DNA from: Candidatus Peregrinibacteria bacterium GW2011_GWA2_33_10
Lineage (GTDB): Bacteria > Patescibacteriota > Gracilibacteria > UBA1369 > GWC2-33-13
Direction of reading: 5' to 3'
DNA length: 64,000 bases
Assembly (NCBI GenBank): GCA_000989565.1
Contig: LBOO01000001.1
Coordinates: 32,032-96,031, forward strand
Positions 1-64,000 of the stretch are shown piece by piece. The first letter of the stretch is position 1. Every line of letters begins with the position of its first letter. A program made the translations under genes and the position numbers. The notes under the pieces were generated by a model. That model ran no database searches, had not been told where the DNA came from, and worked only from the letters and a program-made list of their open reading frames with translations.

Positions 1-497
1 TTTCAAATAATAATGAGGATACCGAAAATTTAAAAGGAAACAGTGAAGAAGAAAAGGAAGACGAAGTCAATAATTCGGAGGAGATCAGTGATACAAATGA
101 ATCAAAATTGGATTCTGGCGACTGGGAAAGTTATTCCAGTGTGAATTACGGATTTTCCGTTAAATATCCAAACAATTGGACATTGGAAAAAGCCGGTTCT
201 TCAGTCCCGTCAAAAATCATTGAAGATGCCAATGCCTCTATGATCACATTGGTAAGTCCAACCGATTCAAAAATTTTAATTATTCCCGAAGGCCATTATG
301 AAACCAAAATTGAAGCCAAAGAGGTTTCGAATAAAGAAGTACGAATTGCCGAAAAAAATGCTCAAAGAATTGAATATGACAATGGTTATATAATTTATAA
401 TTTCAAAGATTCTCATAATTTTCGCATAGAATTCGATCCTTACAATAAAAAAGATCAACAATTTTTAAATGAATTGTTAAATAATCTGAGTTTCTAA
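1..497 (+). CDS. C-terminal part of a secreted/lipoprotein-like protein with acidic linker and PsbP-like domain (5' truncated by window)
   Basis: Frame is open from the window start (…NNNEDTENLKGNSEEEKEDEVNNSEEISDTNESKLDSGDWESY…) into the listed ORF 108..497; 'YGFSVKYPNNWTLEK' resembles PsbP/MOG1-like domains. Confidence 0.6.
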   Translation, partial: SNNNEDTENLKGNSEEEKEDEVNNSEEISDTNESKLDSGDWESYSSVNYGFSVKYPNNWTLEKAGSSVPSKIIEDANASMITLVSPTDSKILIIPEGHYETKIEAKEVSNKEVRIAEKNAQRIEYDNGYIIYNFKDSHNFRIEFDPYNKKDQQFLNELLNNLSF

Positions 498-508
498 ACA
501 AACACTCT

Positions 509-991
509 CTATTTAATCGCTCTTTTTATTGAAGTTAAAGTCCTATAAACCGACATCAAAGCTTCAAACCCTTTATTATTATTGTAGTTTTCAATATCAG
601 CTCTTTTCAAAGCATCTTCGATTTTTTTCACCATTAAGACTTCAAAAATAATTGGTTTGCCATTCTCCAACTGCACTTCCATAATTCCATCAGCGCATTT
701 TTGGCAAACATATTTATAATGATCCGTATCACCTTTTATGACTACTCCCAATGTTATTAGAGCATCATATTTATTAATAATTTTCTTGCACATTAAAGGA
801 ATTTCAAATGCACCGGGAACCTTATATAAATCATAAGTTTTCGGCAAATGTAAATTTTCCAAAGCCTTGTCCACTCCTAATAATAAATTGGAAATAATTT
901 CAGAATAATATTCGCTGACAACAACTCCAACTTTCCAGTCTCTATTTTTTTCTATTGCTGAATTTAAATCATTGGAATTTTCAATAAACAT
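509..991 (-). CDS. ribH: 6,7-dimethyl-8-ribityllumazine synthase
   Basis: Typical motifs 'VPGAFEIPLMCKKI', 'ALITLGVVIKGDTDHYKYVC', 'PIIFEVL'. Confidence 0.93.
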   Translation of the reverse strand: MFIENSNDLNSAIEKNRDWKVGVVVSEYYSEIISNLLLGVDKALENLHLPKTYDLYKVPGAFEIPLMCKKIINKYDALITLGVVIKGDTDHYKYVCQKCADGIMEVQLENGKPIIFEVLMVKKIEDALKRADIENYNNNKGFEALMSVYRTLTSIKRAIK

Positions 992-995
992 AAAT

Positions 996-1631
996 TTAAA
1001 TAAAATTACGTTCTTTTAGCCAATCAAATTTTGCTTCATTATTTTTTTCATTTAACATTCGTTCCAAATACCTGGCAATTAAATCAATTTCCAAATTAAC
1101 CAAATTGTCTTTCTTCAGTTTACCCAAATTCGTAAATTTCAAAGTATAAGGAATTAAAGCAACACCGAAAAAATCACTTTGCAAATCCATGATTGTCAAA
1201 CTAACGCCATTAACACAAATTGAACCTTTAAAAGCCAAAAACTTGCTTAGATTCGGGGGAAATTTAATATACAAAATGTTTTCATCTTCGCTTTTTTTAA
1301 AATCATGAACCTTTCCGATATCATCAACATGCCCTTGTACCAAATGCCCATCAATTCGATCATTTAAAGTTAAAGCTCTTTCCAAATTAACCTGTGTGGC
1401 AATCTCATAGACCTGAAAATTAGTCCTCTTTAAAGTTTCCGCCACAGCCTGAACAGTAAAAGAATGATCCTTAATCGAAGTAACAGTCTGGCAAACGCCG
1501 TCAACAGCAATCGAATCCCCTACTTTTAAATTCTCAAAAACTTTTTTTGCTTTAATGGTCAAATTCAAAATACTATCTTTGACATCAATATTCGAAATCA
1601 TACCGATTTCTTCAACAATACCTTTAAACAT
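996..1631 (-). CDS. ribE: riboflavin synthase alpha subunit
   Basis: Starts MFKGIVEEIG; two lumazine-binding repeats, 'DSIAVDGVCQTV' and 'GSICVNGVSLTI'. Confidence 0.93.
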   Translation of the reverse strand: MFKGIVEEIGMISNIDVKDSILNLTIKAKKVFENLKVGDSIAVDGVCQTVTSIKDHSFTVQAVAETLKRTNFQVYEIATQVNLERALTLNDRIDGHLVQGHVDDIGKVHDFKKSEDENILYIKFPPNLSKFLAFKGSICVNGVSLTIMDLQSDFFGVALIPYTLKFTNLGKLKKDNLVNLEIDLIARYLERMLNEKNNEAKFDWLKERNFI

Positions 1632-1675
1632 AGGAAAATATTAAATTTTGCTAATAGAGTAATATAAAAATAACA

Positions 1676-3505
1676 TTATTTCCTCGCGTTTAAAACATTA
1701 TATCCCCTTGTAAACGCATTAATCGATGCCACTATCACGTCCGGAGAAGTTCCGGAACCCGTAACCTCATTACCGAATTTATCGCGCATTTTTATTCTCA
1801 CTTCCACCACAGCGTCAGTTCCGGGAGTATCAATTTCCACATTATAATCAACCAAACTGAAATTAAGGGAATCTTTACCTTTTATCCCATTCTTTATGGC
1901 ATTTATAATCGCATCAACAGGCCCAACACCATTTGCCTCGCTTTCAAAAATTTCTTCTTTAAATCTCAATTTGACTGACGCGCTAGGTTTATCATGCATT
2001 TGCACATTCAAATGAAAATCCAATACTTTCAAAACCTCTTCCGCGAAAGCATGCTCTTTCAACGCGTTCTCAACTATATATTGTAAATCCGCTTTGCGCA
2101 TTTGAGTATTTTTTTCACTGAATTCCTTAATATTATCGTAAACTTTCTGCAAATAAATATTTTGTAAATCAATATTGAATTCTTTTTTAATGATTTTTTG
2201 TAATTCCTTGCTGTCCGAAGGAACTTTTTTCCATAAAATATCTTCTTTATTATTCATCAATGCAGACCTTATATTATATAATTTTAAATCAATATAACGA
2301 TCAATTTCCTCGATTTCAGGATCTAAAACCGCAGGATCAGGCAAATTTTTCAAAGCACTGATCGGATCTTTCAGACCAACACCGGTCATCACTAAAACAA
2401 CGCTGGAATTATTATCAATTTTTTTATCTTTTACTAATTTATTCAATGCCGCTAAAGGTAATGCACCGGAAGGTTCGACGAATATTGATTCTTCTTTTCC
2501 CAATTGCTGCTCTGCTTCCAAAGCTTCCAAATCCGAAACTGAAATAGCCATTCCCTTAGACTCTTTAATCGCATTTAAAACCAAATTGCCATCCAAAGGA
2601 AAATTAACCGCAATCGCGCTGCAAATAGTATTTACTTTATCCCATCTTTTAATAGGTTGTTTTTTACTGAAAGCTTCAACGATTGTTGCACACCCTTCAG
2701 TTTGAACTCCAATTAACTTAGGTAACTTATCAATGAATCCGAGTTCAAAATATTCTTTAAACCCTTTCCAAATAGCTGATAAATTTGTTCCGCAACCTAT
2801 TGGACAAATCAAATAATCAGGCGGCTTCCAATATAATTGTTCAATAATTTCATAAGCCTGTGATTTCTGACCTTCCCTACGAAAAACATAATCACCCGCC
2901 AAGTAAAATTTATGTTTTTTTGCCATTTCTTCGGCTAATTTCGCGCAAACACTATAAGTATCGCGAATTTGTAATACTCTCGCTCCATAAGTTAAAGATT
3001 GCGATAATTTACCAATTGGTGTTCCTTCAGGCACTAATACATAGCATGGTATGCGTGCCAAAGAAGCGTAAGCCGCGGCGCTCGCAGCCATATTTCCCGA
3101 AGAAGCCAAACAAATCGCTTTAGCATTCATTTCCAAAGCTTTTGTTATTTCAACTAAAGTTCCTCTATCCTTAAAAACACCTGTAGGATTCGCACCTTCA
3201 TTTTTAACATATACATCTTTAAGTTTATATTTTTTAGCTAAATTCGATGTTGTATAAAGAGGAGTCCCGCCTTCCTTCAAAGTAACGATTTTTTCAAAAT
3301 CCATAATCGGATAAAAATCCGCATATTTCATGGCTGATAAAGGTGCTTTCCTTAATGAAAAGTTATTCAAACGCGTTTTAATTCTATTATAATCATAAAT
3401 AACATCCAAAGAATCACCGCAATTTAAACAAGTGGTTACAGTTTGAGATTCATCAAAATCAGTTTTACATGACACGCATTGAAGTTTATAAAATTTCGTA
3501 GGCAT
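1676..3505 (-). CDS. thrC: threonine synthase-like PLP enzyme fused to C-terminal LeuA-type allosteric domain
   Basis: N-terminal zinc ribbon CxxC…CxxC, PLP motif 'NPTGVFKDRGT', 'ASSGNMAASAAAYA'; C-terminal 'ANGVGPVDAIINAI…DTPGTDAVVEVRI…GSGTSPDVIVASINAF' typical of the LeuA regulatory domain. Confidence 0.85.
   Translation of the reverse strand: MPTKFYKLQCVSCKTDFDESQTVTTCLNCGDSLDVIYDYNRIKTRLNNFSLRKAPLSAMKYADFYPIMDFEKIVTLKEGGTPLYTTSNLAKKYKLKDVYVKNEGANPTGVFKDRGTLVEITKALEMNAKAICLASSGNMAASAAAYASLARIPCYVLVPEGTPIGKLSQSLTYGARVLQIRDTYSVCAKLAEEMAKKHKFYLAGDYVFRREGQKSQAYEIIEQLYWKPPDYLICPIGCGTNLSAIWKGFKEYFELGFIDKLPKLIGVQTEGCATIVEAFSKKQPIKRWDKVNTICSAIAVNFPLDGNLVLNAIKESKGMAISVSDLEALEAEQQLGKEESIFVEPSGALPLAALNKLVKDKKIDNNSSVVLVMTGVGLKDPISALKNLPDPAVLDPEIEEIDRYIDLKLYNIRSALMNNKEDILWKKVPSDSKELQKIIKKEFNIDLQNIYLQKVYDNIKEFSEKNTQMRKADLQYIVENALKEHAFAEEVLKVLDFHLNVQMHDKPSASVKLRFKEEIFESEANGVGPVDAIINAIKNGIKGKDSLNFSLVDYNVEIDTPGTDAVVEVRIKMRDKFGNEVTGSGTSPDVIVASINAFTRGYNVLNARK
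1679..2026 (-). other. LeuA allosteric (dimerisation) domain fused to threonine synthase
   Basis: Motifs PSASVKL, ANGVGPVDA, TPGTDA, GSGTSPDVIVAS, matching the C-terminal domain of 2-isopropylmalate/citramalate synthases. Confidence 0.8.
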
Positions 3506-3600
3506 TTTAAAAAATTACAATCAAAAAATTAAACACATATATTAAATAACGAAAAAGAGGGAAATACAATGCAAATTTAGATGTCAGTTATCAGTGATCA

Positions 3601-3969
3601 CTACTCCAACGCCACACATTCAATCTCCACCATCGCACCTTTAGGAAGCGCAGCTACTTCAACAGTCGCCCTTGCAGGCTTATGCGGAAAAAAATTGGCA
3701 TAAACTTCATTTACCAGAAAAAAATCATTTAAATCTTTCAAATAAATGGTTGTTTTTATAACTTTTTCCAGCGAAGAACCGGCACTTTCAAGTACATTTT
3801 TCAAATTTTCGCATACCTGAGCAGTCTGTCTTCCGGAATCACCATTAACCAGCAGACCTTCAGTGTTTAAAGGAATTTGACCGGAACAAAAAATAAATCC
3901 ATTTGCTTTTATGGCCTGACTATATGGCCCAATAGCTTCCGGAGCCTTATTTGTTTTAATAAATTCCAT
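3601..3969 (-). CDS. ridA: RidA/YjgF family enamine/imine deaminase
   Basis: 'APEAIGPYSQAIKANGFIFCSGQIPLN', 'PARATVEVAALPKGAMVEIECVA'. Confidence 0.95.
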   Translation of the reverse strand: MEFIKTNKAPEAIGPYSQAIKANGFIFCSGQIPLNTEGLLVNGDSGRQTAQVCENLKNVLESAGSSLEKVIKTTIYLKDLNDFFLVNEVYANFFPHKPARATVEVAALPKGAMVEIECVALE

Positions 3970-4005
3970 AATAATTTAAATTATAAATTTAAAATAAGTA
4001 AAATA

Positions 4006-4767
4006 TTATTTTTCCAAACCTATATTATATCCCGTAACTTTTCTTAATCTTTTTAAAAGCTTCTTTTTTTGTTTTACACTTTTTTCATATAAAAGTCTAA
4101 TTCTTACGCGAAAACGAAAATTCAATTTATTGAATATCGAATCAGTAACTTTATAGATGCTATAAGTTATAAAATAAGCCGCAAAAACATCAATAGAATA
4201 ATGGACATGCATAAAAAGTACAGTTAAAGCCATAATAAATGAACTGATGAGAAAAAAATATGAGATCCATTTATTATCCTTATTAAAAAGTAGAAAAGCC
4301 AAAAAAGGGATTCCTGTATGAGCGGAAAAAAATAAATCATTTTTATAAAAAAAACTGATCAACAAAGAGTTTTCAGGATTTGGCCCGGCATGAGTTAAAA
4401 AATTTTCAGGCATGCCGATATGCGTTAAAGAAATGAAAAAACTGCGAATAATTATAAAAGACGCGTAAGCTTTTAAAGTAAAAGGAAAAACTTCCGGACG
4501 GAATAAAATTGGATATAAAAAAATTACGGATATGATAATTGTAATTCCGGTAACATAAAAAAAATTCAAATCCAAAGTGGGGATATGATCCAGAATCAAA
4601 TCCTGCACAGCTAAAACTTCAATGTTGGAAACATAAAGACTGGCAAAAACATTGATGATCAAAGCTAGAAACATTACCAATAATCCGATTAAAAAGGAAA
4701 ATTTAAAGTGTTGATCTTGAATTAAAGTTTTCCATTGACGAATAGGTTGAAATTTTCGATACACCAT
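4006..4767 (-). CDS. membrane PAP2-like phosphatase/transferase related to sphingomyelin synthase-like proteins
   Basis: Multiple TM segments; 'FFSAHTGIPFLA' and 'HVHYSIDVFAAYFITY' resemble catalytic motifs of the PAP2_C/sphingomyelin synthase family. Confidence 0.65.
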   Translation of the reverse strand: MVYRKFQPIRQWKTLIQDQHFKFSFLIGLLVMFLALIINVFASLYVSNIEVLAVQDLILDHIPTLDLNFFYVTGITIIISVIFLYPILFRPEVFPFTLKAYASFIIIRSFFISLTHIGMPENFLTHAGPNPENSLLISFFYKNDLFFSAHTGIPFLAFLLFNKDNKWISYFFLISSFIMALTVLFMHVHYSIDVFAAYFITYSIYKVTDSIFNKLNFRFRVRIRLLYEKSVKQKKKLLKRLRKVTGYNIGLEK

Positions 4768-4862
4768 AAAATGACAAATAATATATTAAATCTTATTGAT
4801 TTTAAATCTTACAGGAGAAAAGCTAAACAGAAAAGAGAAAAAACATAGTTAATGATCAGAAA

Positions 4863-5972
4863 TCAGTGATCCCTTACAATCGCCTCCGCAATATAATCCC
4901 CCATTTCCATTGTTCTGACTTTTCTCAACCCCTCCCTATAAATGTCCCCTGTCCGTATCCCCTTTTCCAAAACATTAATCACGGCATTCTCAATTGCTTC
5001 TCCTTCTTTAATCATAGAAAAAGAATATTTTAACATCAAAGCTGCTGATAAAATTTGGGCGATTGGATTGGCAATATTTATTCCCGCGATATCCTGTGCG
5101 CTGCCGCCGATAGGTTCAAACAAACCAAAATTTTTATCATTAAGAGACGCGGAAGGAGCCATTCCTAAAGAGCCACTGATTACTGAGCCTAAATCACTTA
5201 AAATATCTCCAAACATATTTTCAGTTAATAAAACATCAAAATAATTGGGATTTTTCATTAATTGCATGGCCGCATTATCAACATACATAAATTCAAAGTC
5301 CACATTCTTATTTTTTTGCGCGAATTCTTTTGTGATTTTTCTCCAAAGTAAACTGCAATCAAGAACATTCGCTTTATCAACAACAGTAATTTTTTTATTT
5401 CTTTTCTCAGCTATTTCCACAGCTAATTTTATAATTCTACGAATCTCACTCTCTTTATAAGACATGATATCGATGGCAACTTCCTCTCCGTTATCCATAT
5501 AAGTTTTATGCTCCCCAAAATAAATTCCACCTGTTAATTCTCTTAAAATCATTACATCAACACCATTTTCCACAATATTATTTTTTAGAACGGAAAGCTC
5601 TATTAATGGCTTATACAAATAAATAGGTCTTAAATTCGCGTATAAATTAAATTTTTTTCGTAGTCCTAAAAGCGCGTTTTTTTCCACTCCCTGCCATTTT
5701 TTCTCAGTTTGTTTATCCACCGGCCCGCCAACCGAACCAAACAAAATCGCATCACAATCACTGCACGCGTCTAACGTTTTTTGAGGTAAATGTTCACCAT
5801 AAACATCATAAGCCGCTCCTCCGACCAATTCCTCATTATATAAAAATTTATGATCAAAAATCACCGCGATTTTATCTAAAACCTTAATCGCTTCCCTCAT
5901 AACTTCCGGTCCAATTCCATCCCCCGCCAAAACAGCAATCTTCTTTTGCATAAAAAAAATAATTCTAAACAT
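4863..5972 (-). CDS. leuB: 3-isopropylmalate dehydrogenase
   Basis: 'IAVLAGDGIGPEVM', 'LRELTGGIYFGEHK', 'NMFGDILSDLGSVISGSLGMAPSAS', 'FEPIGGSAQDIAG'; true start probably MQKKIAVL. Confidence 0.93.
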   Translation of the reverse strand: MFRIIFFMQKKIAVLAGDGIGPEVMREAIKVLDKIAVIFDHKFLYNEELVGGAAYDVYGEHLPQKTLDACSDCDAILFGSVGGPVDKQTEKKWQGVEKNALLGLRKKFNLYANLRPIYLYKPLIELSVLKNNIVENGVDVMILRELTGGIYFGEHKTYMDNGEEVAIDIMSYKESEIRRIIKLAVEIAEKRNKKITVVDKANVLDCSLLWRKITKEFAQKNKNVDFEFMYVDNAAMQLMKNPNYFDVLLTENMFGDILSDLGSVISGSLGMAPSASLNDKNFGLFEPIGGSAQDIAGINIANPIAQILSAALMLKYSFSMIKEGEAIENAVINVLEKGIRTGDIYREGLRKVRTMEMGDYIAEAIVRDH

Positions 5973-6039
5973 AAGAAAATTAGAATAAACTTAATAAAAA
6001 GTAAAGATATAATCCTTTTACGGACTGCGCTTGCCCTTC

Positions 6040-8667
6040 TCATTTATTTTCATGCCATCTTTTAATTTTATCCTCAACCAAATCTCTTGGTTTCGCGTAT
6101 TTTTCTCTCGCGACTTTAATGATTTTATTTATTTGGTCCGAGTCGTTTTCATGAATTGGAGGAGAAAGAGTATCAAAAGAAAATGTTTTTGTCGGCATTC
6201 CATCAACCAAAAGCTTTGTGTAAGCAGTATATTTACTCAAAGAGATTAAATCATTTTCAGTAACTTCCTCGCTGAATTGAGAAGACAAAAATTCAGCATC
6301 CGTAAATCCCACTTGGAAAGCCATTGTTGTTCCCACGTTCCCAAAAACAGCTTCTCTTACTTCATCGGGCATTTGAGCGATATATTGATTTGCCATTGTT
6401 AAATTCAAACGGTATTTTCTGGCTTCAGATAAAATTGTGGCAAAAGAGTCTGTGGCGAAATTTTGGAATTCATCAACGTATAAATAAAAATCTTTACGAT
6501 CCTTTTCCGGAATATTAGCTCTGCTCATGGCATCCAATTGAAATTTTGTAATAATCATCGAACCCAAAAGACTTGAAACATCCTCTCCGATTTTCCCCTT
6601 AGATAAATTAACGATCACGATTTTGTTTTTATCCATCGCAAATCTGAAATCAATGGAACTTTTTGGCTGACCAACAATGTTTCTAATAATCGGACTTGAT
6701 AAAAATTGTCCGACTTTATTTAAAATCGGAGAAATTGCTTCGATTTTCTGTTTATCTTGCATTTTTTCAAATTCATTTTCCCAAAAAGATCTGACAATCG
6801 GATCAGTCAATTTTGCAACTACTTTTTTTCTAAATACTGAATCCTGAAGCATGCGCGTAATTCCCAACATCGTGGTATTCGGGTATTCCAATAAAGACAA
6901 AATGGTATTCCTTAAAATATGCTCAAGCCGTGGGCCCCAACTGTCAGCATATATTTTTTTGAATATTCCTATCAAACCTGAACATACAATTGTATTAAAT
7001 TGAGGATCTATATTCTCCAACATATTGAACGCGACAGGAAAATCTCTATCGGAAGGATCAAAAACAATAACATGATTTGTACGCCATGGGGGTATGAAAT
7101 TCATTATATTTTCCGCTAAATCTCCATGGGGATCAATGACTGCCAATCCTCTCCCCCTTTGAATATCCGAAAAAATCATATTTTCCAATAATGTTGATTT
7201 TCCCATTCCGGTTTTTCCAATAATGTAAATATGTCGCCTTCTATCGGTTTTTTTGATTCCAAATTCATTATAAATTCCCCGAAAATTGGTTTTCCCCAAC
7301 AAAGTATATTCATCTTCATCCAAATATTTCGGATCAGGAAGATCAGACGGCGGTTCAAGCTTTTTCGATCGCACCCAAAAAATATTCGGAGTCATCACAA
7401 CATTGGTCGGCAGATGAAAAATTGTTGCTATCTCTTCCGTGTTTAAGACAAAACTTTTGATTATTTTTCTAAATTGAAACCTATCAACAGCATCCTTCCC
7501 TTTTGTAAATTCCTTCAGAAAAAAACCATTCATATGTGGAATGCTGAATTGCTTAAATGAACCCGCGATTTCTCTAACTTTGCTTTGCGCTTCGGAAATT
7601 TTTGCTGATTCCGGAATATAAAGAACTCTGATATTTACCTCAAATAATAGCTTTGCAACCTTATCCATGGCCGCGGACAAAGGAGATTCTCGATCGTGGC
7701 TGCGTGAAATTTCTTCTTTTAATTCTTCAATGTCTCTTTTTTCGTCAATCACGCTTTTATTATTTTTACTTAAAATTCCTCCAATTCGGATTCTTTGAAA
7801 AAAGAAAGAAAAATATAATGGGAAAAAAACATACCTAAACCATTTTTCCTTCTTACAAAACAGATTGGCGTAAAGTCTTTGAATTGAATTAAAATAACTA
7901 AAAATACCTTTTGACAGCAATCTCACACAATCAACATAAATTTTTCTCCATTTCTCCGGCATAGGCCTGCAAACAATCTGTATCCAAGCTTGATCATAAG
8001 GTGAATTCAGTTTGGAAATCGAAGCTGTAATGCCCGCGATCGGGTCCACGGCAACTTGTTTTAATTTATCTTCGAATTGAATATATCTTTTAATCGGAAA
8101 AATATCAGGAGATGACAAACTTAATTCACCCCCGACAATTCCTTTATAAGTGTTGATTTTTATCCCGCTTTTCGGAATTCTGTCCCCGAGTAAAATTTCC
8201 GGTTTTATAAGAGCTTTGCTATCGGATTTTTTTTCATTATCTTTTTTTGTATTTATAACTTCAACCATCTGCACCACGGCGAAATCTTCAACTTCCTTAA
8301 TTTCAACATCAGGATATTGTGCGTAAATCTGACCTTCAATTAAACTGCGATAAGTTACCGGAATACGAACGTAAAATTTTATCTGTTTATTGATATTGGC
8401 GATTTCAAAACTAATATTATCTACACAAAATCCTCTTAATTTCTGGCCAAATGTAATTCTATCATCAGTGGAATGTATAGTAGCGAATATTTGCTCCGCC
8501 ATAATCGGTCCAAGCTCATTTTCACGGGAAACTTGAACAGAAAGAACGCAATATTCAGCATGTTTTTTAAATCTTTTTTTCTGCCAATAAATAAAAATAC
8601 TAAAAAGTAATTTTATTAAAATTATACTACTGCCTATCAACCCTAAAATTACTAAAACATTCCGCAT
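6040..8667 (-). CDS. VirD4/TraG/HerA-like type IV secretion-type ATPase, membrane anchored
   Basis: N-terminal TM; Walker A 'GKTGMGKSTLLEN', 'AVIDPHGDLAENIMNFIP', Walker B region 'DFYLYVDEFQNFATDSFATILSEARKY'; paralogous to 46447..48900. Confidence 0.8.
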   Translation of the reverse strand: MRNVLVILGLIGSSIILIKLLFSIFIYWQKKRFKKHAEYCVLSVQVSRENELGPIMAEQIFATIHSTDDRITFGQKLRGFCVDNISFEIANINKQIKFYVRIPVTYRSLIEGQIYAQYPDVEIKEVEDFAVVQMVEVINTKKDNEKKSDSKALIKPEILLGDRIPKSGIKINTYKGIVGGELSLSSPDIFPIKRYIQFEDKLKQVAVDPIAGITASISKLNSPYDQAWIQIVCRPMPEKWRKIYVDCVRLLSKGIFSYFNSIQRLYANLFCKKEKWFRYVFFPLYFSFFFQRIRIGGILSKNNKSVIDEKRDIEELKEEISRSHDRESPLSAAMDKVAKLLFEVNIRVLYIPESAKISEAQSKVREIAGSFKQFSIPHMNGFFLKEFTKGKDAVDRFQFRKIIKSFVLNTEEIATIFHLPTNVVMTPNIFWVRSKKLEPPSDLPDPKYLDEDEYTLLGKTNFRGIYNEFGIKKTDRRRHIYIIGKTGMGKSTLLENMIFSDIQRGRGLAVIDPHGDLAENIMNFIPPWRTNHVIVFDPSDRDFPVAFNMLENIDPQFNTIVCSGLIGIFKKIYADSWGPRLEHILRNTILSLLEYPNTTMLGITRMLQDSVFRKKVVAKLTDPIVRSFWENEFEKMQDKQKIEAISPILNKVGQFLSSPIIRNIVGQPKSSIDFRFAMDKNKIVIVNLSKGKIGEDVSSLLGSMIITKFQLDAMSRANIPEKDRKDFYLYVDEFQNFATDSFATILSEARKYRLNLTMANQYIAQMPDEVREAVFGNVGTTMAFQVGFTDAEFLSSQFSEEVTENDLISLSKYTAYTKLLVDGMPTKTFSFDTLSPPIHENDSDQINKIIKVAREKYAKPRDLVEDKIKRWHENK

Positions 8668-8759
8668 ATGAAAAGACTTATATAAAATCTTTATATTATA
8701 GCGTAAAACAAAGGAAATTGTAATGGAAAATCAAAAAAATTATTCGCTCTTGAAAACAA

Positions 8760-8882
8760 GAGAGTGTTCAAAAAGTATCAGATGTGGCTTTTCTTTTGAA
8801 AACAATAATGTGAGCGTAGTAATCTACGTGATCACTATTTTTTTCAAAAAAAAGTCACAGATGATGCTTTTTCAACACTCTC
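8760..8882. repeat. long imperfect inverted repeat (about 43-nt arms), MITE/terminator-like, overlapping ruvX 3' end
   Basis: GAGAGTGTTCAAAAAGTATCAGATGTGGCTTTTCTTTTGAAAA pairs with the reverse complement of …TTCAAAAAAAAGTCACAGATGATGCTTTTTCAACACTCTC. Confidence 0.85.
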
Positions 8883-9294
8883 GATTAATGGAATCCAAAT
8901 AACCCTGTAGAATATAAGCGGCGCTATACATATCAATTTTTCCTTTACTATACTTCTGCAATTTTCGATTACCTTTAATATTATCCAAAATCACTTTTGT
9001 ACTGAAACGTTCATCAACACTGATTACTTTTTTATCACTGAAGTTATGTTTTAATTGCTTAATAAAAGCATATACAAGATCAGTCTGCTTTGAAGCACCA
9101 CCCTTTAAATTTAAAGGCAAACCAACAATAATTTCTTGGATATCATACTTATTTAAATATTCACTTAATTTACCAAAAACATCATTTGTTTCAATGACTT
9201 CCAATGGTATTGCAATAACATTATCCGGATCACTCAACGCGATTCCGGTACGGATATCACCATAATCAATCCCGATTAATCTGTTTTTCATCAT
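8872..9294 (-). CDS. ruvX: Holliday junction resolvase-like RuvX (YqgF)
   Basis: 'RLIGIDYGDIRTGIALSD', 'EIIVGLPLNLKGG', 'VISVDERFSTKVI'. Confidence 0.93.
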   Translation of the reverse strand: MMKNRLIGIDYGDIRTGIALSDPDNVIAIPLEVIETNDVFGKLSEYLNKYDIQEIIVGLPLNLKGGASKQTDLVYAFIKQLKHNFSDKKVISVDERFSTKVILDNIKGNRKLQKYSKGKIDMYSAAYILQGYLDSINREC

Positions 9295-9743
9295 TATTTC
9301 CCTTCATCTTCAACATTGACTTTTATATTCAACTCCGCTCCTTCTTTTAAATGGATTAATACATCATGTTCTCCTAAAATTTTAATATGACTTTTCATGC
9401 GAATATTTTCTTTTTTCAAACTGACACCTTTAGCCTCCAAAGCTTCCAAAATATCTTTTTCCGCGATGGAATCAAATAATCTGTTATGCTCGCTGACATT
9501 TTTTTTAAAAACCAATTGAATATCTTTTAATTTATCCATAATTTCCTGAACATGTTCTTCTTTGACTTCAGAACGCTTCTTTTTCATATTCAAAATTTTT
9601 GTAGCTTCTTTTTCCAGAGCCGGAGTAGCACTCAAAGCATATCCGCGAGGGAATAAAAAATTAACAAAATAACCACGTTTTACTTTTTTGGTTTCGAATT
9701 TTTTACCTAAATTTTTGATATCTGATTTAAGAATAACTTTCAT
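9294..9743 (-). CDS. rplI: 50S ribosomal protein L9
   Basis: 'MKVILKSDIKNLGKKFETKKVKRGYFVNFLFPRGYA'. Confidence 0.95.
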   Translation of the reverse strand: MKVILKSDIKNLGKKFETKKVKRGYFVNFLFPRGYALSATPALEKEATKILNMKKKRSEVKEEHVQEIMDKLKDIQLVFKKNVSEHNRLFDSIAEKDILEALEAKGVSLKKENIRMKSHIKILGEHDVLIHLKEGAELNIKVNVEDEGK

Positions 9744-9831
9744 TATATATTGATTATGGCTAAAGCTTTCGAATTATAAATGCAAAAAGGAAAGATTTCA
9801 ATAGAAAGTGCTGGTCGCTAATCACTGAAAT

Positions 9832-11550
9832 TTACTTCACAAAATACCACTCGGCTATACTCGCGAACCTATCACCCGCTGACATCATATTGCTGATTAC
9901 AATATCTTTTATTCTATCATCGGCAGCAAAAAAATATTCCGGAGTATATAACACAATTACAGGAACATCCTCGCTGATTTCATTCTGCAGTTGTCTTAAT
10001 TTATCCTGTTTTTTTTCATCATTTTCAGAATCAAATAAATTTCTCATGCTCTCAATCAAAGCATCTGCTTTCGGATTTGTATAATTGGATAAATTCAAAC
10101 CATCTTTATTCGCTTGCGTGCTGTGCCAATAAGAATACATATCGAGATTATATCCTAAATCCTGACCATAAAGTAAAATATCATAATTTCTGTTTACTAA
10201 TGCCTCCTTAAAAGTTAAATCATCCAAAATCTCTATTTTCAGTTCAATGCCGATCTCCTCCCATGATTTCTGTAAATAATCCAGAACGGTTTTAATCTCC
10301 GCGTATTTTTTGGAGTCGCTTGAATATGCTTTGGATATTAACCGTAATGATAAATCTTTTCCTTGAATATTTTTTCTGAATTTTTCATTATTCTCAATTT
10401 TCCATCCGCCATCAAACAAAGATCCTTTTGCCTCCTCAATATTGGATTTATGAAGCCATTCATCCTGTTTCAATTCCATTAAAGGAGTATCCATCCGCCG
10501 CATATTTTTCAATTTTTTTACAAGATCATCTTTATTGATGGATTTAGATAAAGCCAAACGGACTTTTTTATCAGCAAGTATGGTTGTTTCGGTATTTAAA
10601 AATAAGGCGGTATAACGGGGCAAAGTATATTTATAAATTCTGAATCTTTCATCCTCTCGCAAATTTTGCAACAAATCTTCCTCGGAAATTTTAGGGACAC
10701 CATGCAAAGCTGTTTTGGCTTTAATTAAAAAATCAACAGAAGGATAAGTGGTAATTCTCAAGTTTTTGATTTTTGGTAATTTTCCGAAATAATTTTCATT
10801 GATAATCAAATTAACTTGGCTGCTTCCACCGGCAAGAGTTTTATAAGGTTCTTCAAGTTTATATGGACCGGAACCGATGGGAAATTTATTGAATTCATGA
10901 TTACCCAAATCTGAAACAGGTACATCTTTCAAAATATGTTTAGGCAATATTCCAACGATTGTATTTGTGTAAAAAAATGAATTGGGATATTCCAATGTAA
11001 AAGTTACAGTTTTATTATCAATCAAATCAATTTTAACTTTTTCAAAATTGGATTTTAAAATCGGATTTTTAAAATCCGGATGTTGAATCACATCATGATA
11101 AGTAAAAAACACATCATCCGCGGTAAGACTCTCACCATCATGCCATTTAATATTATCACTGATTGTGAAAGTATATGTTTTTTTATCAGTACTCAAAGAA
11201 TGATCTGCGATATCACTCACGAATTTACCTGTTTCCGGATCATACTTTGAAAGTGCGGAAAATACCAAAGTATCAATATCTTTATCAATAGGGTTTAAAT
11301 CATTGAAAACAGGATTTAGTCGCTTTATTTCTCCAATCAATCCCTCACTGTAAATATGGGATTTTGATTTAACTTCTTGTCCGGTCTGAATTTTTTCCAA
11401 ATCAGCACTATCCGCGATATTTTGATAACTAAAAACAGCGGAAAATAAAAAAATTACAGAAAAAATCAATAATGATATCTCTTCTCTTTTATTAAAAGAT
11501 TTAAAAGTTCGCCTCAATAATTGCCAAAAATTAATTCTTTGATGCTTCAT
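9832..11550 (-). CDS. ABC transporter substrate-binding protein, peptide family 5 (OppA/DppA-like)
   Basis: 'YTFTISDNIKWHDGESLTADDVFFTYHDVIQHP', 'NKFPIGSGPYKLEE'; N-terminal TM anchor. Confidence 0.9.
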   Translation of the reverse strand: MKHQRINFWQLLRRTFKSFNKREEISLLIFSVIFLFSAVFSYQNIADSADLEKIQTGQEVKSKSHIYSEGLIGEIKRLNPVFNDLNPIDKDIDTLVFSALSKYDPETGKFVSDIADHSLSTDKKTYTFTISDNIKWHDGESLTADDVFFTYHDVIQHPDFKNPILKSNFEKVKIDLIDNKTVTFTLEYPNSFFYTNTIVGILPKHILKDVPVSDLGNHEFNKFPIGSGPYKLEEPYKTLAGGSSQVNLIINENYFGKLPKIKNLRITTYPSVDFLIKAKTALHGVPKISEEDLLQNLREDERFRIYKYTLPRYTALFLNTETTILADKKVRLALSKSINKDDLVKKLKNMRRMDTPLMELKQDEWLHKSNIEEAKGSLFDGGWKIENNEKFRKNIQGKDLSLRLISKAYSSDSKKYAEIKTVLDYLQKSWEEIGIELKIEILDDLTFKEALVNRNYDILLYGQDLGYNLDMYSYWHSTQANKDGLNLSNYTNPKADALIESMRNLFDSENDEKKQDKLRQLQNEISEDVPVIVLYTPEYFFAADDRIKDIVISNMMSAGDRFASIAEWYFVK

Positions 11551-11589
11551 AATAAAATTATTAAACTAAAAATAATCACCTAAAATCAT

Positions 11590-11753
11590 TTGTTATACTC
11601 CTCCGCTTTTATTTTTTTGTATCAAATCTTGGCTAAAGCTCCGAAAGACAAGTAATACTGCGAAGCTATCCTTTATTTTTATATATAGACTAGCCATTAA
11701 GCTTCGGAGTATATACTGCTTTAATTCTATTTTTTTAAAGCGAAGTAGTATTA
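11590..11753. repeat. intergenic inverted-repeat element (ATACTGCGAAGC family), copy 1
   Basis: TAATACTGCGAAGC (11653-11666) versus GCGAAGTAGTATTA (11740-11753), plus nested variants (atactcctccgctttt; aagcttcggagtatatactgc). Confidence 0.65.
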
Positions 11754-11765
11754 AATTCAAACCTA

Positions 11766-11987
11766 TTATACAAAAGCCAAAGTAAAAGTTGAAGCAAAAA
11801 ATATTACTGACATTACAACTGAAAAATAAAATAAAAATTTTTCCGGCCCTCTTTTTGACGAATAAAATGTATTGCTTCCTCCCAAAGCTTCACCAAGTCC
11901 CGAGCCTTTAGCCTGAATGAGAATGGACAACGCTAAAAAAAATGAAGAAATTATTTGTATTATCGAAACAACCAGATGCCAATTCAT
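11766..11987 (-). CDS. secG: protein-export membrane protein SecG
   Basis: 'ALSILIQAKGSGLGEALGGSNTFYSSKRGPEKFLF'. Confidence 0.9.
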   Translation of the reverse strand: MNWHLVVSIIQIISSFFLALSILIQAKGSGLGEALGGSNTFYSSKRGPEKFLFYFSVVMSVIFFASTFTLAFV

Positions 11988-12011
11988 AAAAACGTATTAA
12001 AGAATAAAATA

Positions 12012-12389
12012 TTAATTTTTAATAAATAAATGTTCAATAAAGTTAATAAAACCAAAAACCAACCCCGCTATAATATATACCAGAAATCCATCAACATGAA
12101 AACTTACTCCTTCAAAAGCCAATTGTATCAATATTTTCTCCAATAAAAAAATTAAAACTCCATTAATCAAAAATAAGATCAAACCCAGACTTATAAAAAT
12201 CAAAGGAAGAGAAAATAATTTAATTAGAGGTTTTATAAAGGTATTCAATATTCCCATAATGAGACCTCCTATCAAAAAAAATTTCCATCCGCCGGTATAA
12301 GAGATATTATCCAAAAAATTTACCACTACATATAAAGCAATACCGTTCAATAGAACTCCAATTAAAATCTTTTTAATTAATTTCATCAT
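12012..12389 (-). CDS. phage holin family 4-like membrane protein
   Basis: Four TM segments with 'GGLIMGILNTFIKPLIKLFSLPLIFISLGLILFLING'. Confidence 0.85.
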   Translation of the reverse strand: MMKLIKKILIGVLLNGIALYVVVNFLDNISYTGGWKFFLIGGLIMGILNTFIKPLIKLFSLPLIFISLGLILFLINGVLIFLLEKILIQLAFEGVSFHVDGFLVYIIAGLVFGFINFIEHLFIKN

Positions 12390-12445
12390 ATTGTTTAAAT
12401 AACTCTTTATTAATATAACAAATGGATTTTTATAAACAAGAATAA

Positions 12446-14473
12446 TTATTTCACATTGCGAACAGCGATTAAAATTTTATTTTTATCAATCTGTTCTTCT
12501 TTTTCCAAATCCCATTCAAAATTTCCTTTTTGTTGAATTTCCAAAGCAAGAGTTTCTTTCATAATAAATTCGGCAAATTCACTGATCACATTCTGCAAAT
12601 CTTTGGATTCCAAATATAAATAGATACGATCATCAACATTATAATCAGCTTCTTTTCGTAGCTCCTGAGTATAACGAATAATATCACGCGCAATACCCTC
12701 TTTTTTCAAAATCTCCGTAATATTTGTATCAAGAGCCACAACTAAACCTTTTTCGCCACTAATCTCCATATGTTGAGATCCTTTGCTGGCAGTAAATACA
12801 ATTGTAGCTTCATCTAAAGAAGGATCTAAAATTTCATCTGAAATTTTTATTTTTCCATCCTCTAAAATTTCATAATTACTCATATTAACGGCTTCAATTA
12901 AAGACTTCATTTTTTCTTTCAATCTCTCTCCAACTACGCGAAAATTAATTTTTACCGATGGTTTCGCGATTTCCGTGGCTTTATTGATAAATTCTATATT
13001 TTTAATATTTAATTCTTCTTTTAAAACGTCAACATCCAAATGAAATTTCTCAAATTCAGGAAGAGCGACAATTAATTTATTGAGAGGTTGTCTTACTTTC
13101 ACTTTCGCATTCGCTCTGCACCTATGCCCTAATTCAACGATTTTTCGCATTATTGCTATCTCTTCGTTTAAATTTAAATCTATCAATTTATTATCAGCCT
13201 CCGGCCAATTTTCCATATGAACGGATTCTTTGCCTGTTAAATTCGTAAAAATCTCTTCGCTGATAAACGGTGTAAATGGAGCCATTAATTTTGCCAGATT
13301 AAGTAAAACATAATATAGAATACTATAAGCCTCATTTTTGTCGTCATCATTTTCACTTTTCCAAAATCTCCTTCTTGATCTGCGTACATACCAGTTTGAT
13401 AAATTGTCGATAAAATCCGTAAAAAGACGTGCGGCTTGAGTCAAATTATATTCATCCATATATTTTGAAACTCCTTGAATCAAAGTTTGAAGTTCGGAAA
13501 TAATCCATTTATCCAGTTTATTGGTTGCTTTTAAGTTGAATTTCTCAGTATTCCAATTGTCGATATTGGCATAAGTTACAAAAAAACTATAAGTATTCCA
13601 TAAAGTTAAAATGGTTTTTTTCACAACTTCTTCCACGTGTTTTTCGGAAAATCTTACATCTTCAGCCAATGGAGCGGTTGAAGTATAAAGAAAATATCTC
13701 ACGGCATCCACTCCCCTACTTTCAAAAAGATCATTAGGATCAGGATAATTCTTCTTTCTTTTGGATAATTTCTCACCATCCGCAGCCAAAAGTATGCCGT
13801 TAACAATCACATTATTAAAAGCAGGTTTATCAAAAAGAATAGTTGATAATACATGCAAAGTATAAAACCAACCTCTGGTTTGATCCAAACCTTCCGCGAT
13901 AAAATGGGCGGGAAAATTTTCCTCAAACTCACTTTTATTTTCAAAAGGATAATGAAGCTGAGCGTAAGGCATAGCCCCGCTTTCAAACCAACAATCGAAA
14001 ACCTCAGAAATTCTATGCATTTTATCTCCGCATTTTTCGCAGGTTAAAATAACATTATCAATATAGGGCTTATGCAAATCCAATTCCCCAACATTATCAA
14101 TAGGTTCATTGCCGATTACAAATTTTTTATATTCGCAATTTTTCATCAATTTTCCATTTCTGACTTTATAAGCGGCATTTTCAATGGTAATTCTGCCAAG
14201 CGCGACTTCCAAAGCCATTAAAGGAGTTCCATGGCTGACAATTAACACTTTTTTACCTTTATATGTATTTTTAACATATTGAACAAATTTTTTCATTCTT
14301 TCCACAATATCTTGTAAATTTTCAATTTCCGGTGAAATTTTCTTTTCAATTAACTCTTTGGAAGAATTGAATAAATTTTGATGTTCGGTAACATGTTTTG
14401 AATCATATTCACCAAAATGCATTTCATTGATTAAAGGACTGACAATGACATCAAGATTAAACTTTTTTGCCAA
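12446..14473 (-). CDS. ileS: isoleucyl-tRNA synthetase, C-terminal part (downstream of in-frame TAA; begins inside the inserted phosphatase domain)
   Basis: 'KPYIDNVILTCEKCGDKMHRISEVFDCWFESGAMPYAQLHYP', 'DGEKLSKRKKNYPDP' (KMSKS-like); same frame as the upstream ORF. Confidence 0.9.
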   Translation of the reverse strand: MAKKFNLDVIVSPLINEMHFGEYDSKHVTEHQNLFNSSKELIEKKISPEIENLQDIVERMKKFVQYVKNTYKGKKVLIVSHGTPLMALEVALGRITIENAAYKVRNGKLMKNCEYKKFVIGNEPIDNVGELDLHKPYIDNVILTCEKCGDKMHRISEVFDCWFESGAMPYAQLHYPFENKSEFEENFPAHFIAEGLDQTRGWFYTLHVLSTILFDKPAFNNVIVNGILLAADGEKLSKRKKNYPDPNDLFESRGVDAVRYFLYTSTAPLAEDVRFSEKHVEEVVKKTILTLWNTYSFFVTYANIDNWNTEKFNLKATNKLDKWIISELQTLIQGVSKYMDEYNLTQAARLFTDFIDNLSNWYVRRSRRRFWKSENDDDKNEAYSILYYVLLNLAKLMAPFTPFISEEIFTNLTGKESVHMENWPEADNKLIDLNLNEEIAIMRKIVELGHRCRANAKVKVRQPLNKLIVALPEFEKFHLDVDVLKEELNIKNIEFINKATEIAKPSVKINFRVVGERLKEKMKSLIEAVNMSNYEILEDGKIKISDEILDPSLDEATIVFTASKGSQHMEISGEKGLVVALDTNITEILKKEGIARDIIRYTQELRKEADYNVDDRIYLYLESKDLQNVISEFAEFIMKETLALEIQQKGNFEWDLEKEEQIDKNKILIAVRNVK

Positions 14474-14671
14474 GATGGAAGCAGTCTCTTGTGATCTTAA
14501 AAGTTCTTAAGATATAACAACATCAATTTTTTCATTTTTAATCTCATCAGCTAATTTTTCAGCTTGTTTAATGCCATTTTCTGTTAATCCCAATTTTACG
14601 CTAGGATCAGAATGAATCGTATTATTCAAAGTGCCTTCATATTCACCATGTCTAGCCATATAAAAATGTAT
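14087..14671 (-). other. histidine phosphatase (phosphoglycerate mutase-like) domain inserted in IleRS
   Basis: RHG motif 'FYMARHGEYEGT', 'LLRSQETASIL', 'INEMHFGEYDSK', second His 'VLIVSHGTPLMALEVALG'; flanked by IleRS segments 'ECKCIGSIDEL' and 'LDLHKPYIDN'. Confidence 0.88.
14507..14509 (-). other. in-frame TAA interrupting ileS
   Basis: Minus strand reads GTT ATA TCT TAA GAA CTT TTA AGA TCA CAA GAG ACT (VIS*ELLRSQET); frame is unchanged across the stop. Confidence 0.95.
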
Positions 14672-16138
14672 CGAAGTTTTTTCATTTTCAGACAATTCAT
14701 CAATAGAACCAATACATTTGCACTCCCCGCAAGATTTACATTCCCAAATCGGAATCGCCGCTCCCCAATATCTGTTACGTGAAATAGCCCAATCTCTGGC
14801 GTTTTCAAGCCATTTTCCAAACCTGCCATCTTTTATATGAGGAGGCTGCCAACTGATTTTTTGGTTATTTTCCAATAATTTCTCTATAATTTCTGAAACT
14901 TTGATAAACCAACTTCCTGTCGCGTAATTCAAAAGCGGAGTATCGCAACGCCAACAATGAGGATAAGAATGACGATATGATTCCTTTGAAAATAAAAATC
15001 CTTTTTTAATTAAATAATCAGCGATATTTTGATCCTGACCTTTTACAAATTTTCCCGCGAAATCAGTAACTTCGCTCGTAAAATTTCCTTCCATATCAAC
15101 ATGTTTGATAAAAGCCAATTTGTTTACTTTCCCCGCATTCAGATCATCTTCACCAAAAGACGGAGCAATATGCACTATTCCGGTACCATCCTCAATACTC
15201 ACAAAATCAGCTAAAATTACTCGATATGAATTCTCGATATTTTCAACATCTTTATTTATAAAATAATCAAATAAAGGTTTATATTTTTTATTCTCCAAAT
15301 TTTCACCTTTAAAACTTTCGATAACTTCAAATTCCTTATCTTTCATGACTTTCTCCAATAATTCTTTCGCCAAAATATAAAAATTTTCACCTGATTTTAT
15401 TTTTATATAATCAATATTTTTACCTACCGCAAGCGCGGTATTACCAGGCAAAGTCCATGGCGTAGTGGTCCAAGCTAAAATAAAAGTATTTTTTTCATCC
15501 AATAATTCAAATTTCGCGGTTACTGACAAATCAGTCACATCTTTATATCCTTGGCTAACTTCAAAATTTGAAAGAGGAGTAACGCATCTCGGACAAATAT
15601 GCATTGATTTATAACTTTTATAAACCATTTCTTTATCCCATATACTTTTAAAAACCCACCATATTGATTCCATATAACTATTTTCCAATGTCGCGTAAGT
15701 TTGTTCAAAATCCACCCATCTGCCTATTCTCTCAAATAATTTTGCCCATTCCGAAGAATACTTAAAAACACTTTCTTTACATTGAAGATTAAAATTATCA
15801 ATCCCAAATTTTTCAATTTCTTTTTTGCCGGAAATATTCAGACTTTTTTCGATTTCATATTCCACAGGCAATCCATGACAATCCCAACCATTTGTACGCG
15901 GTACAAAAAATCCTTTCATATTCCAATATCTTGTTACTGCGTCTTTCAAAGAATTTGCCATTATATGACCATAATGAGGCAATCCATTGGCAAAAGGCGG
16001 ACCATCGAAAAAAACATATTTTTGATTCTCCTTATTTTTTTCTACGGATTTTTTAAAAATATTATTTTTACGCCAATACTCAATGATTTCATGCTCAACT
16101 TCAGGGAGGTTTTTGCGATTATCTACCTTTTTAAACAT
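14507..16138 (-). CDS. ileS: isoleucyl-tRNA synthetase, N-terminal part (upstream of in-frame TAA)
   Basis: 'FFDGPPFANGLPHYGHIMANSLKDAVTRYWNMKGF' (HIGH region), 'GWDCHGLPVE', 'AWTTTPWTLPGN'; likely start MFKKVDNRKNLP. Confidence 0.93.
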   Translation of the reverse strand: MFKKVDNRKNLPEVEHEIIEYWRKNNIFKKSVEKNKENQKYVFFDGPPFANGLPHYGHIMANSLKDAVTRYWNMKGFFVPRTNGWDCHGLPVEYEIEKSLNISGKKEIEKFGIDNFNLQCKESVFKYSSEWAKLFERIGRWVDFEQTYATLENSYMESIWWVFKSIWDKEMVYKSYKSMHICPRCVTPLSNFEVSQGYKDVTDLSVTAKFELLDEKNTFILAWTTTPWTLPGNTALAVGKNIDYIKIKSGENFYILAKELLEKVMKDKEFEVIESFKGENLENKKYKPLFDYFINKDVENIENSYRVILADFVSIEDGTGIVHIAPSFGEDDLNAGKVNKLAFIKHVDMEGNFTSEVTDFAGKFVKGQDQNIADYLIKKGFLFSKESYRHSYPHCWRCDTPLLNYATGSWFIKVSEIIEKLLENNQKISWQPPHIKDGRFGKWLENARDWAISRNRYWGAAIPIWECKSCGECKCIGSIDELSENEKTSIHFYMARHGEYEGTLNNTIHSDPSVKLGLTENGIKQAEKLADEIKNEKIDVVIS

Positions 16139-16225
16139 TTTAATTAAATTAAAGAACATTCTTTATTATTATAATAAAAAAAGTTCAGGAAGCAAGCACG
16201 GGTAATGTGATTATTATCAAAATAA

Positions 16226-16254
16226 TTGTTTACTGAAGCAAAAAATGCTATAAT
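16226..16254 (+). promoter_or_regulatory. putative sigma70-type promoter, TTGTTT-N17-TATAAT with extended -10 (TGCTATAAT)
   Basis: Hexamers and spacing about 20 nt upstream of the ATG at 16275. Confidence 0.6.
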
Positions 16255-16274
16255 TCCAGGATTAAATCACAAAA

Positions 16275-16610
16275 ATGAATCCATCAAAACAAGAAAAATT
16301 AAAGCTTTTAATTAAGACTTCTATATTAATAAATAAAGAAGAAAAAAAAAATTATTTAGATAAAATTGATTCCTTAAGTGAACCCCAGATCAATGAATTA
16401 ACACAAATCTTTCATGAAGAAGAAACAAAAAAAAGTGAATTGATAAATAATAAAATCAATAAAAATAAAGATCCTGATTTAATCAATAAACTTAAACAAA
16501 TAAAAACTTTAGCTTCAAAAGAGTTTCTTCGCGCAAAAGAAAGAAAAGAACAGCAAAAAGATTTTAAAAAATTGGAAAACCTTACACAACAAATCAATAA
16601 TTTTAACTGA
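16275..16610 (+). CDS. hypothetical protein, charged/coiled-coil
   Basis: ORF with promoter-like sequence upstream; in operon arrangement with 16615..17643. Confidence 0.65.
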   Translation: MNPSKQEKLKLLIKTSILINKEEKKNYLDKIDSLSEPQINELTQIFHEEETKKSELINNKINKNKDPDLINKLKQIKTLASKEFLRAKERKEQQKDFKKLENLTQQINNFN

Positions 16611-16614
16611 AAAC

Positions 16615-17643
16615 ATGCCTGAAAAATTTAATGAAAAACACAGTAACATTGATTCCAACCAAGAATTATTGAAAAACAAATTTGAAAATAGCGAACATGA
16701 ACAAATTATTATTCATGAAATTGATGCTATTCAACAGAATATTTCAAGAAGTGAACTAGGCGATGAAGAAAAAATTAAAATATTGGAGGCAATAAATAAA
16801 GAATTGGTAGATTTATTATCTCAAAAAGAATTGAATAATTTTATTCCTGAATTAAAAAAAAGATTAGAGTCATTTAAAGAAGCTTATAATTTTAAAACTA
16901 TTCAAAACACAATTCCGGAAATAAAAAGTAACAAAACTAATTCCCCTCCTCAAACTTTTAAAAATGTAAAAAATACATCTTTAAGTCAAAAAAGAGGAAT
17001 GATAGGATACGTTGAGACTGTAATGAGAGGATTAAGCCAAATATTCAGCACAAATTTTTTAAAAAATAAGAAATATGACTCCGATGGTGACTACTCGAGT
17101 GATGAAATAGAAAAATTTGATAGCTCAATTAGCAATTCTGATCGTAAAAAAATAAATTATGATAAAAAAATGACAGCCGAAAATTTGATTGCTGAAAATA
17201 AAGATCAATTTTTCAATCCGGAGTTAAAATCAGATCCGAATTATGATGTTTATGAAGAAAACAGAAAATTGGGAAATAAAATGTGTGCTCGCTATATATC
17301 TGATGTTCTAGGCATATATCCTCCTGTTTATTCCGCCACCGCTTTATTCCTTTCACTCTACAAAAAAAAACCGCAAGAAAATAAAAGCGACAATTTAATT
17401 AAAAATCAAAATGAATTACAAAAAGGAGATGTGATTTTTTTTACCGACACTTATGATTCCGGACGTCCAATCACTCATGTAGGCATTATAGTTGATGCCG
17501 GATCTCCAATTATGATGAAACATCACGGTACTTTTAAAAATGGAGTAAAAACTGTTGCGTTAGACAAGTATTGGACCAAACATTTTTACGGAGCGCTCAG
17601 ACCGAATTATGCAAAGAAAGAACAAAACGTATTAGCTGCCTAA
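16615..17643 (+). CDS. NlpC/P60- or CHAP-like cysteine peptidase domain protein
   Basis: C-terminal 'NKMCARYISDVLG…LQKGDVIFFTDTYDSGRPITHVGIIVDAG…KHHGTF' has the Cys/His arrangement of papain-like PG hydrolases. Confidence 0.7.
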   Translation: MPEKFNEKHSNIDSNQELLKNKFENSEHEQIIIHEIDAIQQNISRSELGDEEKIKILEAINKELVDLLSQKELNNFIPELKKRLESFKEAYNFKTIQNTIPEIKSNKTNSPPQTFKNVKNTSLSQKRGMIGYVETVMRGLSQIFSTNFLKNKKYDSDGDYSSDEIEKFDSSISNSDRKKINYDKKMTAENLIAENKDQFFNPELKSDPNYDVYEENRKLGNKMCARYISDVLGIYPPVYSATALFLSLYKKKPQENKSDNLIKNQNELQKGDVIFFTDTYDSGRPITHVGIIVDAGSPIMMKHHGTFKNGVKTVALDKYWTKHFYGALRPNYAKKEQNVLAA

Positions 17644-17646
17644 AGT

Positions 17647-19011
17647 TTATCCTTTAAGATATTTCAAAACCAACTTTTCCGCCAACCCAACATATTTTGC
17701 AGGCGTTAAATTCAGTAAATTTTTTTTCGCAGCCGCGGGAATTTCCAATTTACTGATAAAATCCGAAATAGCTTTATTATCCAATTTCTTCCCGCGTGTT
17801 AATTCCTTTAATTTTTCATAAGGCTTTTCAACTTTATACTTACGCATAACCGTTTGAATGGGTTCAGCTAAAATCTCCCAATTATTATCCAAATCAATAA
17901 GCATCTTTTTTTCATTAACTTCCAATTTACTCAAGCCTTTCAATATGCTTTTATAAGCGATCAAACTGTAAGCAAAGGCTACTCCCGTATTTCGAAGAAC
18001 AGTAGAGTCCGTTAAATCGCGCTGCATTCTGGAAATCGGCAATTTTTCCGCTAAATGTTGAAATATCGCGTTTGCCAAACCTAAATTTCCTTCCGCGTTT
18101 TCAAAATCAATTGGATTAACCTTGTGAGGCATTGTGGAAGAACCAACCTCTCCTTCTTTTAATTTCTGTTTAAAATAATCCAAACTCACATAAGTCCAAA
18201 TATCACGGCACATATCAAGCAAAACTGTATTGATTCTCTGAAAATAATGAAAAATTTCCGCGATAAAATCATGAGATTCGATTTGCGTAGTATAAAAATT
18301 TGGAGTTAAAGACAAACTTTTAATGAATTTTTCACTTGCTTTTATCCAATCAATTTTTGGATAAGCGCTTAAATGCGCGTTATAATTACCAACCGCCCCA
18401 TTAATTTTTCCTAAAAATTCAATTTTAGTATTTTTAATTTGTCTTTCAATTCTGGAAATAAAAATTATAAATTCTTTACCCAAAGTCGTTGGAGTCGCGC
18501 TCTGCCCATGAGTTCGTGATAGCATTGGCATCTTTTTATAAATATTTGCTTTTAATCTTAAATTTTCCAATATTTTTTCCAAATTTGAATTAATCACATT
18601 GGAAAGAGATTCTTTAATCATCAAAGAATATGCCAAATTGGTAATGTCTTCCGAAGTACATGCAAAATGAATAAACTCGCTTAAATTATCAAGTTTTAAA
18701 TTTTTAAATTTTTCTTTAAGAAAATACTCAACCGCTTTCACGTCATGGTTGGTTACTTTTTCAATATTTTTCACCTCCTGAGCATCTTTAAATTCAAATT
18801 CTTGATAAATTGCTTTAAGTTTTTTAATCTCATCTTTCTTTAAAATTCTACTATTATCCAATTTCAATTCATTACATAAAAAAATAAACCATTCAATTTC
18901 CACCAAAACCCGATACTTAATCAAAGCATATTCGGAAAAATAATTGGACAATTCTGAAACTTTATCGCTATATCTGCCATCAAGGGGAGAAATGGATTGG
19001 AGAGTATTCAT
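17647..19011 (-). CDS. purB: adenylosuccinate lyase
   Basis: 'ISPLDGRYSDKV', 'FIHFACTSEDITNLAYSLM', 'GEVGSSTMPHKVNPIDFENAEGN'. Confidence 0.95.
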   Translation of the reverse strand: MNTLQSISPLDGRYSDKVSELSNYFSEYALIKYRVLVEIEWFIFLCNELKLDNSRILKKDEIKKLKAIYQEFEFKDAQEVKNIEKVTNHDVKAVEYFLKEKFKNLKLDNLSEFIHFACTSEDITNLAYSLMIKESLSNVINSNLEKILENLRLKANIYKKMPMLSRTHGQSATPTTLGKEFIIFISRIERQIKNTKIEFLGKINGAVGNYNAHLSAYPKIDWIKASEKFIKSLSLTPNFYTTQIESHDFIAEIFHYFQRINTVLLDMCRDIWTYVSLDYFKQKLKEGEVGSSTMPHKVNPIDFENAEGNLGLANAIFQHLAEKLPISRMQRDLTDSTVLRNTGVAFAYSLIAYKSILKGLSKLEVNEKKMLIDLDNNWEILAEPIQTVMRKYKVEKPYEKLKELTRGKKLDNKAISDFISKLEIPAAAKKNLLNLTPAKYVGLAEKLVLKYLKG

Positions 19012-19055
19012 GATTATAAATTATTACAATATAATATAGTGATCACTAAACAATA

Positions 19056-19505
19056 CTAAAACTTCTTCTTCATGTCTCCAATCGCTTTTATAACCCTATC
19101 CTTCATCTCATTATCAATTAATCCAAACATTTTTGCCACAAAATAAGCCGCGTTTGCCGGATCCACAATCGTGGCTACCGGAGTTTCGGATGGCATCATT
19201 AAACTGGAATTGATATTCACCATAAAATCTTCTTTTGTTTCCAAAGGTGGGCAGGCGATCACCGGAAAAATCGTATTCGCGGAAACCAATCCGGATAATG
19301 CGTTTGAACGTCCGGCCACTGTTATAAAACAAATCTGTTCTTCGGATTGATTATATTTTTCAATCAAATCAATAATCTTTTCCGGAACCTTATGCGCTGA
19401 AGCAACGTGTTCAATGTAATCGATTCTAAATCTATATAATTCTTTTGTAATTTTCGTTACAAAAGATTTATCTGTAGGAGAAGCATAAATAATCACAGCT
19501 TTCAT
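19056..19505 (-). CDS. purE: PurE, class II AIR carboxylase-like (resembles the AIRC part of metazoan PAICS)
   Basis: 'SAHKVPEKIIDLIEKY', 'FITVAGRSNALSGLVSANTIFPVIACPPL', 'SSLMMPSETPVATIVDPANAAYFVAKMFGL'. Confidence 0.85.
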   Translation of the reverse strand: MKAVIIYASPTDKSFVTKITKELYRFRIDYIEHVASAHKVPEKIIDLIEKYNQSEEQICFITVAGRSNALSGLVSANTIFPVIACPPLETKEDFMVNINSSLMMPSETPVATIVDPANAAYFVAKMFGLIDNEMKDRVIKAIGDMKKKF

Positions 19506-19558
19506 AATATTTTAAATTAAATTTATAAACATAAGTTATAGTTCCTGATCACCGGCAT

Positions 19559-20518
19559 TCAAATCCGTAAATTTTCCTTAATCCTTGCCGTCACATCCCC
19601 TACGTTTCCATCAAAACTCTGTCCTGTAATCAATTTATACGCCTCAATATAACGTCTGGCAGTTTCCGCTCTAACCTCTTCAGGAATCATCGGAATTTCT
19701 CCTTCTCCTCTAAATCCCCTTTCCGCAAGCCATTCTCTCAAATATTCTTTGTCAATTTTCTTTTGCTCAATTCCTTCCATAAATCTGATTTCATACTCAC
19801 TTTCAAACCAGAATCTCGACGAATCAGGGGTATGAATTTCATCTATCAATGTTAAATCGCCATTTTCATCAAAACCGAATTCATATTTTGTATCAACCAA
19901 TATTATCCCTTGTTTCGCGCAAATTTCAACTCCCCTCTGAAATAATTTCAAAGAAATATCAGCCAATTTATCCCATAAATCTTCAGTTATAATGCCTCTT
20001 TCAATCAATTCATCCGGAGAAATCGATTCATCATGATCACCTTTTTCCGCTTTTGTTGAAGGTGTTAAAATGGGAGTATCGAATTTTTGATTCTTTTTCA
20101 TTCCATCGGGAAGAATATTTCCACAAAAATTACGAACACCCCGTTCATAATTATACCAAGCTGAAGTGCTTGTTACACCGGTCAAATATCCCCTCACAAC
20201 CATTTCCAAAGCTAAAGGTTTGCATTCTTTCCCAATAATTACATTCGGATCAGGATAAGAAATTGCATGATTTTGAACTATATCTTTAGTTTTATCAAAC
20301 CAAAATTGAGCCATCCGATTTAAAACTTGTCCTTTAAACGGGATAGTACAAATAATTCTATCAAAAGCCGACAATCGATCAGTGGCAATCAAAATTCTTT
20401 TATAGCCTTGAGTATAGTTATCTCTAACTTTACCTTGATATTTAATACCTAAATTCGAAAAATCAGTCCCTTGCAAACAAAACGGTATCTGCGCCAAAAT
20501 AGTTTTTATATCAAGCAT
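19559..20518 (-). CDS. purC: phosphoribosylaminoimidazole-succinocarboxamide synthase
   Basis: 'YQGKVRDNYTQGYKRILIATDRLSAFDRII', 'EMVVRGYLTGVTSTSAW', 'LVDTKYEFGFDENGDLTLIDEIHTPDSSRFW'; start chosen at MLDIKT inside the longer ORF. Confidence 0.93.
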   Translation of the reverse strand: MLDIKTILAQIPFCLQGTDFSNLGIKYQGKVRDNYTQGYKRILIATDRLSAFDRIICTIPFKGQVLNRMAQFWFDKTKDIVQNHAISYPDPNVIIGKECKPLALEMVVRGYLTGVTSTSAWYNYERGVRNFCGNILPDGMKKNQKFDTPILTPSTKAEKGDHDESISPDELIERGIITEDLWDKLADISLKLFQRGVEICAKQGIILVDTKYEFGFDENGDLTLIDEIHTPDSSRFWFESEYEIRFMEGIEQKKIDKEYLREWLAERGFRGEGEIPMIPEEVRAETARRYIEAYKLITGQSFDGNVGDVTARIKENLRI

Positions 20519-20648
20519 AAATTTGAGATTACTTTTAAGGTTGATTTGATAATAAGTAAAAAAGATACATGAGGCAAGAGAAGGTGGAGTAACCACTCCC
20601 CTTTACATTTTTCCTCACCTCTGTTAATTCTAAATCGTCAATCAATAA

Positions 20649-21950
<1,302 letters not shown>

Positions 21951-21965
21951 AATTAATGATTTTTC

Positions 21966-22883
21966 CTAAATTTGTATAATATCATTCTTATTCAAAGCAT
22001 ATTCAGCTCTTAAAATCCTATGCGCTTGAATCAATTGATTATAAATTTCATCATTAATAATATTTAAAACTTTTCGGTTCAAATTTGCTAAAAGTCTTCT
22101 CGTCTTTTTATGTTTATTGTCAATCAATAAGACATTATTTAAATTTCTCACAGCATCATCATATTTTTTCTCCTTTAAAATACTATTGATTAATATATAT
22201 TTTTTTTCGATTAATGACTTCTTATGACTCAAATCTATTAAATGAAGTTTATTTTGCAGATCTAAAATAATTTTTTTAATTTTCCTGTCATCAGGAGCAA
22301 TATGATAAAGCTGCTCGAAATAATACAATGCCTTATCATAAAATTTCTTATCTATAAGCAACATCCCTGTGGGAAATTTGGATTTGATATATTGATATCT
22401 GGCTTTTTGATAAATTTTCAAAATCTTTTTGTTGCTTCGATCAAATTTAAAAAATTCATGGCATCCCCGAATCACCCCAGTATAATCCCTCTCTTTAAAC
22501 ATTTTCTTTAAAGTGTGAAAACTAAAATCAATAAATTTTTCGACTTCCTGTTCTGACTTTCTGTCCGCTAATTCTTTTAATTTTTCTATTTTGTCTTCCA
22601 AATTGGAATAACCCGGATAAATTGTATTTAAATCCAAATATATTTTTAATAATTTTTTATATTCCCGGTCATCCCATAAATATTTGGTTTGAGAGATTTT
22701 TCCATCAATTTCCTTTTTAATTTCCTTACTCAATCGCTTATTGACTTTATCCAAAAATCTATGCACTTTAGCATCATTAGGATTGCTGTCAGCCAAAAAA
22801 ATTGCTGCATCATAAGCTTTTTTAAATGCTTTCTCATCAATGAATTTTTCTATTTGAATAAAATAATCTTGAATATTGTTCAT
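21966..22883 (-). CDS. hypothetical TPR-like repeat protein
   Basis: Helical repeats ('KKAYDAAIFLADSNPNDAKVHRFL', 'DKALYYFEQLYHIAPDDRKIKKII', 'DDAVRNLNNVLLIDNKHKKTRRLL'). Confidence 0.65.
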   Translation of the reverse strand: MNNIQDYFIQIEKFIDEKAFKKAYDAAIFLADSNPNDAKVHRFLDKVNKRLSKEIKKEIDGKISQTKYLWDDREYKKLLKIYLDLNTIYPGYSNLEDKIEKLKELADRKSEQEVEKFIDFSFHTLKKMFKERDYTGVIRGCHEFFKFDRSNKKILKIYQKARYQYIKSKFPTGMLLIDKKFYDKALYYFEQLYHIAPDDRKIKKIILDLQNKLHLIDLSHKKSLIEKKYILINSILKEKKYDDAVRNLNNVLLIDNKHKKTRRLLANLNRKVLNIINDEIYNQLIQAHRILRAEYALNKNDIIQI

Positions 22884-22980
22884 TAAATTTATTATTGTAT
22901 TATATAATTTTACAACACAAAAAAGGAATTAACAATCATTTCGTAAATTCCGGATTAATATTTAAGAATGAAAAATATTC

Positions 22981-23739
22981 CTAATAATATTTTTCATAAA
23001 ATATATTCTCTTTTTCCTGCCCTTTACTAATTAATAAATTCTCTACATCCTCAATAAATTCCTTGCCACCACAAATATAAGCATCGAAATTTTTGAATTC
23101 CTTAAAATCTTCATCCAAGGCTTTTGTTACCCTGCCTTTTCGATAATCCATATCCACGTTTCCATTTTCTCGGCTTAAGCAAAGGTTAAATTTAATATTT
23201 GGATAAATTCTTATTAAATTTTCAATACAATCCTCACAAAAAAAATCATTTCTATTTTTAAGACCAAAATATACATTTATATTTTTTTTAATCCCCTTTC
23301 TTTGAATATAATCAATCATACTGTGAAATGGAGCAATTCCTGTTCCTCCTGCCACAAATAAAAGATCACGATCAGAATTTTCTCTTAAAATAAACTCACC
23401 CATAGGCCCTCTAAGCATAACCTCATCGCCGATTTTAAGTTGAGCAAGCCTTTTTGATCCCTCTCCGATCTTAATATGTTTTACCCAAAATAATAATTCT
23501 TTGTTGTTTAAAGGGCTGGAGGCAACCGAATAGGCTCGAAATAAAGGCTTTTCATCTTCATGCGGTATTTTAATTGTCACATACTGGCCTGCTTTAAAGT
23601 CAATACAATCAGGCTCGATTAATTCCAGCACAAACTCAAACACATCCTTACTTAAATATTTGAAACTTTTAACTTTAGATTTAAAATTTTGAATCATATG
23701 TATTTTTTTTTGAAAAATAACACTTAAAAACTTAATCAA
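22981..23739 (-). CDS. ferredoxin-NADP reductase-like FAD/NAD(P)-binding oxidoreductase
   Basis: 'FRAYSVASSP', 'GDEVMLRGPMGEFIL', 'LLFVAGGTGIAPFHSMI', 'YICGGKEFIEDV'. Confidence 0.85.
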   Translation of the reverse strand: MIKFLSVIFQKKIHMIQNFKSKVKSFKYLSKDVFEFVLELIEPDCIDFKAGQYVTIKIPHEDEKPLFRAYSVASSPLNNKELLFWVKHIKIGEGSKRLAQLKIGDEVMLRGPMGEFILRENSDRDLLFVAGGTGIAPFHSMIDYIQRKGIKKNINVYFGLKNRNDFFCEDCIENLIRIYPNIKFNLCLSRENGNVDMDYRKGRVTKALDEDFKEFKNFDAYICGGKEFIEDVENLLISKGQEKENIFYEKYY

Positions 23740-23897
23740 AGTAGATGTTTAATGCAACTATAATTTTTTTTATCTCCCTAAAAACAACAAATTATGTCAA
23801 TACAATTTTAAAAATATTTGTAATCTATTTTTTGATATACATAAAAAATCTGTTATGCTATAGTTAAAGATTCTATATAGTTTATAAAATTAATTCT

Positions 23898-24458
23898 ATG
23901 GTACTTACACCTTCAACAATGGTTACCCTGGGATCAAAAGCTCCGGAATTTCAGCTTAAAGATGTTGTTAGCGGAAAATTTTTTTCTCTATCGGAATTAA
24001 AATCGGAAACAGGGACCGTGATTATGTTTATATGCAATCATTGTCCTTATGTGAAGCATGTACAGGAAGAAATCGTTAATCTGGCAAATGATTTTAAAAA
24101 CAAAAATATCAGCTTTATAGCCATATCTTCCAATGACATTGAAACTTATCCTGAAGATGGACCTGAAAAAATGAAAGAAACAGCTTTGGAAAAAAAATAT
24201 CCGTTTCCCTATCTGTTTGATGAAACTCAAAACACCGCAAAAGCCTATAACGCGGCATGCACGCCTGATTTTTTTATTTATGACAAGGAATTGAAACTTA
24301 TTTATCGCGGACAATTGGACGATTCCCGCCCTGAAAACAACAAACCTATAACCGGAAATGACGTTCGAGAAGCTTTAAACAATGTTATAAATGGAAATTT
24401 AATAAATCCTAACCAAAAACCCAGCATGGGTTGCAATATTAAATGGAAAAAAGAATGA
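23898..24458 (+). CDS. thioredoxin-family/AhpC-TSA-like redoxin
   Basis: 'GSKAPEFQLKDV', 'MFICNHCPYVKHVQEEI', 'ACTPDFFIYDKELKLIYRGQLD'. Confidence 0.88.
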   Translation: MVLTPSTMVTLGSKAPEFQLKDVVSGKFFSLSELKSETGTVIMFICNHCPYVKHVQEEIVNLANDFKNKNISFIAISSNDIETYPEDGPEKMKETALEKKYPFPYLFDETQNTAKAYNAACTPDFFIYDKELKLIYRGQLDDSRPENNKPITGNDVREALNNVINGNLINPNQKPSMGCNIKWKKE

Positions 24459-25009
24459 TGTTTGACCCAATTAAGATTCTGGAAAAATATTCGAATTCAC
24501 AAAAAAAAGCTTTAAAAATTCTATTACATCATGGCCGATTGGTTAAAAATAAAGCTCTTGAAATAGCTGAGCATTTCACTTTAGATAAAATAGACTTAAA
24601 ATTTATCGAAGAAGCTGCGATATTACATGACATAGGAATATTTTTTGTTAATGCTCCTGAAATTGGTTGTTATGGAGATAAACCGTATATCGCACACGGA
24701 TATTTAGGTAGAGAAGTACTGGAAAAAGAAGGTCTGCCAAAACACGCCCTTGCTGCGGAGCGACATACAGGAATGGGAATTCATAAAGAAGAAATAATAA
24801 TAAAAAATCTACCCCTGCCATATCGTGATTTTATCCCTATCTCATGGGAAGAAAAAATACTTTGCTATGCGGATAAATTCTACTCCAAAAATCCCGAAAG
24901 AAAATATCCTGAATTAACATTGAAGGAAATAGAAAAACATTTAAGAGAAATTGGAGAAGAAAAATGGAAATTATTTGAAGAGTGGAGAAAAATATTTGAA
25001 GGTAAATGA
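24443..25009 (+). CDS. HD-domain phosphohydrolase
   Basis: 'AAILHDIGIF', 'AHGYLGREVL', 'ERHTGMGI'; overlaps the upstream gene by 16 nt. Confidence 0.8.
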   Translation: MEKRMMFDPIKILEKYSNSQKKALKILLHHGRLVKNKALEIAEHFTLDKIDLKFIEEAAILHDIGIFFVNAPEIGCYGDKPYIAHGYLGREVLEKEGLPKHALAAERHTGMGIHKEEIIIKNLPLPYRDFIPISWEEKILCYADKFYSKNPERKYPELTLKEIEKHLREIGEEKWKLFEEWRKIFEGK

Positions 25010-25080
25010 TCAGGAATCAGCGATCAGCGATCAGGAAGCCTGCAATGCGGGGACATTATCTCTGATATCTGATCGCTGAC
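25008..25080. repeat. intergenic GATCAG/CTGATC hairpin repeat (family B), copy 1
   Basis: CAGCGATCAG…CTGATCGCTG perfect inverted repeat with internal GATCAGGAAGCCTGCAATGCGGGGACATTAT core shared with 32421..32450. Confidence 0.75.
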
Positions 25081-25100
25081 ACTAAATTAATCTACCCCAT

Positions 25101-26156
25101 ATGCCCATTGCAGTTCTCACCTCCGGCGGTGTCGACAGTTCTGTCGCACTAAAACTACTTAAAGATCATGGTCATGAAGTAACTGCGTTTTACTTAAAAA
25201 TTTGGCTTGAGGATGAACTTTCATATCTTAACAATTGCCCTTGGGCAGAAGATTTGAAATACGTTCAGGAAATTTGTGAAAAAAACAAAATACCTCTGGA
25301 AATAATAAACATGCAAAAAGATTATTACGATCAGGTGGTCTCTTATGCGATTTCTGAACTGAAATCCGGCAGAACCCCCAATCCTGACATATTATGCAAT
25401 CAAAGAATAAAATTCGGTGCTTTTTACGATAAAATAGACAAAAGATTCGATAAAATAGCAACAGGCCATTACGCGCAAATTGAAGAAAAAGAAAATTATT
25501 TTTATTTAAAACGCGCTCCTGATCCGATAAAAGATCAAACCTATTTTTTGTCGCACTTAAGCCAAGAACAATTAAAAAGAGCAATGTTCCCAATCGGACA
25601 TTTAGAAAAAAAAGTAGTTAGATTTTTGGCGGAAAAATTCAATTTACCCAATAAAAATCGCAAAGACAGCCAAGGAATCTGCTTTTTGGGCAAATTAAAA
25701 TTCAACGAATTTGTAAAACATCATCTTAAAAGTAAAAAAGGAGAAATAATCGAACTCGAGACAAATAAAGTTTTAGGCATACATGAAGGATTTTGGTTCT
25801 TTACCTCGGGCCAGAGAAAAGGAATAAAACTCTCAGGCGGCCCTTATTTTGTAGTGAAAAAAAATATTGAAAAAAATATTGTTTACGTTTCCAAAAAATA
25901 TTTTGAAGAAGATAAAATCCGAAATGAATTCATAGTAAAAAATATTAACTGGATCACTCAAAATCCACCAGAGAAATCAAATCTAAAAGTAAAAATCAGA
26001 CATGGAGAAAATGAATATAAATGTAAAATTGAAAAAATCAATGAAATGAATCAATACAAAGTCCGAATTTCCGGCCAAGATCAAGGTCTGGCATCCGGCC
26101 AATTCGCGGTTTTTTATGAAGATGAATATTGTTTGGGTGGAGGAGTAATAATCTGA
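25101..26156 (+). CDS. mnmA: tRNA-specific 2-thiouridylase MnmA
   Basis: 'VLTSGGVDSSVALKLL', 'GRTPNPDILCNQRIKFGAF', 'ATGHYAQ', 'KDSQGICFLG'. Confidence 0.94.
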   Translation: MPIAVLTSGGVDSSVALKLLKDHGHEVTAFYLKIWLEDELSYLNNCPWAEDLKYVQEICEKNKIPLEIINMQKDYYDQVVSYAISELKSGRTPNPDILCNQRIKFGAFYDKIDKRFDKIATGHYAQIEEKENYFYLKRAPDPIKDQTYFLSHLSQEQLKRAMFPIGHLEKKVVRFLAEKFNLPNKNRKDSQGICFLGKLKFNEFVKHHLKSKKGEIIELETNKVLGIHEGFWFFTSGQRKGIKLSGGPYFVVKKNIEKNIVYVSKKYFEEDKIRNEFIVKNINWITQNPPEKSNLKVKIRHGENEYKCKIEKINEMNQYKVRISGQDQGLASGQFAVFYEDEYCLGGGVII

Positions 26157-26263
26157 AAAAAATGGAAAAAATAGATAAAAATATTGAAAATGCATTACTT
26201 CAAAAAATTGAATATCAATTTAATAACAAAATTTAATAGATGTAACTAAACTCTGCTTACGTT

Positions 26264-28894
26264 TTACAACCCCTTCAACTTCTGCTCTAATTTTTTCAAA
26301 TTAATTAGCGAAATCTCCAATTTTTCCATTTCTCTTTTCACAACATCTTTTGGTGCGTTTCTAACAAATCCCTGATTATCCAGCTTTTTTTCCAAAAACG
26401 ATATTATTTCTTCTTCGGATTTTATTTCTTTATAAAGTCGCTCCTTTTCTTTTTCCAAATCAATTAAAGCATCCAGCGGCAGAAAAATTTCCACACCCTG
26501 AATCACTTTTGATGCCGATTTAGAGATTGGTTTTCCTTTATTTTGAATTTGAATATCTTTTAAACCGGCCATTTTTTCCAAAATTTCCTTTTTTTCGTGC
26601 AAAACTTCCAAATGCTCCTCGCTATAAATTACCGCTTCGATTTTTCTTGTCGGATCTACTTTATATTCCGCTCTAATACTGCGGATTGCCGTAATAATAT
26701 CCATTATAATATTAATTTTCTTTTCCTCATTCCTAAAAATATATTCTTTTTTGAATTCCGGCCAATCTTCAATAATAAGCATGTTTTTCGATCCTGTATT
26801 CTTCCAAAGAACCTCTGTAACAAAAGGAATAAATGGATGTAAAAGTTTTAAAATCGTCTTTAAAACATAAATTAAAACACCCGGATTTAATTTAACCTTT
26901 GACATTTCCAGATACCAATCGCAAAATTCCAGCCAAATAAAATCATAAAGTATATTTCCGGCTTCAGAATATTTATGAGTTTCCATATCCTTTGTAATTT
27001 TTTTTATCAAATTTTGAGTTCTTGTTAAAATCCATTTATCTGCGCTATTTAAGTTTTTTAAATCAATTTCCGCTTTTAAATCTTCCTCATTCAAATTCAT
27101 CAAAGCAAATCTGCTGGCGTTCCAAATTTTATTCACAAAATTTCTAAAACCCGCGATCTTTTCTTCATATAAACGAATATCATTACCAGGTGTAGCACCC
27201 ACAATTAAACTCAGGCGAACCGCGTCAGCCCCATATTTACTTATCATGTCGAGTGGATCAATTCCATTGCCTAAAGACTTGCTCATTTTTCTTCCTTGTT
27301 TATCACGCACCAATCCGTGCAAATATACGGTTTTAAAAGGAATTTCATTCAAATGATATGTTGACATAATAATCATTCTAGCTACCCAAAAAAACAAAAT
27401 ATCATAACCCGTTTCCATCACAGAAGTAGGATGAAAATGTTTTAATTCATCGGTTTTTTCCGGCCATCCCAATGTCGAAAAAGTCCATAAGCCTGAGGAA
27501 AACCACGTATCTAAAGTATCCGGATCCTGCTTTAATTTAACATTTCCACATTTAGGACATTTTTTAGGCGCATCTTTAGAAATAATAATCTCTCCACAAC
27601 CATTATTATCTTTTTCACAATAATAAACCGGTATTCTATGCCCAAACCAAATTTGGCGAGAAATACACCAATCTCTTAAATTTTCCATCCAATGAAAATA
27701 GGTTTTATTAAACCTTTTAGGAATAATTTCAATTTCTCCGTTTTTAACAACGCTGACAGCTTTTTCTTTAATGGATTTTTTACTTTTACCCTCATTAATA
27801 ACCTTTTTATTAACATCAATAAACCATTGTTTGGAAACCAAAGGTTCAATTGTTGAGCCACAGCGATAACAGACAGAAAGTTTATGAATATAATTTTCAT
27901 CAATTTTCTCAACCAAACCTTTTTTTCTCAATTTCTCGACAATCGCTTCTCTCGCCTCATAAGCATTCTTACCCGCGAACTCCCCCGCGGAACTCGTCAA
28001 ATTACCTTTTTCATCAATAATCTGAACAATTTCCAGTTTATGTTTTTTGGCAATTTCAAAATCCACAAAAGAATGTGCCGGCGTAATAGTCATGGCTCCT
28101 GATCCGAATTCAGGATCTGCGGCATTATCCGCAATAAATTTTGCTGTAATGTTACCTTCAATCCATTCAACTTCCATTTCTTTGCCAATATACTTTTTAT
28201 ATCGCTTATCATCAGGATGAACAACAATAATTTTATCCAAAAATTTGGTTTCAGGCCTTGCTGTACCAATAATAACCGGTCCATATTTAAAATAATAAAA
28301 TTTGGCCTTTTCTTCCCTATATTCAACTTCATCATCCGCTAAAGTACTGGAACATCTCGGACACCAATTAACGATTCTATTCCCGCGATAAATCACGCCA
28401 TCATGATACATTTTAATAAAAGCTTCGGTTACAGCCTCGCTCAAACCTTCATCCAAAGTATATCTCTCTCTTGACCAATCACAGCTCGCTCCCATTTTCC
28501 TCACCTGATTGCGAATAATACTCTGAGAGTCAGCAACAAATTTATGAACCCGGTCCAAAAACTTTTTTCTTCCCAAATCATGTCTTGTCAAACCTTCTTC
28601 AGCAATAATCTTCTCCACTTTATTTTGTGTTGCTATGGAAGCATGATCTGTCCCCGGCAGCCAAAGAACGCTATAACCACACATTCTCTTATACCTGATC
28701 ATAATATCCTCAATCGCCAGCATGGTTGCGTGACCCAAATGTAAAGTTCCGGTTGCGTTCGGCGGTGGCATACTTATTGAAAAAGGCTTTTTTCCGGTAT
28801 TGACTTCAGGTGTAAATAAACCTAATGTTTCCCACGTTTGATAAATAAAATCTTCATATTCCTGCGAACTATACGCTTTAGGCAATTCTTTCAT
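26264..28894 (-). CDS. valS: valyl-tRNA synthetase
   Basis: 'SMPPPNATGTLHLGHATM', 'LPGTDHASIATQNKVE', 'GRKMSKSLGNGIDPLDMI', C-terminal coiled coil; start chosen at MKELPKAYS. Confidence 0.94.
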   Translation of the reverse strand: MKELPKAYSSQEYEDFIYQTWETLGLFTPEVNTGKKPFSISMPPPNATGTLHLGHATMLAIEDIMIRYKRMCGYSVLWLPGTDHASIATQNKVEKIIAEEGLTRHDLGRKKFLDRVHKFVADSQSIIRNQVRKMGASCDWSRERYTLDEGLSEAVTEAFIKMYHDGVIYRGNRIVNWCPRCSSTLADDEVEYREEKAKFYYFKYGPVIIGTARPETKFLDKIIVVHPDDKRYKKYIGKEMEVEWIEGNITAKFIADNAADPEFGSGAMTITPAHSFVDFEIAKKHKLEIVQIIDEKGNLTSSAGEFAGKNAYEAREAIVEKLRKKGLVEKIDENYIHKLSVCYRCGSTIEPLVSKQWFIDVNKKVINEGKSKKSIKEKAVSVVKNGEIEIIPKRFNKTYFHWMENLRDWCISRQIWFGHRIPVYYCEKDNNGCGEIIISKDAPKKCPKCGNVKLKQDPDTLDTWFSSGLWTFSTLGWPEKTDELKHFHPTSVMETGYDILFFWVARMIIMSTYHLNEIPFKTVYLHGLVRDKQGRKMSKSLGNGIDPLDMISKYGADAVRLSLIVGATPGNDIRLYEEKIAGFRNFVNKIWNASRFALMNLNEEDLKAEIDLKNLNSADKWILTRTQNLIKKITKDMETHKYSEAGNILYDFIWLEFCDWYLEMSKVKLNPGVLIYVLKTILKLLHPFIPFVTEVLWKNTGSKNMLIIEDWPEFKKEYIFRNEEKKINIIMDIITAIRSIRAEYKVDPTRKIEAVIYSEEHLEVLHEKKEILEKMAGLKDIQIQNKGKPISKSASKVIQGVEIFLPLDALIDLEKEKERLYKEIKSEEEIISFLEKKLDNQGFVRNAPKDVVKREMEKLEISLINLKKLEQKLKGL

Positions 28895-28967
28895 TTTAAT
28901 TTTTTTAAAATACAAGCAAGCTATATATAACAAAAAATCTCCTAAAAACCAAATTTTAAAAAACAAC

Positions 28968-28995
28968 TTGACAAATCAGACAAAAGAAGTAAAAT
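28968..28995 (+). promoter_or_regulatory. putative promoter TTGACA-N16-TAAAAT
   Basis: Consensus-like hexamers upstream of 29056..29568. Confidence 0.55.
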
Positions 28996-29055
28996 TTCTA
29001 TTGAAAGATTAATTCTTTTAATTTATGTTAATTAACTAAAAAAATAAATTAAAAA

Positions 29056-29568
29056 ATGAGTGATCAAAATATAAAACTTGGAGAAAATCATGAAAAAACC
29101 ACGGAGCAGTCATATTATGCTGATATAAATAAAGATTCAGATAATTTTGAAAATTTTGGACACTCTGAGGCCTCGGAATTCACTGAAAGTATTGATTTTT
29201 CAGGAGAAAAAATTTCAGAATCCGGAGAAAGTAAGGAAAATGAAAAGAAAACATCGCCTATATCAAAAAAAACCGTAAAAAAAGATGATCAAAATAAACA
29301 AGCTATTTTTCGGTCATTATTAATCAACACAAAACAATCCAGAGGAAAACTGGAAGGAGATCTGAAAAAACATTATTTTCAGGAATTAAAAAAACTTAAA
29401 AAAGAAGCTAAAAAATTAAAAAACAAACCTCATTTAGCTTATCAATTCACTGAAACATGGTCAAAAATCAAGGCTTTATATCAAAACATAAGCTCTCTCG
29501 CGACCATGACCTACGATACATTAAAAAAATTGTGGCTAAAAGTCGTACACGGAATCACAGTAAATTAA
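29056..29568 (+). CDS. hypothetical protein with acidic N-terminus and Lys-rich coiled coil
   Basis: ORF with promoter-like sequence upstream and terminator downstream. Confidence 0.65.
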   Translation: MSDQNIKLGENHEKTTEQSYYADINKDSDNFENFGHSEASEFTESIDFSGEKISESGESKENEKKTSPISKKTVKKDDQNKQAIFRSLLINTKQSRGKLEGDLKKHYFQELKKLKKEAKKLKNKPHLAYQFTETWSKIKALYQNISSLATMTYDTLKKLWLKVVHGITVN

Positions 29569-29590
29569 TTTACCAAATTAAAATTACATA

Positions 29591-29616
29591 AAAATCCTTT
29601 AATAGGATTTTTTTTT
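29591..29616 (+). terminator. intrinsic terminator
   Basis: AAAATCCTttaaTAGGATTTTTTTTT hairpin plus T tract. Confidence 0.75.
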
Positions 29617-29657
29617 GTAAAAAAGCTAGTACAATAATTTTGATCTTAAATTTAAAA

Positions 29658-30614
29658 ATGGATAAAAAACTGATAATAGAAAAAACTCACAACCAAAAAT
29701 ATAAATTAAATCCCAAAAACAAAATTTATAAAAAAGATTTATATAGATTTGGCATTTTGAGCATACATCAGGATATAGCGCCGCACAAAAAAGACATAAC
29801 CACACAATTAATATTTAATTCTAAAAATATTCAAACAAAAGCCCTGATTTTTGCCAAACAAAAAGGAATAATAAGTGGTTTAAATGAAATAACATGGATT
29901 ATAAACGAATATAGTAGCATTTTTCATACGAAAATATCACTACAAACATTCATTAAAGATGGAGAAAAAGTCGAGAAACAAAATAAAATTCTTCTTCTGG
30001 AAGGGCCTATAAATCATCTGTTAATACTCGAACGAACAATATTAAACATTCTTCAAAGAATGAGTGGAATAAGCACAAAAACAACTGAAATTATCGCTAA
30101 AGTAAATAAAATCAATCCTGAAATATTAATCACCACCACCAGAAAAACACCATATGGTCTATTGGATAAAAAAGCGGCCCAAGTAGGCGGAGCAGGCACA
30201 CATCGTTTAAATTTATCCGATGCTGTATTAATAAAAGATACACACTTGGATTTTTTTGACAGAAATATTTCTGAAGTACTCAATAAAATCCTCAAATCAA
30301 CAAACTTTGGAAAGTTCGTTGAAATAGAAGTTCAAAATGAAGAAGAAGCGCGGGTAGCAGCGCAAACATTTAACGAAAATAAGTATACAGGGACTGTTTT
30401 ATTAGACAACTTCAGTTCCGAAAAAATTAATAATTGCGTTAATCAACTAAAAAAGCAGAACTTATTTGAAAAAATCATTTTGGAAGCCTCCGGCGGAATC
30501 ACGGAAGATAATATTGAAGAATACGCCAAAAACGAAATTGATATCATATCTCTTGGCTCTCTGACACATTCTGCACAGGCTCTTGATCTGGCGATGACAA
30601 TTGAAAAAAAATAG
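29658..30614 (+). CDS. nadC: nicotinate-nucleotide pyrophosphorylase (carboxylating)
   Basis: 'ERTILNILQRMSGIST', 'TTRKTPYGLLDKKAAQVGGAGTHRLNLSDAVLIKDTHL'. Confidence 0.9.
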   Translation: MDKKLIIEKTHNQKYKLNPKNKIYKKDLYRFGILSIHQDIAPHKKDITTQLIFNSKNIQTKALIFAKQKGIISGLNEITWIINEYSSIFHTKISLQTFIKDGEKVEKQNKILLLEGPINHLLILERTILNILQRMSGISTKTTEIIAKVNKINPEILITTTRKTPYGLLDKKAAQVGGAGTHRLNLSDAVLIKDTHLDFFDRNISEVLNKILKSTNFGKFVEIEVQNEEEARVAAQTFNENKYTGTVLLDNFSSEKINNCVNQLKKQNLFEKIILEASGGITEDNIEEYAKNEIDIISLGSLTHSAQALDLAMTIEKK

Positions 30615-30759
30615 ATAAACCAAGAACTGAAAAATATTTAAATTAAATTATTTATGGCTGTGCCAGCCGAAGCTTAGCCCTAACCATGTCCACCTTCGCT
30701 AAATCTACTGTGGACAGTCTTCCATTTCCGACTCACTTTGTTCGTCGCAAAGCGAAGGC

Positions 30760-30846
30760 TGGTGCCGCGGGAGAGACTCGAACTCTCACAGGTTTTACCC
30801 TACTAGCTCCTAAGGCTAGCGTGTCTACCAATTTCACCACCGCGGC
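30760..30846 (-). tRNA. tRNA-Leu (anticodon TAG), CCA encoded
   Basis: Minus strand GCCGCGGTGGTGAAATTGGTAGACACGCTAGCCTTAGGAGCTAG…GTTCGAGTCTCTCCCGCGGCACCA; 7-bp acceptor stem, anticodon stem CTAGC/GCTAG with loop CTTAGGA. Confidence 0.93.
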
Positions 30847-30973
30847 GAATAAAACCATAAATTATTTATCACATTTAGCAAACAAAAACAAACTTTTTAT
30901 CAATTTTGGCCTAAGTTGTGTCATGCAAAAATTTTTATGCTATATTCTTCTTGAATTATATTTTAGTAAACAT

Positions 30974-31876
30974 ATGCAAAAAATAATCATCGACCCCAAA
31001 AACCAAAACCGATCCCTCGGCAATTACCTCAAAAAAGAGCTGAAAATCCCAACTGCCCTGATCCATAAACTTCTCCGCAAGAAAAAAATTAAATTAAACG
31101 ATTTAAATCCGGATCTTAATTGGAAACTCCAAACCGGTTTTGAAATCAAAATTTTCGCTAATTTGAATTCCGAAAATACCTCAAAAATACACACTGTCCC
31201 TGATTTATTTTATAAAAAACATCTTAAAATCGCTTTTGAAGACGAAAATATTTTAGCCATCAATAAACAGCCTAATATAGCGGTACAGCCCGCGAAAAAC
31301 ATTCCATTTCATCTTACCTTGATAGCTGTCGCGGAAAAATATGCATATACCAATAATTTTAAAGCAAGAATCGCTCATAGACTAGACAAAAACACCAGCG
31401 GAATAATTCTCTTCGCCAAAAACGAAAAAACTTACGAAGCTCTTTACAACCAATTCTTTAAAAAAACAATTCACAAAAAATATCTGGCTTTAGTAAAAGG
31501 AATACTTCAAAAAGCGCAAACAATAGATACCCCAATAAAAGACAATTTTGATAAAATAATATCCGCCGAAACAGACATCAAACCTTTAAAAATCTATAAA
31601 AATCAAAATTGCACTCTCTTGGAATGTTCACCTCATACAGGCAGATTTCATCAAATTCGCCAGCACGTAAAATCCATTAACCACCCCATAATCATGGATG
31701 ATATTTATGGCGATTTTGATTTAAATAAAAAATTCCAAAAACAATACAAATTAAAAAGACATTTCCTCCACGCGGAAAGTATAGAATTTAAAATAGGAGA
31801 TAAAAATTATTTTATAAAATGCGAATTACCGGAGGATTTGGAAAGTGTATTAAAAATTCTGACACGTAATCCGTAA
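30974..31876 (+). CDS. RluA-family 23S rRNA pseudouridine synthase
   Basis: 'ARIAHRLDKNTSGIILFAKNEKTYEALYNQF', 'TGRFHQIRQHVKSINHPIIMDDIYG'; start placed at MQKIIIDPKN because the upstream ORF extension runs through the tRNA. Confidence 0.9.
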   Translation: MQKIIIDPKNQNRSLGNYLKKELKIPTALIHKLLRKKKIKLNDLNPDLNWKLQTGFEIKIFANLNSENTSKIHTVPDLFYKKHLKIAFEDENILAINKQPNIAVQPAKNIPFHLTLIAVAEKYAYTNNFKARIAHRLDKNTSGIILFAKNEKTYEALYNQFFKKTIHKKYLALVKGILQKAQTIDTPIKDNFDKIISAETDIKPLKIYKNQNCTLLECSPHTGRFHQIRQHVKSINHPIIMDDIYGDFDLNKKFQKQYKLKRHFLHAESIEFKIGDKNYFIKCELPEDLESVLKILTRNP

Positions 31877-31980
31877 TTTGTAATCCGTAACTCGTAATTC
31901 GTAAAAGGAATAAATTAATAAGAAGATTTTCAATTTACGAATTACGGATTACGAATTACGAATTACGGATTACAAATTAC
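31864..31980. repeat. heptamer-built inverted repeat (GTAATYC units), copy A1
   Basis: Left arm acgtaatccgtaatttgtaatccgtaactcgtaattcgtaaa; right arm tttacgaattacggattacgaattacgaattacggattacaaattac. Confidence 0.9.
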
Positions 31981-32044
31981 TCCCCTCCGATTTACACCTC
32001 CACCTAACAAATGCTATACTATAAATAACAAACAATCCTTCCCC

Positions 32045-32398
32045 ATGCAATTCGACAACAAAAATTTTCTCGAAACCATTAAAAAAAACCGGAAAAAAAA
32101 GAAACAACCGAAAATCGCTGCTTGGAAAAAATATTACGAACCCGGTTTATATGAATATGTAATGTATTTATCATCCCCTGTACGCATATTTTTCACAAAC
32201 CTGCTTGCGGGAATCGGCCGCGGTTTTGGACTCGTGATTGGAGCAACAGTTTTAGTCGCATTAGTTGTTTATATTGTCAGCAAAATTCTCGTTGACATCC
32301 CAATAGTCGGCGATTCATTCAAATGGCTGGATCAGATTTTAAAAGAAAACTTACAACAGCAAAATGTCAAATTTCCGGAAACTGAACGGGAGTATTAG
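32045..32398 (+). CDS. DUF5665-like small membrane protein
   Basis: 'RIFFTNLLAGIGRGFGLVIGATVLVALVVYIVSKILVDIPIVGDSF'. Confidence 0.7.
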   Translation: MQFDNKNFLETIKKNRKKKKQPKIAAWKKYYEPGLYEYVMYLSSPVRIFFTNLLAGIGRGFGLVIGATVLVALVVYIVSKILVDIPIVGDSFKWLDQILKENLQQQNVKFPETEREY

Positions 32399-32406
32399 TG
32401 TTTAAG

Positions 32407-32460
32407 AATCAGTTATCAAAGATCAGGAACCCCGCAATGAAGGGGCATTATTCCTGATCA
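32407..32460. repeat. intergenic GATCAG hairpin repeat (family B), copy 2
   Basis: GATCAGGAA…TTCCTGATC perfect inverted repeat with core CCCCGCAATGAAGGGGCATTAT. Confidence 0.75.
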
Positions 32461-32488
32461 AACCCGCTTAACAGGGCTGATTCCAAAA

Positions 32489-34861
32489 TCACTCCTTCAC
32501 AAACACAAACTCATCCCCTTTAAAATCACACAAAACTCTCTCCCCTTCTTTAATCGTATTTTCCGCGATTGCCTGCGCTAACGGGGTTTCGATATATTCA
32601 CTTACCGCATAACGAAGCGGTCTTGCGCCTAACTCCGGATCAAATCCTAATTTCGCTAAATTCAATTTTGCTTCTTCTGTTAAACTTAAAGCTATATTTC
32701 TTGAACTTAAAGCTTCAAATGTGTCTTTTAGCACTATATCCAAAATCTTTACAATATCTGACAAATTTAAATTATTGAAATATACCAAATCATCAAATCT
32801 ATTGACAGTTTCCAGCCTCAAAAAGGCTTTTAATGCATCCACTATCACTTTTTTCTTCTGATCTTTAAGGGTTTCTGAATTCAAATTTTGTGGTCGAATA
32901 TTCGAAGTGCAAATAATTATTGTATTTTTAAAATTCACGTTATGGCCTTGATTATCCGTTAAATGACCTTCATCTAAAATTTGCAACAAAAGATCAAATA
33001 TCTGGGGATGAGCTTTTTCGATTTCATCAAACAAAATTACGCTATATGGCCTGTTTCTAATGCATTCGGTAAGTTGCCCGCCTTCTTCATAACCAATATA
33101 TCCGGGCGGCGCGCCAATCAACTTGGCACTAGCATGTTTCTCAGAAAATTCACTCATATCAAAACGTACCAACGAATCTTTAGATCCAAATAAATACATT
33201 GCCAAAACCTCGGCTAATTCTGTTTTACCTACTCCTGTTGGTCCTAAAAATACAAAAGATCCAATCGGACGATCTTTATTCTTCAAACCTGAAACATTTC
33301 TAATCAAAGCTGCCTGAATACTCTTAACAGCCTCCTCCTGCCCAATCACTTTTGATTTTAAAAACTCGCCACAATGCAAAATCCTTTCATTGTCTTTTTG
33401 ATCCAAAAAAGCCACAGGAATTTTGCTCATTCTAGCAACAACTCGCTTAATCACGCTCAAATCCAAAACTTTTTCATTGCGATTATCTCGCATTTCTTCT
33501 TTCAATTTAATGATTTTACTGTCAGTTTCAGCAATTTTTTGTAAAAAATTATTATATAAAACCGTATTATCATTTTTTTCCGCGATTTTGGCTTTACTCG
33601 CATAAAATTCCTTCGCGCTTTCCAAGCTTACAATTTCTGATGAAGCTGATAATCGTGGAGTTTTTGAAACCGCACAAGCCTCATCTATTAAATCTAAAGC
33701 CTTATCCGGCAAAAACCGATTATGAATATATCTGGAACTCAAAACCACTGATTCATACAAACACTCATCCGGAATCTGAATGTCATGAAATTTCTCATAA
33801 TTATCACGTAAACCCTTAACAATAAAAAATGCGCTTTCAATATCCGGCTCGCTTAACAAAACAAGCTGAAATCTGCGCTCCAAAGCCGCGTCCTTCTCAA
33901 AATATTGCCTATATTCTTTAATGGTTGTTGCACCAATTGTCTGAATTTCACCTCTGGCCAAAGCAGGTTTCAAAATATTCGCGGCATCATCAGCTCCTTC
34001 ACTTTTAATTATTGTGTGAATCTCATCAATAAACAAAATTATGCTTTTATTTGATTGATTAACTTCATTAATGATTTTCTCTAATCTCTCCTCATATTCC
34101 CCTCTTTTTGCTGCTCCGGCAATAATGCTGTTTAAAGACAACTCAATTATTCTTTTATTTAACAAATTTTTTGGAATATTTCCCGTTACGATCCTTTGCG
34201 CTATTCCTTCAACGATAGCGGTTTTTCCCACTCCCGGATCTCCGTAAATTAAAGGATTATTTTTGCCCTTTCTGGACAAAATATGAATTATAGTTTCAAT
34301 TTCCGCGAATCTACCGATTACAGGATTCAGCTGCCCTAATTTCGCCTTTGCCGTAATGTCTCTTCCGAATTTATCCAAAAAAGGCGTTTTCGTTCCTTGC
34401 GATTTAATAATATTTTCAAAAACCGAGAACACTTTATCCGCTTTAATATCAAAATTTTTAAATATTTTACCGATGTTCGAAGTTTCATCCGATATACTCG
34501 CCATAGCCAAAAAAAGATGCTCGCTCGACGTGAGCAAATCCTCATATTTTTGACTTAATTCCCGCGCTTTATCAAAATATCTTTTAGTTTCCTGATGATA
34601 TGGAATTTCCGAATTTTTTGATGAATTAAGATTAAAAAATGATTTATTTTCTTCATTTAACTTCTTTACTTCAGCTATAAGTTGATTTTGCGAAATTTTT
34701 AAATCTTTTAAAATTAATTTAATTAACTCATTTTCATGCATTAAAAGCCCTAAAAATATATCCGAACTCGTAGTCGCGCTTGCATTCCTGCTTTTAGCTG
34801 AGTTTTGAGCTAATTCTAAAACTTTATAAATATCCTGACTATATAAATTATTATTTTCCAA
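32489..34861 (-). CDS. Clp-type AAA+ ATPase (ClpB/ClpC-like)
   Basis: Two AAA modules: 'GDPGVGKTAIVEGIAQRI' and 'GPTGVGKTELAEVLAMYLFGSKDSLVRFDMSEFSEKHA', 'GAPPGYIGYEEGGQLTE'. Confidence 0.92.
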   Translation of the reverse strand: MENNNLYSQDIYKVLELAQNSAKSRNASATTSSDIFLGLLMHENELIKLILKDLKISQNQLIAEVKKLNEENKSFFNLNSSKNSEIPYHQETKRYFDKARELSQKYEDLLTSSEHLFLAMASISDETSNIGKIFKNFDIKADKVFSVFENIIKSQGTKTPFLDKFGRDITAKAKLGQLNPVIGRFAEIETIIHILSRKGKNNPLIYGDPGVGKTAIVEGIAQRIVTGNIPKNLLNKRIIELSLNSIIAGAAKRGEYEERLEKIINEVNQSNKSIILFIDEIHTIIKSEGADDAANILKPALARGEIQTIGATTIKEYRQYFEKDAALERRFQLVLLSEPDIESAFFIVKGLRDNYEKFHDIQIPDECLYESVVLSSRYIHNRFLPDKALDLIDEACAVSKTPRLSASSEIVSLESAKEFYASKAKIAEKNDNTVLYNNFLQKIAETDSKIIKLKEEMRDNRNEKVLDLSVIKRVVARMSKIPVAFLDQKDNERILHCGEFLKSKVIGQEEAVKSIQAALIRNVSGLKNKDRPIGSFVFLGPTGVGKTELAEVLAMYLFGSKDSLVRFDMSEFSEKHASAKLIGAPPGYIGYEEGGQLTECIRNRPYSVILFDEIEKAHPQIFDLLLQILDEGHLTDNQGHNVNFKNTIIICTSNIRPQNLNSETLKDQKKKVIVDALKAFLRLETVNRFDDLVYFNNLNLSDIVKILDIVLKDTFEALSSRNIALSLTEEAKLNLAKLGFDPELGARPLRYAVSEYIETPLAQAIAENTIKEGERVLCDFKGDEFVFVKE

Positions 34862-34871
34862 CGTAAAAAGG

Positions 34872-36416
34872 TTAATTAGTATTTAATTCCTCAGCAAACA
34901 AAGGTTTAAAACTCTGTAAAGTGGCTTTTATATTTAAGGCACTCTTTCTTAAAACAAATTCATTCTCAATATCCGGAGCTAAAATTTGCGATTGGTTTAA
35001 ATTCGAATTTTGATTCAGTAATTCGTTTCCACTCAAAGTCTCACCAATAACCTGATCACATAAAACTTCCAGAGAACTGAAAGCAACTTTAAATTCAACT
35101 ATATCAGCCTTAATAGGTAATTCTTCTGATTTAGTTTGAATATTTTGCGCTTTTTCCTCTTTTTTTAGCTGTTTTTTTTCTTTAACTTTCTTTAAAATAA
35201 AAATAAATAATTTACTGATTAAACCTTCTTCCGTGGTCTTAATTTCCGGTGCTTTCTCTGATTTTCCTATTTTTGGCTCGTTTGAAATTGCTAAAGGTTC
35301 TACTATTTGTTGTACCTTCTCCATTTTGGCACCTGATTCAATATTCAAACTTTGAAGCTCTTGTGAATAAAATTCAAAAATAGTAGATAAATTATTCGGT
35401 TCTTTTTTCTCCTCTTCATCCAATCTCTGCATATTTGCCTCAATAACGTCTGATTTTATTTGAACCTGTTTCTGTCCTTTGGCAATATTTACTTTTTCTC
35501 TAATTTGAGCTGAAATATTAATTAAAATTTGCTCTCTTTCATTATCGGGGATTGAAACAAATTCACTATATTTTTCCTCAATTTTCTGACGCAATTCCTG
35601 ATTTTTAACATTTAATTCCTCTGAAACTTCTTTATTTAGCTCCAAAGCGCCGCCCTGCTCTTCCGATTTTTTGATTTCTTCAGTATCATCATTCTTCACT
35701 TCCTGAATAACCGAGCCATGAGCAGGAAAAGTCTCAAATTTAGGATTTTGCCCAAGTCTATAAAAATGTCCCGCGCCCTGTCCCGCAAAATCTTTTGCCC
35801 AAGGCTGATAAGGGAAAAAACGAATAAAATAATTTTTCCCCCCGGGTTCAACGATTTTGTAAGTTTTAGGCGAATTGTCAGAATTATATTTATATAAACC
35901 TTTCAAGGCCAAACCGTTTTTCTCCGCATTAAAATCAATATTGCCTATTTCATCCCGATAATCGATTATAAACGGTCCGGAAAGTTCTCCTTGCAGCGGA
36001 TGCTGCCGATCTTTATAATTAATTGCTTCCCTTCCACTATGCATTGGATCAACCAAAAACTCTCTGGCTAAATCCCTTTCCGCCTCAAAAGTTTTACTTT
36101 CATTCAACAAAGAAGGATTAACCAAATTATCAACTTCCGTACCTTTCAAAATTTCCTCCAATCTGGAATTCAATCTTTCACTCCCTTCCGCATAAAGACC
36201 ATCTCTAATATTTCCAATCTCTTTTTTAAAATTATCAACTGCCTCATTTAATTTTTTAACTTGAGACAAATCACTAATATCCCCTATTTCCCGCGTTAAA
36301 ATTTTTATATAATCATCAATTTGCCTGGAAATACTCTCGTTTTGCGCTTCAACGCTCAATTCAAAGTTTTCGTCATTCTCCTGCGGTCTCTGTGCTGTTT
36401 CAAATAGATTTGTCAT
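34872..36416 (-). CDS. hypothetical protein, long coiled-coil/charged
   Basis: 514-codon ORF; central region 'GPFIIDYRDEIGNIDFNAEKNGLALKGLYKYNSD' not recognised. Confidence 0.65.
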   Translation of the reverse strand: MTNLFETAQRPQENDENFELSVEAQNESISRQIDDYIKILTREIGDISDLSQVKKLNEAVDNFKKEIGNIRDGLYAEGSERLNSRLEEILKGTEVDNLVNPSLLNESKTFEAERDLAREFLVDPMHSGREAINYKDRQHPLQGELSGPFIIDYRDEIGNIDFNAEKNGLALKGLYKYNSDNSPKTYKIVEPGGKNYFIRFFPYQPWAKDFAGQGAGHFYRLGQNPKFETFPAHGSVIQEVKNDDTEEIKKSEEQGGALELNKEVSEELNVKNQELRQKIEEKYSEFVSIPDNEREQILINISAQIREKVNIAKGQKQVQIKSDVIEANMQRLDEEEKKEPNNLSTIFEFYSQELQSLNIESGAKMEKVQQIVEPLAISNEPKIGKSEKAPEIKTTEEGLISKLFIFILKKVKEKKQLKKEEKAQNIQTKSEELPIKADIVEFKVAFSSLEVLCDQVIGETLSGNELLNQNSNLNQSQILAPDIENEFVLRKSALNIKATLQSFKPLFAEELNTN

Positions 36417-36418
36417 AT

Positions 36419-36733
36419 TTAAATTTCATCTAATTTATTAATAAGATTTCGCATTTTCCGCGACTCATCATTTTTTTCCAACTTTTCACTATTTTTAAAA
36501 ATCGGATTAATCTCTTTTCGATTAAATACATTAAGTTTATTTAAAAATTTTTTATCTTCAACAAGTAAACATTTCGCTAACCTCTCCTTCTCTTCCAAAA
36601 TTACTTTTTTGCTCCGCGCGAATTTATCATCGCTCAGTTGAGGCAAAATATTCTCCCATTTTCGTACAATTTCAGGATCATTAAAAAATTTTAAAATTTC
36701 CAAAACGTTATTAATCTGCGACCTTGTTGGCAT
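36419..36733 (-). CDS. hypothetical protein
   Basis: ORF immediately upstream of 34872..36416 in the same operon. Confidence 0.6.
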   Translation of the reverse strand: MPTRSQINNVLEILKFFNDPEIVRKWENILPQLSDDKFARSKKVILEEKERLAKCLLVEDKKFLNKLNVFNRKEINPIFKNSEKLEKNDESRKMRNLINKLDEI

Positions 36734-36874
36734 TAATGATTGTTTTATAAAAATCTTAATATTTTAACATAAAAAAAGAAAAAATAATAGTACTATTAAA
36801 GTAAAAAAAAGACAAACGAGTATTGTTTTATTTATAAAAATATATTAAAATAAATAGATATATAAAATATTGTT

Positions 36875-37018
36875 ATGAATAAAAATATACCTAAAAAAGA
36901 ATTATTAGAAATTTTAAAGATTGTATTGTTTCAGTCAGGATACGAGTATGAAAAAATAATACAACAAAAAGAAAAAATTAATTTAAAAAAAATTGAAAAT
37001 AATATAAATGAAATTTAA
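36875..37018 (+). CDS. small hypothetical protein (47 aa)
   Basis: MNKNIPKKELLEILKIVLFQSGYEYEKIIQQKEKINLKKIENNINEI*, directly upstream of 37021. Confidence 0.4.
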   Translation: MNKNIPKKELLEILKIVLFQSGYEYEKIIQQKEKINLKKIENNINEI

Positions 37019-37020
37019 AC

Positions 37021-38295
37021 ATGATAATTTATAAACAATTATTTTTTTCTGAAAAAAAAATGATATATAAAAATCAAGAATCTCCAAAAGACTCTATTAA
37101 CACAATTATAGAAAAAAAAAATCAAACACCTGAAAAAGCCGATATTGATCAACAAATCACTGTGTGTGCCAACAAATTAAGAAATTATACAACCACACCG
37201 GACAAATGTCAGGCATTAATAAATGCATGCTATTACGTAGCTAAAAATAACGAATATTGTAAGAATAATCCACCATGGAACGACGGATGGTATATTGGAA
37301 AATATATTACTAAACTTTTAAAATTTTCACTCTCACTTCTAGTGTCTACAGCTCATGCAGAAACATCTAGAAAAATATATCAACCTGGTGAAACAGTTGG
37401 AGCTGAAGGTAACACACAAAAAATTCATGACGTGTTGGAACCTAATCAAAAATTATCAATAATATTAAACAATAATTTAGGACAAATTAAAAAAGGTACT
37501 TATAACATCATATGGGATGGTTCAACATATATTTTCGAAAAATTTCCTCAGTTAGGAAGAGTTAAAATAATGCAGGGCGATAAAATTTCAAAATATAATC
37601 CGGAAATAGATGAAATTCAAGAAAACATATTAGAAATACCAAATATAAATAATAATAACTTAACAGATAATCAGTCAATAAATTGTTCCGAAAACTTTCC
37701 CGGTAATTTTGATTTCAATGCTGTATATCCAAATTTAGATGTTATAAATGGATTTAACATAAAAGAACTTCCGTCAGCTACTAACCAAAAAATCGTAATC
37801 AAAAGAAGGGAAGGAATTTTAGATTTATATGAAAACGATAAATTTGTTAGTCGAACCAATATTCAATCTGGAAGAAATCCAATCAAATTTGATAAAACTG
37901 AAGAGGGAGATAAAACAACACCTCTGGGAATATTTTATATAGCTCAAAAAAATAATAGTAAATACCAAAAAGCATTAGTCTTAAGCTATCCAAATAAGGA
38001 GGACGCTGAAAGAGGATTAGAAAATAAACTTATAAATAAAGCACAATATGAAGCTATCATAGAAGCAATTGATAATTATCAATTACCACCTCAAAATACA
38101 CGACTTGGAGGTTTTATTGAAATTCATGGTGAATACGAAAATAAAAAAACCGGAATTGAAATAATAGACAATATTGTTAACAAAGTTACTAATAAAGTTA
38201 ACTGGACAGCGGGATGTATATCAACAAATAAAAAATCAATTTTAGATTTAGATAAAAAAGTAAAACCAAAATCAGCTATTATAGTTTTACCTTAA
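37021..38295 (+). CDS. L,D-transpeptidase (YkuD-like) protein
   Basis: 'EGDKTTPLGIFYIA', 'GGFIEIHGEYENKK', 'NWTAGCISTNKKSILDLDKKVKPKSAIIVLP'. Confidence 0.75.
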   Translation: MIIYKQLFFSEKKMIYKNQESPKDSINTIIEKKNQTPEKADIDQQITVCANKLRNYTTTPDKCQALINACYYVAKNNEYCKNNPPWNDGWYIGKYITKLLKFSLSLLVSTAHAETSRKIYQPGETVGAEGNTQKIHDVLEPNQKLSIILNNNLGQIKKGTYNIIWDGSTYIFEKFPQLGRVKIMQGDKISKYNPEIDEIQENILEIPNINNNNLTDNQSINCSENFPGNFDFNAVYPNLDVINGFNIKELPSATNQKIVIKRREGILDLYENDKFVSRTNIQSGRNPIKFDKTEEGDKTTPLGIFYIAQKNNSKYQKALVLSYPNKEDAERGLENKLINKAQYEAIIEAIDNYQLPPQNTRLGGFIEIHGEYENKKTGIEIIDNIVNKVTNKVNWTAGCISTNKKSILDLDKKVKPKSAIIVLP

Positions 38296-40448
38296 ACTAA
38301 ATAGTCTTTTAATTGTACTTCTCGCGAAGCAAAATTATCCCTATTATCTTTTATATTAAGACCAATTTTTGCTAGGTAACTATGCTCATCCTCTTCATTT
38401 GAAGAAATTACAATTTTAGCACCGGGAGCCATATAACCCAACATTCGATCATGATTATGATCAAACGTACTTATACACCCATGACTTGCCACAAATATCG
38501 CCCCCCCACTTCGGGCATATTTTTGATCTAAAGGTATATTTATCAATCCTAAATCTATCACTTTTTGATGTAAAAACGTCCCTGTATTTCCAACATTGAC
38601 TGCTTTATTATCGCCAAATGGATTTCTATTCAAATATTTACCGTATCCTGAAGAAATCATATTATCAAAATCGGAATTTGTAAATTGAACCAAATCATTA
38701 GGAAAATTTTCTTTCCACTGTTTAAAAGCTATAGCTAAATTTGAAGTTTCAATGTTTCTTTTTTGAATCTTCTCCTTCAATTTAGATGCTCCTCCGACAA
38801 CTTGTGTCTGTAATCTAATATCATCCCAGCGAATTTTTCTACCTTTAATTAAATAAGTTGCATCATCACCGGTTGCAGGGAGCCATTCTGATGTGTTCGG
38901 AAACTGATGGTAAACGATACCATTTTCAAATTTAAGATTCGAGCTTCCTGCAATCCATGCTTCTTTATATCTTTCAGTTGTATGATATGCAATTGACTCA
39001 GCCTTAAAAACCCCATCAGGTGTTTTTGTTCTAGACAATAATCCGGAATCTTCATTTTTTGATTTTGCTTCCCTTGAACCGCCACGAGCATCAAATGAAT
39101 CAATTAAAACATATTTCCCTCTGATCATTTGAAATATTTTAGTAATTTGTCTTACCTGATCAAACCAAATTACCGTCCCTTTATAATTTTGTTTAACATC
39201 CTCAAAATATTTTTTTCTTAAATATTCAGATAATGTAGATTCCGTTTTTCCAATTTTTTTTAATACGGTATCTTTTAATAAATTGGCATATGATAAACCA
39301 ACTTTTTCCGATAAACAAGAATAAACCTTTTCAAAAATAGGAACTGACCCCTGTGCTTGTCTTTTGATTAAAATATTACTAACTACATCAATCAATTTAT
39401 TAGCAATATTATCAATTCTATTTGTACGGCCCAAATCAATAAAATCTTTCGAATATTTAGTAATTTGTGTAGCAATAAAACTACTATCTTCATTTTCAAG
39501 TTTCAATAATAGCTTTAATTGTTCATTAATTTTTTGTTTCTCTTGAGAATTGGTGTCCGATTCTTGATATTCAGTTACAATTTCCCGCTTTTCCGGAATA
39601 GGATTTTCTTTCTCTCCGACTATTGTTTCTCCTGATTTCTGACTCCGAGAAATATCTATAGGTTGTTCATTGTCTAATTGAGCAGATTTATCGCCTGTAC
39701 TAAATTCTTTAATCGTTACATTATCACGATCATTAACGCAAATTTTAAAAATCCTTCCTTGTTCATCTACAACTCTCTTATATTCATATTTTCCTTGATT
39801 AGGCAAATCTCCTACAATTTGAAACTTTTCTCCTTTTTGTGTTGATTTAGTAACTCTATTTGTAACAATATTGCGCAAATTTTCTGATTTATTAACTTCA
39901 ATATAATTAATTGGCCCTATTTTTTCAGTAATTTTCCACCCTAACTTTATAGCTCTCTCTAAAAACCAAATCTTCTGATTTTCCGGTTTTTTAAAAAAAA
40001 CATTTATTTGACTTGCATAAACTTCATCAAATTCATCATCAGTTATTGTCTTTTTCAAAGCAGATGACACATCTCTATCGGAAGCCGATTCTAAATTTGA
40101 AGATAAAGTTCTAACCAACTCATTCAAATAAATTACTATTTTCCGAAAATACACAATTTTTAATTCTCGATCTTTTTGAATGTTCAATTCAAGTAGCTGA
40201 AAATTTAAATTTGATAATTGAAAATCAATCATAACTTCAGCCTGATCAAACAATCTACTCTTCTCTTCAGATGATAAAAAATTATTACTTTTAATTGTAT
40301 TTTCTAACTGTGAAAGAACATTTTTATATTGCTCATCAATTTGAGTAGAATCAATTTCTATTTTATTCTTATCTAAAACTGTTTCAAGTTTTCTCGATTG
40401 ATCTAAAAATTCATTTTTTGGAACTTGGTCTTGTGATAATGTTTCCAT
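38292..40448 (-). CDS. L,D-transpeptidase (YkuD-like) protein with long N-terminal region
   Basis: C-terminal 'GGAIFVASHGCISTFDHNHDRMLGYMAPGAKIVIS'; 'TKTPDGVFKAESI'. Confidence 0.75.
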   Translation of the reverse strand: METLSQDQVPKNEFLDQSRKLETVLDKNKIEIDSTQIDEQYKNVLSQLENTIKSNNFLSSEEKSRLFDQAEVMIDFQLSNLNFQLLELNIQKDRELKIVYFRKIVIYLNELVRTLSSNLESASDRDVSSALKKTITDDEFDEVYASQINVFFKKPENQKIWFLERAIKLGWKITEKIGPINYIEVNKSENLRNIVTNRVTKSTQKGEKFQIVGDLPNQGKYEYKRVVDEQGRIFKICVNDRDNVTIKEFSTGDKSAQLDNEQPIDISRSQKSGETIVGEKENPIPEKREIVTEYQESDTNSQEKQKINEQLKLLLKLENEDSSFIATQITKYSKDFIDLGRTNRIDNIANKLIDVVSNILIKRQAQGSVPIFEKVYSCLSEKVGLSYANLLKDTVLKKIGKTESTLSEYLRKKYFEDVKQNYKGTVIWFDQVRQITKIFQMIRGKYVLIDSFDARGGSREAKSKNEDSGLLSRTKTPDGVFKAESIAYHTTERYKEAWIAGSSNLKFENGIVYHQFPNTSEWLPATGDDATYLIKGRKIRWDDIRLQTQVVGGASKLKEKIQKRNIETSNLAIAFKQWKENFPNDLVQFTNSDFDNMISSGYGKYLNRNPFGDNKAVNVGNTGTFLHQKVIDLGLINIPLDQKYARSGGAIFVASHGCISTFDHNHDRMLGYMAPGAKIVISSNEEDEHSYLAKIGLNIKDNRDNFASREVQLKDYLV

Positions 40449-40506
40449 TTAAAATTGTTAAAATCATATAATTATAAAATATAATCAAACAATTTGCAAC
40501 AAAGTC

Positions 40507-40592
40507 TCGTAAGCCATAATCCATAAACCGTAAAAAAAATATTTAATAATTTATAAAATTCAATTTACGGTTAACGAATTACGGATTATGAT
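40507..40592. repeat. degenerate heptamer-type inverted repeat, copy A2
   Basis: cgtaagccataatccataaaccgtaaa … tttacggttaacgaattacggattatg. Confidence 0.6.
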
Positions 40593-40657
40593 CACTATCC
40601 ATTGACCCTCAACTCACCGCAGTATATTTTTAAACCAGCGATTTATTTAAACTTTCC

Positions 40658-43600
40658 ATGGAATTTGTACATCTTCATAATCACACGCACTACAGCCTTC
40701 TCGATGGTTTAACCAAACTTGAAGATTTGGTTGATGTGGCGATTGAGCAAGGATCAAAAGCAATCGCGAAAACAGACCATGGTGTAATGTATGGCACAGT
40801 CGAGTTTTATAAAGCCGCTAAAACAAAAGATATCAAGCCGATTATTGGTTGCGAAGCTTATATTCATCCGATTAGTCGTTTTAATCGTGATAAAGATTCA
40901 AAATATTTTCATCTGATTCTTCTCGCATACAACGATGAAGGTTATAAAAATCTCCTTTATTTAACGACAATTGCCAATTTGGAAGGTTTTTATTATAAAC
41001 CCAGAATCGATTTCGAACTTTTAAAAGAACACTCAAAAGGTTTAATCGCCTCCAGCGCTTGTCTTCAAGGTCAAGTCGCGCAAAGCGTAATGTATGGAGA
41101 ACCGGAAAAAACAATTGAAATTATAAAAAAATATCAACAAATATTTGGCCAAGAAAACTTCTTTTTGGAACTTCAACATCATCCGGAAATTCCGGCGCAA
41201 GATCAAGCAAATAAAAAATTGATTGAATTTTCAAAATTGACAAACGCGCCTTTAATTATCACAAATGACGCTCATTACGCCAAAAAAGACGACGCGGAAG
41301 CTCATGATGTACTGATTTGCATTCAAACACAAAAAAAAGTTCAAGATGAAGATCGCATGAAATATCCCGGCGACTTTTCTTTAAAAAATCCCGAAATTCT
41401 AAAACAAGCATTTCCCGACTTGCCTGACGCATTTAAAAATACTGTAGAAATCGCCAATAGATGCGAAATTAACATTCATCTAGGTCAAAATCTCATACCT
41501 GCTTTTCAGACACCTTTCAATAAAGACCCTTATGACTATTTGAAAGAATTATGTTATCAAGGTTTAAAAGAACGCTATGGCGACAATCCTTCAGAAGAAA
41601 CTTTTTCGCGCTTGGAATATGAGCTGGATATAATTCATAAAATGGGATTCGATACGTATTTTTTAATTGTACAAGACTTTATTTCATACGCAAAAAGCCA
41701 GGGAATCGTAGTAGGACCCGGACGAGGATCAGCGGCCGGCTCAATAATCGCATATTGCCTTAAAATAACGGATTTGGATCCTTTAAGATATGGACTTTTA
41801 TTTGAAAGATTCCTAAATCCGGAACGTGTCAGCATGCCTGATATTGATATTGATTTCGCGGATACAAGAAGAGGAGAAGTTTTAAATTATGTTTCTGAAA
41901 AATACGGTAAAAATCATGTCGCTCAAATTATCACATTCGGAACTATGGCGGCACGCGCCGCGGTGCGTGATGCCGGTCGCGCTTTAGGCTATCCTTACGC
42001 CGAAGTCGATTCTGTCTCAAAAATTATTCCTCCTCCGATTTTAGGCAAGCATCAGCCTTTAAAATTATCAATTGAAACAGATCCCGAATTAAAACTGCGA
42101 TATCAAAAAGAACCAAGAGTAAAAAAATTAATGGATACGGCGATAAAACTGGAAGGAACAATCAGACATGTCGGTACTCATGCCTGCGCAGTAGTCATTT
42201 CACGCGAACCATTGATCAACTATTGCCCTATCCAAAAAGCAATTGGAGAGGGAGAAGAAGGTTTGATCACTCAATATCCAATGAAGCCGTTAGAAACCAT
42301 AGGACTTCTTAAAATGGATTTTTTAGGACTTCGAAATCTCACGATAATTGAAACAACTCTAAATTTAATTAAAAACCGGTATGAAGAAAAAATAATCCTC
42401 ACGCAAATTCCAATGGATGATGAAAAAACTTTCATCTTATTGAAAAATGGTGAAACTACAGGCGTATTCCAAATGGAATCCGCGGGAATGAAAAGATATT
42501 TAAAACAACTTGAACCTACAAGTTTTGAAGATATTATAGCCATGATTTCCCTATACCGTCCCGGCCCCATGGATTGGATTCCCGACTATATTGAAAGAAA
42601 ACATGGCAGAAAAGAAGTAAAATATCTGCATAATTCACTGGAAGAAGTATTGAAAGAAACCAATGGAATTGCTATTTATCAAGAACAAATTTTGCAAATC
42701 GCTCAAAAATTCGCAGGTTTTAGTTTAGGAGAAGCTGATATTTTGCGCAGAGCAATAGGCAAAAAAATACCGAAAGAATTGGCTGATCAAAGAAAAAAAT
42801 TAATCGATGGCGCGAAAAACTTGGGACATAATGAGAAACTGGCAATAGAAATATTCGAGAAAGTCATTGAACCTTTCGCCGGTTATGGATTCAATAAATC
42901 ACACGCGGCTTGTTATGCTCTTATTTCTTACCAAACTGCTTATTTAAAAGCAAATTATCCTGTTGAATACATGACTGCATTACTTTCGGCGGACGCTGAC
43001 AACACAGATCGTATAATAATCGAAATAAATGAATGTGAGCGCATGAATATCAAAGTTTTACCTCCGGCAGTCAATGAATCCAATTCTGATTTCACAGTGA
43101 TTGATAACAAAACAATCAGATTCGGATTAAATGCGATTAAAGGAATCGGCGCCCAATCAACGGAAATAATTCTGCACGAACGTGAACAAAAAGGCGGCTT
43201 CAATACATTTGAAAACTTCTTAAAACGAGTTCCGAGCAAACAGATCAATAAAAAAAATCTTGAATCTTTGGCTTACTCCGGAGCTTTGGATGAGTTGATT
43301 GAAAGAAATACGGTCATAAATAATATTGAAGAAATTACCAAATTCGCTAAAAGCTGCCAAGAAGACAGTCATGAAAATCAAATCGATATTTTTTCTTTAA
43401 TGCCTACAAATGGCGATGAACATGTAACATTAAAATTAAAAAAAACGCACCCTGCCAAAGATCTTGAAAAACTAATGCATGAAAAAAAATATCTCGGACT
43501 TTATGTTTCACGACATCCTCTGCAAGGCTTAACTCAATATCTAAAGAAAAAAGGACGTTTAATCAAAACCATTGACAAAAAATTCACTGACAAATTAATA

Positions 43601-44176
43601 AAAATCGCCGGTATGATTGTGGAATCCAAAAGAGTTTATACAAAATCCGGAAAACCAATGTTTTACGGAATGATTGAAGATACCACGGGAAGATTGCCAT
43701 TTGTGGTATTTCCGAATACTTATGAGCAAATTAAGGATAATCTTCAAGAAGACAAATTGATTTTTTTACAAGGCAGGATAGATAATCGGCGGGACGGCAT
43801 GCAATTGGCGTGCCAAGAAGCCAAAACATTATCTCTGGAAAATGCGATAGAAAGAGCAAAACAAGAAGGTCTTTATGATCCTCGGGAAAAAATAAACCGC
43901 TTTAATCAAAATAATGAAGAATCTTTACCTGCAAATGGTAAAACCGAAGAAATGAATAACTCGGAAAATACTTTTATTATAAAAATACCATCAATAACAA
44001 CGCCAAAAAATTTGCAAAATTTAAAAAAATTATTGCAAGAAAACCCCGGAACTATAACAATCGAAATGCATATACTCTCCCCAAATGAAATCAAAAAAAT
44101 CCGACTCCCCGAAAAAGTGAATATAAACGACGACCTGAAAAAAAAGATTGCTGAAATAGTGACAAATGAGATATAA
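40658..44176 (+). CDS. dnaE: DNA polymerase III subunit alpha
   Basis: PHP domain 'FVHLHNHTHYSLLDG', 'GPGRGSAAGSIIAYCL', 'PDIDIDFADTRR', 'LYRPGPMDWIPDYIERKHG'. Confidence 0.96.
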   Translation: MEFVHLHNHTHYSLLDGLTKLEDLVDVAIEQGSKAIAKTDHGVMYGTVEFYKAAKTKDIKPIIGCEAYIHPISRFNRDKDSKYFHLILLAYNDEGYKNLLYLTTIANLEGFYYKPRIDFELLKEHSKGLIASSACLQGQVAQSVMYGEPEKTIEIIKKYQQIFGQENFFLELQHHPEIPAQDQANKKLIEFSKLTNAPLIITNDAHYAKKDDAEAHDVLICIQTQKKVQDEDRMKYPGDFSLKNPEILKQAFPDLPDAFKNTVEIANRCEINIHLGQNLIPAFQTPFNKDPYDYLKELCYQGLKERYGDNPSEETFSRLEYELDIIHKMGFDTYFLIVQDFISYAKSQGIVVGPGRGSAAGSIIAYCLKITDLDPLRYGLLFERFLNPERVSMPDIDIDFADTRRGEVLNYVSEKYGKNHVAQIITFGTMAARAAVRDAGRALGYPYAEVDSVSKIIPPPILGKHQPLKLSIETDPELKLRYQKEPRVKKLMDTAIKLEGTIRHVGTHACAVVISREPLINYCPIQKAIGEGEEGLITQYPMKPLETIGLLKMDFLGLRNLTIIETTLNLIKNRYEEKIILTQIPMDDEKTFILLKNGETTGVFQMESAGMKRYLKQLEPTSFEDIIAMISLYRPGPMDWIPDYIERKHGRKEVKYLHNSLEEVLKETNGIAIYQEQILQIAQKFAGFSLGEADILRRAIGKKIPKELADQRKKLIDGAKNLGHNEKLAIEIFEKVIEPFAGYGFNKSHAACYALISYQTAYLKANYPVEYMTALLSADADNTDRIIIEINECERMNIKVLPPAVNESNSDFTVIDNKTIRFGLNAIKGIGAQSTEIILHEREQKGGFNTFENFLKRVPSKQINKKNLESLAYSGALDELIERNTVINNIEEITKFAKSCQEDSHENQIDIFSLMPTNGDEHVTLKLKKTHPAKDLEKLMHEKKYLGLYVSRHPLQGLTQYLKKKGRLIKTIDKKFTDKLIKIAGMIVESKRVYTKSGKPMFYGMIEDTTGRLPFVVFPNTYEQIKDNLQEDKLIFLQGRIDNRRDGMQLACQEAKTLSLENAIERAKQEGLYDPREKINRFNQNNEESLPANGKTEEMNNSENTFIIKIPSITTPKNLQNLKKLLQENPGTITIEMHILSPNEIKKIRLPEKVNINDDLKKKIAEIVTNEI

Positions 44177-44232
44177 ATTAGGTAACCGGCGACCGGTTGA
44201 TCAGTTGGTCACTAACCTTAATCCCTCCCCTC

Positions 44233-46398
44233 ATGTACCGCACACACCATTTAAATGAACTGGATAAAACTCATATAAACTCTCACGTTACTCTTGCCGG
44301 TTGGGTAAATAAAAGCCGGGATCATGGCGGAATAGTTTTTATTGATCTTAGAGATCGTGAAGGAATCACCCAAGTCGTGTTTGATCCTTCCCATAATCAG
44401 GATGCGCATAATATCGCGGAAAAAGTTAAAAACGAAAGCGTCATTCAAATAAAAGGTAAAGTCCGCCAAAGGCCTGCTGAAATGATTAATACGAAAATCA
44501 AAACAGGAGAAATTGAAATTTTAGCTGATGAAATTAAGATTTTAAATTTGTCCGAAACTCCGCCTTTCGAAATTTCTCAAGACAAAAAAATCAATGAAGA
44601 ACTGCGCTTAAAATTCCGATATTTAGATTTGAGAAGAGAAAGAATGAAAAACAATATCATCCGCAGACATCAAATAATCAAATATATAAGGGATTATTTT
44701 GACAAAAACGGATTTATTGAAGTGGAAACTCCGATTTTAATTAAAGGTACTCCGGAAGGCAGTCGCGAATACATTGTGCCATCAAGAATTTATCCCGGAC
44801 AATTTTATGTTCTTCCTCAATCACCGCAACAATTAAAACAACTTTTAATGGTTGCCGGAATGGATAGATATTTCCAAATAGCTCGTTGCTTTCGTGATGA
44901 AGATCAGCGCGGCGATCGCCAGCCGGAATTCACCCAATTGGATATTGAAATGTCATTTGTTGAAAGAGAAGATGTTATAAATATCAATGAACAAGCATTA
45001 ATTGAATTAACAGAGAAATTCCTGCCAAACAAAAAAATAATGAACAAACCTTTCCCAAGAATCACATGGCAGGAAGCCATGGAAAATTATGGTTCCGACA
45101 AGCCGGATATTCGATTCGATTTAAAAATACAGGACATAAGCGATATTGCGAAAGATTGCGGATTTCAGGTATTTGAAAATACCATTAAAAATAAAGGTGT
45201 TGTAAAAGTCTTAAAAGTACCGAATGCCACTGATTTTACCCGAACGGAAATCAGTGAATTGGAAGAAATTGCCAAAAATTTCGGAGCTCAAGGACTTGCT
45301 TATATATCAATGGAAAACAATGAATTAAAATCACCGATTCTAAAATTTCTAAACGAAAAAAGTCTGGAAGAAATCAAAAAAAGAGTAAAACTGGAAAATA
45401 AAGATATAGTATTTTTTGTCGCCGATAAATTCCAAACAACTTGTGAATCATTAGGCTGGGTAAGACTTGCCTGCGCCAAAAAATTAAAATTAATCAATGA
45501 AAATTTATTGGCCTATTGCTGGGTAATTGATTTTCCGTTGTTTGAATGGAGTACGGATGATAATCGTTTGGTTTCCGCCCACCATCCATTTACCTCTCCA
45601 AAATTGGAAGATATTCATTTACTTGAAAATGAACCGGAAAAAGTTCGCGCGATCGCTTATGATATAGTTTTAAATGGCAATGAAGTAGGAGGAGGCAGCA
45701 TCAGAATTCATGATTCGAAACTCCAAAGCAAAATCTTCGATATATTAAAAATTTCTAAGCAGGACTCACAAAAAAGATTCGGACATTTATTAAAAGCTTT
45801 TACATTCGGAGCCCCTCCTCATGGCGGAATTGCCTGGGGTTTGGACCGATTGATAATGCTCATTCAAAATGAACCGAACATCCGCGAAGTAATCGCCTAT
45901 CCAAAAGATCAAAAAGCCAAAGATTTAATGACAGGCGCGCCAAGTACTTTGCCTAAAATCCAAACCGATGAAGTTCATATTAAAGTCACAACAATAATAG
46001 AAGAAGGAATTATCGGCCATTTAAAAGAATATTTTACTAAAAATCATATTTGGTATGAAATAATAGATTTGAAAAAAGAAAACTCGGACACACAAGTAAA
46101 AACCCAATTATTCAAAAATGAAAACGATGAATATTTCATTTCAGTAACGTCAAAAGACGAAGAAATAAATTTGGATAATTTAAAAAAACAAGCAAAAACC
46201 AATAAAATCGAAAAAGCATCTCCGGATGAAGTGGAAGGAGTAACGCAATGCTTACCCGACTACTTGCATCCGATAGGAAATTTGTACAATATCCGGACAT
46301 TTTTAAGTGAAAATATAAAAAATGCTGATATTATTTCTTATGCAATTAATGAAGATAAAGGAATAAGGATGAAATCCAATGATTTACAGGCGGGGTAA
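44233..46398 (+). CDS. aspS: aspartyl-tRNA synthetase fused to C-terminal YbaK-like editing domain
   Basis: 'LAGWVNKSRDHGGIVFIDLRDREGITQVVFDP', 'FRDEDQRGDRQPEFTQLDIEMSF', 'GGIAWGLDRLIMLI'; extra ~140 C-terminal residues. Confidence 0.94.
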   Translation: MYRTHHLNELDKTHINSHVTLAGWVNKSRDHGGIVFIDLRDREGITQVVFDPSHNQDAHNIAEKVKNESVIQIKGKVRQRPAEMINTKIKTGEIEILADEIKILNLSETPPFEISQDKKINEELRLKFRYLDLRRERMKNNIIRRHQIIKYIRDYFDKNGFIEVETPILIKGTPEGSREYIVPSRIYPGQFYVLPQSPQQLKQLLMVAGMDRYFQIARCFRDEDQRGDRQPEFTQLDIEMSFVEREDVININEQALIELTEKFLPNKKIMNKPFPRITWQEAMENYGSDKPDIRFDLKIQDISDIAKDCGFQVFENTIKNKGVVKVLKVPNATDFTRTEISELEEIAKNFGAQGLAYISMENNELKSPILKFLNEKSLEEIKKRVKLENKDIVFFVADKFQTTCESLGWVRLACAKKLKLINENLLAYCWVIDFPLFEWSTDDNRLVSAHHPFTSPKLEDIHLLENEPEKVRAIAYDIVLNGNEVGGGSIRIHDSKLQSKIFDILKISKQDSQKRFGHLLKAFTFGAPPHGGIAWGLDRLIMLIQNEPNIREVIAYPKDQKAKDLMTGAPSTLPKIQTDEVHIKVTTIIEEGIIGHLKEYFTKNHIWYEIIDLKKENSDTQVKTQLFKNENDEYFISVTSKDEEINLDNLKKQAKTNKIEKASPDEVEGVTQCLPDYLHPIGNLYNIRTFLSENIKNADIISYAINEDKGIRMKSNDLQAG
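45973..46395 (+). other. YbaK/ProXp-like aminoacyl-tRNA editing domain at the AspRS C-terminus
   Basis: 'HLKEYFTKNHIWYEIIDL', 'QVKTQLFKNENDEYFISVTSKDEEINLDNLKKQ', 'KIEKASPDEVEGVTQCLPDYLHPIGNLYNIRTFLSENI' follow the YbaK motif order (VKTL…; ASxEE…TGCxxxxxxPFG). Confidence 0.78.
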
Positions 46399-46410
46399 AC
46401 ACGCATCCAA

Positions 46411-46439
46411 TTGTTTCCCCTTTAATTTAATGCTAAAAT
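46411..46439 (+). promoter_or_regulatory. putative promoter TTGTTT-N17-TAAAAT with extended -10
   Basis: Hexamers upstream of 46447/46474 CDS start. Confidence 0.5.
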
Positions 46440-46446
46440 ATATAAG

Positions 46447-48900
46447 GTGAAAATTCACTATTTTTTATTAATTATGAATTTAATCGCACAAATTTTATTG
46501 ATGGCAAGTGGAATTATCGCGTCCCTCCTGCTGATATTTGTATTGATAAGAACATATTCGAATCATAAAAGACTTCTGAATATGGTGTTTTTAAAAATCT
46601 CCATTCCTAAAAAAGAATCTAAAGAAGATAAAGAAACGGATAATGAAGCTTTTAGCGCGTCAAAAGATTTTAAAGAAGTTATCGGTATTATGAGCCATCT
46701 CTATGATTCTTTATATTCAGTGTATAGTTCAGATTATATCAATATTGTTATAGGACAAGATTTTTTTTCATTGGAATATTGCGTGATAGAAAATTCCATC
46801 CATTTCTATATTGTTTGTCCCAGAAATTTGAGCAGAATGATGGAAAAACGGCCAAATCACAAAATTGCCGGCATGTATTTAAAATTAACCAAAAAAAGAT
46901 CATATCCTATAAAAACATTTCTGCATATTCCTTCAGATCCATTGAATAATATGACGAACGCATTATCAAAAATGGAGCCTGAAGAAGGCGCGGCCATTCA
47001 AATTATAATTCGTCCGAGAAAAAACGGATGGCAGAAAAAAGGCCGCGAATTAGCGCAAAAAATTTTTACGGAAAGCAAAGCTGAAGGATTTTCTTTATGG
47101 AAACCTTTTAGCGCCTTAGGAAAAATCTTCAACATTTTAGTATATGGACCGGATAAAGAGATAGGCAAAGAAAATTGGGACCAGCAAAAAAGTATGACAA
47201 GAACCACTCCAATGACAGATGAACAAGTAAAAGCAATTGAAGAAAAAAATACAAAAAGCGGTTTTGAAACAATAATTAGAGTCATAACATCTTCTCCTAC
47301 AAAAGAGCAGGCAAAAGAAAATCTTAATAATATTTATTCATCTTTTGAACAATTTAGCTCTACTGATAATAATGGCTTTATAAAAACAAAATATCATAGT
47401 TTGGGAGCATTGATCACCAATTATATTTATCGCAATCTGGCTCGCAACTGGACCCAAAGATTATCACAAACGAGAATGATTTTATCAACAGATGAACTCG
47501 CGTCATTATTTCACTTGCCAAATATCAAATATAATAAAACACCCACAATTAACTGGATTAATTTCAAAATCGCTCCTGCTCCGCCAAATTTGCCGAAAGA
47601 AGGACTATTACTCGGCCATAACATTTATAGGGGTGCTAAAAAAGAAGTGCGCATTAAAAATGAGGATCGATTCCGACATGTATACGTTATCGGACAAACA
47701 GGTACAGGTAAATCATCCATTATGCAGGTAATGTTACGACAGGATTTTGCTGAAGGAAAAGGGGTTTGCGTTGTTGATCCCCACGGATCGCTTATTGCCG
47801 ATATATTTTCATTTATTCCCAGAGAACGCGCTGATGATGTGATTTATTTTAATCCCGCTGATTTGGATCGCCCATTAGGTTTAAATTTACTTGAAGCGGA
47901 AACTGAAGAAGAAAAAGAATTGGTGGCTCTGGATGCCATGAATATCATGATTAAATTATTTGATGAAGAAACATTCGGACCTCGTATCCAGGACTATTTC
48001 CGAAATGGCGTTTTAACGTTGATGGCCGATCCTGAAGGAGGAGCTTTAACAGATATAGTTAGACTATTCACTGATGATGATTTTCAAAAATACAAAGTAA
48101 AATTTGTCAAAAATCCGGTTATCAGATCATTTTGGGAACATCAAATGGCTAAAACAGGCGCTCGCGAAAAACAAGAAATGATACCATATTTTGCCGCTAA
48201 ATTCGGTCAATTCGTATCAAACACCATGATGCGAAACATCATCGGCCAAGCAAAATCATCATTCAATTTTGAATCCGTAATGCAGGAAAATAAAATCCTT
48301 TTAATGAATTTGTCAAAAGGAGTAACAGGAGAAATCAATTCCAAACTGCTTGGTATGATTATAGTTTCAAAATTACAAACAGCAGCTCTTAGAAGAGAAA
48401 AATATAAAAAAGACGAACGTCAGGATTTCTTTTTATACATAGATGAGTTCCAAAACTATATTACGGATACAATTGAATCTATTCTGTCCGAAGCCAGAAA
48501 ATACCGTTTAGGTTTGGTCATGGCACACCAATATATAAAACAATTGGAAGGCGCGGATGGTAAATCGAAAGTAAAAGACGCGGTTTTCGGTAACGTTGGA
48601 ACAATGGTATCATATAAAATCGGCGCACAAGACGCTGAATACATGGCCAAAGAAATGGCTCCGGTATTTTCAGAGCAGGATTTAATCAATATTGATAAAT
48701 TTAAAGCGGTAATGAAACTTAGTATTGACACTCAGCCAAGCCGTCCATTCAGTATAATCCCGGTAAACCCATACACGGAAAAAGGCGATCTGGAAGCAGT
48801 AGAAGCCATGAAACAATTAAGCCGTCTAAAATATGGCCGAGATAAAGAATTCGTGAATAGAGAGATAATTAGAAGGATTGGCGCATCGGAGTTTTTGTAG
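46447..48900 (+). CDS. VirD4/TraG/HerA-like type IV secretion-type ATPase, membrane anchored
   Basis: 'GQTGTGKSSIMQVMLRQDFAEGKGVCVVDPHGSLIADIFSFIP', 'DFFLYIDEFQNYITDTIESILSEARKYRLGLVMAHQY'; paralogue of 6040..8667. Confidence 0.82.
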   Translation: MKIHYFLLIMNLIAQILLMASGIIASLLLIFVLIRTYSNHKRLLNMVFLKISIPKKESKEDKETDNEAFSASKDFKEVIGIMSHLYDSLYSVYSSDYINIVIGQDFFSLEYCVIENSIHFYIVCPRNLSRMMEKRPNHKIAGMYLKLTKKRSYPIKTFLHIPSDPLNNMTNALSKMEPEEGAAIQIIIRPRKNGWQKKGRELAQKIFTESKAEGFSLWKPFSALGKIFNILVYGPDKEIGKENWDQQKSMTRTTPMTDEQVKAIEEKNTKSGFETIIRVITSSPTKEQAKENLNNIYSSFEQFSSTDNNGFIKTKYHSLGALITNYIYRNLARNWTQRLSQTRMILSTDELASLFHLPNIKYNKTPTINWINFKIAPAPPNLPKEGLLLGHNIYRGAKKEVRIKNEDRFRHVYVIGQTGTGKSSIMQVMLRQDFAEGKGVCVVDPHGSLIADIFSFIPRERADDVIYFNPADLDRPLGLNLLEAETEEEKELVALDAMNIMIKLFDEETFGPRIQDYFRNGVLTLMADPEGGALTDIVRLFTDDDFQKYKVKFVKNPVIRSFWEHQMAKTGAREKQEMIPYFAAKFGQFVSNTMMRNIIGQAKSSFNFESVMQENKILLMNLSKGVTGEINSKLLGMIIVSKLQTAALRREKYKKDERQDFFLYIDEFQNYITDTIESILSEARKYRLGLVMAHQYIKQLEGADGKSKVKDAVFGNVGTMVSYKIGAQDAEYMAKEMAPVFSEQDLINIDKFKAVMKLSIDTQPSRPFSIIPVNPYTEKGDLEAVEAMKQLSRLKYGRDKEFVNREIIRRIGASEFL

Positions 48901-49008
48901 CACGTAATCCTTAATACGTAATTCGTAATTCGTAATCCGTAATTCGTAAAAGGAATATTTTCAATAATAAAAATACATTTTACAAATTACGGATTACGAA
49001 TTACGTGC
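48900..49008. repeat. heptamer-built inverted repeat, copy A3
   Basis: gcacgtaatccttaatacgtaattcgtaattcgtaatccgtaattcgtaaa … tttacaaattacggattacgaattacgtgc. Confidence 0.9.
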
Positions 49009-49116
49009 CATGAACTAACCACACTTCAGTCTCTTCAACTTGTCAAGCCTACTTTTCCCACTCCCCATTAAATCTATGCTATAATATAGAGATTTAAATA
49101 AAAATAAAAACAAAAA

Positions 49117-50433
49117 ATGAAATTCAAATTATTAAAAATATTATTTATTTTATTCACGATTTTATCGCTGCCAAAAGCTACCGGCGCGGATGATGGCAAT
49201 TTTATTTGTCCTTCTTTCCCATGCGAAAAAACAGTGGAAATAACAGCGTATTATTCTCCCCTGCCGGATCAAAAAACATATTTCACAGGTAGTTATGAAG
49301 GCGATATCAGACTAAATGGCGATGGAGTGCTGAGCGCAGACAATACAGTGGTTTATCCGGGAATGATAGCCGCACCGAAAACTTACCCTTTTGGCACAAA
49401 AATAGAAATTCCGAAAGTCGGTTTAACCACAGTACACGATAGAGGCGGAGCAATTGTTCAAAGCGGTTCGGAAAGGGGTAATCAACATGACCGCATCGAT
49501 ATATGGATGGGTCATGGAGACGAAGGATTAACACGAGCAAAAAAATGGGGCCGACGAACTTTAACCGTGAATATATTGGGAAAAAGAGATGATTTAAAAG
49601 ATCATGATTACGTCGTCTTACTTCAAAATTACCTCATGGAATTTTTATATTTATACGGAACAATTACAGGCATTTATGACGAAGATACTCTTCAAGCCGT
49701 TTTAAAATATCAAATGGACAACAAAATAATCGAAAATGAAAATTCCCATGGAGCCGGACGATTTGGTCCAAAAACAAGAGAAAACATGGAAAAAAACATT
49801 GAAGAATATGAAAAAAACAGATTTCAATTTCTTGAAATAAATATTGGAAAAAATCAACAAGGCGAAGAAGTAAAAAAATTGCAGACATATTTAATAAAAC
49901 TAAATTACCTACCAACTCCGCAAATTTCCGGAATTTATGATCAAAAAACCATTGAAGCGGTCTATAAATTTCAAATCCAAAATAAAATAATTCAAAGCGA
50001 ACTTGATCAAGGAGCCGGTTATTTCGGACCAAAAACCAGAACAAAATTAAAAGAAATTTTGACGGACAAAAAGGAATATATGAAAATTCTTGCTCAAAAC
50101 ACACCATTAAAAACAGCAAAAATAGAAACTGTTGAAATAATTGAATTTTCAAAAAATTTGAATTTCGGGGATACGGGCGAAGAAGTCAAAAAACTCCAAA
50201 ATCATTTGAAAAAGTTGGGATTTTTCACATCATCGACAACCGGTATTTATGGTGAAATAACGCAAAATGCCGTATTCAAATTTCAACAATCACAAAAAAT
50301 CGTACATACCGAGAATGAAATTGGCGCCGGAAAACTTGGTCCGGAAACCAGAAGCAGATTAAATACAATTATTGGCATCGACCATAATATACTTCAACAA
50401 ATTTCCCTCAAAAAAGCACAAAAATTAAATTAA
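49117..50433 (+). CDS. secreted 3D-domain protein with three peptidoglycan-binding domains
   Basis: Signal peptide; 'TVEITAYYSPLPDQ…MIAAPKTYPFGTKIEIPKVG…VHDRGGAIV…RIDIWMG'; three repeats 'VKKLQTYLIKLNY…GIYDQKTIEAVYKFQ…GAGYFGPKTR'. Confidence 0.88.
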   Translation: MKFKLLKILFILFTILSLPKATGADDGNFICPSFPCEKTVEITAYYSPLPDQKTYFTGSYEGDIRLNGDGVLSADNTVVYPGMIAAPKTYPFGTKIEIPKVGLTTVHDRGGAIVQSGSERGNQHDRIDIWMGHGDEGLTRAKKWGRRTLTVNILGKRDDLKDHDYVVLLQNYLMEFLYLYGTITGIYDEDTLQAVLKYQMDNKIIENENSHGAGRFGPKTRENMEKNIEEYEKNRFQFLEINIGKNQQGEEVKKLQTYLIKLNYLPTPQISGIYDQKTIEAVYKFQIQNKIIQSELDQGAGYFGPKTRTKLKEILTDKKEYMKILAQNTPLKTAKIETVEIIEFSKNLNFGDTGEEVKKLQNHLKKLGFFTSSTTGIYGEITQNAVFKFQQSQKIVHTENEIGAGKLGPETRSRLNTIIGIDHNILQQISLKKAQKLN

Positions 50434-50948
50434 ATAATCAAATAAAAATAAATCCGGCTACCAATATCTGTTTTTAAAACTTTACAGGCTTTAATATCTG
50501 TTAATTCACAATCCAAAGAAATGATCAAAGCGCCTTTTTTGGCTTCTTTTAAAATTTTTTCCTGAACCTTACTTATTACTCTGTTGGTTAAAAAAAAGTA
50601 AACAACATCGAAATCACCAATATCAAATTCAAAAAAATTCTTTTTAAGAAAAACAACTTTGGATTTTTTAAAATAGCACCTAAACTTGGAAAAAAAATAA
50701 AATAAATAACTTAATTCCACTCCAACCAATCTTTTCGGATTTTGTTTTTCCGCGCTAAACAGAAAATCTCCAATCCCTGATCCCAAATCAACAATTTTTT
50801 TATTTTTCAAATCTGTATTTTTCAAAATCAAATCACTGATTTTTTTTCTGGTCCCCATAAAAGGAACTTTTGTTTTATTAAAAAGCCAAACAAAATAAAT
50901 TAAATAAAACATCAACAAACCCGCAAAAATATAGAAAAAATAAATCAT
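50430..50948 (-). CDS. class I SAM-dependent methyltransferase-like membrane-anchored protein
   Basis: N-terminal TM; 'KKIVDLGSGIGDFLFSAEKQNPKRLVGVELSYLF'. Confidence 0.75.
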   Translation of the reverse strand: MIYFFYIFAGLLMFYLIYFVWLFNKTKVPFMGTRKKISDLILKNTDLKNKKIVDLGSGIGDFLFSAEKQNPKRLVGVELSYLFYFFSKFRCYFKKSKVVFLKKNFFEFDIGDFDVVYFFLTNRVISKVQEKILKEAKKGALIISLDCELTDIKACKVLKTDIGSRIYFYLII

Positions 50949-51697
50949 TTTTTTTCAAATAAAATTACATTCGGAACCAAAGCCAAATTATCAACCAAAT
51001 TTTTATAACCCAAATATTGAACTTTTAATCCTGTTGATGTTCCGCCATCCAAATTTATAACTTCATCAATTTCTATATCCATCTTTAAAATCTCTTCCAT
51101 GAATTCATACAAACTCAATAAATATGAATCAGAAACAAAAATATATATATTCCCCTGTTTATCATTACCAATCGCGGTCCTGCGAGATTTTTTTCCTGAA
51201 TTTTCTTTGATAAAACCTTTCCCATCCTTAATTAATAAAGGAAAACTCTGCAACGCATAATCAAAAACATCAGTATCAATAATAGGTTCATCTTGTAAAT
51301 CGCTAATTCTGAAATGATTATCGGAAATGGACATCATTGCACTTTTTTGCTGATCAAACATTCTATCTCCAACTCTTTTCCCATCAATCATTAAAAAACC
51401 TGAAGGTGTATAATCTTCATGAAAATAACTGCCATTAATCACAATAAAATTCGCTCCGAAATCCAATTCATTGATCCTTTTAGGTGTTTCCAAGTTTTTT
51501 ACACTAATTTTAAAATTATCAGGATCCACTTTTATCACCTCAATAGATCCATCTACATTATCAATATTAAAATTCCAATCTTTAAAACTCATTTCATCAC
51601 CGATATTTTTCCAGTCATTACTCAAATAAGTGAATTCTCCGCATGAAGAAAATAAAAAAATGGATAAAGAAAACATAAAAAGTAAGATTTTTTTCAT
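50945..51697 (-). CDS. phosphodiester glycosidase family (NAGPA-like) lipoprotein
   Basis: Lipobox-like 'FLFSSC'; 'FIVINGSYFHEDYTPSGFLMIDGK', 'RRTAIGNDKQGNIYIFVSD', 'EVINLDGGTSTGLKV'. Confidence 0.82.
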   Translation of the reverse strand: MKKILLFMFSLSIFLFSSCGEFTYLSNDWKNIGDEMSFKDWNFNIDNVDGSIEVIKVDPDNFKISVKNLETPKRINELDFGANFIVINGSYFHEDYTPSGFLMIDGKRVGDRMFDQQKSAMMSISDNHFRISDLQDEPIIDTDVFDYALQSFPLLIKDGKGFIKENSGKKSRRTAIGNDKQGNIYIFVSDSYLLSLYEFMEEILKMDIEIDEVINLDGGTSTGLKVQYLGYKNLVDNLALVPNVILFEKK

Positions 51698-52116
51698 GAA
51701 TTGAAAATTATTGATCTTGTTAAATTATCATCCAAAATTTTAAAATTAATTTTTAACGCGTTTTCTAAACTTAAATCAACTTTCTGCGCCCATTCTACTA
51801 TTACCAAACTATTAAGATCATTTAAATATTCATAAAATCCCAGATTCTCCAAATCATGATTATTTTCAATTCTATACAAATCAAAATGTATTAACTTTTT
51901 CTTATCACCGTAATATTCCCGAACTAACGTATAACTCGGACTTTTTATTGATTTTTCCGAAACACCCAAAACTTTCCCGATACCTTTCACAAAAACCGTT
52001 TTTCCAACTCCAAAATCTCCATAAAGCAAAATCAAATTTTTTGCATTAACATGCTCCTTCAAAATTTTCATAGCGATATTCTTCGTATCTTCCTCACTAT
52101 AAGATAAAAATTCCAT
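51694..52116 (-). CDS. tsaE: tRNA threonylcarbamoyladenosine biosynthesis ATPase TsaE
   Basis: 'LILLYGDFGVGKTVFVKGIGKVLG', 'SPSYTLVREY', 'LIHFDLYRIEN'. Confidence 0.93.
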   Translation of the reverse strand: MEFLSYSEEDTKNIAMKILKEHVNAKNLILLYGDFGVGKTVFVKGIGKVLGVSEKSIKSPSYTLVREYYGDKKKLIHFDLYRIENNHDLENLGFYEYLNDLNSLVIVEWAQKVDLSLENALKINFKILDDNLTRSIIFNS

Positions 52117-52242
52117 TACAATTTACAATTATTCTATTTAAATTTATAGATAGATTTCCAAGTCACTGATTTCCGATCTTCCTTTGCTTCTCTACCTAAA
52201 AAAGAGTATACTATATTAATTACAACAAATAAAAACAAATAT

Positions 52243-54456
52243 ATGACAAATAAAAAAATAAAATATTTTGGAATTGCTTTAATATTCACATTAAGCACAA
52301 TTTTTAGCACGAAATTTCTCAATTTAAACACGAATTACTACAAAGCTTCAATTATTGACATTCAACAATCCGCGCCATTTAATGGCACATCACAGCCAAT
52401 AAAGGAAATTCCGAATTGGGCGGCATTGAATGACAGTGAAAGAAAAATGATCTATCAAGATTTAAAAAATCTCAACAAAATCATTCCCGCCCCTCTTTAC
52501 AATCCGATAAATTTGATAAAAACATTGGAAGGATTAACTTACGGAACCAAAGAATACACAGATCTGATAAATGAAAAAATCACATATTCCGTACCTTATG
52601 GAGGCAATTATCAACTCGACGGCATGGAATTGACCGGAAGCCATCCTGCCATAGATATCAAAATTCCAATAGGAACACCTGTTTACGCGATAGCCAATGG
52701 AGTTGTTACGAAAGCTGTTAACACTAGCGGAGGTTTTGGCAATCACATAGTCATAGGACACTACAATGCCCCGACATTAAGCGATCTTAACATTAGCGAA
52801 ACTCTTTATTCTTCTTATTCTCACCTAAGTTCCATTTTGGTTAAAGAAGGAGAACTAATCGAAAAAGGCAAATTAATCGGATACTCGGGACAAAGCGGTA
52901 TCGCGACAACGCCTCATTTACATTTTCAAATTGACAAATTAAGCTCACCATTTAAGCCATATTGGCCATTTACATCAGCTGAAGCTCAAGCAGCCGGATA
53001 TAGTTTTTTTCAAGCGATAAATAATGGATTAGGCAAAGAGAATATAGAAAAATACACCATTAATCCATTGATTTACGTTCAAAAATATCTGAATTTTGAA
53101 GGCCAACCTGAACAAAAAGCAGAGGAAAAAGAAATTCCTTCAATAAATAATGAAGAAGAAAATAAAGAAAATATTCCAAGCACACCTGAAAACATCAGCC
53201 AACCGAAAAATTCTCCCCCTGAAGAAATAAAAGAAGATATCAAAGAAAACATACCTGAAAATATTGATTCCATTCCTGAAAATCGCGAAATCGTAATAGA
53301 TAAAAAACGAAATTTTCAAGAATTTAAAATAATTAATGAAAATTTCTATCTTCTTGGCAATCCCGTGATAGTACAAATCAAAACTATCGACAAAAATATG
53401 GAAATTATAACCAATCCTGAAATAGACAACGAAATAAAAGTCGAGCTAAACCCAATCTCATATAAACTCAATAAAAACATTTTAACAAAAACGGACTTTA
53501 TAGACGGCAGCGCCATAATCGGTTTTACTCCGCAAGAAGCCGGAACTATAAATTTAAGCCTGAGCTATAACGACGAAATTTTTATTAGTCAGCCAATTAC
53601 GATACTTGGACAAGCAAATAAAACCACCAATATAAAAATTGAAACACAGCGTTATTTTTCTTTATTTGATCCACAGCCCATAATTATTAAATTAATCGAT
53701 GAAAATAGTAACATAACACCATGGGATGACAACCTTGCAGAATTACAAATAGAGGTAATCACAGGAAAAGGCTACACAAATCCTCAAAAACTGACAAAAT
53801 TCGATTTCCGTGAAGGAATAGCAATAATCAATTTCACGGGAGAAGATATGACCGATGCCCGAATAAAAATTTATAATGAAAAAATTCAGGCCTTAAGTCC
53901 ATTACTTGAGCCAAAATTATTTACGGATATTGATGCCGTAAATCCAAGTTACGAAGCAATTTACGATTTAAAAAAGAAAAGAATTATAGAAGGATATGAA
54001 GACGGCAGTTTTAAGCCTGATAATTTGGTAGCGCGAGTTGAAGCACTTAAACTAATTTTACGATCCGCAAATTCAAATCTAAATACAAATTTAGAAAAAA
54101 AATATTCTGATATTATAGATGATTCTTGGTACACTAAATACATCGCTACAGCTCAGTCAATGCAAATTGTCGAAGGATATCCGGACGGAACATTTAAGCC
54201 TGAAAATCAAGTTTCACGCGCTGAATTTTATAAAATGCTATTAAAAACATTTAATATTGAAATAGATCCTGTTATATCTGAAAATCCCTATAATGACACC
54301 GAAAATCTTCAATGGTATGCTCCGTACGCGCAAAAAGTAAAGCAATTAAATTTAATAGACTCGCAAGATAATTACTTCTACCCGGAAAAACCCATGACCC
54401 GCGCCGAAATCGTCGAAAGCATCTATAGGCTCGAGAAATCAGTTAAAAAAAATTAA
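52243..54456 (+). CDS. M23-family peptidase with C-terminal SLH repeats
   Basis: 'GSHPAIDIKIPIGTPVYAIANGVVTKAV', 'SYSHLSSILVKEGELIEKGKLIGYSGQSGIATTPHLHFQI'; SLH 'IIEGYEDGSFKPDNLVARVEALKLIL', 'IVEGYPDGTFKPENQVSRAEFYKMLL'. Confidence 0.9.
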   Translation: MTNKKIKYFGIALIFTLSTIFSTKFLNLNTNYYKASIIDIQQSAPFNGTSQPIKEIPNWAALNDSERKMIYQDLKNLNKIIPAPLYNPINLIKTLEGLTYGTKEYTDLINEKITYSVPYGGNYQLDGMELTGSHPAIDIKIPIGTPVYAIANGVVTKAVNTSGGFGNHIVIGHYNAPTLSDLNISETLYSSYSHLSSILVKEGELIEKGKLIGYSGQSGIATTPHLHFQIDKLSSPFKPYWPFTSAEAQAAGYSFFQAINNGLGKENIEKYTINPLIYVQKYLNFEGQPEQKAEEKEIPSINNEEENKENIPSTPENISQPKNSPPEEIKEDIKENIPENIDSIPENREIVIDKKRNFQEFKIINENFYLLGNPVIVQIKTIDKNMEIITNPEIDNEIKVELNPISYKLNKNILTKTDFIDGSAIIGFTPQEAGTINLSLSYNDEIFISQPITILGQANKTTNIKIETQRYFSLFDPQPIIIKLIDENSNITPWDDNLAELQIEVITGKGYTNPQKLTKFDFREGIAIINFTGEDMTDARIKIYNEKIQALSPLLEPKLFTDIDAVNPSYEAIYDLKKKRIIEGYEDGSFKPDNLVARVEALKLILRSANSNLNTNLEKKYSDIIDDSWYTKYIATAQSMQIVEGYPDGTFKPENQVSRAEFYKMLLKTFNIEIDPVISENPYNDTENLQWYAPYAQKVKQLNLIDSQDNYFYPEKPMTRAEIVESIYRLEKSVKKN

Positions 54457-54463
54457 AAATCAT

Positions 54464-54505
54464 TTAATCAAAAAACAGCAAGAGATTCTGCTGTTTTTTG
54501 ATTAA
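54464..54505. terminator. bidirectional intrinsic terminator
   Basis: TTAATCAAAAAACAGCA agagattc TGCTGTTTTTTGATTAA between convergent genes. Confidence 0.92.
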
Positions 54506-54532
54506 ACCAATATTCAAAAATACATTGATTTT

Positions 54533-55540
54533 TTATAATGAAAAATTCATATCCGTAATAAATTCATCTTTTTCCAATTTATCAAAATTTTGAGTTATGT
54601 TAGCCGGATTATAACCATAAGCATAAGCGGAACAACTCAATTGAAACTTTTTATCATTAGTAACATAAAATTTAATCGGTTTCTCGTAATTGCCGTTGTT
54701 TGAAGTGACAACGCTTTGTTTATCTTGATCAGAATCCTTAATTTCACAAGAAACTTTAGCGTCTTTAATCCCCTCACCTGTTTTTTTATCGATAACTTTG
54801 CCATATACGGATAATAAATAAGTCGCGATTTCATCCTTTTTTTCATCCGGCTTAGATGTTGATGAAACGATAGCTTCAAACGCACATTCACTATAATAAG
54901 GACCTTCATTACGATCACCTTCATAAAGTTCCAAAGTCCCGGCTAATCTATCGATAATTCCATCATTATTTAAAGAATCCATAGCTTTTAAACGCACATA
55001 ATAATTACCCTGCTTAGGATAAGCATCAGCGGTTAAATATTGATTATTTTCTTTTAAAATATCTTTAGACACCAAAACCAATTTTTCAGAACCGGATTTA
55101 ACACCATTTTTCAAATAAAAATCAACAGAAAAGTTTGCTTCATTTAAAGTATCTTTTTTCATCAATTCAGAAAAATTAAATGAAATAAAATTTTTATCAC
55201 TGTATCCAGAGCAAATAAACTCTTTATCCTCATAATAATTCGCAAATTGATATATTATTTTTTTGTTTTCTTCATTTTTTTCCTCATCAATTTTATTTTT
55301 ATTCATCTTTCGCTTTTCCTGTAATTCCCGCCTTTTTTCAATAATTTTTTTTCTTTTCTCTTCTAATTTTGCTTTCTTTTCATCCAATTTTTTCTCTAAA
55401 TCCTTTTTTTTCTGATTTTCAATTCTTTCCGTTTTATTTTTACTTGGCAGTTCCTGATTTGAAATTTGTGCCAAAGAAGCTTGTGGCGCGATTGATAAAA
55501 GCAAAAAACTTAAAACCGAAATTGAAACAATTTTTTTCAT
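54533..55540 (-). CDS. secreted protein with Lys/Glu coiled coil and Ig/carboxypeptidase-regulatory-like C-terminal region
   Basis: Signal peptide; 'EKRKKIIEKRRELQEKRK'; 'LSVYGKVIDKKTGEGIKDAKVSCEIK'. Confidence 0.7.
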   Translation of the reverse strand: MKKIVSISVLSFLLLSIAPQASLAQISNQELPSKNKTERIENQKKKDLEKKLDEKKAKLEEKRKKIIEKRRELQEKRKMNKNKIDEEKNEENKKIIYQFANYYEDKEFICSGYSDKNFISFNFSELMKKDTLNEANFSVDFYLKNGVKSGSEKLVLVSKDILKENNQYLTADAYPKQGNYYVRLKAMDSLNNDGIIDRLAGTLELYEGDRNEGPYYSECAFEAIVSSTSKPDEKKDEIATYLLSVYGKVIDKKTGEGIKDAKVSCEIKDSDQDKQSVVTSNNGNYEKPIKFYVTNDKKFQLSCSAYAYGYNPANITQNFDKLEKDEFITDMNFSL

Positions 55541-55726
55541 ACATTTTTTGTTAAAAATTATATTTTACAAATGAATACTACGAATTCAATTAATAATTAT
55601 TACAAAAAAATTTTTTTTGACAATAAAGTCAAAAAAAGGTATTATAGTATGATTTACTCATTAAAAAAATCTAAATTTAAAAATATACAGATAAATTAAT
55701 TCAAAAAATTATTAACAAAAATTAAA

Positions 55727-57058
55727 ATGACATTCAAAGAAGGACTAAATTTATATCCGGAAAATCCGGATAATATTAAGAGCAATGCAAAAGGTGAATG
55801 GCAAAAATTAGCTACTGCTATTGATGGAAGCATGCTAAGTAGCCCAAAAGAACAAAGAAAAATAGATATAAAGAAGCGTCATCTGGAATTCATGAAGCCA
55901 AAGGTGGATTTTTCTAAAATTGAGGCTTTAAAAAAGCAATTAGGATTATCAGATACCGAAATCAGCAAAGACAAAAGACAAGGGATTGTAAAAGAAAATG
56001 TCGCTCATCTTTATCATGAAAATGTAGTTCTTGGAATACAAAAATTATTAAACGATGCCGGACTTTATGAAGGAGATATTAATGGAAAATATGATAAAGA
56101 TTTTAGACGGTTTGTTAGAGGGGTACAGTTGAAATTAGGCATTAAAAATCCGGACGGTTGGTTTGGTAAAGAAACACTCCAATCCGTAATAAATCATATT
56201 GAAAAAAACACATTAAAACCTAAAGAAAAAACTGATGACCCTGAAACCACAATGAATTTAGCTAGAACAGAAGAAACTTTAACAGAAAGTACCGATCTAG
56301 CCAAAGAAGCGAAAAAAGTATATGATGATTTGCAACCGAATTATACAGCTCTAAATGCACACTTGAATTTTTTTCTTAATCAAAATGATACCAATAAAGC
56401 ATTTTACTCTTTAAATGAAGTTGCTCTTGAAGCATCAAAAGTTACAACAAAGCTTAAAGACGTAAAAAACAAAGATATTTTAAAAAAGTTAAAAGAAGAA
56501 ATTAAAAAAACAGATGATCCTGTGAATGCCATTATAGTGGCAACCATAGAAAATTTAATTGTCGATAATATTAAGCATAATACAACCCAAATAACATTAT
56601 TGAATGATGTACTGATGATAAACCCTGTTGTAAAAAATAAAATTCAAAAATTACTTCAGGAAGATATCCTATCAGAAATTAAAAGACTTCTGGGAGCAAA
56701 AGAATATAAAGATTTGGATGGAAATTCATATTTTATAGAAAAAAATATGGGTTCAAGTGAAATTTCCACTGCTATTATTAATGGACAGCTCCATATAAAT
56801 TATAAAATGAAATACCCGATTACCAAAGTTGAAAAAACAAAAAATAGTGACTTGATTACAACTGGAAATTTTGCCACTGCCGAAACCTTAATTGATTTTA
56901 CACATAATAATGAGATGACCCAAATAAAAAGTAAAGAAGTAAAAACAGAAATTATACCCTCAGCTACTAAAAAAACTAAAATTGATGACAGAACAACAAA
57001 AGAAGCCATGCAAAGTGATATCAATGCTTCCATTCTCGAAAATCTACAAGTGAAATAA
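55727..57058 (+). CDS. hypothetical protein with peptidoglycan-binding-like domain
   Basis: 'VLGIQKLLNDAGLYEGDINGKYDKDFRRFVRGVQLKLGIKNPDGWFGKETLQSV'. Confidence 0.7.
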   Translation: MTFKEGLNLYPENPDNIKSNAKGEWQKLATAIDGSMLSSPKEQRKIDIKKRHLEFMKPKVDFSKIEALKKQLGLSDTEISKDKRQGIVKENVAHLYHENVVLGIQKLLNDAGLYEGDINGKYDKDFRRFVRGVQLKLGIKNPDGWFGKETLQSVINHIEKNTLKPKEKTDDPETTMNLARTEETLTESTDLAKEAKKVYDDLQPNYTALNAHLNFFLNQNDTNKAFYSLNEVALEASKVTTKLKDVKNKDILKKLKEEIKKTDDPVNAIIVATIENLIVDNIKHNTTQITLLNDVLMINPVVKNKIQKLLQEDILSEIKRLLGAKEYKDLDGNSYFIEKNMGSSEISTAIINGQLHINYKMKYPITKVEKTKNSDLITTGNFATAETLIDFTHNNEMTQIKSKEVKTEIIPSATKKTKIDDRTTKEAMQSDINASILENLQVK

Positions 57059-57070
57059 TATTCAAAAACA

Positions 57071-57102
57071 ATAAAAAGCCTTGCCTACGCAAGGCTTTTT
57101 AT
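57071..57102. terminator. bidirectional intrinsic terminator
   Basis: ATAAAAAGCCTTGC ctac GCAAGGCTTTTTAT. Confidence 0.93.
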
Positions 57103-58082
57103 TTTGCGTTAAAAGAAAAAGGATATTTAACAGAAACATCGCCATGCGGCATATTTGAATTATTTCGGCATGTAGCGCTTCTAAAATCAGTTTGAGAAAT
57201 TAAATTCTTCATAAAATCAACAAAATCTTTTTCAAATTCACTGAAATTTCCTGTTACGTTTACACCCTGAATAACAGCTTTTGGATTACCTTTTTTAAAC
57301 ATAAGTTGAAAAGTGATGGTCCCGGACAATCTTGTGTTTAATTTTAATTTTTTATCATAAAACTGTTCAATTGGGTTTTTAAAATCTTCAGATCCAAAAA
57401 TAGTCTTTAAATCAGTACCAAAATCACTTATATAAACTTCCGCAGTGGTAAATTTCGGGGTTGAAGAAAATTCATTGTTTTCCTCCGGAATTTTTCCATA
57501 TTCACTATTATAAAAAGAAGAAACACTATTATAAAGATCCTCCAATGCCGAATCATAACTTATTCCTCTACCAAAAATCTTCGCACCTTGGCTTTCTCGT
57601 AATGTAACAGATTTTAAGCCGGCTTCCTCCCAACTGATATCTTCTATTTTAAGATCAGGGAATTGTTTTTTTAAATGACTTCTTATCCTTGAATTATAAA
57701 AAGCTATCTCATTTTCAGATGATGGCGTTTCTTTATCAAACAAAGGTCCTTCAACAGGAGGTAAAGGTTCTTCAGCACTCGGAACAGATTTTTCATCTTT
57801 ACTCATCAAATCAATTATCGGTTCTTCATACAATGAAACGTTTGTATTCGGTTTTAAAATAAATGGTTTTTTGGAAACAATATCCTCTTTCGGTTTTTTG
57901 GAAACAACTTCCTCTTCCAAAGAAATTGTAAATTCACCATAAGAAGAACTGACTTCATCCCGAGGCATGTTTTCGTTAACTCTGGAATTAAAAGACGAAG
58001 AACAAGAAGATAAAACTTGCAAGCTTAATAAAGCAAGTAAAGAACGAGTAGGTTTCTTTAAATTAAAGTTTAATTTTTCCAT
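57099..58082 (-). CDS. hypothetical lipoprotein
   Basis: Signal sequence with lipobox-like 'LQVLSSCSSS'. Confidence 0.65.
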   Translation of the reverse strand: MEKLNFNLKKPTRSLLALLSLQVLSSCSSSFNSRVNENMPRDEVSSSYGEFTISLEEEVVSKKPKEDIVSKKPFILKPNTNVSLYEEPIIDLMSKDEKSVPSAEEPLPPVEGPLFDKETPSSENEIAFYNSRIRSHLKKQFPDLKIEDISWEEAGLKSVTLRESQGAKIFGRGISYDSALEDLYNSVSSFYNSEYGKIPEENNEFSSTPKFTTAEVYISDFGTDLKTIFGSEDFKNPIEQFYDKKLKLNTRLSGTITFQLMFKKGNPKAVIQGVNVTGNFSEFEKDFVDFMKNLISQTDFRSATCRNNSNMPHGDVSVKYPFSFNAK

Positions 58083-58126
58083 AATGAATAATTAAATAAA
58101 GAGGTTCGAAATATAAATGAATAAGA

Positions 58127-58168
58127 CAAAAAAGACAACCTTTTTTTATAATAAAGAGGTTGTTTTTT
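58127..58168 (-). terminator. intrinsic terminator
   Basis: AAAAAAGACAACCTTTTTTT…AAAGAGGTTGTTTTTT hairpin downstream of the 58184..58912 gene. Confidence 0.65.
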
Positions 58169-58183
58169 AACAAATTCAAAATT

Positions 58184-58912
58184 TTAACCTGCATTAAAAT
58201 AAATATAATACTCCGCGAAAAGTGTAATGGAATTATTTAACGCGTGAAAAATAATAGCCGGCCAAATTGAGCGATTATTTTTAATAAAAATATAATTTAA
58301 AATTAATCCCAAAATAAAAAGTGGCAGTATATTCTTAAATTCCAAATGAGCTGCAGCGAATATTAAAGCTGAAATACCACTCGCCAAATAAGTACCGAAA
58401 CGATTCAAAAAAGTTTGTAAAATAAACCCCCTAAAAAAAATTTCTTCAACCAAAGGCGCTATAATCACCACCACTAAAACAGCGATAAAAATACTTAAAT
58501 TATTGTCACCAAACCATGGAATATGCGAATCCTGCTTTTCAAAACCCGGGACGTGAATACCAAAATTATACTGTAAAATGGAAACCAGATAAGCCATAAA
58601 TAAAAAAATCGCATAACCTTTAAAAATAGATGCGATTCCTTGTAAAATCGGAAATTTTTTAAATCCTACTTCAGAAGCTTTCAATTTATATTTCCTGACA
58701 ATAAAAAAATACCAAGGCAAAATTATAATCGCGCTTTGAATCACAAATAATAAAACAGTTTGCAAACTTTTCTCTTGCGCAAAAATTGAAATATTTTCCA
58801 ATTTTAAAAAAATACCGGTTCCGATAGTCAAAATAATCAGAACCATAATGAGTAAAATTACTCTCAGCAAATCATAAAAATTCCACTTAACTTTTAAATT
58901 GCTTTCATTCAT
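58184..58912 (-). CDS. CPBP family intramembrane glutamic endopeptidase
   Basis: 'PLVEEIFFRGFILQTFLNRFG', 'AAAHLEF', 'IFHALNNS'. Confidence 0.92.
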   Translation of the reverse strand: MNESNLKVKWNFYDLLRVILLIMVLIILTIGTGIFLKLENISIFAQEKSLQTVLLFVIQSAIIILPWYFFIVRKYKLKASEVGFKKFPILQGIASIFKGYAIFLFMAYLVSILQYNFGIHVPGFEKQDSHIPWFGDNNLSIFIAVLVVVIIAPLVEEIFFRGFILQTFLNRFGTYLASGISALIFAAAHLEFKNILPLFILGLILNYIFIKNNRSIWPAIIFHALNNSITLFAEYYIYFNAG

Positions 58913-58987
58913 ATTAATATAAATTAGAAAGTTTTTTAAAATTATAGTAATTTAAAAAAGCGAAAAAAACAATTTTAAGCAGTATTT

Positions 58988-60022
58988 ATGATTGAATCAA
59001 AATTATCCAATATTCCGGAGCATCAATCCGAAGTGCGCAAATCAGCCAAACCCATAAATTTTGAAAATGCTCTACGTCCCGCGAATTTAGACAAATATAT
59101 CGGCCAAGAAAAAATCAAAAAAAATCTTAAAATTTTAATTAATGCCGCTAAAAAAAGAAAAGAACCCATCGAACATACTTTATTTTATGGAGGCCCCGGT
59201 CTTGGTAAAACAACTTTAGCATACATCATCGCCAATGAAATGGACGTCAGTATAAAAACAAGTTCCGGACCCGCGATTGAAAAACCAGGAGACCTGGCGG
59301 CCATTCTCACAAGTTTGCAACCAAATGATATCTTGTTTATAGACGAAATTCACCGATTAAAAACAATTATCGAAGAAATATTATACAGCGCCATGGAAGA
59401 TTTCGCTTTGGATATTATAATCGGCAAAGGTCCATCAGCCAAAACCATGCGCTTGTCGCTTCCGAAATTCACATTGATAGGTGCGACGACAAAAATGAGC
59501 ATGCTCTCCTCCCCTCTTCGCGACAGATTCGGCAGTATATCTCATCTGAAACTTTATGATATTGAAGAAATTCAAAAAATAATCCATCAATCAGCGGAAA
59601 TTTTAAAAATCAGAATAAATAAAGAAGCCTCACTGATGCTCGCGAAATGTTCTCGACAAACTCCCAGAATAGCTAACAGGTTATTGCGCAGAGTTAGAGA
59701 TTATGCCAGCATAAAAGATTCTACAAACATTGATTTAAGTATCGTTGATGAAACATTAAAAGCATTGGGAATAGATGAATCCGGACTTGATGATACTGAT
59801 AAACAGCTTTTAAAAACAATAATCGACAAATTTAACGGTGGCCCCGTCGGATTAAGCACTATAGCCGCGGCAACAGGAGAAGAGAAAGAAACAATTGAAG
59901 AAGTCTATGAGCCGTTTTTAATTAAAATGGGTTTTCTCGAGCGAACTCAAAGAGGCCGAAGAATAACCCAAAAAGCCTACCAATATTTAGGCTTGCCTCA
60001 TACAATCGGTTTAAATTTTTAA
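58988..60022 (+). CDS. ruvB: Holliday junction branch migration helicase RuvB
   Basis: 'LRPANLDKYIGQEKIKKNLKILI', 'LFYGGPGLGKTTLAYIIANEM', 'LFIDEIHRL', 'RGRRITQKAYQYLG'. Confidence 0.96.
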   Translation: MIESKLSNIPEHQSEVRKSAKPINFENALRPANLDKYIGQEKIKKNLKILINAAKKRKEPIEHTLFYGGPGLGKTTLAYIIANEMDVSIKTSSGPAIEKPGDLAAILTSLQPNDILFIDEIHRLKTIIEEILYSAMEDFALDIIIGKGPSAKTMRLSLPKFTLIGATTKMSMLSSPLRDRFGSISHLKLYDIEEIQKIIHQSAEILKIRINKEASLMLAKCSRQTPRIANRLLRRVRDYASIKDSTNIDLSIVDETLKALGIDESGLDDTDKQLLKTIIDKFNGGPVGLSTIAAATGEEKETIEEVYEPFLIKMGFLERTQRGRRITQKAYQYLGLPHTIGLNF

Positions 60023-60040
60023 ATTTTTAATAAATATTCT

Positions 60041-61789
60041 ATGAACAAAACCAAAATCCTTATAATGCTGGCGGTAATAACAGCATCCATCACATCCGGC
60101 TGTGTCTTCGGATCCAACGAAAACAAAGAAATCAACGGAGATATTGATACAACTTATATTTCAAAAGCAGGTACATTTGAAAACAGGGAAGGCAAATATG
60201 TTTTAGAAGTAAACAACTCGGAAAAATATTATTTGGAATCTATTTTCAAAGATTTGAGCAAACAAAATTATGAGAATAAAAAGGTCCAAGTAATGGGATT
60301 AAAAGAAGAAAATAAAAATTCATTATACCCGATTATCAATGTAGAAGAGATAACTATTTTGGAAACGGAACAACTCGACGATAATAAATTAAGCAGTGTT
60401 AAAAAAACTTATACTTCAGACATACTCGGGATCACTCTTGATTATTCGGAAAGCCTAAGCTATGAGGAAAAAAATAATATGGTAATTTTTATTCCGGCTG
60501 AGGAAGAAGGCAAAGGAGCTTATTCCAATATTATTGAAATCCAAAAATATCCGATTAACGAAAATAAAAAAGACTTAAAAACATGGATAAGCGAAACATT
60601 TTCAATCGCCTCGGAAAATCTTATGGAGACCGAAACCGGAGCGAATCATCAACTTTCTTATAAACATAACAATCAAACCGAAAATAACCTTTCTTTTTAT
60701 ACCGAAGCTAAAGATGGTTATTATCGCTTATCTTATCAAAAAAATATTGAAGACTCCTCAATTGAACCTGCAACCGCAGACATAAGTGGCGGAACCAATG
60801 ATAAAAAATTTGAACAGGAATTTTATGAAATACTTTTCAGTTTTGAATTGGCAAGTCCGATTGAAGAAACCTCCGACCCCGAAGACAAAGATAAAGAAGG
60901 AGACAAAAAAACCGAAGATCAAAAACCTGAAGAAAATAAAAAAACTGCACAAGAAGAACCAAAACCGGAATCTGAAAAAAAAGAAAATAAAATCGAAGAA
61001 CCTGAAAATGAAATAAAAGAAGAGATAGATAAAACAGAAACCATTGAAGAAGATAAAAAAACCACAAATGAAGAAAAAGTACCTGCTCCCGATACCGCTT
61101 CATTATCAGAGAATAAAAAAACAGTTACAGCATATTTTCAAAAAAACTTACCCGATTATCTTCCAAAAGAAGCTGAAGGCAAAACATGGGAAATCGTTAA
61201 ATACGAATTTGTTGGAGAAAATATGGTATACGTGGAGTATCATAGCGGCAGTGAAAAAAGAAAAACATCCTTTTCTTATCAAATAAATAATGATCAAGTA
61301 ACTGATGTAAAAATATTGGCCCATTATGTGGAAGGGCAGGAAAAAGATTGGGACAAAGCAGCCGGCACTGATTCCGCTGCCGGAAAAAGCAAAGAAGTGG
61401 TAGATGTTACCGATTCCGGCGAAGTCGTAAAAAAAGCTGATGTTCAAGCCGGATACCGCTTATTTGAAAGCAAACCTTATAAATTCACCACTCAAATACC
61501 GGCTAACTGGTATTTCGCCGGTTCCGGAGGTTCATATTATTTCAGTGATAAACCGGCAACATCTGAAAATGCCTTTTTTACACTTAGCATATTACCTCAT
61601 TCAATAAGCAGTATTAACGAGGGAACTTCGACCGGAATCAATGGCAAAAAAGCCTATATTCACGAATCAAAAGAAGATCAAAAATACACAATTTACCTCG
61701 AGAAATCGAATGGTCAAACATATAAACTAAGCGGATCCTCAACTTTAAAAAGCATAATTAATCAAATTGCAAATAGTATAGTTGATTAA
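60041..61789 (+). CDS. lipoprotein with Lys/Glu-rich linker and C-terminal PsbP-like domain
   Basis: Lipobox 'ITSGC'; linker 'EDKDKEGDKKTEDQKPEENKKT…'; 'YKFTTQIPANWYFAGSGG'. Confidence 0.7.
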   Translation: MNKTKILIMLAVITASITSGCVFGSNENKEINGDIDTTYISKAGTFENREGKYVLEVNNSEKYYLESIFKDLSKQNYENKKVQVMGLKEENKNSLYPIINVEEITILETEQLDDNKLSSVKKTYTSDILGITLDYSESLSYEEKNNMVIFIPAEEEGKGAYSNIIEIQKYPINENKKDLKTWISETFSIASENLMETETGANHQLSYKHNNQTENNLSFYTEAKDGYYRLSYQKNIEDSSIEPATADISGGTNDKKFEQEFYEILFSFELASPIEETSDPEDKDKEGDKKTEDQKPEENKKTAQEEPKPESEKKENKIEEPENEIKEEIDKTETIEEDKKTTNEEKVPAPDTASLSENKKTVTAYFQKNLPDYLPKEAEGKTWEIVKYEFVGENMVYVEYHSGSEKRKTSFSYQINNDQVTDVKILAHYVEGQEKDWDKAAGTDSAAGKSKEVVDVTDSGEVVKKADVQAGYRLFESKPYKFTTQIPANWYFAGSGGSYYFSDKPATSENAFFTLSILPHSISSINEGTSTGINGKKAYIHESKEDQKYTIYLEKSNGQTYKLSGSSTLKSIINQIANSIVD

Positions 61790-61823
61790 AATGATCACTG
61801 ATCAGGAATCACTAAAAATAACA

Positions 61824-61851
61824 TTGACTTTTTCCGTTAGCACTCTAAAAT
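61824..61851 (+). promoter_or_regulatory. putative promoter TTGACT-N16-TAAAAT overlapping CIRCE
   Basis: Hexamers; the -10 lies in the CIRCE spacer. Confidence 0.6.
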
Positions 61852-61863
61852 AAAGAGTGCTAA
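61837..61863. promoter_or_regulatory. CIRCE element (HrcA operator)
   Basis: TTAGCACTC-taaaataaa-GAGTGCTAA, exact match to the CIRCE consensus TTAGCACTC-N9-GAGTGCTAA. Confidence 0.97.
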
Positions 61864-61897
61864 TGATTGTTTATACTCAATAGCATATAATTATGTA

Positions 61898-61963
61898 TAA
61901 TACTGCGAAGCTTAATCTATATATTAAATAATAACGTTGAAATTATTAAAACGAAGCAGTATA
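61898..61963. repeat. ATACTGCGAAGC inverted-repeat element, copy 2
   Basis: TAATACTGCGAAGC … ACGAAGCAGTATA. Confidence 0.65.
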
Positions 61964-62075
61964 TATCTTTAAACACATTATCATCATTTACGCAAAAGGT
62001 TTTTACTGTAACAGCCTTCAAAATATGCGTATAATATTGTATAATTTTCAGAACGTAACCAATTTATTCAAATAT

Positions 62076-64000
62076 ATGGAACAAAATACAAACAATCAAA
62101 ACCATTTCGAAAGATTTACCAAAGAAGCTAAACAAGCTTTAATTAAAGCTCAGGAAAGTGCTAAAGACAATAATACGAATTATATTGGCACTGAACATAT
62201 TTTAATAGGAATTCTAGCCCAAAAAAATTCATTGGGATCAACAATTCTCAGTAATTTTGGAGTTTCTTTGGAAAATATAAATTTGGTTTTAAAAACCGTA
62301 GGCCGGACTCAAACCGCGTCAAATGAAAGTAAAAAAGCAAGCGGTATTGCTTTAAGCGGCTATGCCAAGCAAGTAATTGAAGATTCATTAAAATGCGCTC
62401 ACAGGTATAATCATGTTTTTGTTGGCACGGAACATTTATTATTTTCTTTAATGTCCCAAGAAAACACGGCTGCAACAGTTATTTTGGAAAATATGAAAAT
62501 TGACATTGATAATATTAAAAAAGATTTAATAAGAATATTCGAATCAAACAGCAAAGATACTAAAGGAATGGCTGCCGCGACGCTTCAGCCACCTCAAGGA
62601 ATGAATCCTTTAGAATTTTTATTGAGCGGACTTCATGGTGTGCTGAACAATAGCGATAAAGCAATGTTTCAGGATCAAAACACCGGATTCAAAAAAGGCG
62701 CTCAAAATCCAACAAAAAAAGGCGCGTCAAAAACTCCGGCATTGGACTATTTTACGGTTGATTTAACAAAAGAATACCGTGAAGAGAAAAAAGATCCCAT
62801 CATCGGACGTGAAAAAGAAATAGAAAGAGTAATCAGCATTCTATTGAGAAAAACAAAAAATAATCCCGTAATTATCGGCGAACCCGGCGTTGGAAAAACC
62901 GCTATCGCGGAAGGTTTAGCCAAATCCATCGTTGAAGAAAAGGTTCCTGATGATTTATTGGACAAAAAAATTCTTTCTCTATCAATAACCGCTGTTGTTG
63001 CCGGTACAAAATACCGTGGAGAATTTGAAGAAAGGGTAAAACAAATAATAGATGAAGCAAGTTCCCTTGATAATGTTATTTTATTCATTGATGAATTACA
63101 TACGGTCATAGGAGCAGGCTCGGCCGAAGGAAGCCTGGACGCGGCCAACATCCTAAAGCCCGCATTATCACGTGGAAAAATACAAGTAATTGGAGCCACC
63201 ACTATTAAAGAATATCGTAAACAAATTGAAAATGATGCCGCGCTGGAACGCCGATTTCAACCCGTCATGGTTGACGAACCAAACGAAAGCGAAACCTTAT
63301 CGATTTTAACCGGAATCCGTGAAAGCTTTGAAGATCATCACAATCTTTTAATTAGCGATGAAGCTTTAAGCGAGTCAGTAAAACTATCAAAAAGATATAT
63401 TAACGATCGCTTTCTGCCCGATAAAGCCATTGATTTAATAGATGAAGCTTCAGCGTTAAAAGGCTTAAATGAACGCGCAAAAGGCAGTTCAATCAAAAAA
63501 TACCAGCAACAATTAAATAAAATTTTAAAGAAAAAAGAAGAAGCTGTCGCTAGTCAAGATTACGAATTTGCCGCTCAATTGCGCGCGGATGAACTTGATT
63601 TGATTGATAAAATCGAAAAAAACAGACATATAAAAATTCCAAGAGATAAAAGAAAAACAGTTACCGAGCAAGACATCGCTAAAGTAATTTCCAAAATGAC
63701 AGGGATCCCGGCTGAGAAATTAATAAAAAACGACATGGCAAAACTGCAAAATTTGGAAAAATCTTTAGAAAAACGCATAGTTGGCCAAAAAGAAGCTATC
63801 TTGGCGGTTTCCAATTCAATCCGCCGTCATCGCGCGGGAATTTCCGATATTAAAAGACCAATTGGATCATTTATTTTTCTCGGCCCGACAGGAGTGGGAA
63901 AAACAGAACTCGTCAAAACATTGGCCTCGGAAATATTTGATGATGAAAAGGCCCATCGGGTTAAAGTCCGTGGCGGCTTCGTCGGCTTTTACTGCTTGGT
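62076..64000 (+). CDS. clpC: ClpC-type AAA+ ATPase (3' truncated by window; last ~49 nt anomalous)
   Basis: 'HFERFTKEAKQALIKAQESAKDNNTNYIGTEHILIGIL', 'GEPGVGKTAIAEGLAKSIV', UVR-like 'SQDYEFAAQLRADEL', 'GPTGVGKTELVKTLASEIF'. Confidence 0.93.
   Translation, partial: MEQNTNNQNHFERFTKEAKQALIKAQESAKDNNTNYIGTEHILIGILAQKNSLGSTILSNFGVSLENINLVLKTVGRTQTASNESKKASGIALSGYAKQVIEDSLKCAHRYNHVFVGTEHLLFSLMSQENTAATVILENMKIDIDNIKKDLIRIFESNSKDTKGMAAATLQPPQGMNPLEFLLSGLHGVLNNSDKAMFQDQNTGFKKGAQNPTKKGASKTPALDYFTVDLTKEYREEKKDPIIGREKEIERVISILLRKTKNNPVIIGEPGVGKTAIAEGLAKSIVEEKVPDDLLDKKILSLSITAVVAGTKYRGEFEERVKQIIDEASSLDNVILFIDELHTVIGAGSAEGSLDAANILKPALSRGKIQVIGATTIKEYRKQIENDAALERRFQPVMVDEPNESETLSILTGIRESFEDHHNLLISDEALSESVKLSKRYINDRFLPDKAIDLIDEASALKGLNERAKGSSIKKYQQQLNKILKKKEEAVASQDYEFAAQLRADELDLIDKIEKNRHIKIPRDKRKTVTEQDIAKVISKMTGIPAEKLIKNDMAKLQNLEKSLEKRIVGQKEAILAVSNSIRRHRAGISDIKRPIGSFIFLGPTGVGKTELVKTLASEIFDDEKAHRVKVRGGFVGFYCL

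Follow-up and report, generated by a model that had tools for sequence, protein, structure and literature searches.

The fusion protein encoded by the minus strand at positions 1676 to 3505 of the window (the whole stretch of 64,000 nucleotides of Candidatus Peregrinibacteria bacterium GW2011_GWA2_33_10 that was analysed) is probably an allosteric biosynthetic threonine deaminase that is derived from a threonine synthase and inhibited by isoleucine through a LeuA/CimA-type domain. It is probably not a threonine synthase. We infer the threonine deaminase reaction, the isoleucine ligand, the inhibitory sign of the control and the dimer of this protein, whereas its architecture, descent, recurrence, gene neighbourhood, co-occurrence across genomes, residue changes and pocket type were observed in the analysis. 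It also seems fairly likely that evolution has produced an isoleucine-controlled threonine deaminase twice. In the second case, the phosphate site of a threonine synthase would have been lost and a sensor of the citramalate-synthase type added. The resulting enzyme would be the usual first isoleucine step in isoleucine-making Patescibacteria, DPANN archaea, and NC10, and its name there, threonine synthase, would be wrong.

Architecture of the fusion and its surroundings

The fusion gene has an ATG start and no internal stops and encodes 609 amino acids. The protein consists of a Zn ribbon, a threonine-synthase-type PLP domain, a LeuA linker, and a LeuA_dimer domain in that order. The N-terminal Zn ribbon (residues 6-34, positions 3404 to 3490, minus strand) carries C10, C13, C26, and C29. 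The four cysteines are kept in about 79 of the 88 homologues, and the homologue alignment exhibits their loss in the proteobacterial/Dadabacterial branch of the fusions. The PALP catalytic domain (residues 74-375, positions 2381 to 3286, minus strand; Pfam PF00291, E 7.5e-72) contains, within NPTGVFKDRG, the PLP lysine K112, which is invariant across the 88 homologues. The NCBIfam LeuA models match from about residue 437 (437-448), which indicates that the LeuA linker is also present. This linker (about residues 395-469, positions 2099 to 2323, minus strand) forms helices in the AF2 model. The LeuA_dimer regulatory domain (residues 470-604) is located at positions 1694 to 2098 of the minus strand. 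The AlphaFold model is confident along the whole length of the fusion, with a mean pLDDT of 88.5.

The preliminary description had read this gene as a threonine synthase fused to a LeuA-type allosteric domain and had quoted motifs from both parts. The two-part protein is upheld, where the open reading frame is complete, all of the motifs were found and Pfam gives both PALP and LeuA_dimer. The LeuA_dimer profile that had been proposed as a check on the C-terminus matches it with an E value of 9.2e-29 and a score of 100 bits, where the cut-off is 24.9 (PF08502).

The gene for RidA, an enamine/imine deaminase (Pfam PF01042, E 2.6e-41), lies directly upstream of the fusion gene (positions 3601 to 3969, minus strand). 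The gene for LeuB, 3-isopropylmalate dehydrogenase (TIGR00169, 447 bits, above the cut-off), adds further branched-chain context at positions 4863 to 5972 of the minus strand. The Rfam search for RNA regulators near the fusion gene gave one tRNA and nothing else on the window.

The window also contains an isoleucyl-tRNA synthetase (positions 12446 to 16159, minus strand) with a histidine-phosphatase domain (PF00300) inserted in its catalytic domain. The insert contains an in-frame TAA (positions 14507-14509), which may be a sequencing error or a real break and divides the synthetase gene into two open reading frames of 550 and 675 amino acids. Another fusion-bearing Patescibacterium (L063) has an open isoleucyl-tRNA synthetase of 1207 amino acids with a similar RHG insert, and the isoleucyl-tRNA synthetases of L039/L055 and L059 are without the histidine-phosphatase insert.

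Fold, ligand pocket and origin of the regulatory domain

The top Foldseek matches of the C-terminal model include Leptospira citramalate synthase in complex with isoleucine (3f6g and 3f6h, the best matches), with a TM-score to the target of up to 0.86, an rmsd of 2.2-2.6 and an E value of 1.4e-10 to 3f6g. The leucine-bound LeuA of Mycobacterium (3fig) is also among the top matches. Together with the PF08502 match, these matches bear out the earlier assignment of the C-terminus to the LeuA/CimA-type regulatory domains. The isoleucine pocket of the Leptospira enzyme, which we take to be formed by L451, Y454, I458, T464, and V468 (this numbering fits the PDB chain), aligns with L551, Y554, I558, T563, and V567 of the fusion. 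The predicted ligand-pocket strand is located at positions 1805 to 1855 of the minus strand.

Two positions separate the sensor types. Position 558 is Ile in 75 and Val in 8 of the 83 fusions, and position 567 is Val in 79 of them. The 30 LeuAs carry Ala (28) at position 558 and Gly or Ala (30) at position 567, whereas CimA carries Ile/Val and Thr/Val at these positions. Having Ile/Val at position 558 and Val at position 567 as in CimA, the fusion is predicted to possess a pocket of the isoleucine type. The sensing of a branched-chain amino acid, which had been suggested earlier, is therefore likely, and the pocket residues favour isoleucine as the best candidate ligand. In addition, LeuA_dimer is confined to the fusion in the order-mates G010, G011, G021, and G023, so that a LeuA or CimA carrying the domain is missing there. 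The absence of an ordinary LeuA from these genomes argues against leucine as the signal.

A threonine deaminase whose domain senses leucine or valine, acts as an activator or mainly holds the subunits together is an unlikely alternative, although it is the one that survives best. The domain family does include leucine sensors (LeuA), dimerisation is part of its role, and the ligand type is read from few pocket residues. However, those residues are of the citramalate-synthase (isoleucine) type, the closest fold is an isoleucine complex, and the domain is kept in genomes that have IlvC and no LeuA and is lost in G001, which is without both. The G001 homologue is a protein of 405 amino acids without LeuA_dimer (L046 8973-10187, G001:C25). 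Its neighbourhood is that of the fusion (phosphoglycerate kinase and lumazine synthase) minus ridA. It retains the signature residues of the fusion and nests among the Patescibacterial fusions with weak support. The G001 genome yielded no IlvC, no homoserine dehydrogenase, and no LeuA_dimer protein. The threonine deaminase model predicts that the sensor is lost once isoleucine synthesis has ceased, and G001 is a single case of this.

In the tree of the regulatory domains, the fusion domains form one group (support 100) that excludes the LeuA and CimA domains from related genomes. One LiCMS fragment on a long branch (3.2) falls inside this group and was given no interpretation. A recent capture of the LeuA domain of the host was rejected, as all fusion domains form a single clade that is distinct from LeuA and CimA. 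The sensor that had been described as transplanted is thus indeed of the LeuA/CimA type, and the domain phylogeny places it in one old clade and not as a recent copy of a host LeuA. A single old fusion event followed by later spread would explain the trees of both the catalytic and the regulatory domains.

Taxonomic distribution of the fusion

The search of 40 genomes identified the full-length fusion in the genome under study and in 8 of its 39 order-mates, and the homologue without LeuA_dimer in G001. Among the best 80 of 210 relatives from named genomes, nearly all are full-length two-domain proteins. The carriers among these best 80 include Patescibacteria (Peregrini-, Gracili-, Gottesman-, Dojka-, Jackson-, and Wirthbacteria), NC10/Methylomirabilota, Nitrospinae, and DPANN archaea (Nanohaloarchaeota, Woese-, Micr-, and Aenigmarchaeota, and Diapherotrites). 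Single MAGs labelled Deltaproteobacteria, Dadabacteria, Burkholderiales, and Neisseriaceae are also among them, and their proteins are without the Zn-ribbon cysteines. In total, about 78 homologous loci are distributed among Patescibacteria, NC10, DPANN archaea, Nitrospinae, and a few proteobacterial/Dadabacterial MAGs. A chance join or an assembly artefact in one MAG was ruled out by the recurrence in order-mates and at these loci. No paper naming the domain arrangement of the fusion was found in a literature search that reached few subscription journals.

Descent and substrate-site residues of the catalytic domain

The catalytic domain of the fusion groups with the class-II threonine synthases and is split from IlvA with SH-aLRT 100. 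The best PDB matches are threonine synthases, the best sequence-family models also name threonine synthase, and the fusions score over the cut-off of the ThrC equivalog model (TIGR00260), so that public databases can be expected to list them as threonine synthase. With the IlvA model (TIGR01127), whose cut-off is 378.75, the fusion scores 109 bits, and it lies outside the IlvA clade. The ACT-like PF00585 domain was not found at its C-terminus, for which Pfam gives LeuA_dimer only. The cysteate synthase model gives a weak match.

The class-II ThrC proteins (2zsj, 2d1f, 1uim, and 6cgq) share the catalytic fold, the ancestry, the PLP lysine motif, and about 35-40% identity with the fusion, and some members also have the Zn ribbon. 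The fusion differs from them in its LeuA-type C-terminus, in having no tie to the homoserine pathway and in substrate-site residues. These residues were compared between 88 homologues (some from the same genome in two collections, and one without the regulatory domain) and 15 class-II threonine synthases from fusion-bearing genomes. Gly204-Asp205 is present in 88/88 homologues, whereas Asn-Ser is present in 15/15 threonine synthases and in five PDB threonine synthases. Met139 in 88/88 homologues replaces Thr in 15/15 threonine synthases. Position 116 is Thr/Ser in the homologues and Met in the threonine synthases, with zero overlap. The AGN of ThrC is also changed to GTN.

The solved threonine synthases keep the NS[VLI]N-xR and STGNT motifs, where the Arabidopsis protein has D for N. 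In the fusion, LAGDYVFR (residues 202-209, positions 2879 to 2902, minus strand) occupies the place of the NS[VLI]NPxR motif. The ThrC motifs NS[VLI]NPxREGQK and STGNT are thus not present in the fusion, which does exhibit the fold-type II PLP domain with NPTGxFKDRG. The fusion keeps Arg209 and the greater part of the active site of threonine synthases. Thr88, Asn154, Ser155, and Arg160 of the Thermus threonine synthase presumably hold the substrate phosphate, and the conserved residues around this phosphate are replaced in every copy of the fusion, with the exception of Arg209. The threonine synthases of Thermus, Bacillus, and Microcystis possess a threonine deaminase side activity (PMC12172450), so that the switch would be chemically small.

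Gene order across the homologous loci

The fusion is located in ilv operons of several arrangements. The order in Gottesmanbacteria is ilvD-ilvB-ilvN-ilvC-fusion-ridA-ilvE. Peregrinibacteria exhibit fusion-ilvE-ilvD-ilvC-ilvB, fusion-ilvD-ilvB-ilvN-ridA-ilvC, and ilvE-ilvB-ilvN-fusion-ridA, and the proteobacterial MAGs exhibit ilvB-ilvN-ilvC-fusion. Within eight genes of the fusion, an ilv gene occurs at 36 of the 78 loci, ridA at 27, and at least one of the two at 44, whereas thrB or thrC occurs at none (0/78). The commonest nearest neighbour on the same strand at these loci is RidA (24), followed by IlvC (12) and IlvE (10). NC10 is the main exception, where the fusion is not in an ilv operon. 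No branched-chain transporter was seen near the NC10 fusion when the neighbourhood was scanned by eye.

Co-occurrence with genes of the threonine and isoleucine pathways

The genome under study has a separate thr cluster (L048) that consists of AK-HSD (778 amino acids), asd, an open reading frame of 224 amino acids, thrB, thrC (442 amino acids), and ilvD. The thrC of this cluster is canonical and distinct from the fusion. IlvA is absent among the five PALP proteins of this genome. IlvC was not found in it (86.8% complete), and the isoleucine pathway is incomplete in the available sequence. Another unusual fusion of the same genome is an open frame of 773 amino acids with a Mur-ligase-like N-terminus and a PALP domain (L006 1492-3810, G000:C27; 103 bits to PF00291).

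The co-occurrence sample consists of 55 fusion genomes that are mostly MAGs, whose incompleteness inflates every absence. Homoserine dehydrogenase is present in 36/55 and was not found in 19/55, so that no source of O-phosphohomoserine is evident in the 19 genomes. Some of these are nearly complete (G021 with 99%, G023 with 97%, and G011 with 96%). A separate threonine synthase was identified in 32/36 fusion genomes with homoserine dehydrogenase and in 2/19 without it (Fisher p 1e-8). This p value overstates the independence of genomes that are related, and the association still spans several phyla and two domains. The second threonine synthase therefore goes together with the homoserine pathway, whereas the fusion shows no such link. 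Occurrence with homoserine dehydrogenase and kinase, which is expected of ThrC and was judged on homoserine dehydrogenase, is thus not exhibited by the fusion.

The co-occurrence with isoleucine genes is different. IlvC is present in 52/55 fusion genomes, including 19/19 without homoserine dehydrogenase. A protein of the IlvA family (at least 190 bits to TIGR01127) is present in 4/55 (G048, G050, G055, and G080) and missing in 51/55. Among 287 genomes sampled from the phylum, IlvC was identified in 8, IlvA in 10, and the fusion in 4, and the fusion and IlvA never occurred together. The fusion thus occurs with IlvC, in ilv operons and where IlvA is absent, which is the genomic role of a threonine deaminase.

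CimA provides a second route to 2-oxobutyrate and is found alongside the fusion in at least three genomes (G058, G059, and G061). Two order-mates without the fusion, G015 and G027 (L168 and L169), have a CimA-like protein, which suggests that 2-oxobutyrate has another source in some members of this order.

The same evidence bears on whether the fusion still makes threonine. A bifunctional enzyme that would produce threonine from O-phosphohomoserine where it is available and also deaminate threonine, and whose sensor would act on either or both of these reactions, is improbable. It would agree with the side activity of the threonine synthases described above and with G010, G025, G041, and G074, which have a homoserine dehydrogenase match and no separate threonine synthase. 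However, these four exceptions may be MAG gaps, as ThrC is present in G013, the sister genome of G025. The threonine-synthase motif is also lost invariantly in all copies, and a second threonine synthase is kept in most genomes with the homoserine pathway.

A true threonine synthase under feedback control by a branched-chain amino acid, which was the proposal of the preliminary description, is quite improbable. It is favoured by the TIGR00260 score and by the placement of the catalytic domain and its best PDB matches among class-II threonine synthases. It is opposed by the separate ThrC in the genome under study and in most fusion genomes with homoserine dehydrogenase, by the 19 fusion genomes without this enzyme, by the absence of the fusion from beside thrB or thrC and by the replacement of the motifs around the substrate phosphate in all copies. 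The name threonine synthase fits the descent of the catalytic domain and probably not a controlled threonine-making step. Threonine production is probably not what the sensor controls, given the canonical ThrC in the AK-HSD-asd-thrB-thrC cluster of the same genome, the loss of the phosphate-site residues and a fusion that persists without the homoserine pathway and that stands in for IlvA, in ilv operons and next to ridA. The conversion of threonine to 2-oxobutyrate is the most likely target of the control.

Another substrate (serine dehydration or a beta-replacement like that of cysteate synthase) is very improbable, where fold-type II PLP enzymes switch substrate easily and the cysteate synthase model does match weakly, but the ilv operon position, the ridA neighbour, the IlvA replacement, and the IlvC co-occurrence all point to 2-oxobutyrate.

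Proposed mechanism and comparison with known systems

As a threonine deaminase, the fusion would accept L-threonine into its PLP site (Lys112), and beta-elimination of water would give 2-aminocrotonate/2-iminobutyrate. RidA is known to hydrolyse the enamine/imine products of threonine and serine dehydratases. The RidA encoded by the adjoining gene would hydrolyse this product to 2-oxobutyrate, from which the IlvB/N, C, D, and E enzymes would produce isoleucine. The C-terminal LeuA/CimA-type domain would dimerise with isoleucine at the dimer interface, and the bound isoleucine would lower the catalytic activity, which is the job of the unrelated ACT-like domain in ordinary IlvA.

Comparing the fusion with IlvA (1tdj, 9d2q, and 8y1j), both would share the proposed reaction, the operon position, the isoleucine feedback, and the RidA partnership. 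However, the catalytic domain of IlvA belongs to another fold-type II branch, and its regulatory domain is the unrelated ACT-like PF00585. The isoleucine-bound domain of Leptospira citramalate synthase is similar to that of the fusion in fold and in its L, Y, I, T, V pocket, whereas it is carried by a TIM-barrel synthase that makes a precursor of 2-oxobutyrate from pyruvate. LeuA (3fig and 1sr9; L001 in the genome under study) shares the linker and the LeuA_dimer domain family, but it is a leucine sensor with Ala and Gly/Ala at two pocket positions and belongs to a separate domain clade. The moonlighting threonine synthase of Microcystis is also a threonine-synthase-type protein that deaminates threonine. 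Unlike the fusion, it still makes threonine, and the accessible part of its report describes no LeuA-type domain (PMC12172450).

Significance of the fusion

If the fusion is such a threonine deaminase, the missing IlvA step would be filled in many uncultured lineages. A systematic database error, in which the ThrC equivalog model names the fusions threonine synthase, would be corrected. The predictions of which microbes need threonine or isoleucine from their neighbours would also be revised. The fusion would then be a case of convergent regulation, where an isoleucine-restrained threonine deaminase has been built from two enzymes with two unrelated sensor domains.
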